DNA of 64,000 nt from Chlorella sorokiniana (Eukaryota; Chlorophyta; Trebouxiophyceae; Chlorellales; Chlorellaceae). Position numbers and translations under genes: made by a program. The notes under the pieces are model-generated. The model did not search any database, had not been told where the DNA came from, and was given only the letters and a program-made list of their open reading frames with translations. Location of the stretch: positions 3,081,001 through 3,145,000 of the forward strand of contig CP084619.1 in assembly GCA_025917655.1 (NCBI GenBank), given 5' to 3'. Shown here piece after piece: positions 1 through 64,000 of the stretch. Numbering within the stretch: the stretch's first letter is position 1; every line of letters begins with the position of its first letter.

Positions 1-3000
1 TGCAAGCCCGTGGCGGCAGCAGACGGGCCTGGCTCATCTGCAGGCTGCCGCCACAGGGCTGGCCTGCAGCCCGCCGAAGGAAGGTATCGCGGGCCGCAGC
101 GCTGCCGGGCTGCCAGGTGGATGCGCCGCTGTGTGGCTGCCTTAACGGTGAACCCCAAGAGGTCCACGCTGCCAAAGCCCCACACGGTGGGGTCCACGAA
201 GACGGAATCCCACGCGCCGAGCAGCATGGGGCGGCCGCCCCCACCACGCAGCAGGGCTGCCATACGGTGCCAGCCGGGAGGGCGGCGCCGCCGAGAGGGG
301 GCGCAGGCTGCCATCACCCCGGACAGCGTAGTGCACAGGGCCGGGCAGCCCCGGCAACTGCCGGCGCACCCACTCGGCCGCCCCGTCGCGGCAAAGCTGC
401 CACCCCGCCGGCGGCGGCTGGTCCGCCTCCGCACGCCAGGAGGCAGGCACGCAGCCCCAAGCAATATGCAAGGCCAGAGTGGGCCCCGCGAGCATCGCAT
501 CCCGCAAGCGGCCCACCGTATAGATGCCAGCTGCGGCCAGCGGCTCCCACGCCGGGCTGACGGGGTCGAGCACGGCGCCATCAGGCCCGCGGACCTGGCG
601 GTTGTGGAAGAGGCGCTCCGCCAGGACTTGGTGGTGTGAGAGCCGCGGTGGGGGAGGAGGCGGTGTGGAAGCGTTTGCTGGAAGCCGCTCAAATAAGCTG
701 CTAGGCGGGGTGGGAGGAGGCGTGTAGTGACCTGCAGCCCGCTAACAGCAATGGCGGGCCCAAGGGAAGGGACGGCATCCACCAGGCGCGCCGCAACAAG
801 GAGCTTCCAAGCATGACGGCCTGGCTGCAGAAGGCGGGCGGTGACCTTGGCACGCAAGCAATCAGCATGCACGTCGGGGGCAACCAAGTTAATGCCCCCT
901 CCAACCACGGCAAGGCAGCAGTGTGGCGGGCTGGGTGGCTAACGGCAGCACCGCGCAGGACATCAGAGGGTGACATGCCACCCACAAAAGAGAAAATGAC
1001 GCTAACAATGCGGCGCCACATGGCAGGCGGCGGGCGCACAAAGGTGGCGTGATACACCACCATGGCCGCCAGCACCTGCTTGGCCACGTGGGCCCTCCCC
1101 AGCCAGGACAGCTCGTGCCGCGCCCAACGCTCAGCAACCTCCCTCAGCCTTACCACGAGAACTTGGAAGGTTGCCTGTGTGGCCACCTGGGCGTCAAGGC
1201 CCAGGTGAATGCCGAGGTGGCGGATGGACTCTGACGGCGAAGGGAAGCGCACGCCAGTGACGCCACACAAGCGCGTTGCAGGGTCGATGGTGGACTGATC
1301 GCCAAACAAGATGCCCTTGCACTTGCGCAGGTTGAGCCTGGCCTGGGTGGCTGCGCAAAAGTCGGCCACAGGCCCCGCCAGGGCGGCGTGCGCGTCACGC
1401 GGGGCCAAGACATGGATGGTGATATCATCTGCATGTTGGTGGGAGATTGGAGCAGGGGAGCCCCCAGGCAGCAGCAGGGGCCTGCAAACGCCCTGCTGCT
1501 GCGCACGGCGCAAGGAAGCTGCGAGGGGTTGTGCAGCAATGAGATACAACAAAACGCTAAGGGGGCTGCCCTGTTGCACACTGCGTGCGAGTGGGAAGGC
1601 TGGGGTGTAATAGCCGTTCAGGGACACCATGGCAGTGCACCCGGACAGCATCAGCTGCACCCAACGCACAGCAAGCTGCGGGAAGCGCATGCGCGCATGA
1701 CATCAAAAAGCCAAGGGCGATCAACCCTGTCGTACGCCTTTTCAAAGTTGCTGTCACATGCGCGTTCGCGCTGCTGTTTGGCTGCCTCATCGGTCATGAT
1801 GCTTCGTGGCTTCGGCCTACGCTTCTTGAGATCCCCCACGTCTCAAGTGTAAGAGCACCCCCTCAAAAAAAAAAAAAAAAAAAAAAAAAGTCCAGGAAGA
1901 CGATGCAGCCAGGCGCATCCTGCTCTCTCAAGTACTCCACCTCCTCAAGGTGCAGCAGGACATTGTCGCCGATCCAACGGTCGGGCAGAAAGGCGGTCTG
2001 GGTGGGGTCGATGACGGAGAGAAGAGGTCCAGCGAAGCGAGCAGACAGCACCTTAGCCAGGATGCGATAGTCACAATTCAGGAGGGTGATGGGGCGGTGG
2101 GAGGCAAGCTGCCTGGGGTCAGCGGTGCCAGGCTTGGGCAGCAGGACAATGAGGCCAGCCGTAACCTCAGAGGGCAGGAATGGCTCCACCCCAGCTGCCA
2201 GGCTACCCTCATCAGCAGCGGCAGCAACAGCCAAGGCCTCATCAGCCATGCCCAGGAAGAACGGGCGCAGCTCAGACCAGAACGTCACGTAGAAGGAATA
2301 CGGCAGACCATCCAGGCCAGGGCTGGTGCCAAGTGGCAGGTCAGGAAACACAGCCTGCACCTCAGCATCAGTGATGGGCCCACCAGCAGGTCCTAGAGTG
2401 GCAGCCGCCTCGTCAGGGGACAGGGTGGCATCCAGCGCGTCCAACAACCGCCCCGCTGCTGCGGAGTCGGTAGCCTCCGAGTGGAAGAGGCCCACAGGGC
2501 TGTCCGCCGAGAAGAAGGCCACCGCCCGGGTTGAGGCAAGTTCACGGCCCGCGGGTGTGCTGAGGTCTGCTGCTGGGGCTGCTGGGTCAGATGGGTGCAA
2601 AAGCTCTGCCAACGGCTGGTTTGGTAAGGCGCTGCGGTCCAACATGTGAAACCAGCGTGTAGGGCGCTCGCCGAAGCAATGCCAAAGGACGTCCAGCTGT
2701 TCGCGCCGCCGCTGCTCTGCTGCCGCGTCATGCTCCCTCAAGGCTGCGGTCGCACGTCGGAGCAGGCCAAGCGTGGCTGGGTGGCTGGGCTGGCTAAGAT
2801 ATGCTCGCATGGCGTCCTCCACTGCAGCCAACAACGCGCGCCTCGTGGCATCCGCTTGCCGCCGCCGGGCTGCAGTGAATGCCACGACGTGGGTGGAGAG
2901 GTGGGCCTTGAGTGCAACCCAGTAAGCGCGGCGGGCGCCAGGCTGCACGGGGTGCTCCTCTGCAAAGGTGTGGATGTGCTGGCGGACAAAAGCGACAAAA

Positions 3001-3845
3001 TCTGGGTCGGAGTGGAAGTGGTCAGGGAGGCGGAAGCGCCCAGGGCCAGCAGGGACGACGGAAGGGGGCGACAAATGGACATCCACAGCGAGGTGATCGC
3101 CAGGGAAGCCATGAAGGATGCCTGCGCTGCTAATCCCTGCAAGCAGGGCGCTGCCGCATACCAACGGTCCAAGCGCGCCCCGCCTGCAGCCCCGGAGGCT
3201 ACGTGCGTGACTGCACGTGCCGCCGGGTGGAGCCGCCGCCACACATCCACCAGGTTGCGCTGAGCCGCCACCGCAACAAACTCCTCCGCGCCGGCAAATC
3301 GATGCCGTGAAAGGGCGGTAGCGCCGGCAACGTCCAAGGGATCAGAAACGTGGTTCCAATCGCCAGCCATGAGCACAAGGCGGTCGGTGGGGATTGCTGC
3401 AGCAAGGGACCTGGAGAAAAATGCAGGGCGGTTGCACGCCTCCGTGGGCGCATAACAGCCAAGGATTGAAAAGGGAAGGCCTGCATAGGAGAAGGAAAGA
3501 TGGAGAAGCCTGCCCTCCTGGGCCGGGACAGCCGCCAGCGTGACGGCCTCCACGGGGGCGGTGGCCTTTATGAAGGCAACCACCCCAGCAGAAGAGCTAG
3601 TGTGCGGGGCAGCAAAGCTGCTCCCGCAAAGGCGAGCCGCGCCCTGTGCCCTCGCGTGCCCAGCCTGCCACCTCCTCCGCAGAGGCAGCATGCGCCTCAA
3701 ACACAAGCAGCATATGCCAAGGACCAGCAATGAACCGCTCAAGCAGCTGGTGCCGCTTAGCAGCATCACGCAGGCCGTTAGCATTGACCGCCACGAGGCG
3801 CAAAGGCTGGGCAGGGCGAGCGGCCCGCCAATCAAAACGACTCAT
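1..3845 (-). pseudogene. LINE-A ORF2: AP-like endonuclease and reverse transcriptase (decayed)
   Basis: From the ATG at 3845 the protein begins MSRFDWRAARP, then LRLVAVNANGLRD, the first strand of an exonuclease-endonuclease-phosphatase domain. The endonuclease motif GDWNHVSDPLD lies near 3370 and ARLDRWYAA near 3160. The RT starts near 2170 with LPKPGTADPRQLASHRPITL, followed by FLDFEKAYDRVDRPWLF, which is split by the insertion at 1749-1889, then QQGSPLSVLLY near 1570 and the catalytic box HADD near 1435 (usual form Y/FADD). The C-terminal part continues to position 1 (AWEPLAAAGIYTVGRLRDAML near 530). At least two frame changes separate the endonuclease start from the RT. ORF2 normally nicks the target and primes reverse transcription there. 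Confidence 0.8.
1749..1889 (+). mobile_element. 5'-truncated poly(A)-tailed LINE 3' end inserted in LINE-A RT
   Basis: A segment of about 115 bp followed by 25 A (1865-1889) interrupts the LINE-A RT exactly between FLD and FEKAYD. The short direct repeat aaagt flanks it (1744-1748 and 1887-1891, partly ambiguous with the A-run). The same 115 bp plus A-tail recurs at 9403-9565 (+), 7744-7905 (-) and 12872-13023 (-), so it is the 3' terminus of a LINE family (LINE-C here) that inserts with 5' truncation. It contributes no coding sequence. Confidence 0.85.
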
Positions 3846-3950
3846 CTGCGGGGCCGGCTGCGGCTCCTGCTGCCGCAACCGGTGGAAGAATCGTGGAGGT
3901 GGGTGTGTCCAGACGTGCGCCCCGCTCAGGCGCCGCCCGCGTCGCAATTG

Positions 3951-5516
3951 TCAACCAGCTGTGGGCACCCGCCTCGGCTGGAGCCGACAAACGCGCCGAG
4001 CGGCGAGGGCCAGAAGCAGATGGCAGGTGGCCCTGGGTGCCAGCAGGGCCCTTTGCCAAGGTTGTGACAGATCCACGCTTGGCAGAGCTTGGTGGGCGGT
4101 ATGGGCCTGGGCGGGGGGAAGCAGAGGAGGGGGGGGGGCGGCCGCAAGACGCGACGACCCAGGCGCCCCCACCGCCTCCCCAGAATCCGCAAGCGGGGCC
4201 ACCTCCAAAGCCGCAGCCCGCGGCCCGCCCAACAAAACAACAGCCTGGGCATGCAGAGCCAATCTGAAAGCACGAGGCAAGTCACCCGGGCGAGAGGCGT
4301 GGGCCGCATCTCTGTAGACCGCAGGCTGCGCCTCACGAGCCGCAAGAACAATCTGCTCTGCCTCGGCCGCAGAACAATCCAACTCCTCCGCCACAAAATC
4401 ACAAGCCACATCAAACCCAGGCTCTCCCTCGGGACGTTGCACTGCGGGCGCGGCCTGCGGCATGGGTTCTTCTGCAGGAAGGGGAGGGGAGGGAGGAGGG
4501 GCCCGCGGGGCAACGGGACCACCCGGGCGGCAGCAGGCCCAGCGGCCAAGGGGGCAGCAGGTACATCCGCCAGGCCCAGACCTGGCCGCTGCCCCCTGGC
4601 AGCGGCCGGGCGCCGCCGCCCAAAGGCGCCGCCAAGGCTGCGGCAGCAGCAGCCGGCGTGATGCCGCCGGTCCCAAAACGCGGAGCATACCGGGCCGCAC
4701 GCCTGGGTGCAGCCCGCGTCTGGCTGCTGCCCAGATGCAGGCCGCACGCGGCGCAAGACAACACGCCCCCTCAAAGACACAGGGACGCAAGACGACCTGA
4801 GCAGACCACCCCAGCCCCTGTACCACCCGCGGCAGGCGAGGCAGTCCCGCGTGGGGATAAGGCACCCGGACCACTGCCTCAATCATATCCAGAACAGGCA
4901 AATGGGCCTCCTGCCCAGGCCCAACGGCAGCCACACCTGCTCGCTCATGAACAACAGAGACACCGCTGGCCGCGTCGTATCCAAAAACAGCCAGCAGGGC
5001 CTCCGTGGTGCCACTCACGACGAACTGAGAGGGCAGGCTGCGCAGCTCCACAACCCAATGGTCCGCCGGGAGGTAGCCAAGGACAGACTTGACGGGAATG
5101 ACCACTGCAACGTCATCCACCTGCACAGTAAGGCGCTGCGCCTGCACAACAGCTGCAAAGCGCTGAACGGCGTCGTTGCCGCGGCGCGGCACCATCTGTA
5201 CACGGGCCAACTGCTGCCAGCCGCGGCGAGACGGCCCCGCCGCAAGGCCCGCAATGAAGTCTGCATGCTGCAAATAAGCCTGGCTGACGATCCGCGACGC
5301 AAAGGCGGAGTACGCCTCCTCGCTGAGACCAGCTGAGGCGTAGCGGCCCACTGCCTCAGCCACATCAAGCTCCAGATACATGCAACCAGCTGGCTGAAAC
5401 CGTTTGGAGCTAAGATAATCAGCGTCCGAGCGTAATACACCGTCGACTGCTTGCTGCACCACGACTGGCGGCACTGGCGGCCAGGGCGGCGGCACAGGAG
5501 GCTGAGGCGCCGCCAT
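3951..5516 (-). CDS. LINE-A ORF1 protein
   Basis: A single open frame of 521 residues from the ATG at 5516 (MAAPQPPVPPPWPPVPP) to a TGA at 3951-3953, about 105 bp before the ORF2 ATG. The proline-rich start is followed by a mixed helical/beta region of about 200 residues (VLRSDADYLSSKRFQPAG onward), a Pro/Ala/Arg-rich middle, and a helical C-terminal part containing EELDCSAAEAEQIVLAARE. No classical CCHC knuckle is clear in this frame. ORF1 proteins of LINEs bind the element RNA; that role is inferred from position and size. The middle is compositionally odd and may contain local frame drift. Confidence 0.65.
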   Translation of the reverse strand: MAAPQPPVPPPWPPVPPVVVQQAVDGVLRSDADYLSSKRFQPAGCMYLELDVAEAVGRYASAGLSEEAYSAFASRIVSQAYLQHADFIAGLAAGPSRRGWQQLARVQMVPRRGNDAVQRFAAVVQAQRLTVQVDDVAVVIPVKSVLGYLPADHWVVELRSLPSQFVVSGTTEALLAVFGYDAASGVSVVHERAGVAAVGPGQEAHLPVLDMIEAVVRVPYPHAGLPRLPRVVQGLGWSAQVVLRPCVFEGACCLAPRAACIWAAARRGLHPGVRPGMLRVLGPAASRRLLLPQPWRRLWAAAPGRCQGAAARSGPGGCTCCPLGRWACCRPGGPVAPRAPPPSPPLPAEEPMPQAAPAVQRPEGEPGFDVACDFVAEELDCSAAEAEQIVLAAREAQPAVYRDAAHASRPGDLPRAFRLALHAQAVVLLGGPRAAALEVAPLADSGEAVGAPGSSRLAAAPPPPLLPPAQAHTAHQALPSVDLSQPWQRALLAPRATCHLLLALAARRVCRLQPRRVPTAG

Positions 5517-6136
<620 letters not shown>

Positions 6137-6171
6137 GCCCATCCCTGTTGCAGCCGAAGCCAACAGACAGG
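6137..6171 (-). repeat. 35-bp scrap of LINE-B 3' UTR
   Basis: This stretch is identical to part of the LINE-B 3' UTR repeat (for example near 14378-14412), starting gcccatccctgttgcag. It sits exactly between the (CAA)n tract and the end of the copia gag sequence. It is probably the remnant of a very short LINE-B insertion whose tail became or abuts the microsatellite. Confidence 0.75.
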
Positions 6172-7035
6172 CCGTTGTGTTGCCGCCCTACCTGCTCGTC
6201 GTGCTGTCGCTTGCGGCATTCTCGTTTGTAATGCCCTTTCTTGCCGCAGTAGAAGCATGTCCGCTCCTCTTGCTGCTGCGGTCTGCCGTGTGTGGCGTTG
6301 CGGTCCCTGTTGCCGCTGCTGAAGCTGTGCTTCTTGTTGAACCTGCCGTTCTTCTTGGCAAATAGCGCTGCTGCTGCGCTGCTGCGCTCCGGCTGTGCGG
6401 TCTGCTGCTCCACTGTCAGAAGCTTAGGCAGCATGTCGTCAATGCTGAGATCCCGGTCGCTGCTTGTGAGCACCGTGCTGATCATGCCGTAAGCCGGTGG
6501 AAGGCCCGCCAAAAACTGTAAAGCGACTTCCAAGTCCTTTACTTCATCGCCAGCTGCTCGTAGCTGGGTCTGGATCTCCTTGGCCCGTGCTGCATAGACT
6601 GTTAGCGGCTCTGTCGGGCTGAGCTTGAGCTGAGTGAGCTCCCGTCGCAAGATGAGCTTGCGAGCGTTGGTCTTGGCCTCATACGTGGTCTTGAGTGTCT
6701 CCCACGCACTCTTGGCTGTTGCGCACTGTCCCACCGTTGTCAGGTGATGATCCTTCACGTGCAAGATGATCTGCGCCAGTGCCCTCTGGTCCCGATCTGA
6801 GGAGACGGTGTCCTCCGAGATCGCACTCCAAAGTCCCTTGGAGATGAGCAGCGCACGCATGCGAATGCTCCATGTGGCGTAGTTGTCCACGTCCAGGCGT
6901 TCGACGGTGAGCTTGTCCTCCGCTGCCGTCGCCATGATGTACCGCCTGCTTCAGAGGGATGACGAGATGTCCAAAGCGTGTGTGTAGGTGCGCCAAGCAG
7001 AGGTGAAGGATGTGAGCGCCTTAATTCAAGCGTAG

Positions 7036-7052
7036 TTGGGGCCCATAACCAA
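7036..7052 (-). other. Copia primer-binding site matching the anticodon arm of initiator tRNA-Met
   Basis: Immediately inside the LTR end, the plus strand reads gggcccataacc, the sequence of the anticodon stem-loop of eukaryotic initiator tRNA-Met. The minus (element) strand is therefore complementary to an internal part of that tRNA rather than to its 3' end. Internal or half-tRNA priming of this kind is known for Drosophila copia and Volvox Osser. Confidence 0.75.
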
Positions 7053-7283
7053 TGTTGAGATGAAGGCGCTCAAGTAGGGCTGGAGGTTACAAGAGGAGGC
7101 TGCCCATGAGAAAAGCTGAAAGGAAAGGATAGAATGGTTCCGAATGGGGGCGAGAGGCCTATTAAGTAGGCCGCCAGGTAGAAAGTCAAAGCATGCACAG
7201 CACTATTTGGTGAGCCCGTAGTGAGCCCCTACACAGGGATTAGGTAAGCCTCTGGTGAGCCCATACACTAGGATTAGGTGAGC

Positions 7284-7450
7284 AATGGAAGCTTCTGGAA
7301 GGAAGTCCGTAGAAGCTTCGAGAAGGTTCGAGAAGCTTCTAGAAGCGGACGCACAGAAGTGTGTAGAAGCTTCCGGAATGTTCTGGAAGTTTCTGGAAGC
7401 TTGTAGAAGAACGCACGGGGAAGCTTCTAGAACGTTCCAAAGAGGTCGCT
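7284..7450 (-). promoter_or_regulatory. Heat-shock-element array in the minus-strand copia LTR
   Basis: Dense alternating GAA and TTC triplets at 5-bp spacing (gaagcttctagaagc, gaagcttccggaatgttc and similar blocks), the consensus binding site for heat-shock transcription factor trimers. It is the counterpart of the array at 11911-12060 in the plus-strand LTR. The two arrays are similar but not identical in sequence. Confidence 0.7.
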
Positions 7451-7741
7451 AGATGAAAGGCAGGCAAGTAGCGGACTGGACAAGCTTATTTAACAAGAAC
7501 GGCAGGTTCAACAGGAAGCACAGCTTCAGCAGCGGCAACAGGGACCGCAACGCCAATCACGGCAGACCGCAGCAGTCAGAGGAGCGGACATGCTTCTACT
7601 GCGGCAAGAAAGGGCATTACAAGCGAGAATGCCGCAAGCGACAGCACGACGAGCAGGTAGGGCGGCAACACAACGGCTTCCGGCCCGGAGCACAGCAGCC
7701 AAACCAGTTTGGCGGGATCGCTCAGACCGCCCGCTCAGCTG

Positions 7742-7743
<2 letters not shown>

Positions 7744-7778
<35 letters not shown>

Positions 7779-9530
7779 GGTGCTCTTACACTTGAGACGT
7801 GGGGGATCTCAAGAAGCGTAGGTAGGCCGAAGCCACGAAGCATCATGACCGATGAGGCAGCCAAACAGCAGCGCGAACGCGCATGTGACAGCAAGATGGG
7901 GCATGCATTCACGGGGTGGTACGCAGATCTTTTTTCTTTTTGTTTTGTGTGTGTATGTGTGTTCGGTATGTCGCTGTGAAAGCAGATGAAACGCGAGATC
8001 CCGGCAACCGCCAGACTGGGGCAGGCAGCGGCACAACAGGGCAAGGCAAAGAACTGAAAGACCCGAGGCGAGGATGGAGCAACCCACCACGGAAGAGACG
8101 CAAAGGCAACCAGGCCAAGACAAAAAAAAAGGGGGCGTACTGGGACAGGGAGAAGGGGGCGTCCAGGAGGGGGCAGGCTAAGAAAAGGAGGGGAGCCATG
8201 GAAAGGGAAGGTGCAAGCCACTCAGAAAGGGGCGAGGAAATCGAGTGTGGAAGCGTGCTGGAGGGAGCCATGGGAACAGGGACAAGTCAACGCAGGAGCC
8301 GAGCGCTGGGGAACCGTCAGCCAATGGATGCAAAGAGCAAGGACGGGGCAAGCCGAGGGCTGGCGGGCACACGACTACCGACAGCAAGGGCATGTACGCG
8401 CTCCGCAGGTGTGCCTGCCGGCCCGCTAGGACCGGGCGGCGCGGGTGCCGCAAGGCAAGCCGGGCGGGGGCGGCGGACCCCGCCGGCACGTTGCCACACA
8501 CGGTGGCGAACGCCCATCACCCGCCGCGCCACTACACACGCACCTGCCGCCATCGCCGCTGCCGCTGCCGGCCGCCCAACTGCCGCCGCCTGCAAGAATG
8601 GAAGGAGCCCCAGCAGCGCGCATGTAAAGATGAACAGAAGTCAGGCTGTATCGCATGGCCCAAAAGGGAGTGGAAGCAGCACGGTCGAGTATAAAAATAA
8701 CAAGAAGGCCGCTGAGGCCGTGGGAAAGCCCCGCAAAGAAGAGGAGGGCCCCAGCCAGAAAAGGGCAGGGCGGAGAGTTAACCGACGCCCGCGCGTGGTG
8801 CAGCCCGTGCCATTGCTGCCCCGCCGCTTGAAGGGGCTACCCCGCCTTCACGCTCCATACTCAGCAGCGGCCCCGCAGGAGGGAGAGCCGCAGGTGAGGC
8901 TCCACCAGGGCGAGCGGAGGCAGGGGAGAGCTGCAGGCGTGGAGGGGGCAAGGGACCAAGGCAGGACGCAGGGGCAATTGCAGGCACCCGAGACGCAGAA
9001 GGGCCCTCCACTGGTGCGGCCACCGGGTGGGACAGGCTGAAGCGCAACCGCATAGCACCCGCCTCCACAACACAAAGCGCGCCCCTGTGGGTCCACCGCG
9101 CTTTGAACTGGCCCATACGGAGGGAGGTGTCGCGGCCACGGAACCACTCAGCATAGGTGCCATCCAGCCGGCGCATGTTGTGCGTGGCCCGCGCCCAGTC
9201 CCGCTTGATGGCAGCCAGCACCGCTGCTACCGTGGCACCGCACACGCTGGCCGGCGAGATGGGCTGGCCCGCAAGAGTTCGCCGGCCGCGCATCTGCCAC
9301 ACACCGTAGAGGTAAGCGGTGCGCAGGTGTGCCCATACGTGGCGAAGACGGGCGGGTGGGGCCCAAGTGGCATGCTCATCGTGCTGGCACAACGCACGAT
9401 GAGCATGCCCCATCTTGCTGTCACATGCGCGTTCGCGCTGCTGTTTGGCTGCCTCATCGGTCATGATGCTTCGTGGCTTCGGCCTACCTACGCTTCTTGA
9501 GATCCCCCACGTCTCAAGTGTAAGAGCACC

Positions 9531-9565
<35 letters not shown>
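7744..9565. mobile_element. Opposed LINE-C insertions inside copia
   Basis: The block starts with 30 T (7744-7773) and ends with 30 A (9536-9565). From 9400 down to 7744 it is a minus-strand LINE 3' part. The ORF2 C-terminal region reads VWQMRGRRTLAGQPISPASV near 9300 and AAIKRDWARATHNMRRLDG near 9190, followed by a long UTR and the poly(A). From about 9403 to 9565 lies a second, plus-strand 3' tail of the same family. The two tails point away from each other and meet at an inverted repeat at 9369-9409. The long plus-strand open frame over 7916-9040 is antisense to this material and probably not a gene. Confidence 0.75.
9369..9409. repeat. Perfect 16-bp inverted repeat at the junction of opposed LINE tails
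   Basis: Arms 9369-9384 (ggcatgctcatcgtgc) and 9394-9409 are exact reverse complements around a 9-bp spacer. The repeat lies where the minus-strand LINE-C copy ends and the plus-strand tail begins, so it marks the inversion junction and does not look like a transcription terminator. Confidence 0.85.
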
Positions 9566-9567
<2 letters not shown>

Positions 9568-11780
9568 TACACACCGGAGCAGAATGGCGCAGCAGAACGG
9601 CTGAATCGCACCCTGATGGACAAAGTGCGACCCATGCTGGCAACGACAGCAATGCCCAAGTACCTGTGGGCAGAGGCTTTGGCGACGGCCAACTACGTGC
9701 GGAACAGATCACCAGTCAGCGATCGCAGCAAGACACCTTACGAGCTTCTCTTTGGCACGAAGCCAAACGTCGCTCACTTGCGCACCTTTGGAGCACGGGC
9801 CTATGCCGTCACTCCAAAGCAGCTTCGGAACAAACTGGACCGCACCAGCGAGCCTGGCAGATTCATCAGCTATCCACCTGGCACCAAAGGCTACAAGATT
9901 CTCCTGGACGACGGGCGCATCATCATCAGTCGTGATGTGACATTCGTGGAGAACAACAAGACCATCAGCCGCAAGCCAGAAGCAGATCCTCTGACTTCTG
10001 ATGATGAAGACGACCAAGATTCCGTGGGAGAAGATCAGCCTGACGATCAGCCCATGGAGACCGAGCCGACACAGACAGATGACAGCAACCGGCGTACACC
10101 CCCAGCACCTGGGAAGCGCCCCAAACGGTCAGCAACAGACGTCCCAGCAGCAGTATGGAGGGAAGAAGGCTACCAAATCACCGGGCGAAAGCGAAACCTA
10201 GCTGCAGCACACGCAGCCATCATCAAGGAGCCGGCCGACCTAGAAGAAGCACTGGACTCAGAGCAAGCAGAGCTCTGGCAGCAAGCAGCTGATGAAGAGA
10301 TGGAATCTCTGCTGGCAAACATCACCTGGACTCTGGAGAAGATACCAACCGGTATCACACCCATTCCGGTCAAGTGGGTGTTCAAGCTCAAGAGAGATGC
10401 ATCGGGCAACATCGAGCGCTACAAGGCACGCCTAGTGGCCAAGGGATTTCGCCAGAAGGAGGGCATTGACTACGACGAAGTCTTTGCACCTGTCAGCAAG
10501 TACACCTCCCTGCGCACACTACTGGCGCTAGCAGCATCCGAAGACCTGGAGATTCACCAGCTCGACATCAAGACCGCATTCTTGAATGGAGAGCTTGATG
10601 AGGATGTATGGATCGAGCAGCCACCCGGCTACAGCAACGGCGATTCCAGTACGGCATGCCACCTACACAAGTCACTTTATGGACTGAAGCAAGCTCCAAG
10701 AGCCTGGCATACCAAGCTAAAGGAAGAACGGAGGCCCAAAACTACATCTCATCAGCGGCCGATCCAGCTCTCTTCATCAAGAAGGCAGAAGACCCTGTCT
10801 ATCTGCTCACCTACGTGGATGACATCCTGATCATCGCACGAGACCTCAGCTCAGCAAACGAAGCAAAAGCCAAGATACTCTCGGCGTTTGAAGCACGAGA
10901 CATGGGAGGGGCAACCTGTTTTCTTGGAATGGACATCCGCAGAGACAGAGACAATCGCACCATCAGTCTGACGCAGAGCAGACTCATCAGTGATCTGCTG
11001 GAGAAGCACAACATGAAGGAATGCAAGACCCAGACTGTGCCGCTCAGCACAGCGACCAAGCTGACCAAGACCGGCGAAGCATTGGACACCAGCACATACG
11101 GCTACAGTCAGCTGATTGGGAGCCTCATGTATCTATCGGTCTGCACCAGACCAGACATTTCTCAAGCCGTGGGAGCACTGGCTAGACACATGGCGAATCC
11201 GACAACAGCGCATTGGAAAGCAGCCAAAGGAGTTTTGCGCTACATCTCAGGAACAGCAAACTATGCGCTCAGCTTTGGACAGTCGGACTTCAGACTGGAA
11301 GCATACTGCGATGCAGACTACGCAGGCGACTTGGACACACGTCGCTCAACCACCGGCTATGTTTTCACCCTCAGCGGTGGAGCTATCAGCTGGTCAAGCC
11401 GACTCCAGCCAACAGTTGCAGCCTCGACAACTGAAGCCGAGTACATGGCAGCCGCCTCCGCCGTCAAGGAAGCACTGTGGCTACGCAAGCTCTTCTATGA
11501 TCTGGACCTGCACATCACCTGCATCGACATCAAGTCAGACAGCCAATCGGCCATCCACATGCTGAAGAATCCAGTCGTCTCGCTCCGCTCCAAGCACATC
11601 GACGTCATTCACCACTTTGCCCGCGAGCGCCATCCGTGGTGAAGTCAATTTCAGCTACGTTCCCACAGACGCCATGATTGCTGACATCCTGACCAAGCCC
11701 GTGCCCAGCACCAAGTTCAAGGATTGCCGCACGGGTATGGGCATCACCTGAGTGCAGCGGCTGTACAGCCTGCGTGGGAG

Positions 11781-12654
11781 TGTTAAGTGTGGCGGTGCCA
11801 CGTGTCCAGTCTGCACACCCGCCGCACATCTGCCAAAGCCGCCAGCTGGCAGGCGTTACTAGAGATTTTTAGTCCGCTACTTGCCTGCCTTTCATCTAGC
11901 GACCTCTTTGGAACGTTCTAGAAGCTTCCCCGTGCGTTCTTCTACAAGCTTCCAGAAACTTCTAGAACATTCCGGAAGCTTCTACACACTTCTGTGCATC
12001 CGCTTCTAGAAGCTTCTCGAACCTTCTCGAAGCTTCTACAGCCTTCCTTCCAGAAGCTTCCAAATGTTGAGATGTGGCTGAGCCACATGTCCAGCCTGCA
12101 CACCCGCAGCACATCTCCCCAGCTGCCACGTGGCAGACGCTGCTGACGTGGACACCCTTTCGTCATGCATGAGCTTGACCCGCCTAATATGCTCAGACAC
12201 CCTTCGATTATGCTTTCCCACTTTATTCTAAGTTGATTGACCCCCATGCCATGCATTTCTGTGCACCTGAGCCCCGCCGTCATGCCACTACCACAAACAC
12301 TACCCCGCATATGCCGGAATAATGCCAATAGTAGCATTGTGCTGCTCCAGCCTATTTAGCGCCATTCTGCGCCCTCTTTCATACTCTTGCGCCCTTTGTA
12401 ACTACCTCCATCCAACACCAAAGCTCACCTAATCCTGGTGTAGGGGCTCACCAGAGGCTTACCTAATCCTGGTGTAGGGGCTCACTAGGGGCTCACCAAA
12501 TAGTGCTGTGCATGCTTTGACTTTCTACCTGGCGGCCTACTTAATAGGCCTCTCGCCCCCATTCGCAACCATTCCATCCTTTTCTTTCAGCTTTTCTCAT
12601 GGGCAGCCTCCTCCTGTAACCTCCAGCCCTACTTGAGCGCCTTCCATCTCTACA
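11781..12654 (+). repeat. Copia LTR region, apparently two related LTR segments
   Basis: It begins TGTTAAGTGTGG right after a purine tract (tgcgtgggag) at the end of pol and ends ATCTCTACA at 12654, matching the LTR end at 7053 on the other strand. A second LTR-like start, TGTTGAGATGTGGC, lies at 12065 and repeats the first 50 or so bases of the LTR with substitutions (for example CTGCACACCCG and GCACATCT). The minus-strand LTR lacks the segment from about 12064 to 12420. The region therefore probably joins two related LTR subfamilies. Confidence 0.75.
11911..12060 (+). promoter_or_regulatory. Array of perfect heat-shock elements in the copia LTR
   Basis: Four runs of strictly alternating GAA/TTC at 5-bp spacing: 11911-11928 (4 units), 11950-11982 (7 units), 12004-12036 (7 units) and 12048-12060 (3 units), 21 units in total. 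A functional HSE normally needs three. This is what HSF trimers bind. ONSEN/ATCOPIA78 in Arabidopsis is a known copia element activated this way. Direction and activity are inferred from sequence only. Confidence 0.8.
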
Positions 12655-12801
12655 GGTGCCATCCAGCCGGCGCATGTTGTGCGTGGCCCGCGCCCAGTCC
12701 CGCTTGATGGCAGCCAGCACCGCTGCTACCGTGGCACCGCACACGCTGGCCGGCGAGATGGGCTGGCCCGCAAGAGTTCGCCGGCCGCGCATCTGCCACA
12801 C
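12655..12801 (-). mobile_element. LINE-C ORF2 C-terminal fragment next to the LTR
   Basis: Almost identical to 9157-9302. It encodes on the minus strand VWQMRGRRTLAGQPISPASV and AAIKRDWARATHNMRRLDG. It begins directly at the LTR end (12654). The next 70 bp (12802-12871) show nothing recognisable before the T-run of the following LINE tail. Confidence 0.75.
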
Positions 12802-12871
12802 TGATCCCGTCAATTTCCCGCACAACAAGGCGTGAGAGGAGGGGGAAGACCCGGGGCAGCCCAGGAAGAAG

Positions 12872-13943
12872 TTTTTTTTTTTTTTTTTTTTTTGGGGGTG
12901 CTCTTACACTTGAGACGTGGGGGATCTCAAGAAGCGTAGGTAGGCCGAAGCCACGAAGCATCATGACCGATGAGGCAGCCAAACAGCAGCGCGAACGCGC
13001 ATGTGACAGCAAGATGGGGCATGCAGTCACGGGGGTGGTACGCGGATTTTTTTCTTTTTTGTTTTGTGTGTGTGTGTGTGTTCGGTATGTCGCTGTGAAG
13101 GCAGATGAAACGCGAGATCCCGGCAACCGCCAGACTGGGGCAGGCAGCGGCACAACAGGGCAAGGCAAAGAACTGAAAGACCCGAGGCGAGGATGGAGCA
13201 ACCCACCAGGGAAGAGACGCAAAGGCAACCAGGCCAAGACAAAAAAAAGGGGGGCGTACTGGGACAGGGAGAAGGGGGCGTCCAGGAGGGGGCAGGCTAA
13301 GAAAAGGAGGGGAGCCATGGAAAGGGAAGGTGCAAGCCACTCAGAAAGGGGCGAGGAAATCGAGTGTGGAAGCGTGCTGGAGGGAGCCATGGGAACAGGG
13401 ATAAGTCAACGCAGGAGCCGAGCGCTGGGGAACCGTCAGCCAATGGATGCAAAGAGCAAGGACGGGGCAAGCCGAGGGCTGGCGGGCACACGACTACCGA
13501 CAGCAAGGGCATGTACGCGCTCCGCAGGTGTGCCTGCCGGCCCGCTAGGACCGGCGGCGCGGGTGCCGCAAGGCAAGCCGGGGGGGGGCGGCGGACCCCG
13601 CCGGCACGTTGCCACACACGGTGGCGAACGCCCATCACCCGCCGCGCCACTACACACGCACCTGCCGCCATCGCCGCTGCCGCTGCCGGCCGCCCAACTG
13701 CCGCCGCCTGCAAGAATGGAAGGAGCCCCAGCAGCGCGCATGTAAAGATGAACAGAAGTCAGGCTGTATCGCATGGCCCAAAAGGGAGTGGAAGCAGCAC
13801 GGTCGAGTATGAAAATAACAAGAAGGCCGCTGAGGCCGTGGGAAAGCGCCCCGCAAAGAAGAGGAGGGCCCCAGCCAGAAAAGGGCAGGGCGGAGAGTTA
13901 ACCGACGCCCGCGCGTGGTGCAGCCCGTGCCATTGCTGCCCCG
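12872..13943 (-). mobile_element. LINE-C 3' region with poly(A), second copy of a 1.07-kb repeat
   Basis: It starts with 22 T (12872-12893, the poly(A) tail on the minus strand) and matches 7744-8822 almost base for base, including gt-rich runs and shared open frames. The two copies part at 13943/8822 (after ccattgctgcccc), which fits different 5' truncation points of one LINE family. It probably carries no gene; the long plus-strand open frame is the antisense strand of the UTR and is shared by both copies. Confidence 0.8.
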
Positions 13944-14284
13944 TGGCACAACCCCTTGCCCCTTTGCCTTCCCATGAGAGCTCTGGCCACACTCAACCCT
14001 TGCCCGCAAACAAACCACCCATCCATTCGCAACCGAATGAGGTCAGCACTGCGCCCCAGTCCTTTGATGGGCCCTTCACCGCAGCTGAGGTGCGAGCTGC
14101 CGTCCCCGCCTGAAACGGCGAGCCGCCGTGACAGGCTTTGAGCAGGTTGACATCCTGAAGGGGGATGTGACGCATTAATGCCTGCCGTCGCCTTGGCACG
14201 ATGTCGGTCCTTGCTGTGAGTGCTATCACTCCCATATTCAAGGCCGGTGATCCGCTGGAGCCTGGCAACTACAGGGGCATGATG
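13944..14284 (+). mobile_element. LINE-B copy 0, left part (RT N-terminus)
   Basis: Plus-strand remnant encoding FTAAEVRAAVPA and then, after a frame change, TPIFKAGDPLEPGNYRG, the first conserved block of a LINE reverse transcriptase. It is cut within NYRG/IAVGTLL by a minus-strand LINE-B copy. Its right half continues at 16713. The 5' end is truncated against the previous LINE tail at 13943. Confidence 0.75.
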
Positions 14285-16712
14285 TTATGTTACACGTGTT
14301 TAACGTCTGCCTTCGGGACAATCACTGTCCCTCGCAGACGGGGCATAGGGCCCATGCAACTCAGACGCAAAACGGGCCCATCCCTGTTGCAGCCGAAGCC
14401 AACAGACAGGAACGGGCTGGCCCTCGAAACCGGGAACTCATCAGGCCAGCAGCGCACGGGAGTCAAAGCCCGGGCCCGCGCACCCCCATCGCGACGAGGT
14501 GAAGATGCAAGATGCAGCAAGCACACGGGATGGCAAGCAAGCACGCAAGCAAAGCATGATGACAAGGATGCAAAGCAAGGCAAACTGTGAAAGAGTCAGA
14601 AAAGGCAAGGAAGAATCCAACGCAAGCCGGGCACGGGCTGGTAGGGGCCGCGAGAACGGCGACGTAGGCCCACTCAAGCCGGGGTCGCCTCGCGGTGGGG
14701 CTGGGGCTCAGAATCGCCGCTGTGGGTGTCGTCTCCAGCCAACGACAGACGGTAGCAGTGGTGCACAAAGCTAGCCACCGCCACCGGATCTGCGCAAGGA
14801 ACTGTGCCAAGGTTCCCTGCCCCGCCAACGGACCGCTGGGCGGACGCTGACCGACCCCAAAAAGGGACTCACTGTAATCGGCTCGCAAGCGGGCATACTT
14901 TGGGCAGTCAAACACCATGTGATGCTCGTCCTCCACAGCACCCAACGAGCAGTGGGGGCAAATCCGGCTGGGCCTGTCCAACCCCTCACGCCGCCCAGTC
15001 TCCACCCGCAACCAATGACAGCCCGTGCGGAACCTGGCAAGGCTGGCCATGCGCACACGGCTGTCAACCTCGGTCAGGTACGATTGCGGGCGACGGCAGT
15101 ACGTATCACGCGTGAGCCCCCCTCACACTAGCGCAGTAAAACTGCACTTTGGGCTGGGATGGTGCTCCCTGCGGGACGCCCTCGACGTAGGCCTCGTCGG
15201 CGAGGCCGCACGCCTCGCCAACATCGACCTGGCGGGGCTCCCCACCATCAAGGGGACCCAACCCCAGGCTGCGAAGGTATCCTACAACCTGGGCCCCCAC
15301 GGCTGGCGGGCCACCCCACCCGCCCCACCGTGCGCCCGCAAAAGATCCAACTGCTCAAAGAGTGCCCATTTGGTGACGCGCGCATCCGGAAGGCCCACCA
15401 GCCTGTTCCAGAAACGGGTCACCAGCTTGCCCCAGTGAGTGGCAAGGGGTAAAACCCTGCCTCGGCCAACACCACAAGAGCGGGAGTGCTTTGCGGTAGG
15501 CGCCCCATCGCGTGCCGCAAGAACGAGCGCAAGAGCCGCTCGGAAGCATTCTCCCCGCCCCCTCGCAAGAACTGCGGCGCCCACACCTCGCAGCCGTACG
15601 ACACCACAGGCAACACCAAAGCCTGGAAAAGCCGCCTTTGCAACCCAAAGTCAGACGTGCCAATGTGTGAGAGCTTGCGCCGCATGGCGTGCAAGGCCCG
15701 CTGGCCCGCCCTGCCCAACTTGCGCAGGCAAAGGGCCCAAAAGCGTGTAGCTGATGTACCTCCACCCCAAGGTACCTAAAGGAGGGGGCGGTGGCCAGCC
15801 GCTCCCCCGGTACGTGAGGTGTGGTGCTGGCCTTGTCGCCACGCGAGAAGAGGCGGGGAAGACCACCATCTTGGTCTTCTCAACATTAACGGTCAGGCCC
15901 CAACGCTCACAGTACCGCTCCAACACCCCCAGCTGTGCTTGGAGCCCAGCTGCCGTAACGGACACGAGCAGCAAGTCGTCGCATACAACAACGGTGGGAC
16001 CCCCGTGACCACGCACGGCGGGCAGCTCAACCCCATCCGCACTCATCACCCACTGCTCAAGGTCGTCTAGAAACAAGCCAAACAAAGTGGGGCTCAGCGG
16101 GCACCCTTGCTTGACGCCAATGGAGGATTGGAACAAAGGAGTGAGGCCCTCTTGCGTGCGGACACACATGGGCACATCCCCGTACAATGCCTTCACCGCA
16201 TCAAGCAACGCCGTGGGCATCCCACGGCGTGCAAGCTTGTCCCAGAGCAACCTCCTATCCACCAAATCGTACGCTTTCTTGAAATCCACAAAGCAAGTGA
16301 ACAAGGGAGCACCCCGTGCCCGAGCGGATTCAATCAGCGTGCGCAACACGAAAATCTGGTCAGCGGTCCGGTGGTCCTTCCGGAACCCCGCTTGGCTGCA
16401 GGCTCTCGGCCTGCCCCCTCCGCCCAGTCCGTGACCCTCTTGTTCACCAAGACGGCATACGGCTTTGCCAAAGCAACGTGCCTACCGCAATGCCCCCGTA
16501 GTTGCCAGGCTCCAACGGATCACCGGCCTTGAGTATGGGAGTGATAGCACTCAAAGAAAGGACCGACATGGTGCCAAGGCGACGGCGGGCATTGAAGACA
16601 GCTGCTATGGCGGGGAGCCAATGCGTCACATCCCCCTTCGGGATGTCAACCTGCTCAAAGCCCGTCACGGCGGCTCGCCGTTTGAGGCGGGGACGGCAGC
16701 TCGCACCGCATT
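14285..16712 (-). mobile_element. LINE-B copy 1 inserted in LINE-B copy 0
   Basis: Read right to left: RT N-terminal block (ILKAGDPLEPGNYGG near 16530), FVDFKKAYDLVDRRLLWD near 16290, GVKQGCPLSPTLFGLFLDD near 16110, a damaged catalytic box (VVVCDDLLL near 15985 where YADDL is expected), and a C-terminal zinc finger CPHCSLGAVEDEHHMVFDC near 14960. A 3' UTR follows, ending in taacataacat at 14285. Both ends abut LINE-B copy 0, with gcat on each side. Several frame changes make it inactive. The family is distinct from LINE-A: it ends in a TAACA-type tail in place of poly(A). Confidence 0.85.
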
Positions 16713-17383
16713 GCGGTTGGCACGTTGCTGGCAAAGCTATATGCCGTCTTGGTGAACAAGAGGGTCACGGATTGGGCGGAGGGGGCAGGCCCGAGAGCCG
16801 CAGCCATGCGGGGTTCCGGAAGGACCACCGGACCGCCGACCAGATTTTCGTGTTGCGCACGCCGATTGAATCCGCTCGGGCACGGGGTGCGCCTCTGTTC
16901 ACTTGCTTTGTGGATTTCAAGAAAGCGTACGACTTGGTGGATAGGAGGTTGCTCTGGGACAAGCTTGCGCGCCGTGGGATGCCCACGGCGTTGCTTGATG
17001 CGGTGAAGGCATTGTACGGGGATGTGCCCATGTTATGTTATGTTATGTTACACGTGTTTAACGTCCGCCTTCGGGACAATCACTGTCCCTCGCAGACGGG
17101 GCCCATGTGTGTCCGCACGCACGAGGGCCTCACTCCTTTGTTCCAATCCTCCATTGGCGTCAAGCGAGGGTGCCCGCCGAGCCCCACTTTGTTTGGCTTG
17201 TTTCTAGACGACCTTGAGCAGTGGGTGATGAGTGCGGATGGGGTTGAGCCGCCCGCCGTGCGTGGTCACAGGGTCCCACCGTTGTTGTATGCGACGACTT
17301 CTTTGCTCGTGTCCGTGACGGCGCAGGCTCCAAGCACAGCTGGGGGTGCCGGAGCGGTACTGTGAGCGTTGGGGTCTGACCGT
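16713..17383 (+). mobile_element. LINE-B copy 0, right part (RT palm)
   Basis: It resumes exactly where 14284 stopped, with IAVGTLLAKLYAVLVNKRV, then FVDFKKAYDLVDRRLLWDKL near 16920, GVKRGCPPSPTLFGLFLDD near 17160, and ends at YCERWGLTV (17383), where LINE-B copy 2 begins. The catalytic YADD position is decayed (YATTSLL). It holds its own 68-bp insertion at 17033-17100. Confidence 0.8.
17033..17100 (-). mobile_element. 68-bp solo LINE-B tail with 7-bp target-site duplication
   Basis: A copy of only the last 68 bp of LINE-B (tgttatg repeats, cacgtgtttaacg, to cagacggg) is inserted in the RT codons GDVPM/CVRT. The duplication gcccatg flanks it exactly (17026-17032 and 17101-17107). It is an extremely 5'-truncated LINE-B insertion and shows that the 3' terminus with its TAACA-type tail is the part that is retained. 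Confidence 0.9.
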
Positions 17384-19319
17384 TATGTTACGTTATGTTA
17401 CACGTGTTTAACGTCCGCCTTCGGGACAATCACCGTCCCTCGCAGACGGGGCATAGGGCCCATGCAACTCAGACGCAAACGGGCCCATCCTCGCTGCGGC
17501 CCGAAGCCAACAGACAGGAACGGGCTGGCCCTCGAAACCGGGAACTCATCAGGCCGGCGGCGCACGGGAGTCAAAGCCCGGGCCCGCGCATCCCCATCGC
17601 GCCGAGGTGAAGATGCACGATGCGGCAAGCACACGGGATGGCAAGCAAGCATGCAATCAAAGCAAAGGATGCAAAGCAAGGAAATCTGTGAAAGAGACAG
17701 AAAAGGCAAGGAAGAATCCAACGCAAGCCGGGCACGGGCTGGTAGGGGCCGCGAGAACGGCGACGTGGGCCCACTCAAGCCGGGGCCGCCTCGCGCCGGG
17801 GCTGGGGCTCAGACTCGCTCTTTGTGGGCGTCGTCTCCAGCCAACGACAGACGGTAGCAGTGGTGCACAAAGCTAGCCACCGCCACCGGATCCCGCGCAA
17901 GGAACCGTGCCAAGGTTCCCCGCCCCGCCAACGGACCTCTCGGGCGGGCCCCGACCGACCCCAAAAAGGGACTCGCGTAATCGGCTCGCAAGCGGGCATA
18001 CTTTGGGCAGTCAAACACCATGTGATGCTCGTCCTCCACAAGCACCCAACGAGCGGTGGGGGCAAATCCGGCCGGGCTGTCCAACCCCTCACGCCGCCCA
18101 GTCTCCACCCGCAACCAATGACAGCCCGTGCGGAACCTGGCCAGGCTGGCCATGCGCGCACGGCTGTCAACCTCGGTCAGGTACGGTTGCGGGCGACGGA
18201 AGTACGTATCACGCATGAGCCCGCCCTCACACTAGCGCAAGAATACCGCACTTTGGGCTGGGATGGTGCTCCCTGCGGGACGCCCTCGACGTAGGCCTCG
18301 TCGGCGAGGCCGCACGCCTCGCCAACATCGACCTGGCGGGGCTCCCCACCATCAAGGGGGCCCAACCCCAGGCTCCGAAGGTACCCTACAACCTGGGCCC
18401 CCACGGCTGGCGGGCCACCCCACCCGCCCCACCGTGCGCCCGCAAAAGGTCTAACTGCTCAAAGAGTGCCCATTTGGTGACGCGCGCATCTGGAGGCCCA
18501 CCAGCCTGTTCCAGAAACGGGTCACCAGCTTGCCCCAGTGAGTGGCAAGGGGGTAAAACCCTGCCTCGGCCAAAACCACAGGAGCGGGGTGCTTTGCGGC
18601 AGGCGCCCCATCGCGTGCCGCAAGAACGAGCGCAAGAGCCGCTCGGAAGCATTCTCCCCACCCCCTCGCAAGAACTGCGGCGCCCACACCTCGCAGCCGT
18701 ACGACACCACAGGCAGCACCAAAGCCTGGAAAAGCCGCCTTTGCAACCCAAAGTCACACGTGCCAATGTGTGAGAGTTCGCGCCGCATGGCATGCAAGGC
18801 CCGCAGGCCCACCCGCCCAACTCTGCGCAGGCAAAAGCGTGTAGCTGATGTACCTCCACCCCAAGGTACCTAAAGGAGGGGGCGGTGGCCAGCCGCTCCC
18901 CGGTACGTGAGGCGTGGTGCTGGCCTTGCCGCCATGCGAGAAGAGGAGGGGAAGACCACCACCTTGGTCTTCTCAACATTAACGGTCAGGCCCCAACGCT
19001 CACAGTACCGCTCCAGCACCCCCAGCTGTGCTTGGAGCCCAGCTGCCGTAACGGACACGAGCGGCAAGTCGTCGGCATACAACAACGGTGGGACCCTGTG
19101 ACCACGCAGGGTGGGCAGCTCAACCCCATCCGCACCCACTGCTCAAGGTCGTCTAGAAACAAGCCAAACAACGTGGGGCTCAGCGGGCACCCTTGTTTGA
19201 CGCCAATGGAGGATTGGAACAAAGGAGTGAGGCCTTCTTGTGTGCGAACACACATGGGCACATCCCCGTACAATGCCTTCACCGCATCAAGCAACGCTGT
19301 GGGCATCCCACGGCGTGCA
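17384..19319 (-). mobile_element. LINE-B copy 2, 5'-truncated
   Basis: Minus-strand LINE-B from LARRGMPTALLDAVKALYGD (19319) through GVKQGCPLSPTLFGLFLDD near 19180, a zinc-finger region near 18050 and the 3' UTR, ending in ttatgttacgttatgtta at 17384. It abuts the truncated RT of copy 0 on the left and LINE-B copy 3 in the opposite direction on the right. Multiple frame changes; inactive. Confidence 0.8.
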
Positions 19320-20330
19320 AGGTTGTAGGATACCTTCGCAGCCTGGGGTTGGGTCCCTTTGATGGTGGGGAGCCCTGCCATGTCGATGTTGGCAAGGCGT
19401 GCAGCCTCGCTGACGAGGCCTACGTCGAGGGCGTCTTGCGGGGAGCACCATCCCAGCCCAAAGTGCAGTATTACTGCGCTAGTGTGAGGGCGGGCTCATG
19501 CGTGATACGTACTTCCGTCGCCCGCAACCGTACCTGACCGAGGTTGACAGCCGTGCGCGCATGGCCAGCCTGGCCAGGTTCCGCACGGGCTGTCATTGGT
19601 TGCGGGTGGAGACTGGGCGGCATGAGGGGGTGGACAGGCCCAGCCGGGTTTGCCCCCACTGCTCGTTGGGTGCCGTGGGAGGACGAGCATCACATGGTGT
19701 TTGACTGCCCAAAGTATGCCCGCCTGCGAGCCGATTATAGTGAGTGCGTTTTTGGGGTCGGTCAGGGTCCGCCCAGCGGTCCGTTGGCGGGGCGAGGAAC
19801 CTTGGCACAGTTCCTTGAGCAGGATCCCGTGGCAGTGGCTAGCTTTGTGCACCACTGCTACCGTCTGTCGTTGGCTGGAGACGACACCCACAGCAGCGGG
19901 TCTGAGCCCCAGCCCCAGCGCGAGGCGACCCCGGCTTGAGAGGGCCTACGTCGCCGTCGCGGCCCCTGCCAGCCCGTGCCCGGCTTGCGTTGGATTCTTC
20001 CTTGCCTATCCTGACTCTTTCACAGTTTTGCCTTGCCAACATCCTTGTCATCGTGCTTGCGTGCATGGTTGCTTGCCATCCCGCGTGCTTGCTGCATCTT
20101 GCATCTTCACCTCCGCGCGATGGGGGTGCGCGGGCCCGGGCTTTGACTCCCGTGCGCTGCTGGCCTGATGAGTTCCCGGTTTCGAGGGCCAGCCCGTTCC
20201 TGTCAGTTGGCTTCGGCTGCAGCAGGGATGGGCCCGTTTGCGTCTGAGTTGCATGGGCCCTACGCCCCGTCTGCGAGGGACAGTGATTGTCCCGAAGGCA
20301 GACGTTAAACTAGTGTAACATAACATAACA
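19320..20330 (+). mobile_element. LINE-B copy 3, C-terminal half and 3' UTR
   Basis: It starts within the ORF2 C-terminal region (VVGYLRSLGLGPFDGGEP), continues through DTYFRRPQPYLTEVDSRARM and the zinc-finger motif CPHCSLGAV near 19660, then the 3' UTR, and ends in taacataacataaca near 20330. At 19320 it joins LINE-B copy 2 head to head with a few shared bases. It may be the displaced 3' part of copy 0 or an independent insertion. Confidence 0.75.
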
Positions 20331-20865
20331 TGCTTGCTTGCCATCCCGCGTGCTTGCTGCATCTTGCATCTTCACCTCCGCGCGATGGGGATGCGCGGGC
20401 CCGGGCTTTGACTCCCGTGCGCTGCTGGCCTGATGAGTTCCCGGTTTCGAGGGCCAGCCCGTTCCTGTCTGTTGGCTTCGGCTGCAGCAGGGATGGGCCC
20501 GTTTGCGTCTGAGTTGCATGGGCCCTATGCCCCGTCTGCGAGGGACAGTGATTGTCCCGATTGCAGACGTTAAACCAGTGTAACATAACATAACATGCTT
20601 GCTTGCCATCCCGTGTGCTTGCTGCATCATGCATCTTCACCTCGACGCGATGGGGGTCCGCGGGCCCGGGCTTTGACTCCCGCGCGCTGCTGGCCTGATG
20701 AGTTCCCGGTTTCGAGGGCCAGCCCGTTCCTGTCAGTTGGCTTCGGCTGCAACAGGGATGGGCCCGTTTGCGTCTGAGTTGCATGGGCCCTATGCCCCGT
20801 CTGCGAGGGACAGTGATTGTCCCGAAGGCAGACGTTAAGCCAGTGTAACATAACATAACATAACA
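20066..20865 (+). repeat. Tandem array of three ~265-bp LINE-B 3' UTR units
   Basis: Units run about 20066-20330, 20331-20595 and 20596-20865. Each begins tgcttgcttgccatcccg and ends in cagtgtaacataacataaca. They differ by only a few substitutions. The first is the natural 3' UTR of LINE-B copy 3; the others are extra copies. A degenerate tail cagtgtaacacaacataaca follows at 20967-20986. Confidence 0.9.
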
Positions 20866-21073
20866 GATCCGTGTTTACGAGAGACAATGGTCGAGTTGCT
20901 GCGCCAGCGGATCTTTTGGATGTCTGGTTCATCTGCGCTGCAATTCGTGCCTCTGACCGGCTTTGGCAGTGTAACACAACATAACAACCCCAGCATCAAT
21001 GAGATCATCGTCTTGTGATTTGCAAATAATGTCAAATCGTTGGGGATGAAACGTTAATTTCATAGCAAAGTCG
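20866..21073. other. Spacer between repeats and the first host gene
   Basis: About 200 bp. The first part ends in another LINE-B-like tail (20967-20986). The rest (20990-21073) is AT-rich and is the probable 3' UTR of the minus-strand gene ending at 21074. Nothing else recognised. Confidence 0.5.
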
Positions 21074-24000
21074 TTAGTCTTCTTCCTTCACTCGTTTTTG
21101 TTTGCTGTGAGCAGCAAGCCTGGCAGCCACCTGAGCTTTGGTGCCAGATGAGGGCAGGCCCTGGCTGCTGGCCAGGCGTCTCAAGTCATCGAGCGATAAC
21201 TTGCTTGCTAGGTGCATGAAATTGCTTCCGCTGGGCATGACTGTCTCTAGCTTTCTTGCTCCATCTTTTCTGCGGCGTCTCGCTGGCTGCTGTTGCGGCT
21301 GATGCTGGAGAAGCAGTGCTGCGCTATCCAAGCCTCCATTCAAACTCTGTGCAGGCTCTGGAAGTGCCGCATCTGCACTTGCCGCCATCGATGTTTGCCA
21401 AGGCAGTGAACCTTGGCGAGTGGGCAGCTGCTGCTCCAGCTGAGCCCTTAGCAAGCGAGGTAGCGGTCCTGGGCTTGCTGGACTAGCTCTTGAGCGCGGC
21501 TGCTCTGTAGGAAGAGCTTGGTTTGCCGGACCAACTGCCTGTGGCAGCTGCCGAGGCTGCTGCTGGCGCCGCGCCATGGGGTTGCGTCGCACAGGCGGGC
21601 GTATGCCCACGCCATTTGCTTGCGGGCTTGACGACCTCGAGCGTGCGGCTGGATTGGCGGCACGATCTGTTGCTGACCCACCATGCTGCTGTGCATGATG
21701 CGGGTTGAAGGGCTCGATGCCCTCCAGCAGCACATTGCCAGAAAAATCTGCAGGCGTGCGGCCGAGCGGTACACCCGCGGCACAACACATAGCTCAGTAA
21801 TTAAACTAACAGGGTTGTAAGCAGGCTGTCACGCCTCCTCCAACCTGAGCAGTCCCGCATTGCTGGGCGCAGCCTCGGTGCTCACCTGTATAGCGGGGGC
21901 GCAGCGGGTTCTCCAGATCCACCTCATCCACCTGGAGGGCGCGACTGGGAGGCTGCGAGGGTGCCGACCCAAAACCCGCGGCATCCTTGCGAGGCCCCAC
22001 AGGGACCGCCGCCAGGCTTGCAAGCCCATCCACAGCAGAGGCAAGCTGGTCTGCTGATGCCTGGCCTGCGTCGCCAGTCCTAGCTGCCTCAATGATGGCG
22101 TCTATGGTCATGGCGCCTGCCTCGCCACCATCGGCAGTCATGGCTGCCCCGCCGGCAGGCTCCAGTGACGGGGCCGCACGCCGTGCTTGGTACACCGAGG
22201 TGGGCTCCTGGCCCTGCCCAACACCCACTGACACTTGCTCCGCGTAGCCCATGTCCACAAGGCGCCTGCAACAAAGACCATGGCGGTTAGGCAGGTGCGG
22301 ACTGGCGACGTCCCCGCAACAGCATAGCACCCCCTCCTTCCCTTGGTTGCGCAGCCCCCTCCCCTTCCGTGCTCACTTGGCGGCGCCCTTGGTCAGCATG
22401 AGGCCCTCCCGTTCCAGCAGCTCCCCCAGGTTACGGGGCACCAGGCGGCGCCGCACCCCCGCCTCGCCCTCCTCGTCGGACAGCGCGTCCACCCCCGCCT
22501 CCCGCCCCAGCCCCCGCTTGAATTCGGTGGACAGCAGGTCCTCGGACACCTGCATAATCTGCTGATGGAAGGAGCCGTCCTTGCGCACCAGCAGGCGGGA
22601 GAGGTACACAGCCCGCTGGTCAAGTGGCAGCTTGTACCTGAGGGAGGTGGGGGTTGGGGGCGGGGTTGGAAGGCATTTGACTCAAGCGGCAATCGCAGAA
22701 CAGCCGTGCGCATGGTCAGCCCGCAACAGCTCATGCCCTCATGCAATGCCCTCATGCACCAGGTGTGGTATGGCACGCTGATGACGGTCCAGCCCACGGC
22801 GCGCAGTAGCCGGCGGCGGATCATGGTCTGGCCCAGGGGCGAGTTGGTGTTGACGGAGAAGTGGAAGGGGCCGTCCACCTCCACAGCTATCTTCTTGCCT
22901 GTAGGGAGGCAATCAGAGGTGCTGGAGTGTTGCATGAGCCGGCAGTCCCACGCATGGACATGTCGCGGTGTGTTTGAGGAGCAAGCAGTCAGCTGCAGCA
23001 AGCCCCCCTTGACGTACCCCCTTGACGATGGCGATGTCCACCGACAGCAGGTTGACAGCAGTAAGGTACTCCAGCTCGTGCTCGATGCCCAGCTGGCCCA
23101 GGGCGGCGCTCACCTCCAGCTGAAAAGAAGACAGCTTGGCGGCCTGGGGTGGCGGGGGAGGTGGATGAAACGAGCGTGTGGGTGGGTGGGTGTTGGGGTC
23201 CAGCACCGCTCTACCGCGTTCAAACTGTGGAACAGCAGGCAGAAGAAGTCGCCCCGCTGCCATCTCAACCCACTGGGGTCCCTTGCGCCCAGCCCTGCCC
23301 ACCATGTCAGCTGCTCGCTCGCGCGCGGGCTGGCCCCCTAAAAAAACACACCCACCCACCCACCCACCCACCTGCTGCTGAGCCTGCCATGCCTGCAGCG
23401 CACGGTCCACCACGCCGTCTGGCAGGTCAATGTCGGCACGGAACTCGCCTGGCTGACGCTGCATCTCAAATTGCGCCAGCAGCACCGCTTGCAGCACCTG
23501 GTTGTACTGAACGTCCTGGAAGGTGCCTGCTCGCTCCAGCACCACGAAGCGTTCCACCAGCTTCACAAACGCGTCGCAGTGGGTAGCCTGCAGGGAGCCG
23601 GCGACAAGGGGGAGCCAACCTGGGGTCATGGCCCAGGCAACCCAGGCTGGCAGCCAGCAGCACAAGCGTGGCGATGCAGTCCGCGTGGCCGGCCGGGTGG
23701 CAGGGGTCTTCCACGCACCGATAGCGCTGCCATGGCCCACATGGTGGTGGTCAGGCTCTGCCCGTCAAACTGGTCCACCCTGCGTGCCACCTCCACCTGG
23801 TACTGGGCCATGACGGGGCCAGGGTGGTAGGCAAACCTGGGGCAGAAGGGGGGGGGGGGGGCACGGATGAAGCCCAACACAGCAACCAGGGGCCAGCCAG
23901 AGGCCAGGGGCACGGGTCCTCCCGGGCTCAGGTCAAGACGGACCCCCTGTCCAGTTGGTGGGTGACGTTGCAAGCAGCGCACGCAGCACTCACTTGGCAA

Positions 24001-26877
24001 AGCTCCAGATGGAGTTTGATATCTCCTGGCTGCTCATGGAGTGCATCTTGCGCCCCACAGCACGCGTGATGGGCTCCAATAGCAGTGCTGGGTACCAGCG
24101 CAGGTAGGCAAAGCTCCAGAGCGTGTTGGCCAGGGCCTGCGGACGTGGGCAGAGGGCAAGGCCTTCGTCAGCTCTCTCTGCCTCTTTCTAGAACCGTTTG
24201 CAAAGCGCAGGAGGGGGGGCACCCATTCTGCAAGCGCAGGCCCCCACCTGGCTGGTGAAGTCGTCAAGCCGCGTCACGCGCCGCTCGCGCCCCATGCTGT
24301 CCAGCTCCACCCAGCTCGTGCTCAGCTCCCGCTCAAATGCGCTCAGCAGCCGCTCGTTGATAATGTTGCCTTGCGCAAAGGCCTGCACGTCGGGAGGGGG
24401 TGAGGGGCACAGCAGCAGGCAGGGTGGGCATGGGGCCGTGTGCACAGCTCGCAACTTGTGCCAGGCCGCCACCCTAAAAAGCCGCCACGGCAGCCATGCA
24501 GCAGCGAGACACCCACGTAGATTGAGTTGGAGAGCTCCTGCGCCCGGAACTGACGCGCCAGCTCAGGGGTGCGAAACCTGCGCCAAGGGGAGGGCGGCGC
24601 GCCCTGAGCACGTGCATCACGCTGGCAAGGCGGCGATGGGTACCGTGCCGGGCCACACCTTTCCACCAGCTCAGCGGCGGCGGCCTCAAACAGCTGCTGC
24701 GGATAGACGTCCAGCTTGCAGAAGCCCCACAGCAGGTTACTCAGCGTCTGCGACTGGAACTCGCTCATGCGCCGTGTGGCGGTGGAGGCCACCGCAGCCA
24801 GGAAGGCAGGAGAGGGCTGCCAGCCCGGCCGCAGCTCGCGGGGCACACCAGTGGGTGGGTTGCCACCAGAGTGGGGGCCCACGCATCCACGGGTGCCGTT
24901 GCGCAGGTGTGCGGTGGCCCACACCATGTTGGACAGGCCTTGAGGGATGAAGGAGTCAATCTGCTGCACGACCTGCATCGACGGTGGGGTGCAATGTTGG
25001 GCTGGGCCAGGGGGCCAGGAGTTGCTGGCAGGGCCCTCCCAACAAACACAAAACGTCAGCCGCCCATGCGCAGCTCCCCGGCCCCCAAAACACACAGTCA
25101 GGCGCTCACCCCCTCCAGCAGCTGGTCCAGCGCCTCTTCGCACAGCACCCCCATCGTGCCCATGGCCCAGACCACGTTGGACAGCTCCTGGCTCTGGTAC
25201 TCGCCCGGTGGGTGACGCACAATGGCCAGCGCCAGCTTGCGTGCCAGCTCAGCACGATCCACGTCGCCCAGCGCTGCGGCGCAATGAGGGGGTGTTGCGG
25301 GCGGACGGGGAGCCAGCGGCCCGGCTTGGCAGCCCTGGGTGCTCCACACAAGCGGTTAGCTGAAGCGTGCACCTGCTGGGCTGCCAGCGCGCCCAGGCAA
25401 GCAGCTTGGGTGTGGCGAGGGGCGTTTCACCCACCTGCCAAGCCCCACATCGTGTTGGCCAGGCCGCGCGGCTGGTACTCGGGCACCAGCTGCTCCACCC
25501 GCGCCACCAGGGCCAGATAGCTGGGGTGGCACACCAGCCGCTTGTTCACGCCTGCGAGGCGGCAACAAGGTGGCAGATGGGCGCCACGGCAGCCGCCGCT
25601 TCAATTTGAAGTGGGGACCCGGCTGCGCAGTCGGGGTGCGGCTGCCGCAGGGCACCGCCTGCTTGCAGGCGCCCTCACCCGGCTCCACCTCCCTCCGCCT
25701 CCGCGCCAGCTTGCCCAGGCGGTGCATGGCGGTGGAGGTGTTGATGGGGTCCATCAGGTAGCCAATGTCACGCACAATGGACAGGATGGTGGCTAGGCTG
25801 CGTGGGCAGGGGTCATCAACGGGGACGACGGCCTCAGCTGCGCGGCAGGCTACAAGCCTGTGCAACTTGCAGCCCCCCAAGCCAGCTGTGTGCACAGGGC
25901 AGACCAGCGTCCGCAAGCATGCGCGAAGCACCGTCTGCACTAGGGTCGCCCTCACTCTGTGCTCTGCGCCAGCATCTTGTTTATGCCCACGTTCAAGTAG
26001 GTGCTGAGGCCCACGCCCTGGGACAGACCCTGCTGTGTGGGCCGCCCGTCTGGACCCACAACGCCTTGCGCTGCACGGGAGAGAGCGGCAGTGTGATCAG
26101 ATGCGCCGGGTCTTGTGCGCGTAACGACTGCAGGCGGGCAAGCGCCGGCATGTGCTGACATGCAGGGGACAATTCACCCTTGAGTATGTCGAGGAAGTAG
26201 CCGTCCGGGTGCATGCCGCCGTCGCCCTTGCCATCGATGCTGGGCCCGCCCTGGCGCACGCCACGCTGCAAGGGAGCTTGTGACCCAGAGACAGGCGCGG
26301 CCCTAACTGCGCCGCGTCTCGTCCCTCCAGCCTGTTGCCATGCGGGGTCGCTGTCCGAGTTGGAGTCGCTGGGACGAGGTTGGCTGGAGCGGCCACCCGG
26401 ACCCGCGTGCCATCCCTTGCCGCCGCCGGCCTGACCCTGCTGGCGCCGCTGCTGGTGGCTAAGATCCTGGCGCAGCGAGCGCAGGGTACGCTGACGCCAT
26501 TGCCGCTGCTGCCTACCCTCCTCATTTTCCTCATCATCGCTGCTGCGCCCGCCGCTGGCGTAGCCAGGGCCGAGGGCGGCGGCGCAAGGTGCCCTACGCA
26601 CGGCGCTGGAGTGCGGCTGCACAAACCAGGATCCTGGCTGTCGATGCGGCGGCTGGTCCTGCTTGTCCAGCTGGCCACCACGACGGGCGGCCCTGGGCAC
26701 AACCTGCACCCTGGAGGCATGGAAGCGATGCCCATGCAAGCTGCGCCTGCTGCTGCTGCCCGCTCTGTCCAGCGGCGCATGCAGGGACCTGCCCCTCCAC
26801 GACCTTGCTGCAGAAGCGGTGCTGTTGCTAATCATGCCCTTTTCGCCGGGCGGCAGCTCCGTGCCGTGTGGTGGCAT
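21074..26877 (-). CDS. OPR/RAP-domain organelle RNA-binding protein with C-terminal SAP motif
   Basis: Probably acts on chloroplast or mitochondrial RNA. From the ATG at 26877 (a second ATG at 26835 is possible) a basic, low-complexity leader is followed over about 14 exons by helical repeats containing L-(S/A)-N-x-(L/M/V)-W: PRGLANTMWGLAGG near 25460, QSQELSNVVWAMGTMG near 25180, QGLSNMVWATAHL near 24930, QTLSNLLWGFCKLDV near 24740, QALANTLWSFAYL near 24110. These resemble octotricopeptide/FAST-type repeats. A RAP domain follows (KKIAVEVDGPFHFSVN near 22880 to GWTVISVPYHTW near 22780), then about 330 further residues ending in a SAP-like motif, LSLDDLRRLASSQGLPSSGT near 21170, and KEED stop at 21074. 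Exon continuity was checked at several borders (for example LTKGAAK/RLVDMGYAEQ). Repeat class is family inference; the RAP call is strong. Confidence 0.8.
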
Positions 26878-27409
26878 GGCATAGGTCACCACCACCACGC
26901 GGCACCTTCCACCGCCTCGCCTGCGTATGGCAGCAAGGAGCGGCAGCGGCACCTCAGGCGGATGCTACCAGACCCACCACGTCACTTGCAGGCTTTGAAG
27001 ACGTGCTTGGCGTACCTATGGCGGCTACCGTGGGCGTGGTGGGGCACAAAGCCCAGGGAGGCCGCCCAACTGGCCTGCAGTCCTAACAGCGTATATGAGC
27101 TTGATAATAATATAAGTAAGTAACGACCATTAACAATCGATTTCCGCGCGTTACAGCCTTTCTCTCTGCCACCAAGAGGTCGGCCAACACTTGACTGCCG
27201 CCGCGTGAATGCAGCGCGTAATCGGCCTCTTTTGACTGCATGCAATAAGAATGACAGCAGGTTTGGCCGGGTGGAGGATAGGCATGCAAAGACCCGGGCT
27301 GGTGTCTGCCCAGGGCTGAGGTGTCCTGCGGGGGTGGGTGACCTTTGAGTGGTTGCCACAGGTGCATTCTTCTCGCTGATCGCTCCCGAAGTATCATCTT
27401 AAGTTCACA
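26878..27409. other. Divergent intergenic region, RAP gene and accB
   Basis: 530 bp between the minus-strand RAP gene and the plus-strand BCCP gene; it should hold both promoters and 5' UTRs. A short AT-rich patch lies near 27090-27135. No open frame or RNA gene is supported. Confidence 0.4.
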
Positions 27410-28786
27410 ATGCAGGCAGCGTTGGCGGAGCGCGTGTGCGTGGGTCGGGGCCCGGCAGGCAGGGCGAGCGTGCAGCCCCGCGGGCTCTCTGGAGCATCTG
27501 TGGTGCCCAAGGTGCGATTGTAGGCGCGTCAAGGGCAATGTACGAGCTGGCAGCGCTTTCGGCACCTTGCAGTGTCGACTCTGCACCGGCCTGCCCTCCA
27601 CCCGGGAGCACCCCCTGCAGGCCCGCTCCGTGCTTGCCCTGGCAGCAGCTGAGGAAGTCAAGACCGCCAGCACTAATGGCGCGCCCCAGAAGGCTACCTC
27701 GGCGGCTGTGGACTTTGATGAGCTGACGGAGCTGATCAAGTGGGACAGCCTGCCAGAATCCTGCCGTGACGCCCTGTCATGGTCGATTGCAGCTGGCTGG
27801 GGTCTGGGCACCTGCCAGTTTGCAGTGGTGTTGCCATCTGCTCGGCAATGCCGTTTCGCCCGCCATTGGCGTTGAGCGCAGCGCCTGCCCGCCTTCCCCA
27901 CACCCTCCCCGCACACTCCGCCTCCCCACACAGGATGGTGCACACTACTGACATTGTTGAGCTGGAGCTGAACAGCAAGAAGTTCAAACTGTCGGTGAAG
28001 AAGAGGGAGGCACTGGAGGCAGCAGAGCCTCAGGTCATCCACATGCCCGCTGCCTCTGCAGCCTATGCCGCCCGGCCCCTGTGGCGATGCCGGCCCCTGC
28101 GGCCCCTGCTGCGGCGCCAGCCCCCGCGGCCCCAGCTGCTCCTGCCCCCGCCCCCGCCGCTGCGGCCCCCGCGCCCGCCGCTGCCGCCCCCGCTGATGGC
28201 CTGGAGGTGGTGTCCCCCATGGCTGGCACCATGTACCGCTCCCCCGCTCCTGGCGAGCCTGTGTTCGTCAAGGAGGGCGACCGGGTGACAAAGGGCCAGG
28301 TGGTCTGCATCATCGAGGGTGAGTTGATGGGCGTGGAGGGGTGTTGGCGGGCCATGAGCCCCCCTGCACTGCCCATCACGCGGATGAGATGCTAGAAGGC
28401 TAAGCTTTTGGCTGCCAGTGCCTTCACAAAGCGCTTTGCGTTCCTTTTGCTCACTCTCGCGCAGCGATGAAGATGATGAACGAGCTGGGTAAGCTGCAAG
28501 CTGCACATAACCTGTCTTGTTTGTTGAGCATGTACATTGCAGCAGGAATGCATATAAGAGGCTGCGACAAGCGCATGCCTTGCCAACCCTGGCATCTTCT
28601 TGTCTTCCCGGCAATTTTATACCTGCAGAATGTGAAATCTCTGGCACAGTGGTCAAGATCATGAAGGAGAATGGCGACGCAGTGCTGCCAGGTAGGGGCG
28701 CCAGGAACCCCAGGCAGCATTCCCAGCTTGGCTGACTCCGAATTCTTGTGCCTGCAGGCCAGCCCCTGATGATCATCAAGCCTTAA
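27410..28786 (+). CDS. accB: Biotin carboxyl carrier protein of plastid acetyl-CoA carboxylase
   Basis: Carries the biotin that transfers CO2 in heteromeric plastid acetyl-CoA carboxylase, the first step of fatty-acid synthesis. Exons by splice motif and continuity: 27410-27511 (transit peptide, [14 protein letters not shown]), 27573-27739 (FDELTELIK), 27934-28318, 28465-28488, 28629-28691, 28758-28786. The domain reads [18 protein letters not shown], an Ala/Pro linker, [18 protein letters not shown], then EAMKMMNEL with the biotinylated Lys in a 24-nt micro-exon, and ends GQPLMIIKP. Within exon 3, between about 28000 and 28086, the frame must shift by one base to join the [10 protein letters not shown] segment to MPAPAAPAA; no ordinary intron explains it, so an indel or consensus error is likely. 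Confidence 0.9.
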
Positions 28787-29335
28787 ATGTATACATGGGA
28801 TGCACTGCGGATGCCTTGACTGGATGGCCCATGGAAGCACAGTTCTTGCCTTAGACCCAAGGTGCCCAAGGGGCCGGGTTCCTTGCTTGCGTGAACCGCA
28901 CCACAGCCTCCGCCTCCATCCCTCTCGGTTTTGTGTCCTGCTCTCTTTTCTTTCAATCTCGTCACACTTCTGCTGCCGCTCCGTCTGTCAGCTGAACTGC
29001 CGTTGCCCCCACTGCATTGTCGGCTGACCCATGTGAACAGAACTGGCTGCCAGTTTGCAGCGTGGCACATTGCCATCCTGTCAAGTGCTATTCTAGCCTT
29101 CCCTGTTGAGAAGAGTCATATGGCATTGATTCATTAGTGTTGGGCAGTAGTAGCCGGCGAGCAGTCAAGGTGGGCAGTTCCAACAGGTTCGCAAGAGACA
29201 AAGAAAAGCTAACTGAAAAAGAAGTGTGGGCAAGAACGTGGGAATGTTGGTCAAGTAGGTAGGTGGGCGAATGGTGGGCGAACGGTTGTCAGAAGCCACA
29301 CATGTGGGCACAAGCGAGCATGACAAATGTAAGCC
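28787..29335. other. Convergent intergenic region
   Basis: 3' flanks of accB (+) and the asparaginase gene (-). Pyrimidine-rich around 28900-29000. No gene, RNA or repeat recognised. Confidence 0.4.
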
Positions 29336-31707
29336 TCACAGCTCTCCCGCCAGTGGCATGCCAAGGGGTAGATCTCGATACGCTAAGCACAGCATGAGTT
29401 TCACCACAGCGCATTCTGGCGTCATCTGTGGCCCGGATTCCACTCCAAGCTTAAGTGCAGCCGCCCCGATTTGTCTGCAGAACATAGTGTGAAGCAGTGG
29501 AGTTTGAGCCATGCCTTCCTGTAACAGCTGCCAAGACTGCACAACAAGCTATACTCACAGAGCTCAGGATGCAGAGGGCCAACACTGCATTGGCTACTCA
29601 GATAAACAAGGACGCCCTTCTTTCGCTGCTCTCGCAACCAGGGCAGCCATCCGGCATCCGGTCGGTCAGGCATGTTACCTGCCAAGGAGGGACCCCTGAA
29701 AACAGTCAGCAAGCGAAGTCTGCTATGCCAGGGATGTTGAATGCAAGCAAGGCAAAGGAAGGGACCACGACTATGCACCAGCCGTCCATGACGCTCACCC
29801 ACGCCAAAGGCTTCTAGCACCACCCCCTTGACGCCGCGCGATGCCAGGTCGCCATACATGACGCGTGGGTCGCTGCCAGGGATGATGGGGATGCGAATCA
29901 CGCGAGGGTCCAAGTTGAACCGGGGCCGATACACGCCCTCAGGCTGCAAATGACAGGGAAAGAGAGCAGACAAGTGGCACGCAAAGCGCTGCACATGCAC
30001 GCCCTGCTGTGCAGGGGCATGCTCTACAGGACTCACAGGCTGCACATGCACGCCCTGCCATGCAGGAGCATGCTCACTACAGGACTCACGGCGAGAAGAG
30101 CGTGCTGGTTCCAGTTAATGTCCACTCCCATCTCAGCGAGGTATGGATAGTTAGGGAATCAAACGCCTGAAATGGAGCGGAGGGGGCGTAGCAACGTCCC
30201 GCAGCAGGTCAACGGGCTAGCCCTTACCCTCCGGGGGCATGCAACTGCTCGCACCTGGTACGCTGAGCTGTTCACTTTTTGCGAGCGGTTGCCTCGCATC
30301 AGGCGACCGCCGAAGCACACCGCAACTTCTTGCAAATGTACATGCGGGGGGTGAACGCAGCCGTTGCACAGCAAACTGAATCCAGCAGGTTCTGCCTCGC
30401 ATCTGAGCGTGGCAGCGCCAACGGCAGCTGTGAGCCCGTCAGCACGATGGGCTTCTGCGCATGGCAGGGAGGTTTGCGCATCATATCCTACGCATCTGAG
30501 TGGAGTTGTAATGACCACCATGTATTTCTGTACAGCTCCCCACCTTGAACCCGGCCAGCATGAGCGAGAGTGCACTGGCAGTATAACTGCAAGGAAAACC
30601 TTCATGAAGGTGGGTTCCAGGGATGCATCGGGCAGGGAGGGCACCCGAATTCAGCACACGCTTGCCTCAGGGTGTCAGTGCCGTGCGCCAGCAAGAATGC
30701 GTCATAATGGTCGCGGTTGGCGTCAAGCACCTTCGCCAGCTGCAGGGCAGGATTGAAGCTTGGATAAACCAAACCCGCCCAGTCACTGAAACCAGCACCA
30801 AGCAGGCGGGCACACCTGCAGCCAGTGCCTGGGTGTCACATTGCTGCTGTCTGCAACACAGGGTCCCAAGCTGGGTAGGTAAGTGAGCGTGGCAGCTGGT
30901 GAGCAAGCATGGCATGTTGGCACACCCGCTTACCCCACCACCCCACGCACCCAAGTTGAAGGCCACCTTGAGGTCCAAGCATGCAAACGACTTGAGCTCT
31001 GGAACAATGTTGAGCAGGTTTCCCAGCATGCTCCCTGGCTTCAACGCCCCCGGAGTGTGGTACTTGCCGCCCGTCCCCGGCTTCAGGACGATATGCCCTG
31101 CCGGGTCCTGCACCAGGCAAGCTCCACGGCATAGGGGCAAGGCGGCCAGCAGGGTGCAGCATGCCCACCAGTAGACCTGGTTACTCAGCCCTAGACACAC
31201 CTGCTCAAAGCTCTCTTTGGGGTCCATGCCCATTGTGCCGCCGCAATGCAGGAGCAGCACCCTGGGGAGCGGGCGCGCTACCAAGACAACAGGTGCCTGT
31301 GCAGGCCGCTGGCCGGTGGTCGCCTTTTGGATGGAAAGGGGTGCCGCGCCATCAACTACTGCGACTTCAGTGGAACTTGTGAGTGCTGGCAGAACGGAAA
31401 CCTTGGGTACTGGATGCCTGGCGTTTGATACAGGCATCTTGCCACCTCTGCCGGTTGCCGCCGTCTGCAGTGTACATGGTTCATGGGGACACGAGGGTGC
31501 TCGCACGGGCGCTACACTCTTGCTGTGTGTCGAAGAAGTGAAGCGAGCCAAACAGGGACGACTGCCCCCGCAGCTCACAGGCTGGCGCTTCGGTTGAGCC
31601 TTTGGTCCTGTTTTGCCGCTTGCGCTGCTGCTCCTGCCCTCATGAAACTCTTGAGAACACGCCGAAACAACATTTCGACCGCAGGGGCATTTCTGGAACG
31701 CTTTCAT
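29336..31707 (-). CDS. Type I L-asparaginase (cytosolic/bacterial-type)
   Basis: Hydrolyses asparagine to aspartate and ammonia. From the ATG at 31707 a Ser/Arg-rich leader of about 140 residues precedes the catalytic core: VLLLHCGGTMGMDPKESFE near 31240 (first active-site Thr), a gap bridged by an intron, GTGGKYHTPGALKPGSML near 31060, DANRDHYDAFLLAHGTDTL near 30700 (second active-site Thr-Asp), YTASALSLMLAGFK near 30570, VLTGSQLPLALPRSDARQNLL near 30430, MGVDINWNQHALLA near 30110, RIPIIPGSDPRVMYGDLASRG near 29880, GWLPWLREQRKKGVLVYLSSQ near 29650, and PQMTPECAVVKLMLCLAYRDL near 29400. The HGTDTL/YTASALS junction uses a GC-AG intron (30665-30587). In a run of six C (about 30343-30348) the frame changes by one base. 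Confidence 0.85.
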
Positions 31708-32177
31708 ACGGTGCCGGCGCCTAATGAACTGCGCATCGGTTGGAGGAAGGCAGCCACCTCAAACAGGACGCTTACTTGCACATCACATCAGAGAAGCCCT
31801 TTCACCTTTTTGCTTGTCTGTGCCGCCACGTGGCCATTTTGTCCGCCACATGGGACAGGGCCGAACTGGTTGGTGGCGGTTGCACCACACAGCCCATTAG
31901 TTTTCATGTGAACTGCACTTATGTGAACTGCACTTAAAGGCTGGCTTTCATCTGCTTGCAAGGAAGGTATCCAAGAGCGAGCATGAACTGAAGCGTGCCC
32001 TAACGCTGGTAAGAGCATCCACGCTTGAGGCGCAGCCTGGGGCAGCAACTGCAGCTTGTTCTCAGCCAATGTAAGAGTAGAGGGACTTTCAAACAAGGTA
32101 GCGGTGATAGAATATATCGAGATATCAGTGACCTTTAAGAGAAGCTTGCATTGCTCATCATGAATCTCTAATCCCAT
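31708..32177. other. Spacer between two minus-strand genes
   Basis: 470 bp holding the promoter of the asparaginase gene and the 3' flank of the sterol isomerase gene. Two tandem atgtgaactgcactta copies lie at about 31906-31936. Nothing else recognised. Confidence 0.4.
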
Positions 32178-33163
32178 TTACTTTCGCTTCGTCTTGGGGG
32201 AACTGTTGCGCACGGCCGCGTTAATCTTTCCCCAGGCGTGCAGGATGCATAACGATGGCACCACAATCCAGATGGCGTTCATGAACACAAAATAGAACCA
32301 GAAGTACAGAGGCTCAGGTCGGGAATGTATGAAGCCTGCGAGCAGGCCAGCCAGCAGCGGGCCTCAAAGTTCAGGTGTGCCAGCGTCGAAAGCGAGGAGT
32401 GCCCCACTCTGCCTCAGCCTCTTTCCACCCACCTTCCAGGTAGCAGGTGCCGTAGTAGAGGACATCGCCGTACACTTGGCCCAATGACACCACCACCATC
32501 AGCGCGTAACGCCAGGGCTTGACGGCAAAGATGCCATGCACCAGCAGGGCCGAGAGTGGGCCCCAAATGAACGCTGTGACAGCTTCCATGGAAATGACGA
32601 AAGAGTCGCGAGAGGCGTAGCGGGAGTCAGCCTTGCTGTACTCCTTCCCTATAAGTGATGGTGGGGCGGGGGAGCAGCATGCAGGTCACAAGTAAGCAGT
32701 CAAAGTCAATAGTTCGTTCATATCATAGGAATAAACAGCAGCATACATCTAACGCAACCCTTGATCGGCCTGCAGTGCGCACATGTGTCAGACAGGTAAC
32801 TGCCGCTGGCATCCTTGTAAAAGTCTGCCTTGATTACCACCCAGCCCTCGATCACAAAATGGATGAGCCCCGTGATCATGAACCAGCATGCCAGCAGGCG
32901 CTCAACGTTTGTCAGCTTTGGGTGGCGCCCTGCAGCCCATTGGCAGGGTTTTGCTGCCTCAAACAGTACACTGAAGCTCAATTTACGAACTGCTGCACCG
33001 AGGCTGTGATGTGCACCTCACCTGCCAGCTTCCAGGTCAAGCCAAACACCAGCAACACCGCCGTGAAAAACACGCCCAGGATGTAGTCAAAGTCCACTTG
33101 CATGGGCACATAGCCAGGCAGTTGCAGGTCCAACGGGAAATATGGGTGGGCCTTGACCGTCAT
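32178..33163 (-). CDS. HYD1: Sterol delta8-delta7 isomerase, EBP family
   Basis: Moves the ring double bond from C8 to C7 in sterol synthesis in the ER membrane. Four exons join in phase: 33163-33022, 32929-32783, 32648-32433 and 32335-32178, giving 220 residues, the usual family size. The start [21 protein letters not shown] aligns with the plant HYD1 start (AHPY-P-DL-LPGYVP). Four membrane segments follow: [36 protein letters not shown] (with the conserved His and Glu needed for catalysis), [17 protein letters not shown] and [19 protein letters not shown]. The motif [15 protein letters not shown] is diagnostic. The C-terminus KTKRK is a basic ER-retention-like tail. Confidence 0.92.
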
Positions 33164-33798
33164 CACTGCAGCCAGCCTGCACATTGGGCCATGAGGCATT
33201 TGTTGGGTAGGCAACGGCAGCGATGTGCCCCAGTGGCACTGCCCAGTTAGGGGATTCAGCGGGCATCTCTGCGATAATCAAACGCTAGGGATTACTCTGT
33301 GATGCGAGACGGTAGTGCAGGACACTTCAAGCTGTTGAGCGTTTTGATTCGCGTTCAGCGCGGAGCTTGGGTAAGAAGCCCCTGCCTTGGTTCACACAGC
33401 GTGTTCCAGTGTCTCCCCGTATATCGTCTCCACCTTCCTCTTTGGGTTGCAGTAACCACAATGCGGTTGCGAAGGATTTGTAATGCCATGATGTACTGTA
33501 GCCGAGAAAGAGTGCTGTTGAGATAGATATCCGTGAACATTTTACGTGCAGACGTCTAGCCTGAATCACGACTTAAATCGCTGCTGCCGGCCTATTGCTG
33601 TGACTTTATACTTTGCCGGGGTGCGGCGGCCTTGTTTTTCTTTTTGGAGGAATTGACGGCTGTTCGGAGGCATATTCACGCGGGAAGCCACGCTTCCGCT
33701 GCCTTGTGACCTGTCACCAGCGGGCGGCGGTGCGGCAGCAAGGCCCCGTCACTCGCTGCCTCTGTTCATTTAGCCAGAACACGGTCACACGGTCACAT
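33164..33798. other. Divergent intergenic region, HYD1 and MRG gene
   Basis: 635 bp with both promoters. No open frame, RNA gene or repeat supported. Confidence 0.4.
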
Positions 33799-35619
33799 AT
33801 GGGAAAACGGACATCAGAACGCGCTGCTGCTGCAGCGGCTGCATCCTCAGAAGAGCCCAAGGCAGCGTCCGCAGAGCCGGAGCAAGTGCCCAAACCGCGC
33901 AAGGGCGGGACAGCCAAGTTCAAAAAGGGTGAGTTCCGGTCCAACACTGCTTACCCCTGAATCCACCAGTGAGCCTGAACTAGCAAAATTGACGTCTGCC
34001 ACAAGCACTGCAGGTTCGAAGGTTTTGGTGCCCCACACAGATCAGGTGTTCAACCCTGGGAGGTAGCTGTTTGGTAGCGAGCTGCGAGCGTGCGCTTGTC
34101 CAATGGCTGTGGCTAGGAAGGCGCAGGCCCCCCGTCCCCCTCCTTTTTCCCCTCACACTCCCTCCTCTCCAACACTTCTACTTGCAGTACTATGCTGCCG
34201 TGGTGATGCAAGGACAGAAGCGTCCAGAAGGCCAGTTCTACCTTTTACACTACGAGGGTGCGCGAATGGGGGATGCCCGAGGTGGCTGCAGACTCGGCTT
34301 GTCTTCTTTGGGCGTGCACACTCAGCCCGCCCGGGCTTGTCTTTGCTATCGTAGGATGGAGTCACAAGTACGACGAGTGGGTGGAGGAGTCGGGCGTGGT
34401 GCGGTACGACCGCGCCCTGCTGGAGCAATCGGCCGCGGCAGCAGGCAACGAGCCCGGGGACCTCACAGGCCGGCGACGACGGGCGGACATTGCCCCTGCA
34501 GAGCCCCAGCTGGCCGTGGAGATCCCCCAGCAGCTACGCCTGCACATCCCCCTGCTAAAGAAAGTGGTGCTGGATGACAGCACGCAGGTGGGCGCCGTAC
34601 GCTTGTGGTCTTTGATGGGGCAAGTCTCCCGTTCCAAATCGAATTTCTGTCACCTTGCTCTGCAGGTCAACCTCAATGGCAGGCTGCTGCCACTGCCGCG
34701 CAGCGGTCACGGCCGGCCCTCCGTCGCTGACATCCTCAAGGCAAGACTTGCCTGCTGACCTTGACAGTTTCTAAACCTCCTCCACCTGCAAGCACGTGGC
34801 TGCAGAAGCGGGTGCTGTGCATGTTGAACGTGCCAAACTCTCTCTGCTTCTGACCCCTCAGGAATATGAGGAACAAGTGTGTAAGGAGCTGGCGCAGGCG
34901 GAGGCGCCCGACCCACAGGTGCAGGAGGCGGCGTTGGAAATGGTGCGCGGTGTGCGCCAGTACTTTGACCAGGGGCTGCGCCACTTCCTTCTCTACGCCC
35001 ACGAGCTACACCAGGCGGAGGAACTGCTCGAGCCAGCGGCCCGCCAACGCCAGCGGCTCCCGGGACGGTGAGCGGCGTTGAGAGCATTTGCACTGTTGTG
35101 CTCGGGCTCTAGCCGGCTTGCCAAGGCCCCGCTGCCCTGCTAAGCCAAGCCAGCTGGCAACATCCGACTTGCATGCGCAGGAGGTGGCAGCGGCGCCTCA
35201 GCTGCAAGCAGCACCGCCAATGCTCAGCCCACCCTGTTCCCTAGCGAGTGCTATGGGGCAGAGCACCTTGTGCGCTTGTTCGTGAAGCTGCCAGAACTGG
35301 TGCCAGTGGCGTACATGACGCCGCCGGTAAGTGGATGGGATCCGGCGGCGGGACGGTGTACTTCTGGCCAGAATCACGCTCCTTGGCGCTGCAGGCGCCC
35401 ATTTGTGTCTCGGCGCTGCTGTCGCTCTGCTGCATGCAGGACGTTGTGCGTTTGGAGCAGCAGCTGCACGACTTGATGGCTCGCATGACGCGAGTCAGGC
35501 TGCAGGCGCGCTATTTTTCGCTACCTGAAGAGTATCAGCCGAACCCACACTTCAACCCATTGCAAGCGCTCACGCTGCAAGCGCTGCTGGGCACCCCGGT
35601 GGCTGGGGGGCGTCGATGA
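33799..35619 (+). CDS. MRG15/Eaf3-like chromodomain protein
   Basis: MRG proteins read methylated H3K36 and belong to NuA4 and Rpd3S-type chromatin complexes. Exons supported by phase: 33799-33928, 34014-34045, 34188-34257, 34355-34587, 34666-34740, 34862-35067, then later exons to the TGA at 35619. Start MGKRTSERAAAAAAASSEEP is followed by an Ala/Glu-rich leader and a chromo-barrel (KVLVPHTDQ, YYAAVVMQGQKRPEGQFYLLHYEG, WSHKYDEWVEESGVV). The MRG domain includes PQQLRLHIPLLKKVVLDDS, EEQVCKELAQAE, VRQYFDQGLRHFLLY, and ends AEHLVRLFVKLPELVPVAY and SLPEEYQPNPHFNPLQAL. The intron after SVADILK starts with GC (34741). The junction after 35067 does not join in frame with any simple acceptor, so that exon or a base there is uncertain; a stop at 35745 in another frame is possible. 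Confidence 0.85.
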
Positions 35620-35779
35620 CAGTCCTGCGCCTGGCACTGGAGGCCCTAGGGCAGCTGGCACGCCGGTCGCTGGATCTGCGGGTGCGCATCCCCCCCGTGC
35701 CACCAGGGATGGGGCCTAACTCCGAGGCAGTGGACATGGATTAAGACGGTTGGGAGTGATGCAACTATTCAACTATTCC

Positions 35780-35784
35780 TGTAA
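35780..35784 (+). terminator. TGTAA polyadenylation signal of the MRG gene
   Basis: TGTAA, the usual chlorophyte poly(A) signal, 160 bp after the TGA at 35619 and 35 bp after the alternative stop at 35745. It fits the end of this transcription unit. Confidence 0.5.
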
Positions 35785-35927
35785 CACAATAACAGCGGCA
35801 GGCAGTACACTCAAACGAAACACGCCTTCAGCTGGGGTGTTTTTGCGTGAATGCCCGTCAATAGGGTTTCAAAGGCTGGGTTCCATTCACCATTCCCGAC
35901 GGGTTACGTTTGCAGTCGCGCAGCAGC

Positions 35928-36869
35928 ATGGGCAGAGGAGATGCCGCAAGGCGGCGGAGGAAGAACCAAGAGAAGGCGGCGCTATTGAAAGGGCAGGTAT
36001 GAAGCCCTCCAAACATTGCGAGAGTTTATGCGTCACTACAGCGTTATAGACGTCAAAACACTCCTCCACGCCCCTTCTTTGACGCACAATCGCAGCCACT
36101 TGCTCCCGGAAGCATGGAAGCAAAGCCAGGAAAGGAGCTGGCGGATGCTGACTTAAGCCGCAGCATGCGGAAAATGCTCCAGCTGAAGGCAGCAGCGGCA
36201 GCGGCAGCGGCGAAGACCCGAGGATCGTCGCAGCAAGGCCAGCCCTCGCCTCAAGAGCAACACGGCGACAGTCGTCAGCAACATGTACAGGCACCTGCAG
36301 GCCAGCAGCGTGCAAACAGCACGCCGGATGGACCAGAAGCAATGCAACATCCTGCGTCACACAAGCAGCAGCAGCCATCACTGTTCGCAGGCAAGAAGCT
36401 GAAGGCTTCCAAGAAAAAGTTTCTAGCATACAAAAAGGCGAAGAAGAAAGGCAAGCTTCCTGGTCTTGATGCGGCACTTGGCGAGAAGGAGGCAGCCCTC
36501 GCAGCAGCTGCTGCCGCTAGCAAACCTGAATTTGGCGAGCAAGCAGCACAGCCACTCAAGGTTCACCTGAAGCGCAAACACTGGGCTGGAGATCCTTCGG
36601 CAGACATCGCAAGGCGTTGCACTGCAATCTTTGAGCGGCAAATGGCGGCTGCGCGAGCCGCAGCTGATGCGCCTGCTGCGGAGGATGGAACCAGTTGCGG
36701 GCAGCGAAAGAAGAAGAAGGCCACCAACCAGCAGCAACCTCCGAATGAACACTTGCGACTTCACCTGATCGAGGCATACAGGCAGCAGAAGCAGGCGCAG
36801 CTGGGAACAGAATATGGGGCTGCTACCGCGGCAACGCTGGCGGCCCTGGTCGGGAAAGCTGTGGAGTGA
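35928..36869 (+). CDS. Small Lys/Ala/Gln-rich basic protein, unknown
   Basis: Two exons, 35928-35996 and 36096-36869, join in phase to give about 280 residues: MGRGDAARRRRKNQEKAALL, then PLAPGSMEAKPGKELADADL. Visible features: poly-Ala, a Gln/Ser/Pro-rich segment, two basic clusters (KKLKASKKKFLAYKKAKKKG and RKKKKAT) that could be nuclear or nucleolar signals, and a helical C-terminus (EHLRLHLIEAYRQQKQAQLG). It resembles small nucleolar or ribosome-assembly proteins in composition, but I do not recognise a family. Confidence 0.7.
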
Positions 36870-38528
36870 AGTATTGGTTGCTGCTCCTGTTATCTGAAGC
36901 TCTATTCCCTGTTGAACAGGTGTATCACGTAGACCTGCCGCATGTAGGCATGTGTTAGCATCTTGCTGCTGAGGAAGCCTAGCCTGCCATTGCTGTTGGG
37001 CATGAGGGTATGAAGTGACCTGGCAGATTGGCACCAGCAGGGCGAGATTATCGAAGGTTTTGACACGATGTTCCCATTGGCCCAGGCGAACCCCGTGGCT
37101 GAATGAGGGTCGCTGGGAGTTTGGGAGGGCTCCTCTGGTGTGGGGTTTTCTGGGTGTTTAACGATTGTGTGACCTCTCTGAGGGTTGCCAGTGCTACGGA
37201 TGTGCCTGAAAGAGCAGAAAGGGGCGTTGTCGTAGGTGGGCAAGCCGCACTTGGGGGGTGCTCACCGCCCCGGTGCGACTCCTACTCGTGAGTAAGCTCA
37301 GCGTCAGGCTCTTTCAATTCAAACGAGACGACCTGGTCGTCCTCAAGTAAGTTCGGATACAGTTATCCCCGTGCGTTGCGGTCAGCACTGCAAAGCAGCG
37401 GCCGTCGCCCTGGTCCTGCTCCAGGTCGCCAGAGGAGCCCAGTCGGCGGCTGGTGCGCCGTTTGATTGGCTTGGAGGGAGATTGGGTGGCTGTGGCGGGT
37501 ACTAGCAAATTAGAGAGGATTCCTAAGGTGTGGTAATAAGTTTGGCTTTGAACTCCAAGCCACACTGTTGACAGTCCTTCCCTTTCTCCGGGCGCCCGCA
37601 TGTCGCAGGGGGTGTTGGGTGGAGGCTGACAGCGGGCTTACAGCGCAAGGCGGCGACAGCCGACTGATTTGGGGTCCAGTACCGATGGCCTTGTTGGAGG
37701 GCAGGTGGGTGGCATCAACCACGGCACCCCGCAGGACTGGTGTGGCAACTGTGCCCTACTGCTCCTGCACAGCCCTTTGTCACTCCGCCTGCTGGCCCTG
37801 GTCGTGCAGAGTGAGTCGCGTGCTGTGGCCGCCTGTCATGTGGGGCTCACTGCTGCACCAGCCCAGCACATCGGGTACAAGGGTGGTCGGGCAGGCTGAC
37901 AGGCTGGAAATTCTGCCTGATGATTAGGACTGGTGGACCTGAGCGGCCTGGCATGCCTCTCGCTGTGCAGTTGATACATCTGAGCATACATTAAGGCCCT
38001 GTTACTTCTGGGGTAAACAAATGCTGAAAACACAATAGCAAGGCTCTTCAGAAGTTGTGTGGCAGTACAGGTCGTGCAGCACATGGGCACAGGGTAGCTT
38101 GCACAAGTCTTTGGGAATGGTCACGAAGGGCAGGACAAATGGTTCGGGACAGGGCCATAGGCATACAACATTCCAACCGCAGGCGTTGCAAATGTGCTGC
38201 TGGTGCTCCTTTTAAACAGCAAGGCCAACGACGGAAGAGCTTAAACAAATGTTGCACGGCTTTCAAGGTGGTGCTGCTACTATGGGTGACACTCTTGTTA
38301 TGCACTATCTGCTAAGGAGCACGCAAAATCAGATGAGCGCTTGATGCTACATTGGATGCGGTCACGGGGGCGGGGGGAGGAGGGGGCCGGGGTCCCGGGA
38401 GCAGAGATGGGTGGCTGTGCGCGTTGGCGGCCTGCACAAGTCACTCGCTGTCCCCCAGCTTCATGCACGTCATGCGGGCGTGCAAGGGCGATTGCTGGGT
38501 TGGGCGAACCAGCAGCGGTGATTCCGGC
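36870..38528. other. 1.66-kb convergent intergenic region
   Basis: Between the 3' ends of the basic-protein gene (+) and the Wee1-like gene (-). Short open frames exist on both strands but none shows recognisable domains, repeats or convincing exon chains. No tRNA or rRNA sequence seen. A non-coding RNA or small species-specific gene cannot be excluded. Confidence 0.4.
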
Positions 38529-41500
38529 TCAGGGAGCGGACCATTGCCCGCAGTGCTTTGAGTGCTCGATGTAGAAGGATGGGCAAGGCCCAGCGGCGGC
38601 AGCCACTGCAGCCTGCGCATCCTCCAGCGGCATACCTCCAGCCGCCAAGGCCTTGGCAGCTGCTGCGGCGAGGCCAACAGCAGTGGCTGGCGCCTCGCGG
38701 CCGAGCATGCTGGACGCGCGACGCAACAGGCGCGGCGCAACGGGCAGCTCGCCGCTGCTGTCAAGTGACGCTGGCCCTGATTCTGGTGCCATGATGTGCC
38801 GCGTCTTGCCCTGTGGCTGCAACCCGTCGATGCTGCTGGCGAAGGAGTTGTCTCGGGAAAGAGCTGCCATGAGCGTACGACGGGAGCTATGCTGACGCTT
38901 ACGTAAGCCGCGTCCAGGCAGGGGCCCCGCTTGATGGGATGTGACACCGTTGCCTCCAGTTGAGGCTGGTGCGGCAAGCTGCGCTGCCTCAGGGGCGAAG
39001 CTGTGGGTGAAGCGCTGGGCGGCAAGGGCTGCAAGGGAGTCGGCGCGAGAGGGCGGCTTGCTGCTGGGGCCTCCCTCCAGATGCGGCTGCGAGCCCCAGC
39101 TGTCCAGAGTCGGGAAGCGGCGCACGCTGAGGGCGCGAGATGGCAGGCTTGCAGAGTCTGCGAGAATGCGCGAGGGTTGTGAAGCAGCCGGGTGAGCATG
39201 AGGCCACGCGTGCAGCCATTTGGGAGAAGTAGGGGCACCACCACGTGCCGCCCTCACCCCCAGGCAACCACGCACCGTCCAGGCTGCTGGAGCGTGACAA
39301 GGATTCGGGTGACCCCGGAGGCAGCTGCATGAGGAAGTCTGGCGACGTGTGCAGGTCCAGGGCAAGAGTGGGCGCCACCTGCAGCGGGGCCAGAAGCCGA
39401 GGGGAGCACATGGCCTGAGGGACCAAAGGGAACTGGCAGTGGAGGGTCGCAGAAGGTGGAGCCGGCCAAGGCAACTTGCCTGCTGGATGTGCGCTGCCAG
39501 CAGGCCGGGCCCAGCAGCCACGTCTGCTTCCAGCCGCATACGCTGCTGATCTGTGCCGGGCGTGCTACTGCTGGCGATCTGTCCCTCAAGCCACCGGTGA
39601 TGCAGGAGGCTGTCTGGGGTGCCGGTGGAGGGGGTGCACCCCGCAGCGTTGGGAAGAAGTTCTGCGTGAGGCCTTGCAGGGGGTGGTCGTAGGCAGGCAG
39701 GCCAGGCTGGGTTCCAGCAAACAGGCCGCCAACGCCCGGGAGAAGCAGCCATTGGGGGCGGGATCATGATCTGCAGCAGCATCACAGGCAGGCGAGCGGA
39801 GCAGCTCCTCCCCTGCCCCCCACCTGCGCTCATGGGTGACAGTGCATCGGCAAAGTCCATGTCGGAGTGGGTGCGCCCAGTGCCGCAGCTGTAGCTGTAA
39901 TCGCTGTCAGAGTGGGAAGCGGCCAGCGCATCAGAGTCGGGGACACAAGGTCACGGCGGCGCAAGCGCCAGCCCTCACGGCTGCCCTGTGTGCCACTGCT
40001 GCTGGGGTGCAGCGCAGAAGGCAAGCTGCTGCTGCCGCCTGTAGTGCCCGCTGCGGCGGCCGTTTGTGGCGGCAGCTGCAGCGGGGAAGGGCGCCGCGTG
40101 TCCAGCGGGGTGTTGGCGAGCTGGGGGTTGCCGCCGCCGCCTTGGAAGAAAGAGGGGGCCGCGGAACCCTGGCTGCCGCCCTGCGGCATGGGCGTCAAGC
40201 CCGCCAGGGCAGCAGCTGCGCCAGGCGTAAGCGCGCCTTCGGAGATCAGCGGGGACAGTGCAGGGGCCCAGCGGTTGCCCAGCCGGCCCCGGGCGGCCGG
40301 AGTCCCCGCGACGACTGTTCCTAGCGAAGGGATGCCTTCTTCGCCACAGCTGCTGCTGCTCCTGCAGCTCTGCCGATTGAGCGGCGGGAGCTGCTGCCCA
40401 GGAGTGAACGCAAAGCTGCTGGCCTGCGCTTGCGGCACGTCAAAGCTGAAGCCGCCTGGCCCCGTCGCTGGCGGCAGGAGCGATGCCTGTGCCTGCTCAC
40501 TTGGGCTGCTGCCCGGCTCAGCCTGCTGCATGAAGGGCGAGGGTGCGAGAGCCGCAGTCGCCGCCTGCACTGAGGCTCCTTGTGTTGCATGCTGGCCAGG
40601 GGCCTGGGCCGTTGCCACTGCTGCTGCTGCCACTGCTGCCGCCGCTTCCTGCGCGATGGCGGGCTGCTCCCGCGCCACAACATCCAGCACCTGCTGAGCG
40701 CTGGGCCGGGCCGCCGGGGTGGGCTGCAGCATGTCGTGTAGCAGCTGCACCAGGGCAGGGGGCGCCCGGCACCTGCAGCGCCTCCAGATCGGCGGCTGTC
40801 CAGCCCTCGGGCGCGCCAGCTTGTGCCCTGCGAGGCAGCAGGGTGTTAGCCGTGGTTGAGAGCATCGGTGCACAACACCTGCGGGATATACGGCGGACAT
40901 GGCCCACTCGCCCACACAAAAGAAAGTTTTGCTGCTCTCAGGCGCGCTCTCACCTGTGGCACATTCGTACAGGGTGGCCCCCAGGCTGAAGACGTCGCTG
41001 GCAGGGGAGGGCTCGCCCCCGAGCCAGCAACTCAGGCGCCACATAGTCGCCGTCGCCCTCCTCCCAGTCTTGCTGCACAGGGTCGGCAGGGCCAGGCACA
41101 GGGCAACAGATTGACGCGCTAAAGCGTGCAGTCAGGCACGGCAAGCGTTGCGCAGGCTGGCGACACAAGCCCTGGCCACCGCACCCCACACACCCCTTCC
41201 ACGTGCCCAGCCCCACCATGCTGCCGTCCTGGTACCGCGCCACTGCCAGCCCAAAGTCGCCTATGCGCCAGGCGCCCCCCGCCAGGTAGATGTTGTCAGG
41301 CTTCACATCCAGGTGCAACACGCCGTGGGAGTGGAGGAAGAGGAGGCCATGCGCCGCCTGGCACGCGGCAATCCACAGCTGCTCATGGGTCATGCATCCG
41401 CCCTGCACAGAGGCCTGCAGGCAAGCATAACAACGTGGCCTGTGGGGTTGGAACGCATACTGTGCAACAGTGGGCATCCTGCTTGCCCTAACATGGCCTC

Positions 41501-42572
41501 CTGCAAAGCTCCTGCTATAAACGGTGCAGGTCCCCCTGCTATCATACCTTGTGCGCCTGGTGTGCCAGGCTGCCCCCTCGCAAAAGTCCATCTGCAGGCA
41601 GCAAGGGAGATAATGAAAGCCCATGCACATGGCATGATGAGCCGCGGATTCACATGGGGCAGGCCAGGCACCGAGCAACACAACATCATCCGCTGCCCTG
41701 CCTGAATATGGAAGTGACCTCCCTCCTGCCATGCACGGTACTGGTTCTGCGACAGGAAAGAGCATGGTGGACCTGAGATGGCTACAGTCATGCAAGGCAC
41801 ACTTTCCCAGGCCCAGTCGCCCAGAAGGCACCCGTGCCGACCGCTCGCTCACCACGATGTTGGGGTGCGGTGGCAGTGCCGCCACTGCGCGTATTTCGCG
41901 CAGGCAGCGCTCTCGCTGCAGCTTGGAGCGGAAGCGACGGCGGGAGCGCTTGACGGCGAACACTTCGCCGGTTGTGCGATGCCGCACGCGGAACACCTCG
42001 CTCAGGTGCGTTTTGCCCACAAGCTGCCAGGGCGCCTCAAAGTGCTGGTGGTACTGGAACAGGCTAGGGTCCATGGCTGACTCGGTGCGGTGCATGTCGC
42101 TGACCAGCAGCACCTGCAAGAAACACACACAGGGGCAGGGTAGGCAAGCAGGCGGGGCAGGGTCACTTTCTCCCTGCCCTTGCGGGCAGCAGGCTGTCCA
42201 GGAGGAGTTGCACAGCTGAACTGTAACCCTGGCCAAGCTTACAGCATGCTGGCCGTGTCAGCAATAATGCTAGTGGTGCATTGCAGGCAGCACTTTCAAG
42301 CAGCCCCCAAAGAGCACAGACTCTGCAGAGTCAGTGAGCGGTTATGCCGGGCTTGGGGCCGCCGCTTGGCGTACCTTGGGTTCTTTCAGACTGTTTGCGC
42401 GCAGCCCCCTCAACGCTCTGCTTTTGGTTTTGCGCGCTGTGGGCGAGGAGGGCAGGCTGCCAGGGGAAGCAGGGGAGTCTCGGGGCGTGTCATCCTCGCT
42501 CCACCCCGCACCCGCCTCTCTGTCCGCTGGCTGCATCCATGTTTGTACATCTAACGATAGCTGCGGCTGCAT
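38529..42572 (-). CDS. Wee1-like protein kinase with long C-terminal tail
   Basis: Wee1 kinases delay mitosis by phosphorylating CDK on the glycine-loop Tyr. Exon 1 starts at the ATG at 42572 (MQPQLSLDVQTWMQPADREA, then SEDDTPRDSPASP) and joins VLLVSDMHRTES at about 42115. The kinase domain follows: HFEAPWQLVGKTHLSEVF, VFAVKRSRRRF (catalytic Lys), REIRAVAALPPHPNIV, QYRAWQEGGHFHIQ, CQAAHGLLFLHSHGVLHLDVK (HLDVKPDN catalytic loop, near 41300), WRIGDFGLAVARYQDG, EEGDGDYVAPELL and ASDVFSLGATLYECATG near 40980. EEGD-YVAPELL and HLDVKP are Wee1 hallmarks. The glycine loop is atypical (VGKTHLSEVF). After VLDVVAREQP a Ser/Pro/Ala/Gln-rich tail of several hundred residues runs to 38529. A one-base frame change near 39935 joins RRRDLVSP to SDALAASHSDSDYSYS. 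Confidence 0.85.
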
Positions 42573-42816
42573 AGCCGCGAGTCCAAGCTGCTAAGTCTGA
42601 TCGTTTGCGCGCGGGGGTGGGTGACTGTCTCTTCCTGCTGCGGAAACGCCTCCAGTAAGATGCCGATAAGTGCGAAGCGTAACTGTTACAAGCGCGACGT
42701 GTCGCGACAGAAGACATTTCGTGCTTTCGAGTGGCTGTACCGCCCTACAGATAACAGCAGCTGGCGGGTTTCAGAGTTTCAGCGATTGAATGTCGTGCTA
42801 ACGAGTCAAATATGCC
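42573..42816. promoter_or_regulatory. 244-bp shared promoter region, Wee1-like and LRR genes
   Basis: Divergent start codons (42572 minus, 42817 plus) leave 244 bp for both 5' UTRs and promoters. No clear TATA box. An out-of-frame ATG at 42812 overlaps the LRR start region. Confidence 0.45.
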
Positions 42817-45800
42817 ATGGAAGGCGCGGGGGACAGCCAAGAGGGGGAGCTTGAGGCTCTAGCTGCCGCTTTTAACAGCCCGGACCAGCACATTGAGGCT
42901 GGCGCAGTTCGCGGCACTAGTGAAGCACCATCTGTCGCAGCTGTGCAATTATATGGGTTAAGAGATATTGGCGGGCTGCGAGGTGCAGAGCCGACGACTG
43001 CAGCGGCGTCAGGGCCTGTTCCGTCACCGCCAGCACCACAGCCGCCAGTGCTGCAGCATCCTGCAGCGCAGGCCTTCTCTGCCCTTTGCTTGCTGCTGGG
43101 CGCAGCACCTCACGCAGAACTACTGCGGGTTTTGAATGAGCTTCCTGCCGAAGCATTTGCAGCGGTGACGCCGTACCAGCGGCCTGGACGAGGTGCGCTG
43201 GGTCGCTACTTACCTCTCGTGCAGTGGCGGTCAGTTAACCAGAATAGAGTGTGCCATGGGGTCCACGTTGGACCAGGTGCACTGAATCATGCGTAGCGAC
43301 CCATGCAGGTGGCGCGGTGCTGAAGCTTCCAGCAGACGCGTTGCCTGCCCATGTCGAGGCGGTGCTGCGCATGGTGGCGGGGAGCGCCGACATAGAAGGG
43401 GCAGCCCCGGAGTGCCTTGCGACCGCTACTTGCGCACCGTGCACCTGGATATGTCAGGGCACCCGCTCACCACGGCACAAGTGAAGATGCTGCTGCTGGA
43501 GGCTCCCTTCACCCTCAAGCAGTGCTTCATGCTCGAGGGCCTGGTGCTGGCGGGCTGCCACCTGCAACCAGGTGCTGCTGCATCTTTTGTGCTGCCCCGG
43601 CTAACGCCAAGGACACTTATGTTTAGCTTGTCCTGGTTTTGCTGATGCAGATGTGATGCAAGTGCTCCAAAGCTGGAGGATGATGAGGGCATTGACGGGT
43701 GTACGCCGGTTAGTTCTGGCCGGCAACGCGCTGCTGGGCTGCAGCCTGGAGCAGGCACAGCAGGGCAATGCCCGCAATGCACCAGCACCGCAGGAGGCAA
43801 GTCCGGGATTCATTGAGCCAGCGCAGCTTTGGTGGGTTCAAACGCGCCTGTTTCAGGCTGCGCCATTGGCCCTGCTGGACATGCAGCACCTGGGTGAGCC
43901 GCGGGAGAAGGATGGTCACGTGCCCTGCGCATGGCATCATTGGCTGGGAATGGGCCAGGGCAAGCAGCAGGGCGAACACGGCTTAGCGCCAGCCCGGCTC
44001 CTGCGCAGGCCTGAGCGACGCTTCCTGGGCGGAGGTGCTGCGCCAGCTGGCCACATACCACCTTCCAGCCAATGTGGGAGCGCCCCAGCCAGAGGCTCCC
44101 ACGCATGGCGGCTGTCGCACGACCCTGGAGTGCCTCAAGCTTGGCCCGCCCGCTGACTGCCAGCATTTCAGCAAGGACACAGGCAGGGTTCTCGTGCGCG
44201 CTGCTTGGCCCTGGCCCACCTCTCTGGCCTGGATGTCTCGTTGCGCTTGCCCCTGCCGAGCGACCCTGCATGGTCCTCCCCGCCTGCAGTGGACTCACTG
44301 GCCAGGGTGCTGGAAGAGGCAGCAGGGCTGCAGGTGGTGCAGGTGGCTGGCCTGGCGCCAGAGTGGGCCCCCTCCAACTTGCATGGCAGCAGGTGCAGGA
44401 ACGGCGTGGCCGCAGCGGGTACGTGGCGCCGGGCCCTGCGGGCACGCTGCGCTTTGCGCTCGCAGATGGGTAAGCTGGCGGGACTTGTGACTTATAGCGA
44501 TAGCTGCAGGCGTGGACTCTGTGCAGGGGCACCATGAAGGGATGCTGCTCAGCAACACATCCAGCTGACAACCTGGGGTTTCTGACTGCTGCAGGGCTCC
44601 GCCAGTGGCAGCCGAGCGCCTCCCCACCGAGCACGAGCCGCTGCAGCCGCCAACGCCTGAGCCTCGCGCCCAGTTGGCAGATGCACAACGGCTGGAGCAT
44701 GATGCTGCGCTGATGCTCTGGGACCAGCATACTGGGGTGCAGCAGCATCGACAGGATGCCTCTCACCAGCACCGGCATGGAGAGTTACCCGCCTTGCCTG
44801 CAAAGCTATCGCAGCAGCACCTGACCGCCTTCATGGAGGGCAGGCCGCGCTTACACTGCAAGGCAGGCAGCAAAGGCAGCAACCTCGCACAGGCTTGCCG
44901 TTTGATAATGTGCGGCCGTCTGGCTACCTTGGGCCTAGGGCTATGTTTGGGTCAGGAGCAGCCTTGCCGGCATCGGCAGCAGCCGTAGAAGACCGCAGTC
45001 CACCTGCTGAGCTTCCTAGCAACGCGCAATGCCGTGCAGCAGCAGCAGTAGCAGCAGAGGCAGATCAGCATGCAGGGGAGCAAGCGGGGCAGCCACAACA
45101 GCGGCGACGGCAGCAGAGAGGTGAGGTGCAGCATGGCAGGGATGTCATGTACCAAGGCGGGCGGCGCGAGGATGACCTGCGCGATTTTGGCGATGATGTG
45201 GAAATGGACGGTGGGGCATGCGTGCTTGCTGCAGTTGTCCTCCCATGATTTGTGGTGCAATGTGCTGCGGCGGCGGAAGGCTGGCGGTCACACACATCAT
45301 TCAGTGTCAAGCCTGCCTGCAGACACCTACGATCTTGCTGAGGAGGGCAGCGAGGATGACGGTGATGATGGGATGTTGTGAGTGCCTCACTGCATAGCCC
45401 CTGCTTCCTGTTGCCCTCTATCATTGTGGCTGAGAGCACGCATGGCGTGCATGCAGTGTGCCTGATGACGAAACGATTTCTTCAGATGATGCTGCGGAGG
45501 ACTATGAGGACAAGTTGCACAGAATGATAAAGTGATTCATTCAAGTGTCTGAGGAATCAATAACCTTTTGCGCCGACATGATGCTGGGTGGCAGTCGGCT
45601 GTGATACTAACGTATCTTTATTTAAGCTGCAGGCACCTGAAGAAGAAGGATCCGAAGGCGGGAAAGCGTGCCAAGAACCTGAAAGAAATATGGGACGGCG
45701 TGGCTTTTGCTTACGACAGGTGGGCACACCCACATCTGCACCATGCTGCTTTGGCCGCAAAGCACGTGGGTTGGCGTGGTGGTGGACCAGCAGGAATCCC

Positions 45801-46816
45801 TGAAGCCTGCTTCCTGGCTGGGGCGGCGCAGGCGGCGGTGGGAGAACCCCTCCAAAGATCGAGCTGACATGATTGAGGAGCTGAATGCGCTGATGCAGCT
45901 CAAAGAGGTGTGTGTGTGTGCGCGTGTGTGTGGTTTTTCTCTTTTTGTTTGGGGGGGACCGGGGAACGGGCACACATGTGCTCCCAGGCTGTTGAGGAAC
46001 ACAACGATTATTGATGAGCCAGAAAGGCGGAGGCCTGTAATCTAGGCCAACAAAAGATGCTCCCTTCATTGAAACCTTCGCCTTCCCCATTTCCAGCTGC
46101 TACATGAGCATGGCATGCACTTCAGCTTCAGGATGCCAAAAGAGCAGCGCAATCGCGTGCTTACCTGGCGGAGCTACAAGAAGGAGGGAGAGGCCGTTGC
46201 TGCACCTACTGGGCAGCAGCAGCTCCAGCAGCAGCAGGGCGTGCGACCCCGCAAGAAATTGCGCAAGCTGCGTGAGCTGGAGTTGCAGGCCATGCTGGGC
46301 AGCGACAGCGAAGGCGATGCAGCTGCAAATGCTGCAGCAACTCAGCGGCGCAGCAGGCGCAAGCAGCTTGTAGTGGAGGAGGACAGCGACAGCGGGCTGG
46401 ACATCGGCAGCATGTCGCTTGGTGCGATCCAGCATCACGAGCAGGCCATGCAACCGGCCCAGGAGCAGGAGCAGCTCTTGGAATCCATGCTGCTTGACGA
46501 CCAGCACGTTGACGTGAAGCAACTGGACAGCGCTGCTGGCATGCCCAACCAGCAACACAGCCAGGGAGAGGGCAGCCCGATTGGAGGGCAGTCCATATCG
46601 ACCCTGGCGCAGCCAGCACATCCCACCCTGTTGACAGTGCAGGCAAAGGCGGTTGTTGAGGCTGCAATGGTTGCTGCCGTCGAGCACCTTTCAGCGGCAG
46701 TTGGGCGTGTTGAGCGCTTGCCAGAACAGCAGCGCACCGCCCCTGCGGGCCAGGACCCCGCCCTGCACGCCTCCATCTTTGACACTGACGCTGAAATCAT
46801 CATCAGTGACACGTGA
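42817..46816 (+). CDS. LRR-like protein with unrecognised conserved-looking C-terminal region
   Basis: From MEGAGDSQEGELEALAAAF (ATG 42817) about ten exons encode a protein with leucine-rich-repeat segments: HLDMSGHPLTTAQVKMLL and LEGLVLAGCHLQPGAA near 43450-43580, LTGVRRLVLAGNALLG near 43700, TLECLKLGPPADC near 44130, AHLSGLDVSLRLPLPS near 44210. An acidic stretch follows (EEGSEDDGDDGML near 45340). Splicing joins DDAAEDYEDKLHRMIK, HLKKKDPKAGKRAKNLKEIWD (from 45652), RRWENPSKDRADMIEELNAL and LLHEHGMHFSFRMPKEQRN in phase, so the 45.6-46.8 kb part belongs to this gene. The C-terminus is Gln/Ala-rich and acidic and ends EIIISDT. The phase checks at the last four junctions are good; early exons are approximate. 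No family assigned. Confidence 0.7.
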
Positions 46817-46991
46817 GAACGCCAGCTGTATGCATGCGCCGCCTTGCCTCACACCAACATCAAGCCAATGCCCACCATGGCGTGCAGGGAGGACGAGGAC
46901 GGTGGATGACAAATAAGCAGCGTAGGGATGGTGCCACTGCAAGTATAGCCTTGATGGTCCAGACAGACTGTGGTGAAGGATTGCCTGTCAA

Positions 46992-46996
46992 TTACA
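46992..46996 (-). terminator. TGTAA polyadenylation signal of the golgin gene
   Basis: TTACA on the plus strand is TGTAA on the minus strand, about 33 nt after the golgin stop codon. Confidence 0.55.
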
Positions 46997-47028
46997 TTTG
47001 AAAGGATGGATAGTTCAAGGGCGAGCGA

Positions 47029-49547
47029 TTAGTGTCCGGGGAGCGATTCTGCGTGGTGGCAGTGCGTGTGCTGGCTCATGCTGACCATGAGGGCCAGGTG
47101 CAGCACGGCGCCATAAGCCACCAAAAGCCAGGTGCGCGGTGACACCACGCTCGCAGTGCTGCCGGTTGTGATCCCTTTCCTGGAAGCTGCACGTCGCGCT
47201 GTTGTAGCAGAGGCAAGGGGCAGCCGGCGCAGTGCTCCACATCTCGCCTGGCGGCCTCAGGCTCTGCAGCCCCGCCCCTGCTGCCCACGCCCACGCCCAG
47301 CAACGCCAGCACATCGACAGCCTGGGCCCCAGCTCGGGGTTGGGCACTTCTGCCGCTGCTGCTACGGGGCGGTGGCACGCAGCGCTGCCAGCTCGCGCTC
47401 CAGCTGCTCAACCTGGGAGCGGGAGGGAAGGGGGAGGGGGTGGGACGGCAGGGCGATGGGATGGGGGGTAAAGCAAGGTGACTGCCTGGAGCACTTGCTT
47501 GCGAACGCACGTACCTGAGCCCTTGCAGCAGCAGCTTCCGCCTGGGCTGCCTGCACATCCGCAGCCGCCAGGGAGCCGTCCACCTGCGCTGCACGCAGGC
47601 TGCTGTCCGCTGCCTCCGCCTGCACCTCAAGCAGCGCCACCCGGGCCTCCAGCGCGGCCTCGCGCATGCTGTGCACTGCCTTGGCTTCCTGCAATGCCTC
47701 GCCAGCAGCGCTCAGCTGCGCCTCAGCCTCTAATCGACGCGCATCGGCTGCCTCTGCCGCCGCCGCTGCCTCTGCAGCTGCCCTATTGAGGGCCGCCTGC
47801 TGCGCAGCTGCAACATCCAGCTTTGCTGTCAGCGCCTCAGCCTGCTGCTGCGCTCCGCAGCCACCAGGGCCGCCCCTGCCGCCTCTGCGGTGCGGCGGCG
47901 TAGCTCCCCCTCACAAGACTCCAGCTGGCCCTGCGCATCCAGAAGAGCCCGGCGCAGGGCTGCCGCTGCACCTTCGGCTTCCCCCAACCTGCATTTCACA
48001 GCAGACCTGCAGCTTGGGCAGGGAACCCAGGATGGCCTGGTGCCTGTCAGCACTACAGAGATGCACCCTACCGGCTCTGCAACACATCCAGCTCAGCCTC
48101 CAGCTCGGCCCGAATCCTGGCCACCGCCCCTTGCACCGCTGCCTCGAAGCGACGGCTGCGCGCCTCGCCCTCCGCCTTCAGCGTCTCGCTGCAAGAGGAA
48201 GGCGCAGCAGGGGCTGTAGCCACCACCTTCCAGCAGCGCCTGCACATGGCAATAACCGCGCCCACCTCTTGCCCACCTCAGTCCCTGCGCCTCTGCTCGC
48301 TGCCGCCGTTCTGCTTCCGCCACAGACGCCGCTGTGGAAGCTGCCAGCTCAGCCTGCCGCCGTGCCTTTTCAGCCTCCTGGCGGCTCTGCTCGGCGGCAT
48401 CCCTCTCTGCCAGCGCAGCAGTTACACGCGCCTGGGCAGCCTCTTCCCGACGACGAGCAGCCTCCACATCCGCCTGCATAGCCTCAATCCTCAACTGCAG
48501 GGCCTCGCGCTCGGCGGCCCCCAGCGCGCGCGCATCCTCCTGCTTCCTACTCAGCGCGGACCTCGCCTCAGCCAGCTCCGCCGTCAGCTGTGCCACGGAC
48601 TGCCGTGCAGCTGCCTGCCCTGCAGCCGCTTGCTCCGCCTCCTCAGCCCTCTCCTTTATCTCCCTGCCTGCGGCTTCCAGCTGCTGTTGAAGCCTGCCCT
48701 GCTCTGCGGCCAGCCATGCCAGCTGCTGCTCTCGCCTCACAGCGTCTCTCTGCAGCGCCCGCAAACGCTCCTCCAACGCCCGCGCCAGGTACTCTTGCTC
48801 CTTTGCTGTGTCTGTCGCCGCCGCAGTGACACTCTGCGTTGTAATACTTCTTTCGTCTGCATGCAGTTGCGCTGGGCAAGCTGCTTTGCCATCTGCATTC
48901 TCCCAAGCTGCTTCAACTGCTGGAGAAGCTCCTCCGCATCGTTGGCTACGCTCTGGGATTCCTCGCTGCCCTCGCTTGCGCTGCAGGACACGCCAACATG
49001 ACACAATGCTCCACAAATTTGAACATGCCGCCTCGGCATGCAAGGCTGAGCTAGAAGCACAGCCACTCACTCGAGCTGGGGACGGCTGGGGCTGACGCGC
49101 TCGCCGCCCAACGACATGATGGCACTCCCCCAGCCACGTGCTGCTGTGGTGGGTGCATCCATTGCATCCGCATCATCATCTTTACCGCCATCATTGGCCT
49201 CTGCCTGCTTAGACACATGTGGCAAGGGCGGTTCAGGGGGCACAGCAGAGGGCGGCTGCCGCAACCCATGACACACCTGTTTGCTGCGTGCCCCTTGCCG
49301 CTGCAACGACACCCTTTTGCCACTTTCTTTCGCAAACCTCGCCGCCTGCCGGCCCTGCAAGAGACAAAAGCAGGTGTTGAACAAAGGCAAAAGCACTCGA
49401 GAGTGGGGACGTCGCCTAAACACACAGTCCCGATCAGATGGTGATCCAGCCGGCTCTCACCACTTGCGACGACATCTCGCGAGCCTCCGAAATAGCTTGA
49501 ACTCTGAACTCCCTCGTGGCGTCTGTGAGTGCCTTGAGGGCGTTCAT
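47029..49547 (-). CDS. Golgin-84-like coiled-coil protein
   Basis: Golgins tether vesicles at the Golgi. Start at the ATG at 49547: MNALKALTDATREFRVQAIS, EAREMSSQV, then GRQAARFAKESGKRVSLQRQ. An acidic linker (GGKDDDADAMDAP) is followed by a very long coiled coil from about 49010 to 47390, for example QEYLARALEERLRALQRDAV and ARRREEAAQARVTAALAERD, rich in Ala, Glu, Gln and Arg. At the C-terminus a single membrane span, SPRTWLLVAYGAVLHLALMV, lies just before the TAA at 47029. Coiled coil plus C-terminal anchor with a conserved His in the span is the golgin-84/GOLGA5 layout. Assignment to golgin-84 rather than another tail-anchored golgin is inference. Confidence 0.75.
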
Positions 49548-49853
49548 TATAAATCAACAGAGTCTATCGGCAAGAATGCATCAATGACAGTTGCCATGCC
49601 CAGGGAGGGACACTAGCCAGTACTGGCTGTGCCAACCAGGCATCGACAGCATGCATCTCATGCAGCATCAGATGCACCTGCCGCCCCCTGCGCTGCCCCA
49701 GTTGCGCAGGACCCGTGTTGGCAGCATCCACAGTTCCAGAGTGTCAGTATTCTTAGCAGTTGAAAAGGAAACAGAAACATACAACAAAAGCTAGATGGAT
49801 AGCAGCTCGGCCCAGCGGTGTTCCTTGAGACATGGCGCTCATCGATCGCGGGG
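49548..49853. other. Spacer between golgin gene and gamma-CA gene
   Basis: 306 bp on a shared strand: golgin promoter and 5' UTR plus the gamma-CA 3' flank. Nothing else recognised. Confidence 0.4.
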
Positions 49854-51056
49854 CTATGCCAGCAAGCCTCTGTCTGCAGCAATTTGCTCCAAAGGCTTGT
49901 AACTCTCCGCCAGGTGCTCGGCCGACAGCTGTGCATAGTGCTCGGCCGATTCTGGCAGGAATTTGGCCTCCTCTGGCTTCAGCTTGCGCAGGAACACCGC
50001 TGGGTTGCCTGCAATTAGGAAGGGCGTTGCGGAGGCAAGCTGGCCAAGAGCAGCTTTCCGCATGAGATGTGAAGAACAGAGGCATTCAATGGTGCCATGC
50101 ACGGCCAGCGCACGTCCCACCTCCCCAGATCTCCCGACTTGACCACAGTGCCCGGTGCCACGACTGCGCCTGCAGCCACCATGGCACCATCCTCCACCTG
50201 CATTCAGGTGCATTGCATGGAACATTGAAACAAACACGCCGCTGACCAAACAGATGCGCAGTCTCAATTGTGAAGCAAGAGTTGGTGTCCCAGCTCGGCA
50301 GACTGCAGATGCTTGGCACAGCAGGGAGCCCACCGTGCATCCCTCCAGCAATGTAGACTTCATTCCGACCAGCGCCCGATCGCCCACGGTGCAGCCATGC
50401 AAGCTGGCCTGATGGCCTACTGTCACCATGCGGCCAATGGTTGTGTCTGCTGCATGCCCAGCAAGGAAAGAGGTGGCCGTGCGGATGACGCACCCATCCT
50501 GGACGTTCGTCTTCTCGCCAATGCTGATGCTGCCGCTGTCCGCTGCAATAGAGATGGGATAGTAATGACATGTAGGGTGATTGACGGCAGGATGGGCAAG
50601 CACGCGATAAGTAGGCAGTAGGTTCGGACCCGCCACCACTGCCGCTTGCATTGCACCTCTTATCACGCTGCCATAAAACACTGATGCCTTGTCCCCTAGC
50701 GTCACGTTGCCAACTACTGCTGCGCTGGGCGCCACAAAGACGTCCTTGCCGACTTTGGGACTGTGACCCGAAACTGGGGCCAGTGTGCGGTGCCGGTTCA
50801 CTGCAGCGTAGAAGTAGAGTCTATGAGCGCCTTGTCATGAATAGTAGGTCCCTGTTAGCGCAGACAGGGCAGGGTTTCTCTGCTGCGGACGTGGGACGCT
50901 CCCGAGCGATCAGGGCTGCCCTGCTGGGCAATCTTTCAATAATATCTTACGTTCTTCGAGAAATGCGTACTCTCCACGAAGCCTGGCTCCCGCCCTGTCG
51001 AGCGCCAGTCCAGTCTCCCGCAGCGCCTTCCCCACGGCTTGTATGAAGCGCGCCAT
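49854..51056 (-). CDS. Gamma-carbonic-anhydrase-like protein of mitochondrial complex I
   Basis: Left-handed beta-helix protein of the plant/algal complex I matrix arm. From the ATG at 51056: MARFIQAVGKALRETGLALD, RAGARLRGEYAFLEE, then RHRTLAPVSGHSPKVGKDVFV, matching the plant gamma-CA N-terminus (RETGQALDRLG, RHRTL). Hexapeptide strands follow: VAPSAAVVGNVTLGDKASVF, SGSISIGEKTNVQDGCVIR, TIGRMVTVGHQASLHGCTVG, GAMVAAGAVVAPGTVVKSG, then GNPAVFLRKLKPEEAKFLPE. Two zinc-ligand His are present in VGHQASLHG, but the first ligand position (usual VH in QDNSLVHV) is Arg here (DGCVIRTAT), so catalysis is doubtful. The C-terminus is short (AADRGLLA). Confidence 0.88.
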
Positions 51057-51298
51057 GGCATCAATGGAGTTGCGATGCACCGGCGTGAGAGCCAGCAGTG
51101 GCAGAACAACGCCATTGACGGCGCCACCCAGGCGCCAAGCAGGACGTGCTGCCGCGGCATGCAGACATATGTACATGCATCAAAGGTGCCAGACTATATA
51201 CCTCCTCAACCGGCTAAGTTCCCACGCCCAGCCCACCCATGTCAGGATTTGCAGTGATTGTCTAATAGAGCGGCAGTGCCTTTACTGCAGACACCGCT

Positions 51299-53264
51299 TC
51301 ATCTTGCGGTGCCGGCCAAGTTCCATTCTCCCTCAAGCGAGTGCAGCGGTGGAGCGCTGCCATGCTCTAAATCTGACGCTGGCAGCTCCAAGCGAAACAA
51401 GTATAGCATGCCCTCGCCAGTGGCCACGGCCAGCCTGGTATCCAGTGCTGCCTTGCCGACCGCGAGGCTGCCGTCATCCTGGGGAGCGTCGTGCACCACC
51501 GCACAGATGGTGGGCTGCCCCTTGGCGGGCAACCGCACAGTTGCCAGCGGGCGCTGTGGCTCCACCCCAGGAATTACTGCGGAAAGCAGCGTCTGCGCTG
51601 CCTTGGCAGCTGGATGCCTGCAAACATGGGGCAGGGTTGCGGGCGCTTACTCCAGCTGTGCCCCGCATCCAGCTGTGATCTACTTCCAGCAGTGGCCCAC
51701 TGCCAAGGTTGATTAGCCTGCCCAAACGGAAACTGACGCGCCCGAGAATTGACGCGCCTGCCAGGCGGGTGCAGCCTAAAGATGTGCACAGTGCCATGGT
51801 TGGATGCAGCGCACAGCAGGCGAGGCTGTATGCTTGGGGGTGAGAAGGCCAAGCAGGTGACAGAGGCAGGGGTGCTGCCCCGCCTAAACTCCAGCGCCTT
51901 TCCCTCGCTGCGGCGAACCTGCACAACAGGGCGCGGGCGCATGAGTGCCTTAGCACGCGTCGCATGAGCACGCATGCTTGGCAGCTTTCGCTGCCCTCCA
52001 CGCCTCACAATGAGTGCAGTTGGCCTCACCGCATGTACCCGCACAACCGTGCCCTTCTTGGAGGCGGTGGCCAGCAGCGTTCCTTCCTGGTCCCAGGCCA
52101 TTGCAGCCTGCGAATGAACCCGCAGCACACCCCCTAGCCTAGGCGTGGCCCGGGCAAGCACGGCCGCAGGGCAGGCAAGCGGGCGCAAACTGGAGCGCGA
52201 CAGGGCTGGGAGTAGGCTGCAGCTGCTCACCACAGGCGACTTGTGTGCCTCCAGCTCGCACAGCACATCCACACCGCCGCCGCCGCCCGCCCCACGTCAT
52301 ACACACGCAGCGCACCCCCACCGGCGGGCAGAGCCAGCAGATCGGCGGGGGTGCAGCAAGCCGTGAGCGCCGCCAGGCCGCGCGGGTTGGCGGGTGTGTC
52401 AAGCGTGCCCAGCAGGTGCAGGCTCTCCAGGTCGTACACAAAGGCGCGGCGCTCAAGCACCGCAACCAGCCTGCAGCCAGGGTCGAGGGAGCCCAGTGGT
52501 CACATCATGTGCATGACCGCAAGCGCCGTAGACGGTTCAAGGACGCTGTCCACGCATGGGCCGCGGCGCACCGCTTGCGATTGAGCTGCACCTCCAGCAC
52601 AGTGGAGGGGAAGGAAAGGTTCTGGATGATGGCGTTGGAATGGGTGTTGAGCAGGCTGAGCTTGCGGGGCGAAAGGTGCGCCTGCTCTCCTGCTCCCACA
52701 AACGCCACCAGCGACGTACAGAAGAGCATCCGGGCAAGGCTGCTAGCAAGATCAAGGCAGGAAGTGGAGCGAAAGGAAATTGATGAGGGCAGAGCAGCAG
52801 GGTGGGCCATTAGCCTTGAAGCGGCAAACAAGTCCTAAACCAGTGCTCGCTGCAGGGAAGAGAGTAGCTTACCTGATGGCACCCAATGGCAGGTCAAGGC
52901 AGGTCTGCATTTCAGGACGAAGACAGAAGCGGCAGGTTGACACAGCCAGTGCAGCAATGCGCAGCGCTTTCTGCGTGCAAGAACACAAGCAACATCATGA
53001 TGTGGTCCGCGCACCTGATGAGCTGTCAAGTTGAAAATGCGAATACCGTGAAAGTCAGCAATGGAGATGCAGCTGGGAGCAGGGATAAGTTCCGGCATTG
53101 AGCAGACCGTGGCGCCGGCGAACGCGCCAAGCACGAGGTCATGCAAGCACCGCTACTGCCGGTTGACCTGCACCCAACGCCTCCTCAGACAGAACCCACC
53201 TGGCGTCCTGATTGAACGAAAAGGACAGCGTCCCAGCAGCCCCCAGATCAACGCTAAGCGCCAT
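51299..53264 (-). CDS. ATG18: ATG18/WIPI PROPPIN autophagy protein
   Basis: Seven-blade beta-propeller that binds PI3P and PI(3,5)P2 through FRRG and acts in autophagosome formation. Start at the ATG at 53264: [20 protein letters not shown], then [12 protein letters not shown] near 53040, [15 protein letters not shown] near 52710, [40 protein letters not shown] near 52430, [37 protein letters not shown] near 52060, [17 protein letters not shown] near 51890 with the FRRG motif intact, [11 protein letters not shown] near 51790, and a final blade to TGA at 51299. The 5' end lies 101 bp from the divergent RNase M5 gene. Confidence 0.9.
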
Positions 53265-53365
53265 GACCGCTGGGCAGTGGCTAAGCCGTCAACCCAGGCA
53301 TAAGTCTTTGCGGACACTACCGGTGGTTCCGATTTCTGTGCACGACAGCAAATGAAGTAAGGGAA
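53265..53365. promoter_or_regulatory. 101-bp bidirectional promoter, ATG18 and RNase M5
   Basis: The two divergent ATGs (53264 minus, 53366 plus) leave only 101 bp for both transcription starts. No TATA-like sequence stands out. The true RNase M5 start could be further downstream in its leader, which would widen the gap. Confidence 0.5.
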
Positions 53366-54701
53366 ATGGCGGTACAGTCGTCAGCAGCGTCCCACCAAAG
53401 CGAACGCATGCTCCGACTGGATAAGGAACATTTGTCGGCCAAGACCTTGGGAGCGGATAGGTGGATAAAATCGCGCTCGCCTGGGCCCACCTCCGTGGGG
53501 AAAGGTTGTTTGCTGAGGCGCCGGAACAACGTGCCAAATCTTCGTCCAGTTGGAACAGCAAGTATGTCTTGCGCGGGGCAGCGCTCCATGCATGACTCCT
53601 TACCCCGCCAGCGCAGGGCAGCACAGCCGCCACTACCAGAAAGCCGACGACCAAGTGTGCGACAGCCACCACAGCGGCATCACAACCGCCAGCTACAGCA
53701 GGAAGGTGCCAATTTGAGACATCAAGAACCCAAGCAGCGTGCAGCGACTGCCAGCACATTCCGCTTGGATCGACCCGCCCAGGGCGCACCTTTGACAGCG
53801 AGCACACTGCCACCCACGAGTCGCTTTCCCTGTCTGGTGGTGGTGGAGGGTTTGAACGACATGCGAGCAGTGCGGCATGCCATCCCAGACGCTGACGTGT
53901 ATGTGCTTGGCACGTCGACTGCGGCCAGCAGCGCAGCAGTGGTGCAGGCAAGGAGGAGCTCACACATGAGCAGTTGCCCTCTACGCGCCGCTTTTGCTGG
54001 ACGGTTTGCTCGGTGCCTGTGTCGACAGCCCTCCCACGCCCTTGTCACATGCAGGAGCTGCAGTGTGCGTCCCGTCGCTACCCCGGCGGCCTGCTGCTGC
54101 TGCTGGACCCCGATGTGGCGGGGCGCCAGGCGCGGCGCCTGCTGGATGAGCGCCTGCCCGGCTGCCTGCACGCCTTCGTGCCCAGCACAGCGGCCGTGTC
54201 TAAGACAGCTACCAGGTGAAGGCGCAGGACCCGGGGTGAGGATGCTTGCAGGGGAAGCCCTTGCAAGCCTGCCCATCTGCGCCACTGCAGGAACCACGAG
54301 GCCGGCAACGTCGGTGTGGAGCATGCCCCGCCCGCAGCAATACGTGCCGCGCTGTCGTCGCCCCGCCCCAGCGACCCGCAGCGCCGCGAGTTTGACCGGG
54401 ACCAGCTAATACGTTGGGGCCTGGCCAATGAACTGCATGCACGAGTGAGCGGCATGGGTGGGATGGCTGCTCGCTGGGCAGCGCTTTGCCCATTGATGCC
54501 CCGTTGACCTCCCTATGCATGCTGCCAAATGTGCAGGGCGGCAATGTCACGCAGCGACGCAGCCAGGTATGCGCATATCTGGGCCTTGGCAACTGCGACG
54601 GCAAGCAGTTGCTGCGCCAGCTCAACCTGTACGGCTTCACGCGCACCGAGGTGGGGCGCGCGCTGGCCTGGGCTGCCCGCACCCTTGGCTCGCCACCGTA
54701 G
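53366..54701 (+). CDS. RNase M5-like TOPRIM nuclease, probably organellar
   Basis: RNase M5 trims 5S rRNA precursors in low-GC Gram-positive bacteria; plastid homologues exist. Exons: 53366-53947, 54055-54218, then from about 54291, and a last exon ending at the TAG 54699-54701. The first 150 residues are Arg/Ser/Gln-rich and look like a long transit peptide. The TOPRIM domain follows: FPCLVVVEGLNDMRAVRHAI (catalytic Glu), YVLGTSTAASS, GGLLLLLDPDVAGRQARRLL (DxD), HAFVPSTAAVSKTAT, NVGVEHAPPAAIRAAL, then REFDRDQLIRWGLA, QVCAYLGLGNCDGKQLLRQL and NLYGFTRTEVGRALA, as in bacterial RNase M5. Intron 1 (53948-54054) begins with GC. Confidence 0.85.
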
Positions 54702-54939
54702 CCCGCCATCAGCAGCGACGCTTGTGCACAAGCCCTTGATTCCTGGGCCTGACTGTTGCTCAAGTACTGTGTTCAATGCCACCACCTTTTGAATGGTACA
54801 TATTGTATAAAAGAATCAGAAATTGTTGGTAGAAAACTGGGACAGCATGAAATGCAGAGCAACCAGGGTTCCCTGGCTGCGGAACTCAGCAGGCTACACT
54901 GCACAGGTGCAAGTAATTGAGGAGGCTGCTGCTCGTGCC

Positions 54940-57900
54940 TCAATCCCAATCACTGGACGCATCGTGCTCCGAATCGTAGTAGCTGCAGCACATTAATGCA
55001 ACGCATGCCATCAGCACTCGTCAGCCGCATCTGGAAGCTTTGTTGCAACACAAAACAGCCCGGCACCACGGCGAAGGGCATAAGCTCCCTCACCTGTTGG
55101 GAAGGCCCAGCCAGAACTTGAAGCGCTCCAGCTGGACATTCTTGCGGCGAGCTTCGCGCCGCCGCTGGTAGGCCGCCCATGTGCGATTGTGGCGCGGGCG
55201 GTCGGCCACGCTCCCAACGTCCCCGCCCCGCAATCGAGCCTCCTCCAGCAGTGCTGCATACCGTGCCTTGTCCACGTCGCACCCAATCAGCTCCAGGGCG
55301 CGCACAGCCTGAGGTTGACAGGGATGTGCAACGCCGCATGGTTGCTGCCAACTGAGGGGCAGGCACCACTAAGCAGAAAACGCACGCGCCTGCCTCTCCT
55401 TCCACCCAGCGCCGCCCACCTGCATGGCCACCTTGTAGTCCCCGGCCCGGATGGCAATGTTGGCCAGGATGTCGAGCATGGGGGCATCGGGGCTGCCGCC
55501 TGCGGCGTGGAACCGCCTCACCACAGCCACTGCGGGCCCCACTGCCACCTGTCGAGCATACCCCGCCACCACAGCACCATACGCCTCCAAGGGGGTGGCA
55601 GGCCTGCGGGGAGGGCGAAAAAGCATCCTGCAGGTTTTGACAGACGGGCAGCAGGCATCACGGAGGGACACCACAAGCATGCGACCATGGCGCGACATGC
55701 ACACCGTCTCTCTAACCCGACGGGCGCCCCATCTCCTCCACCCACCCTGCTTGCTGGCCAGGTCCGTGGCAGCCTGCAGCATGCGCTCCGCGGCCGCCAT
55801 GTCGCCGTTGCGGGCCAGGGCGTCCACCATTGCGTTGTAGGCGCGCAGGTCGGGGGCCGCACTGCGGTCGCGCAGCAGCGCCTCAAACGTGCCAGCCGCT
55901 TCGGCCACCTGGCCCAGCCGGCCGTGCGCCTGGATGAGTATGGTGTAGGTAAGGGCGTCGGGGTTAAGGGCGGCGCCACGCAGCCGCTGCGCAAGGTCCA
56001 GGGCCAGGGGCACTCCCCCGCCGCCACCGCCGCCGCCATGAGCGTGTTGAAGGTGTCCACGCTGGGGCCACCCCCGCCCTTGCATGTCCCGCAGCAGCTC
56101 CACTGCCGCCGCCAACGCAGACTGCTCGCCGGCGGCGGCGGCGCTTGCGGCCGCTGCCTTGACGCTGCCAACCGACGCACTGCCGTGGCTGGTTGTGCGG
56201 CCCGACCCTGATGAGGCTGCCGCTGACGCGCCGGCCGCATAGCCGCGCAGCAGGGAGTTATAAGTGACGGCGTTGGGCGCCTCCCCTGCCGCCAGCATGG
56301 CATCGAGCACGCGGCGTGCCGCCTCCATGCCCCCCGCCCGCACGTGCCCGTCGATGAGGGTGGTGAAGGTGACGCAGGTGGGCTTCACGCCCGCGCCAGC
56401 CATGTCGCCCAGCACAGCCTCAGCTGCCTCCAAGTCACCGGCCTGGATGTGTGTTTGAGGTGGGGGTTGGTCTAGGTGACGGTGGTTTTTTGGGGGGGGT
56501 TGAGGGAGCGCACCGCTTGAACTGCCTGCCCCACAGCGCGACCCGGGTCAGTGCACAACTCGCCCCTTGCGTCGCGTGGGCCCCCCTCCCCCTCCCCAAA
56601 TCGCACAGCCGTCGCTGTCGTCGCCCAGTGCGCGCACCTGCACGTGACCCTTGACCAGGGTGGAGTAGGTCCACACGTCCAGAGGCACGCCCGCCCCCGC
56701 CGCCTGCGCCGCCACGCGCTTGGCGGCCCCCAGGTCCCGCGCCCGCACGTATCCGTCCACCAGTGTGTTGTAGGTGACGGCGCTGGGGTCACCCCGCGGC
56801 CGCCATGCGGGACAGCAGGCGCGACATGGCCCGCGTGTTGGCCGCCCGTGAGTGGCCCGACAGCAGGATGTTGTAGGCACGCACGTCGGGCTCCACGCCG
56901 CCCTCGGCCATGCGCGCCAGCAGCCGCTCGGCGTCGCGCAGGCGCCCACGTCCACACACGCCTTGAGCCCTGCCCGGCAGGCGTGGGGTGAGTGTTGTGG
57001 GTGTGGAGGGCGGTGGGAGAGCGGCGAGGCGGCAATGGGCGGCGACGACGGGACAGGGACACAGGCCAGGGCGCAAGTATCCAAGGGCATCACAATGTCG
57101 CACCAGTGCGATACGCCGCGGCGTCCAGCTGAGTGCTGCTGGCAGCCAGCTCGCTCCACAGCTCGTAGGCTGTCTGGGCGTAGCGCACGCCGCGGCGCCG
57201 CCGCTCACGCCCCAGCGCGGAGATCAGGCCACAGTAGGTGACGACGTTGGGGGCGCGCCCTGCGCCCTGCATGTCGCGAAAGGCGTCCAGCGCTGCATCC
57301 AGCCTGCCCGTCTTGACCGCCAGGCTGATGAGGGCCTGGTAGGTGTTGTACGAGAGGCAGTAGCCAGCAGGGGTGGTGGCGGCGTAGGCGCGCCACGCAT
57401 TCTGGAACTGCCGCCGACCGCACAGGCCTACGCGATGGCAGGCATCGGCTTTGTCATGCACGGAGGCCCTCCGCTGTACAGCAGCGTGCACACGATACAC
57501 AGCTGCCACGCAGTCGGCGGCTTGGCACACCGTTCATGATGCTGGCAGCAGCTGGGGCTCACCATAGATCAGCCTGTCACACAGTTGTGTAGGGGGCAGA
57601 ATGCCCTGCTCCAGCAGCTGCACAAACTCCGCCCAGGCTGCATCCGGATCGCGCTTGTCTAGCGCCGACACGAGTCCTTGCAGGGCGCCGCTGCTGCGGC
57701 TGTCGACGCTCGCAGCTGCCCCACTCCCTCGAGGCATCTCGCCTGCCTGGGCAGCCTCAACCACAAGGGACAGTGCATGGCGCCGTTGAGTGGTGCCGTT
57801 CAGGTGTTGCAAGCCGAGAGAGCTGGTGTGCAGTGGCGGTGACCGCAAGGAAGTGCAGACGCGAGAAACCACCGCTTGCGATGCAGGCGACATGTGTTTC

Positions 57901-57950
57901 GATGCGCATGCGATGGCCAAAGCCCGCACGACGGCGCTGCTGACTGCCAT
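54940..57950 (-). CDS. Pentatricopeptide-repeat protein
   Basis: PPR proteins bind organelle RNA, one base per repeat. From the ATG at 57950 (MAVSSAVVRALAIACASKHM, a likely transit region) PPR motifs follow: SYNTYQALISLAVKTGRLDA near 57340, NVVTYCGLISALGRERRRRG near 57240, DVRAYNILLSGHSRAANTRA near 56880, SAVTYNTLVDGYVRARDLGA near 56780, DVWTYSTLVKGHVQ near 56670, TCVTFTTLIDGHVRAGGMEA near 56370, NAVTYNSLLRGYAA near 56260, DALTYTILIQAHGRLGQVAE near 55950, DLRAYNAMVDALARNGDMAA near 55830. It ends in a basic region (RRREARRKNVQLERFKFWLG) and YYDSEHDASSDWD before the TGA at 54940. Around 56030-56080 two one-base frame changes in G-runs are needed for VDTFNTLMAAAV to join its neighbours. Confidence 0.85.
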
Positions 57951-58418
57951 TCGTGGCGGCAAGCTACCACCCGAAACTCCCAACTGCGACCCTGTGGGCC
58001 TGGCAAAACAAATGTCTGGGCTTCAGTAAATCGTACAGGCCACTGTGGGGAGAATGCACGTGATTTTGTGGCCAGACGTGTGCTGAGGCCATCATAGCAT
58101 GCCGCCGCTGCCTGCAGCTGCCGCACCACATCCAGTGCCATGCCATATGCTAAGCCAGCCGGGTAGAATTACATATGCGCCATGGCTATTCACCATGAAT
58201 ACCTGTCAACGAAATCACTGAGCAAGCAGCAGCAGCAGCATAGCCACAAGGACGAGGGGTTGAAGGCAAGTGCGGGGAGCCTCCCCATGATAACTGGCAG
58301 AACAAGAATGAAGAAGGAAACAAAAGGGAACTGTGTGCTCCACTCACAGCGTGCAAGGGTGCCAAAACTGGTGACGTTTCGTTGCAGTTTATACAAAGAT
58401 CATGACTACGGCAGCGGC
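57951..58418. other. Spacer between PPR and APP1-like genes
   Basis: 468 bp: promoter and 5' UTR of the PPR gene and 3' flank of the APP1-like gene. No gene or repeat recognised. Confidence 0.4.
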
Positions 58419-61400
58419 TCAGCTTAGCACCGCTGGACCAAATGCTGACAGGTCAGACAAAGCTTCGGAGCGGGCTGGGGAGGGCGGCGGCAGCCGACTG
58501 CCCCTCAAAGTGTCGCCCTCCATCAAGCCCGGGATCGCCAGGGCGGAACTTGCAGCCGTGGCGGCAGCACATGATTGGCGGCCCGCAAGTCTGCAGCGCA
58601 GGACACGGGGAGCGCGTTGGCAGGCGGCCAGAGGGGCGGGGAGCGTGGCGCCGGCCCGCGCGGCAGGCGTAGACTGACCGGCGTTGAGGTGCTTCAGCGC
58701 CTTGCCCAGGTTGCGGCCCGCATGGCGACCGCCGTAGCGTGCCCAGATGCGGCGGAAGTCTGCTGCGGCGGCGACGCACACGCGGTGCAGCGCCTCTGGC
58801 GTGAGCAGCCCGCCCTCGTGCGCCTGCACCGCCATGCCCACGTGGCTCCTGGCAAACTGAATGCCGCGCTGCTGCCAGGACGCCCGCCACTGGCTCTTGG
58901 CCGTCTTGCTGCTGCGCAGCATCGAGTAGGTGACGCCTGGAGGGTGGGGGGGGACGGGGTGGACGGGGCAAGGCGCCACAGACCGAGGCGTGGCTGCACC
59001 TTGGCGGCCGCTGCCCTTGGCGGGTGTCGGTTGGCAGGCAGCGGGCAAACGGCGCCCAACTCGTCGATTGGCCGGCAAGGCTGCAAAGGCGAGGTGGGTG
59101 CCGGCCCCGCCTCACCTGTGGGCACCACCTTGTGCATGAGGCAGGACAGCAGGCGGCTGCGCTGGCCGGGGCCCAGGCTCTGGCGCATCGACGACCACAG
59201 GATCTCGGCGCAGAGCAGGTCACCCTGCAGGGGGCTACCGGCTGGGCATCGCAGTTGAATGCGCTGTGGCAAGGGACAGACCCGCCCACGCGCCCACCGC
59301 CCACCTGGCCGTTGTCGCCGATCAGGACGAAGCAGGCCTCAGGGTAGATGGCTGCGTACTCGCGGAACCGGCTCAGCTTCTTGGCGGCCAGCTGCTGGTA
59401 GAGGGCTGCGGGAGAGGGAGGGGCGGCCAGGGGGCGTGGTGTGAGGGGGCACCTCAGCCGCTCCAGGCACTAGCCCGGCGGGCTGCGCCGCAACAGGTCA
59501 GCGCTGGCAGCTGCAGGGGCTGCAGGCCCACCCGCCACAGCTGTCTTGGAGTCCTCGGGGGCGCCAGCGCGGGGAACCAGGTCACCACGCCCAGCCACTG
59601 CAGCAGCGCCTTGGGGCCCGAGGTCATGGCACCCAGCAGCATGGTGGGGCTGGTGTCCAGTTCGCCGCGGTGCACAAAGGGCTGGAAGTACTTGCGGTAC
59701 GCCTCCCACTCCGTCAGACCCTGGCGCAACGGAGAGGAGGGAAAGGAAAGGGGGGGGGGGATGGTGGAGGGGCGGCGCGAGTGCCCGGAGGGCGGGTAAG
59801 TTGGGAAGGCTGGGCTGGCGGCAGCCAAGGCAGCACACAGCAGTGCACCCTGCAGACTGGCCCCACCAAGACCAGCCCACCCACCCTGCATCTAGCAGCC
59901 ACCCGCCCGCCCCCACCTCCCTGCCAACCCACCTTGTACGACTCGGGCGGGCCGACAGGAACACCAGGTTGCTGCCCTCCTGGTGGGCCGCGCATCCCGG
60001 GCTGGGCGGCAGGCCCCGCTGCTGTCGAAGCCGCCGCTCAGGCTGCGCCAATGCGGGAAGGCGTGGCGAGAGTGCGGGGCAGCCGTGGTGACCAGAGGGC
60101 GCAGGCGCGAGGTGAGGGTGTCGGCCAGGTCGGCGGCTCCCTCGCGTGGCGCCGCCGCCGCGCTGCTGGCGCCCCAAGTGCTGCCCGCCAGGCTGCCCTC
60201 CTCCGCCACCAAGAAAGCGCCGCTGGTGCTCTGCGGCGACGTGCCGGCGGGGGACAGCAGCGGCTCCCCGGCAGGCAGCTGCCGCGAGCTGGAAGGGGAC
60301 AGCACCTGCTGCCCCGCCGACCGGCGCGGCCCCAGTAGCCCGGGCCGCGGCGAACGTGGCGGCCGCCCCAAAGCCCCGCTGCTCCCTAGCCCGCTGCTGC
60401 TGTGCAGCAGGGAGGGCACGGGCACAGGCGGCGTGGGTCGGCCGCCGGCGGGCTGCCCCTCGACGGCCGTGGCCCCCGCAGCCAGCCCATCCTGCTGCGC
60501 TGTGCTGCCGCCGCTGTCGCTCCGCCCATAGGGCTTGGGCAAGCTGAAGGTTGGCTCCGCGCTGAGCTCCGGTGGGGGCGTGCGCTCTGCATCAGCGGCG
60601 CGCGGCGACCTCCCGCCCGGCTCCTCCTCGCCGCCGCTGACCTCTCCGCTGGCGGGCGCGCCCGGCAGCACCATGGGTTGCTGGCGCTGCGCGGCGCGCA
60701 GGCGTTGCAGGGCTGCCTGGTATCGCCGTGCGAAGCAGCGGTCCAACTCCGCGTAGAGGCTGAGGGCACCCGGATAGTAGCACTTCCTGTGTGTGTGCAG
60801 CGCAGGAGAGGGGCGGGGGCAGCACGGTGGATGGGCTGGCACTGCAGACCCACACCACCCTGCCCTCCACGCCCCAGGTGCACCTGCCAGCCTCACTTGG
60901 GGTAGCGGGTGTCGGAGCCCGCAGGGAAGGAACCCCGAGGAGAAGACGGTGTCGTCGACGTCAGACAGCAGCTTGAGCACCACGCCTGGGGGCCGCCGGG
61001 CACCGCCCGCCAAAACTCGTCCAGCAGCGCCCGGCCCTCCACAGCCAGGTGCTCCATCACCTGCTGCTGCAGCGCACCCTGCGTGGACACACGGGCGGCA
61101 GCGCGCGGTTAAGGGCATGCCGAACAGCACGCCGCGCTGCCACAAGCTGCTGGAACATAGCGGGGCCTGGGCACCAGACGCCCTGCAAGCCCAGGCGGCT
61201 GGCTGCGCACAGCCGGCAGCGCCTGCAGGTCGTTGTAGCAGAGCTTGTAGCAGGTGTGGTAGTCGCCACCGTCGTCCAGGTAGTTCTTCAGCAGCGTCAG
61301 CTCCAGCCCCGCGTGTTGAGCAGCACGGCAGCGGCCCACAGCTGGCGCTGCGGTCGGTAGCGCATGCCCACCTTCTGCAGGGCGTCAACCAGCACAGACC

Positions 61401-62576
61401 TGCAGGCGGGCAGGCAGGCGCCTGAAACGCGCCACCCTACGCAGCGGGACTTCGCCGCAAACAACACCCTGCACAATGCACCGGCCTCTCAGAAGCCCCC
61501 CCCAACAACAACACACCCACCCACCTCGTCTCCGTGGTCAGGTCCTGCAGGCGGCCCCTGGTGAGCAGCTGCATGGTGGAGCGCGAGCAGACCTCCACCA
61601 TGGCGGGGGCGTTGATGGTGCACAGGATGTAGTTCAGCTCGTCGCATTCGGCCTGGGCAGGGGGCGGGCAGGTGGAGCAGCGGCTCGAGGCTCGTGGTGG
61701 CGGCTGCCGCCAGTGACCCACAAACGCATGTGGTGGGGCACACAGCATGGCTGGCCCCTCCTCGCCTGCTCCAACAGCGTGTGCAGCGCTTGACGCAGCC
61801 GCCGCATGGTGCCGCTCATGCGTGCCCACAGCTGGCGTGCGCCCAGCGTGGCGCCCGCCCGTGCGAGATGGTGCCCACAATGTCCATCAGCCGCTCAGCC
61901 TTGCCCTGCGCCTCGGGCGTCCGAAGCCGGGTGCGCAGCCGCCGCGTGGCCTCTATCTCCATCAGGGTGAGGCCCTGCAGGCGCCCGCCGAGTGGGGGAA
62001 GGCCAAGGGTCGACGGCAGCCTGTAAGCAGCTCAGGACTGGCAGCAGCTGCATGCTGCCGCGGCGCTGTCCATTATCTATCCTGGTGCTGCCAGTGGTGC
62101 TCCTTGGAGCCGCAGCGCCCACCTTGCTCTTCACAACCTCATCCTCAATCATGGACGCTGCCATGATCTGCGACAGGACATCATATCACGACAGTTGCAT
62201 CTGGTAGAACGCTGGACTTCGCGACAAACAAGACCCGCTGAAGCTTACCGCGCTGAGGAAGACCCACATCATCCCCAAGCCTTCGATACTTTGCAGCCAG
62301 CGCACAAGAACCACACCAATTGCACATGCCAGCAGGTACCAGAACAACCGACGCGCTGTCCGGCTGCATAGGTACGGGTGAACAGGGTGAGGGACTAGCG
62401 AGTCAGCGGCACTGGCGGCGGTGCACAAGGCGGGGCAGCCGCGAGCTCCTCAGCAACGTTGCATGGCCCATTTCGCTGTGTCAGATGATTGGGGTACCCT
62501 ACCTGAAGTGCAGAAGCGTTTTTTCGCTCGCAATCCACAGGACAAAGCTCCCCACCAGCAAAGGAACGGTATACAT
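58419..62576 (-). CDS. APP1-type (DUF2183) phosphatase-like membrane protein
   Basis: From the ATG at 62576 two membrane segments appear: MYTVPLLVGSFVLWIASEK and, in the next exon, RLFWYLLACAIGVVLVRWLQ near 62340. Helical exons follow (ECDELNYILCTINAPAMVEV near 61640; LELTLLKNYLDDGGDYHTCY near 61270). The APP1 catalytic domain starts with GVVLKLLSDVDDTVFSSG near 60980, containing the DxDxT motif of HAD-like phosphatases; in yeast App1 this domain dephosphorylates phosphatidate. A long low-complexity insertion (about 60720-60070) precedes NLVFLSARP near 59970, GLTEWEAYRKYFQPFVHRGE near 59710, CFVLIGDNGQGD near 59310, and the C-terminal part to 58419. An upstream in-frame start near 62681 is possible. 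Phosphatidate as substrate is inference. Confidence 0.75.
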
Positions 62577-62889
62577 GACTACTGGTCGTGGCCGACAGGC
62601 ACCAGCAGCCTGCTGAGCCGCTGGCGCCCGGCGGCACTGCTGCTGGAAGTGTCCGAGAGCAACTGGCAACCCAACCGGCACCGTGCACAGCTCACACGAT
62701 GGCCTGTATGATTGCGGGACCTTGAAATAACATTGGGAGACCTGCTAAAGATGCAGTGCGTCACTTGGCGCTCGCAATGAAAGTCTGAGCTGGCAACTTG
62801 TGGCCACATGTGGGAAAACCTTTATTCAGCTAGCGGTGTGTTGGCATGCACACACTGCAGACACAACAGGTCGTCGCTACGTACGTGAG
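62577..62889. other. Divergent spacer, APP1-like and AAMP-like genes
   Basis: 313 bp between divergent start codons. AT content is higher than in the genes. Nothing specific recognised. Confidence 0.4.
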
Positions 62890-64000
62890 ATGGTTGGCAC
62901 AGCAGAAAAAGCTTATGTGGGCGACGGAGAAGGGCAGCTTGAAGAGGGCGCCCAAGTGCTAGCTGACCTCGATGGCGATTTGCCAGATGGTGACTCGTCA
63001 CTGCACCCTCTTCCAAAGTGCATGTTGCACATGCGGCAGCCAGCAATCAAAGCGCTTGAGTTTTTCTTCGTTCCTCTTTGCCGAACATCAGTTTACACTC
63101 GATTGATTTCAACAACGTAGCCACAGTAGCTGCAAAGGCACTGACGGCTTGCCCCAGCCTGCATGACGGCGGCGACCGACGTCTCGGCATTGATCAAGTG
63201 CATTTCGCTGTGCTGCCTGATGGTGCAGAGGGTGACATGAGCGATGGAGATGGCGGGGAGGAGGAGGGTGACGACGTAGGAGTGGCAGAGGAGCAGGATG
63301 ACAGCATTCATGCGTTCACCGGTCACACAGGCAAGCCGGCGCGTTGGTTTCTGCGCAGCAATCACGCTCGATGTAGTCCGGGCACCATGCACCTCGTCCA
63401 CATGTACTGCTGTGCGCTGTGCAGGCGGTGTGTATTCGGTGGCGTGGAGCCCCGACAGGCCGATATGGTGGCCACTGGCGGCTCTGACGACCGCGCGTAC
63501 ATCTGGCGGGTTGGGCAGGAGGCGTTTGAGGAGACGGGGGCGCGGTGCTGGAGCTGACGGGGCACACAGACACGGTCGGTGCCCTAGCCTTCAGTGCGGA
63601 TGGCAGCAGCCTGGCTAGCGGCGGCATGGATGGCTGCTTGCGGGTGTGGGAGGTGGCCAGCGGGCGCTGCATCCAGGTGCTGGAGGGCCCCGGCGATGCT
63701 GTGGAGTGGCTCAGCTGGCACCCCAAGGGCAACGTGGTGCTGGCGGGTGCCGCAGACTTCACGGCTTGGATGTGGCTGGCGCAGACGGGGGCCTGCATGC
63801 AGGTGTGCCGCCAGAGGCGCCAGGCTGGGCTAGCTGTGCTGGGCCAGCTGCTGCTGGCGGGCCCTGCTGCGCCGCCGGCAGACCTTGACGCGCTCTCCTT
63901 CACAGGTGTTCTCCGGGCACAGCGGCCCCGTGACCTGCGGCGCTTTCACCCCTGACGGCAAGGCGGTGGTGACGGGCGGCGGCGAGGGCGATGCTTCGCT
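62890..64000 (+). CDS. AAMP/Sqt1-like WD40 protein, 5' part only
   Basis: The WD40 family of human AAMP and yeast Sqt1 (a chaperone of ribosomal protein uL16) has the order seen here. Start MVGTAEKAYVGDGEGQLEEG (ATG 62890), an acidic region (MSDGDGGEEEGDDVGVAEEQ), then WD blades: DSIHAFTGHT, GGVYSVAWSPD, DMVATGGSDDRAYIWRVGQE, VLELTGHTDTVGALAFSADG, LASGGMDGCLRVWEVASGRC, AVEWLSWHPKGNVVLAGAAD, FTAWMWLAQTGACMQ, then a small intron and VFSGHSGPVTCGAFTPDGK at the right edge. The intron 63331-63424 begins with GC. Two one-base frame changes lie near 63460 and 63540. The gene continues beyond 64000. Confidence 0.85.

Follow-up and report, generated by a model that had tools for sequence, protein, structure and literature searches.

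Within the 64,000 nucleotides analysed here (the window, C2:3081001-3145000), a copia retrotransposon of a green alga carries in its LTR an array in which 21 GAA/TTC units alternate strictly, one every 5 bp (11911-12060, + strand). With a probability of roughly 0.65, we read this array as part of an ONSEN-like LTR promoter driven by heat shock factor (HSF), within a lineage of copia elements that is restricted to putative centromeres; both the binding of HSF and the induction by heat are predicted from the arrangement of the units. Recounting the units gave the same number, the same blocks of 4, 7, 7 and 3 and the same spacing as the sequence-only reading had reported, and the total of GAA/TTC triplets inside the stretch is 25. 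Since a heat shock element (HSE) comprises at least three alternating nGAAn units spaced by 5 bp, the array is made up of such elements. An array of the same kind had also been announced for the other strand, where we found 21 units in mirrored order (Table 1). The eight chains of these two arrays are the only chains of three or more units in the window.

The density of units had been judged far above chance, which is borne out by simulation. In 90 simulated 64-kb windows (Markov orders 1, 2 and 3, 30 each), no chain exceeded three units. When the composition of the array's own 150 bases was used (5,000 simulations each), the longest chain had four units at order 1 and five at order 2. Long chains did arise once an order-3 model had been trained on these bases, with a mean of 13 units in chains of at least three and a maximum of 29, because a model of this order largely memorises the array.

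Table 1. Positions of the retrotransposon features in the window and of the internal array at locus L082
Feature	Position	Strand	Remarks
gag, open, Retrotran_gag_2 and zinc knuckle	6138-6950	-	opposite-strand copy
LTR, subfamily A1, TGTTAAATAAGC...CTCAACA	7053-7495	-	second, opposite-strand copy; carries mirror array
Mirror array	7288-7437	-	chains of 3, 7, 7 and 4; 21 units
gag remnant, zinc-knuckle part	7496-7741	+	+ strand copy; adjoins LTR 7053-7495
Two head-to-head, poly(A)-ended LINE-like 3' ends	7742-9567		at expected site of protease and most of integrase of + copy
Remnant of late integrase, RT and RNase H	9568-11760	+	+ strand copia copy; frame broken
3' LTR, subfamily A2, TGTTAAG...CTCTACA	11781-12654	+	contains array; split by solo LTR
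Chains of window array	11911-12060	+	4 (11911-11928), 7 (11950-11982), 7 (12004-12036), 3 (12048-12060)
Solo LTR of copia family E, 353 bp, TGTTGAG...CAACA	12065-12417	+	CCAAA on either flank
Array D, CATAAAAGG and ORF3	L082:1063-1860 (C4 about 2278562-2279359)	-

The array is a recurrent feature of its family. With all candidates scored, the array stretch occurs at 31 places in the 38.8-Mb genome of 15 contigs, at 71-100% identity. As the sequence-only reading had proposed, the other copies were inspected for the spaced units: 30 of the 31 places were read and aligned, and 29 of these keep a chain of at least three units, with sums from 21 units down to 3, while one locus (L050) has none. Scans for the chains themselves led to the same elements. 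Alternating chains of five units gave 77 matches genome-wide (both strands, overlapping matches counted) against none in the reversed control, and all 77 fall in clusters of retrotransposons. Four-unit chains that start with GAA occur at 72 places, compared to two in the control; among the 50 of these places that were listed, all lie in clusters on C2, C3 and C4. Two further scans for four-unit variants without rightward extension returned 57 and 22 rows, compared to 3 and 1 in the respective controls, and each of the 79 rows is in a cluster. A four-unit chain that stops short of five units and has the tested base next to it at both ends could be missed by these scans. Within this coverage, the genome's long HSE chains are part of these retrotransposons. 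A parasite holds the longest perfect ones, and none of such length was found in host genes.

Assignment to the copia group, made earlier from the letters of the window, is supported by Pfam families. The order gag - integrase - RT with a copia-type RVT_2 domain is seen in L082, and the gag on the - strand of the window matches Retrotran_gag_2. An algal host had been proposed as well, and the best named relatives of pol are indeed from Chlorella and Parachlorella: among the 120 of 781 hits listed, they comprise Chlorella sorokiniana (67% identity, 75% of the query covered), Parachlorella kessleri (59% and 97%) and Chlorella vulgaris (53% and 96%). We therefore regard the host as a member of the Chlorellaceae. 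The viral contigs contained 113 stretches that fit a pattern for pol relatives, none of which was confirmed. The longest open frame of the array-bearing families has 1042 amino acids. Behind the LTR we found TTGGTTATGGGCCCC, a candidate primer binding site, which presumably fits the anticodon arm of initiator tRNA-Met.

By eye, the alignment of 30 loci separates into the subfamilies A, B and C. In A and C, a TATA-like box follows the array within the copia LTR, i.e. these LTRs show an HSE cluster in the promoter region, as is typical of ONSEN-like elements. Subfamily C (L085, LTR about 1593-2064) has a clean TATATAAG that begins 66 bp from the end of the last chain. In subfamily A, the homologous site reads TTAATAGG and follows the last chain by 101-123 bp if the solo LTR and its duplication are excluded. 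In subfamily B, TTAACAGG is present at the homologous site instead of a TATA box. The youngest LTR pair belongs to this subfamily; it has chains of three units at most and TTAACAGG at the TATA position, which counts against an HSF-driven promoter. The pair (L083) consists of two direct LTRs of 489 bp, 99.8% identical and bounded by TGTTGG...CAACA, with flanks (CTTGG/CTTGC) that match at four of five bases; a perfect pair of CCAAA is seen for the related solo LTR of family E. The near identity of its LTRs suggests that this subfamily-B copy either is young and recently moved or was homogenised.

One lineage has a second, internal array. This array D, with chains of 4, 5 and 4 units, follows the stop of pol and precedes CATAAAAGG by 42 bp, upstream of an additional open frame. 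The latter, ORF3, lies between pol and the 3' LTR and ends just inside the LTR; it spans 220 amino acids from stop to stop and about 184 from the first ATG, and a Pfam search of ORF3 gave no match. C4 has three identical copies of array D, with a distance of 5,475 bp between two of them, and C12 has a broken one; likewise, ORF3 is found in three identical copies on C4 and in a copy on C12 that is in three pieces. Although gaps are needed to align array D with A (identity in 86 of 127 columns), both the spacing of the units and the place before the TATA box are kept.

In the window itself, the promoter arrangement is disrupted. That the array lies in a copia LTR, as the sequence-only reading held, is correct for the 3' LTR of the + strand copy. 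This LTR, however, is split by a solo LTR of family E inserted just past the last array unit. As the TATA-like TTAATAGG is found at 12541, the solo LTR stands between the two, and the window array is thus separated from its own TATA-like position. We rejected the possibility that the 353-bp block is a native part of the array LTR, since it is absent from the opposite-strand copy and target duplications are present. The purine-rich GCGTGGGAG precedes the TGTTAAG start of the 3' LTR at 11781. The second LTR is 98% similar to the 3' LTR over the array stretch and had been taken as its partner in the same element (then placed at 7284-7450). Its opposite orientation, a gag of its own and the adjoining gag sequence of the + strand show that it belongs to another, nested copy; strand and gag were also the reasons for rejecting it as the 5' LTR of the + copy. 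The + strand copy lacks protease, most of the integrase and a 5' LTR of its own.

The following course of events is the most likely. In the copia LTR promoter, the array would serve as a series of HSEs within the U3 enhancer region. Upon heat, HSF trimers of the host would bind cooperatively to the GAA/TTC chains, one 7-unit chain being able to accommodate two trimers. Bound HSF would then recruit transcription to the TATA-like site approx. 66-123 bp beyond the last chain. Genomic RNA of the element would start there, be reverse transcribed and be reinserted into the cluster of each chromosome, and such movement may continue to the present day.

The host has a recognisable HSF gene, as judged from its DNA-binding domain. 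A six-frame search of the genome gave one HSF_DNA-bind exon over the Pfam cut-off (one match, two candidates scored). Its frame is HNNFSSFVRQLNTY, and a downstream frame then holds a heptad-like region. Over 36 residues it matches solved HSF domains, with a best E value of 3.9e-10. The HSF found here is presumably of the plant class-A type. Promoters of host HSP genes failed as a positive control. Five upstream stretches had been drawn for 57 HSP70 exon matches, and in the seven HSP70 and HSP20 stretches in total, with start sites unmapped and first exons possibly missed, no GAA/TTC chain was longer than two, which counts against the HSF-driven reading.

An HSF-driven promoter has to be weighed against the view that the array is a palindromic tandem repeat of 10 and 54 bp, which grew by slippage or unequal exchange, has no regulatory role and resembles HSEs incidentally. 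We consider this unlikely, although the array does have tandem periods of 10, 20 and 54 bp, and two 54-bp tandem halves, 74% alike, are each begun by one of the 7-unit chains. Between these two chains (33 bp), differences are found at 6 of 12 spacer sites and at none of 21 triplet sites, i.e. the spacers vary while the lattice stays, which speaks against a mere slippage repeat. The associated P of 8e-4 under random placement is overstated, as the chains were preselected as perfect. Likewise, a promoter position is shared by three LTR subfamilies and is seen again in the divergent array D. On the other hand, viral contigs, in which HSF is not to be expected, contain 15 stretches with chains of 6-10 units, and six of the 15 are perfect decamer repeats. 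As a side observation, three of the viral chains (L100:4004, L109:1103 and L105:2697, with 10, 8 and 7 units) are on contigs that appear phage-like by eye, and those of L100 and L109 fall within open frames.

Weak constraint on the triplets also speaks for a slippage repeat. Parsimony over 25 of the 30 loci (excluding L045, L047, L048, L049 and L050) counted 17 changes each for the 66 triplet sites and the 36 lattice spacers and 55 for the other 84 sites, and the comparison of triplets with spacers gave P = 0.054. In a neutral simulation that started from the window array, ten copies from the 30 loci all had more units than the simulated mean; P was below 0.05 in two of the ten (L031 and L041), and the copies are related to each other. 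Together, these counts are no more than suggestive of selection on the triplets.

The genomic distribution of the family is narrow. All 31 array places lie in one cluster per contig, on 10 of the 15 contigs. All 65 gag matches fall in these clusters too, some of them up to approx. 6 kb outside the range covered by LTR places. Also located there are the 49 matches of a subfamily-C LTR piece and at least 42 places of the 353-bp LTR of family E (40 of 108 candidates scored), the latter on 10 contigs. If cluster places of any kind are considered, 11 of 15 contigs have one, C6 with a single place, and four are without match. The cluster spans add up to 407 kb, about 1% of the genome. One locus per chromosome is the distribution of centromeric retrotransposons, and it is the one seen here. 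In two other Chlorella species, centromeres mapped by CENH3 ChIP are described as consisting largely of transposable elements with prominent copia and LINE families (PMC11005252). Given this composition of validated Chlorella centromeres, the clusters described here are probably centromeres by analogy. On C3, the LTR places at 2047312-2058380 and 2075907-2086977 form pairs 28.6 kb apart; these paired places, which include a near twin of the subfamily-B copy L083, probably reflect a segmental duplication within the cluster.

Family E resides in the same clusters in high copy number and without an array. Its LTR has no GAA/TTC chain longer than one unit, and its first 47 bp are 87% like those of A2. 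At two places of the genome, gag is part of an open frame of 1364 amino acids, which was assigned to family E by position. As E has more LTR places (at least 42 versus 31) and longer frames (1364 versus 1042 amino acids), success does not require an array.

Confinement to clusters raises the alternative that HSF binds the arrays to the benefit of the cluster and not of transposition, with putative centromeres that are HSF-bound and transcribed in heat. We regard this as quite improbable. It would be in line with the finding that five-unit chains without exception, and four-unit chains as far as listed, keep to a single cluster on each contig, and it has a precedent in the HSF1-driven transcription of human pericentric satellite III, where HSF binding and nuclear stress bodies accompany heat (PMC9032817). 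Satellite III, however, is satellite DNA, whereas the sequence here is a retrotransposon promoter, so the likeness is an analogy only. Moreover, the 31 array places are restricted to 10 of 15 contigs, with four contigs lacking any match, which excludes a role as a general centromere part, and the array-free family is at least as common. A more far-reaching proposal, which is speculative and in our view doubtful, starts from the same precedent: long HSE arrays in centromeric retrotransposons would make the centromere clusters HSF-bound and transcribed in heat, so that the alga would have its own, independently arisen equivalent of satellite III; in one lineage, moreover, the internal HSE array with its TATA box would provide the extra ORF with a heat promoter of its own.

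Least probable is a function of the palindromes as hairpins of RNA or single-strand DNA in packaging, dimerisation or strand transfer. Folding of the 157-nt stretch is much stronger than that of shuffled sequences (z = -8.1), but pairing of GAA with TTC follows from composition alone, and in 13 of the 30 copies both-side changes affect 1 of 48 pairs (shuffled mean 1.0) and 90.8% of cells pair versus 90.4% in shuffles, so that RNA structure was rejected as the role of the array because covariation is no greater than in shuffles.

The proposed HSF-responsive LTR promoter has counterparts in land plants. The LTR of ONSEN (ATCOPIA78) is reported to contain a cluster of nGAAn motifs bound by HSFA2, induction being strongest with four adjacent motifs, and among COPIA elements of Brassicaceae induction correlates with the type of HSE (PMC5059998, PMC3907296). 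Like the heat-responsive ONSEN, TERESTRA, COPIA37 and ROMANIAT5 of this plant family as described there, the elements presented here are copia retrotransposons with nGAAn clusters in the LTR. They differ in the number of motifs, which is four in ONSEN and six in TERESTRA according to these sources versus 21 in four chains here, the longest perfect one with seven units. Furthermore, they reside in a green alga, occur in one cluster per contig and have an internal second array before an extra ORF, and their heat response is putative. HSE-bearing copia elements are already known; new are the length of the array, the confinement and the internal second array. If our reading is true, capture of HSF by copia elements extends from land plants to green algae. 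Confinement of the elements to putative centromeres makes it testable, in an easily grown alga, whether heat opens, transcribes or remodels centromeres via HSF.

Other lineages offer partial parallels. In Caenorhabditis elegans, high-density HSE clusters are reported exclusively in Helitrons (PMC6927752), so that the dense HSE clusters of a genome lie within a transposon family, as in our case. According to that report, however, Helitrons are DNA transposons that are spread genome-wide and bound by HSF-1, whereas the algal element is a clustered LTR retrotransposon whose binding by HSF is predicted. The Cryptococcus elements TCN3 and TCN12 are described as LTR retrotransposons with putative HSEs in the LTR (two in TCN3, one in TCN12), with TCN3 copies in a centromere region; their host is a fungus, in which heat-linked movement was measured (PMC12810828). 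Copia-1_Chlorella_NS and Copia-2_Chlorella_SLA04, elements of Chlorella centromeres, resemble our elements in that their copia-rich clusters extend over tens of kb, are found once per chromosome and also contain LINEs; this likeness concerns the described arrangement, and the passages cited here mention no HSEs (PMC11005252). Titles and the beginnings of abstracts, from a literature with few subscription journals, contained no description of HSE arrays in an algal retrotransposon.

The remainder of the window adds some minor observations. The stretch 7742-9567 was considered as a transposon with terminal inverted repeats, which was rejected on account of its poly-T/poly-A ends and because the same end recurs elsewhere in copies of 110-125 bp; both features fit two 3' ends, placed head to head, of a LINE with a poly(A) tail. 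LINE-like sequence of this stretch recurs 5.1 kb downstream (12872-13943) at 97-100% identity. No tRNA was found in the window. A perfect (AAC)n run of 248 bases (5889-6136) is located at the end of the opposite-strand gag frame, and at 20064-20861 a unit of 265 bp is repeated in three tandem copies with 96% matches.
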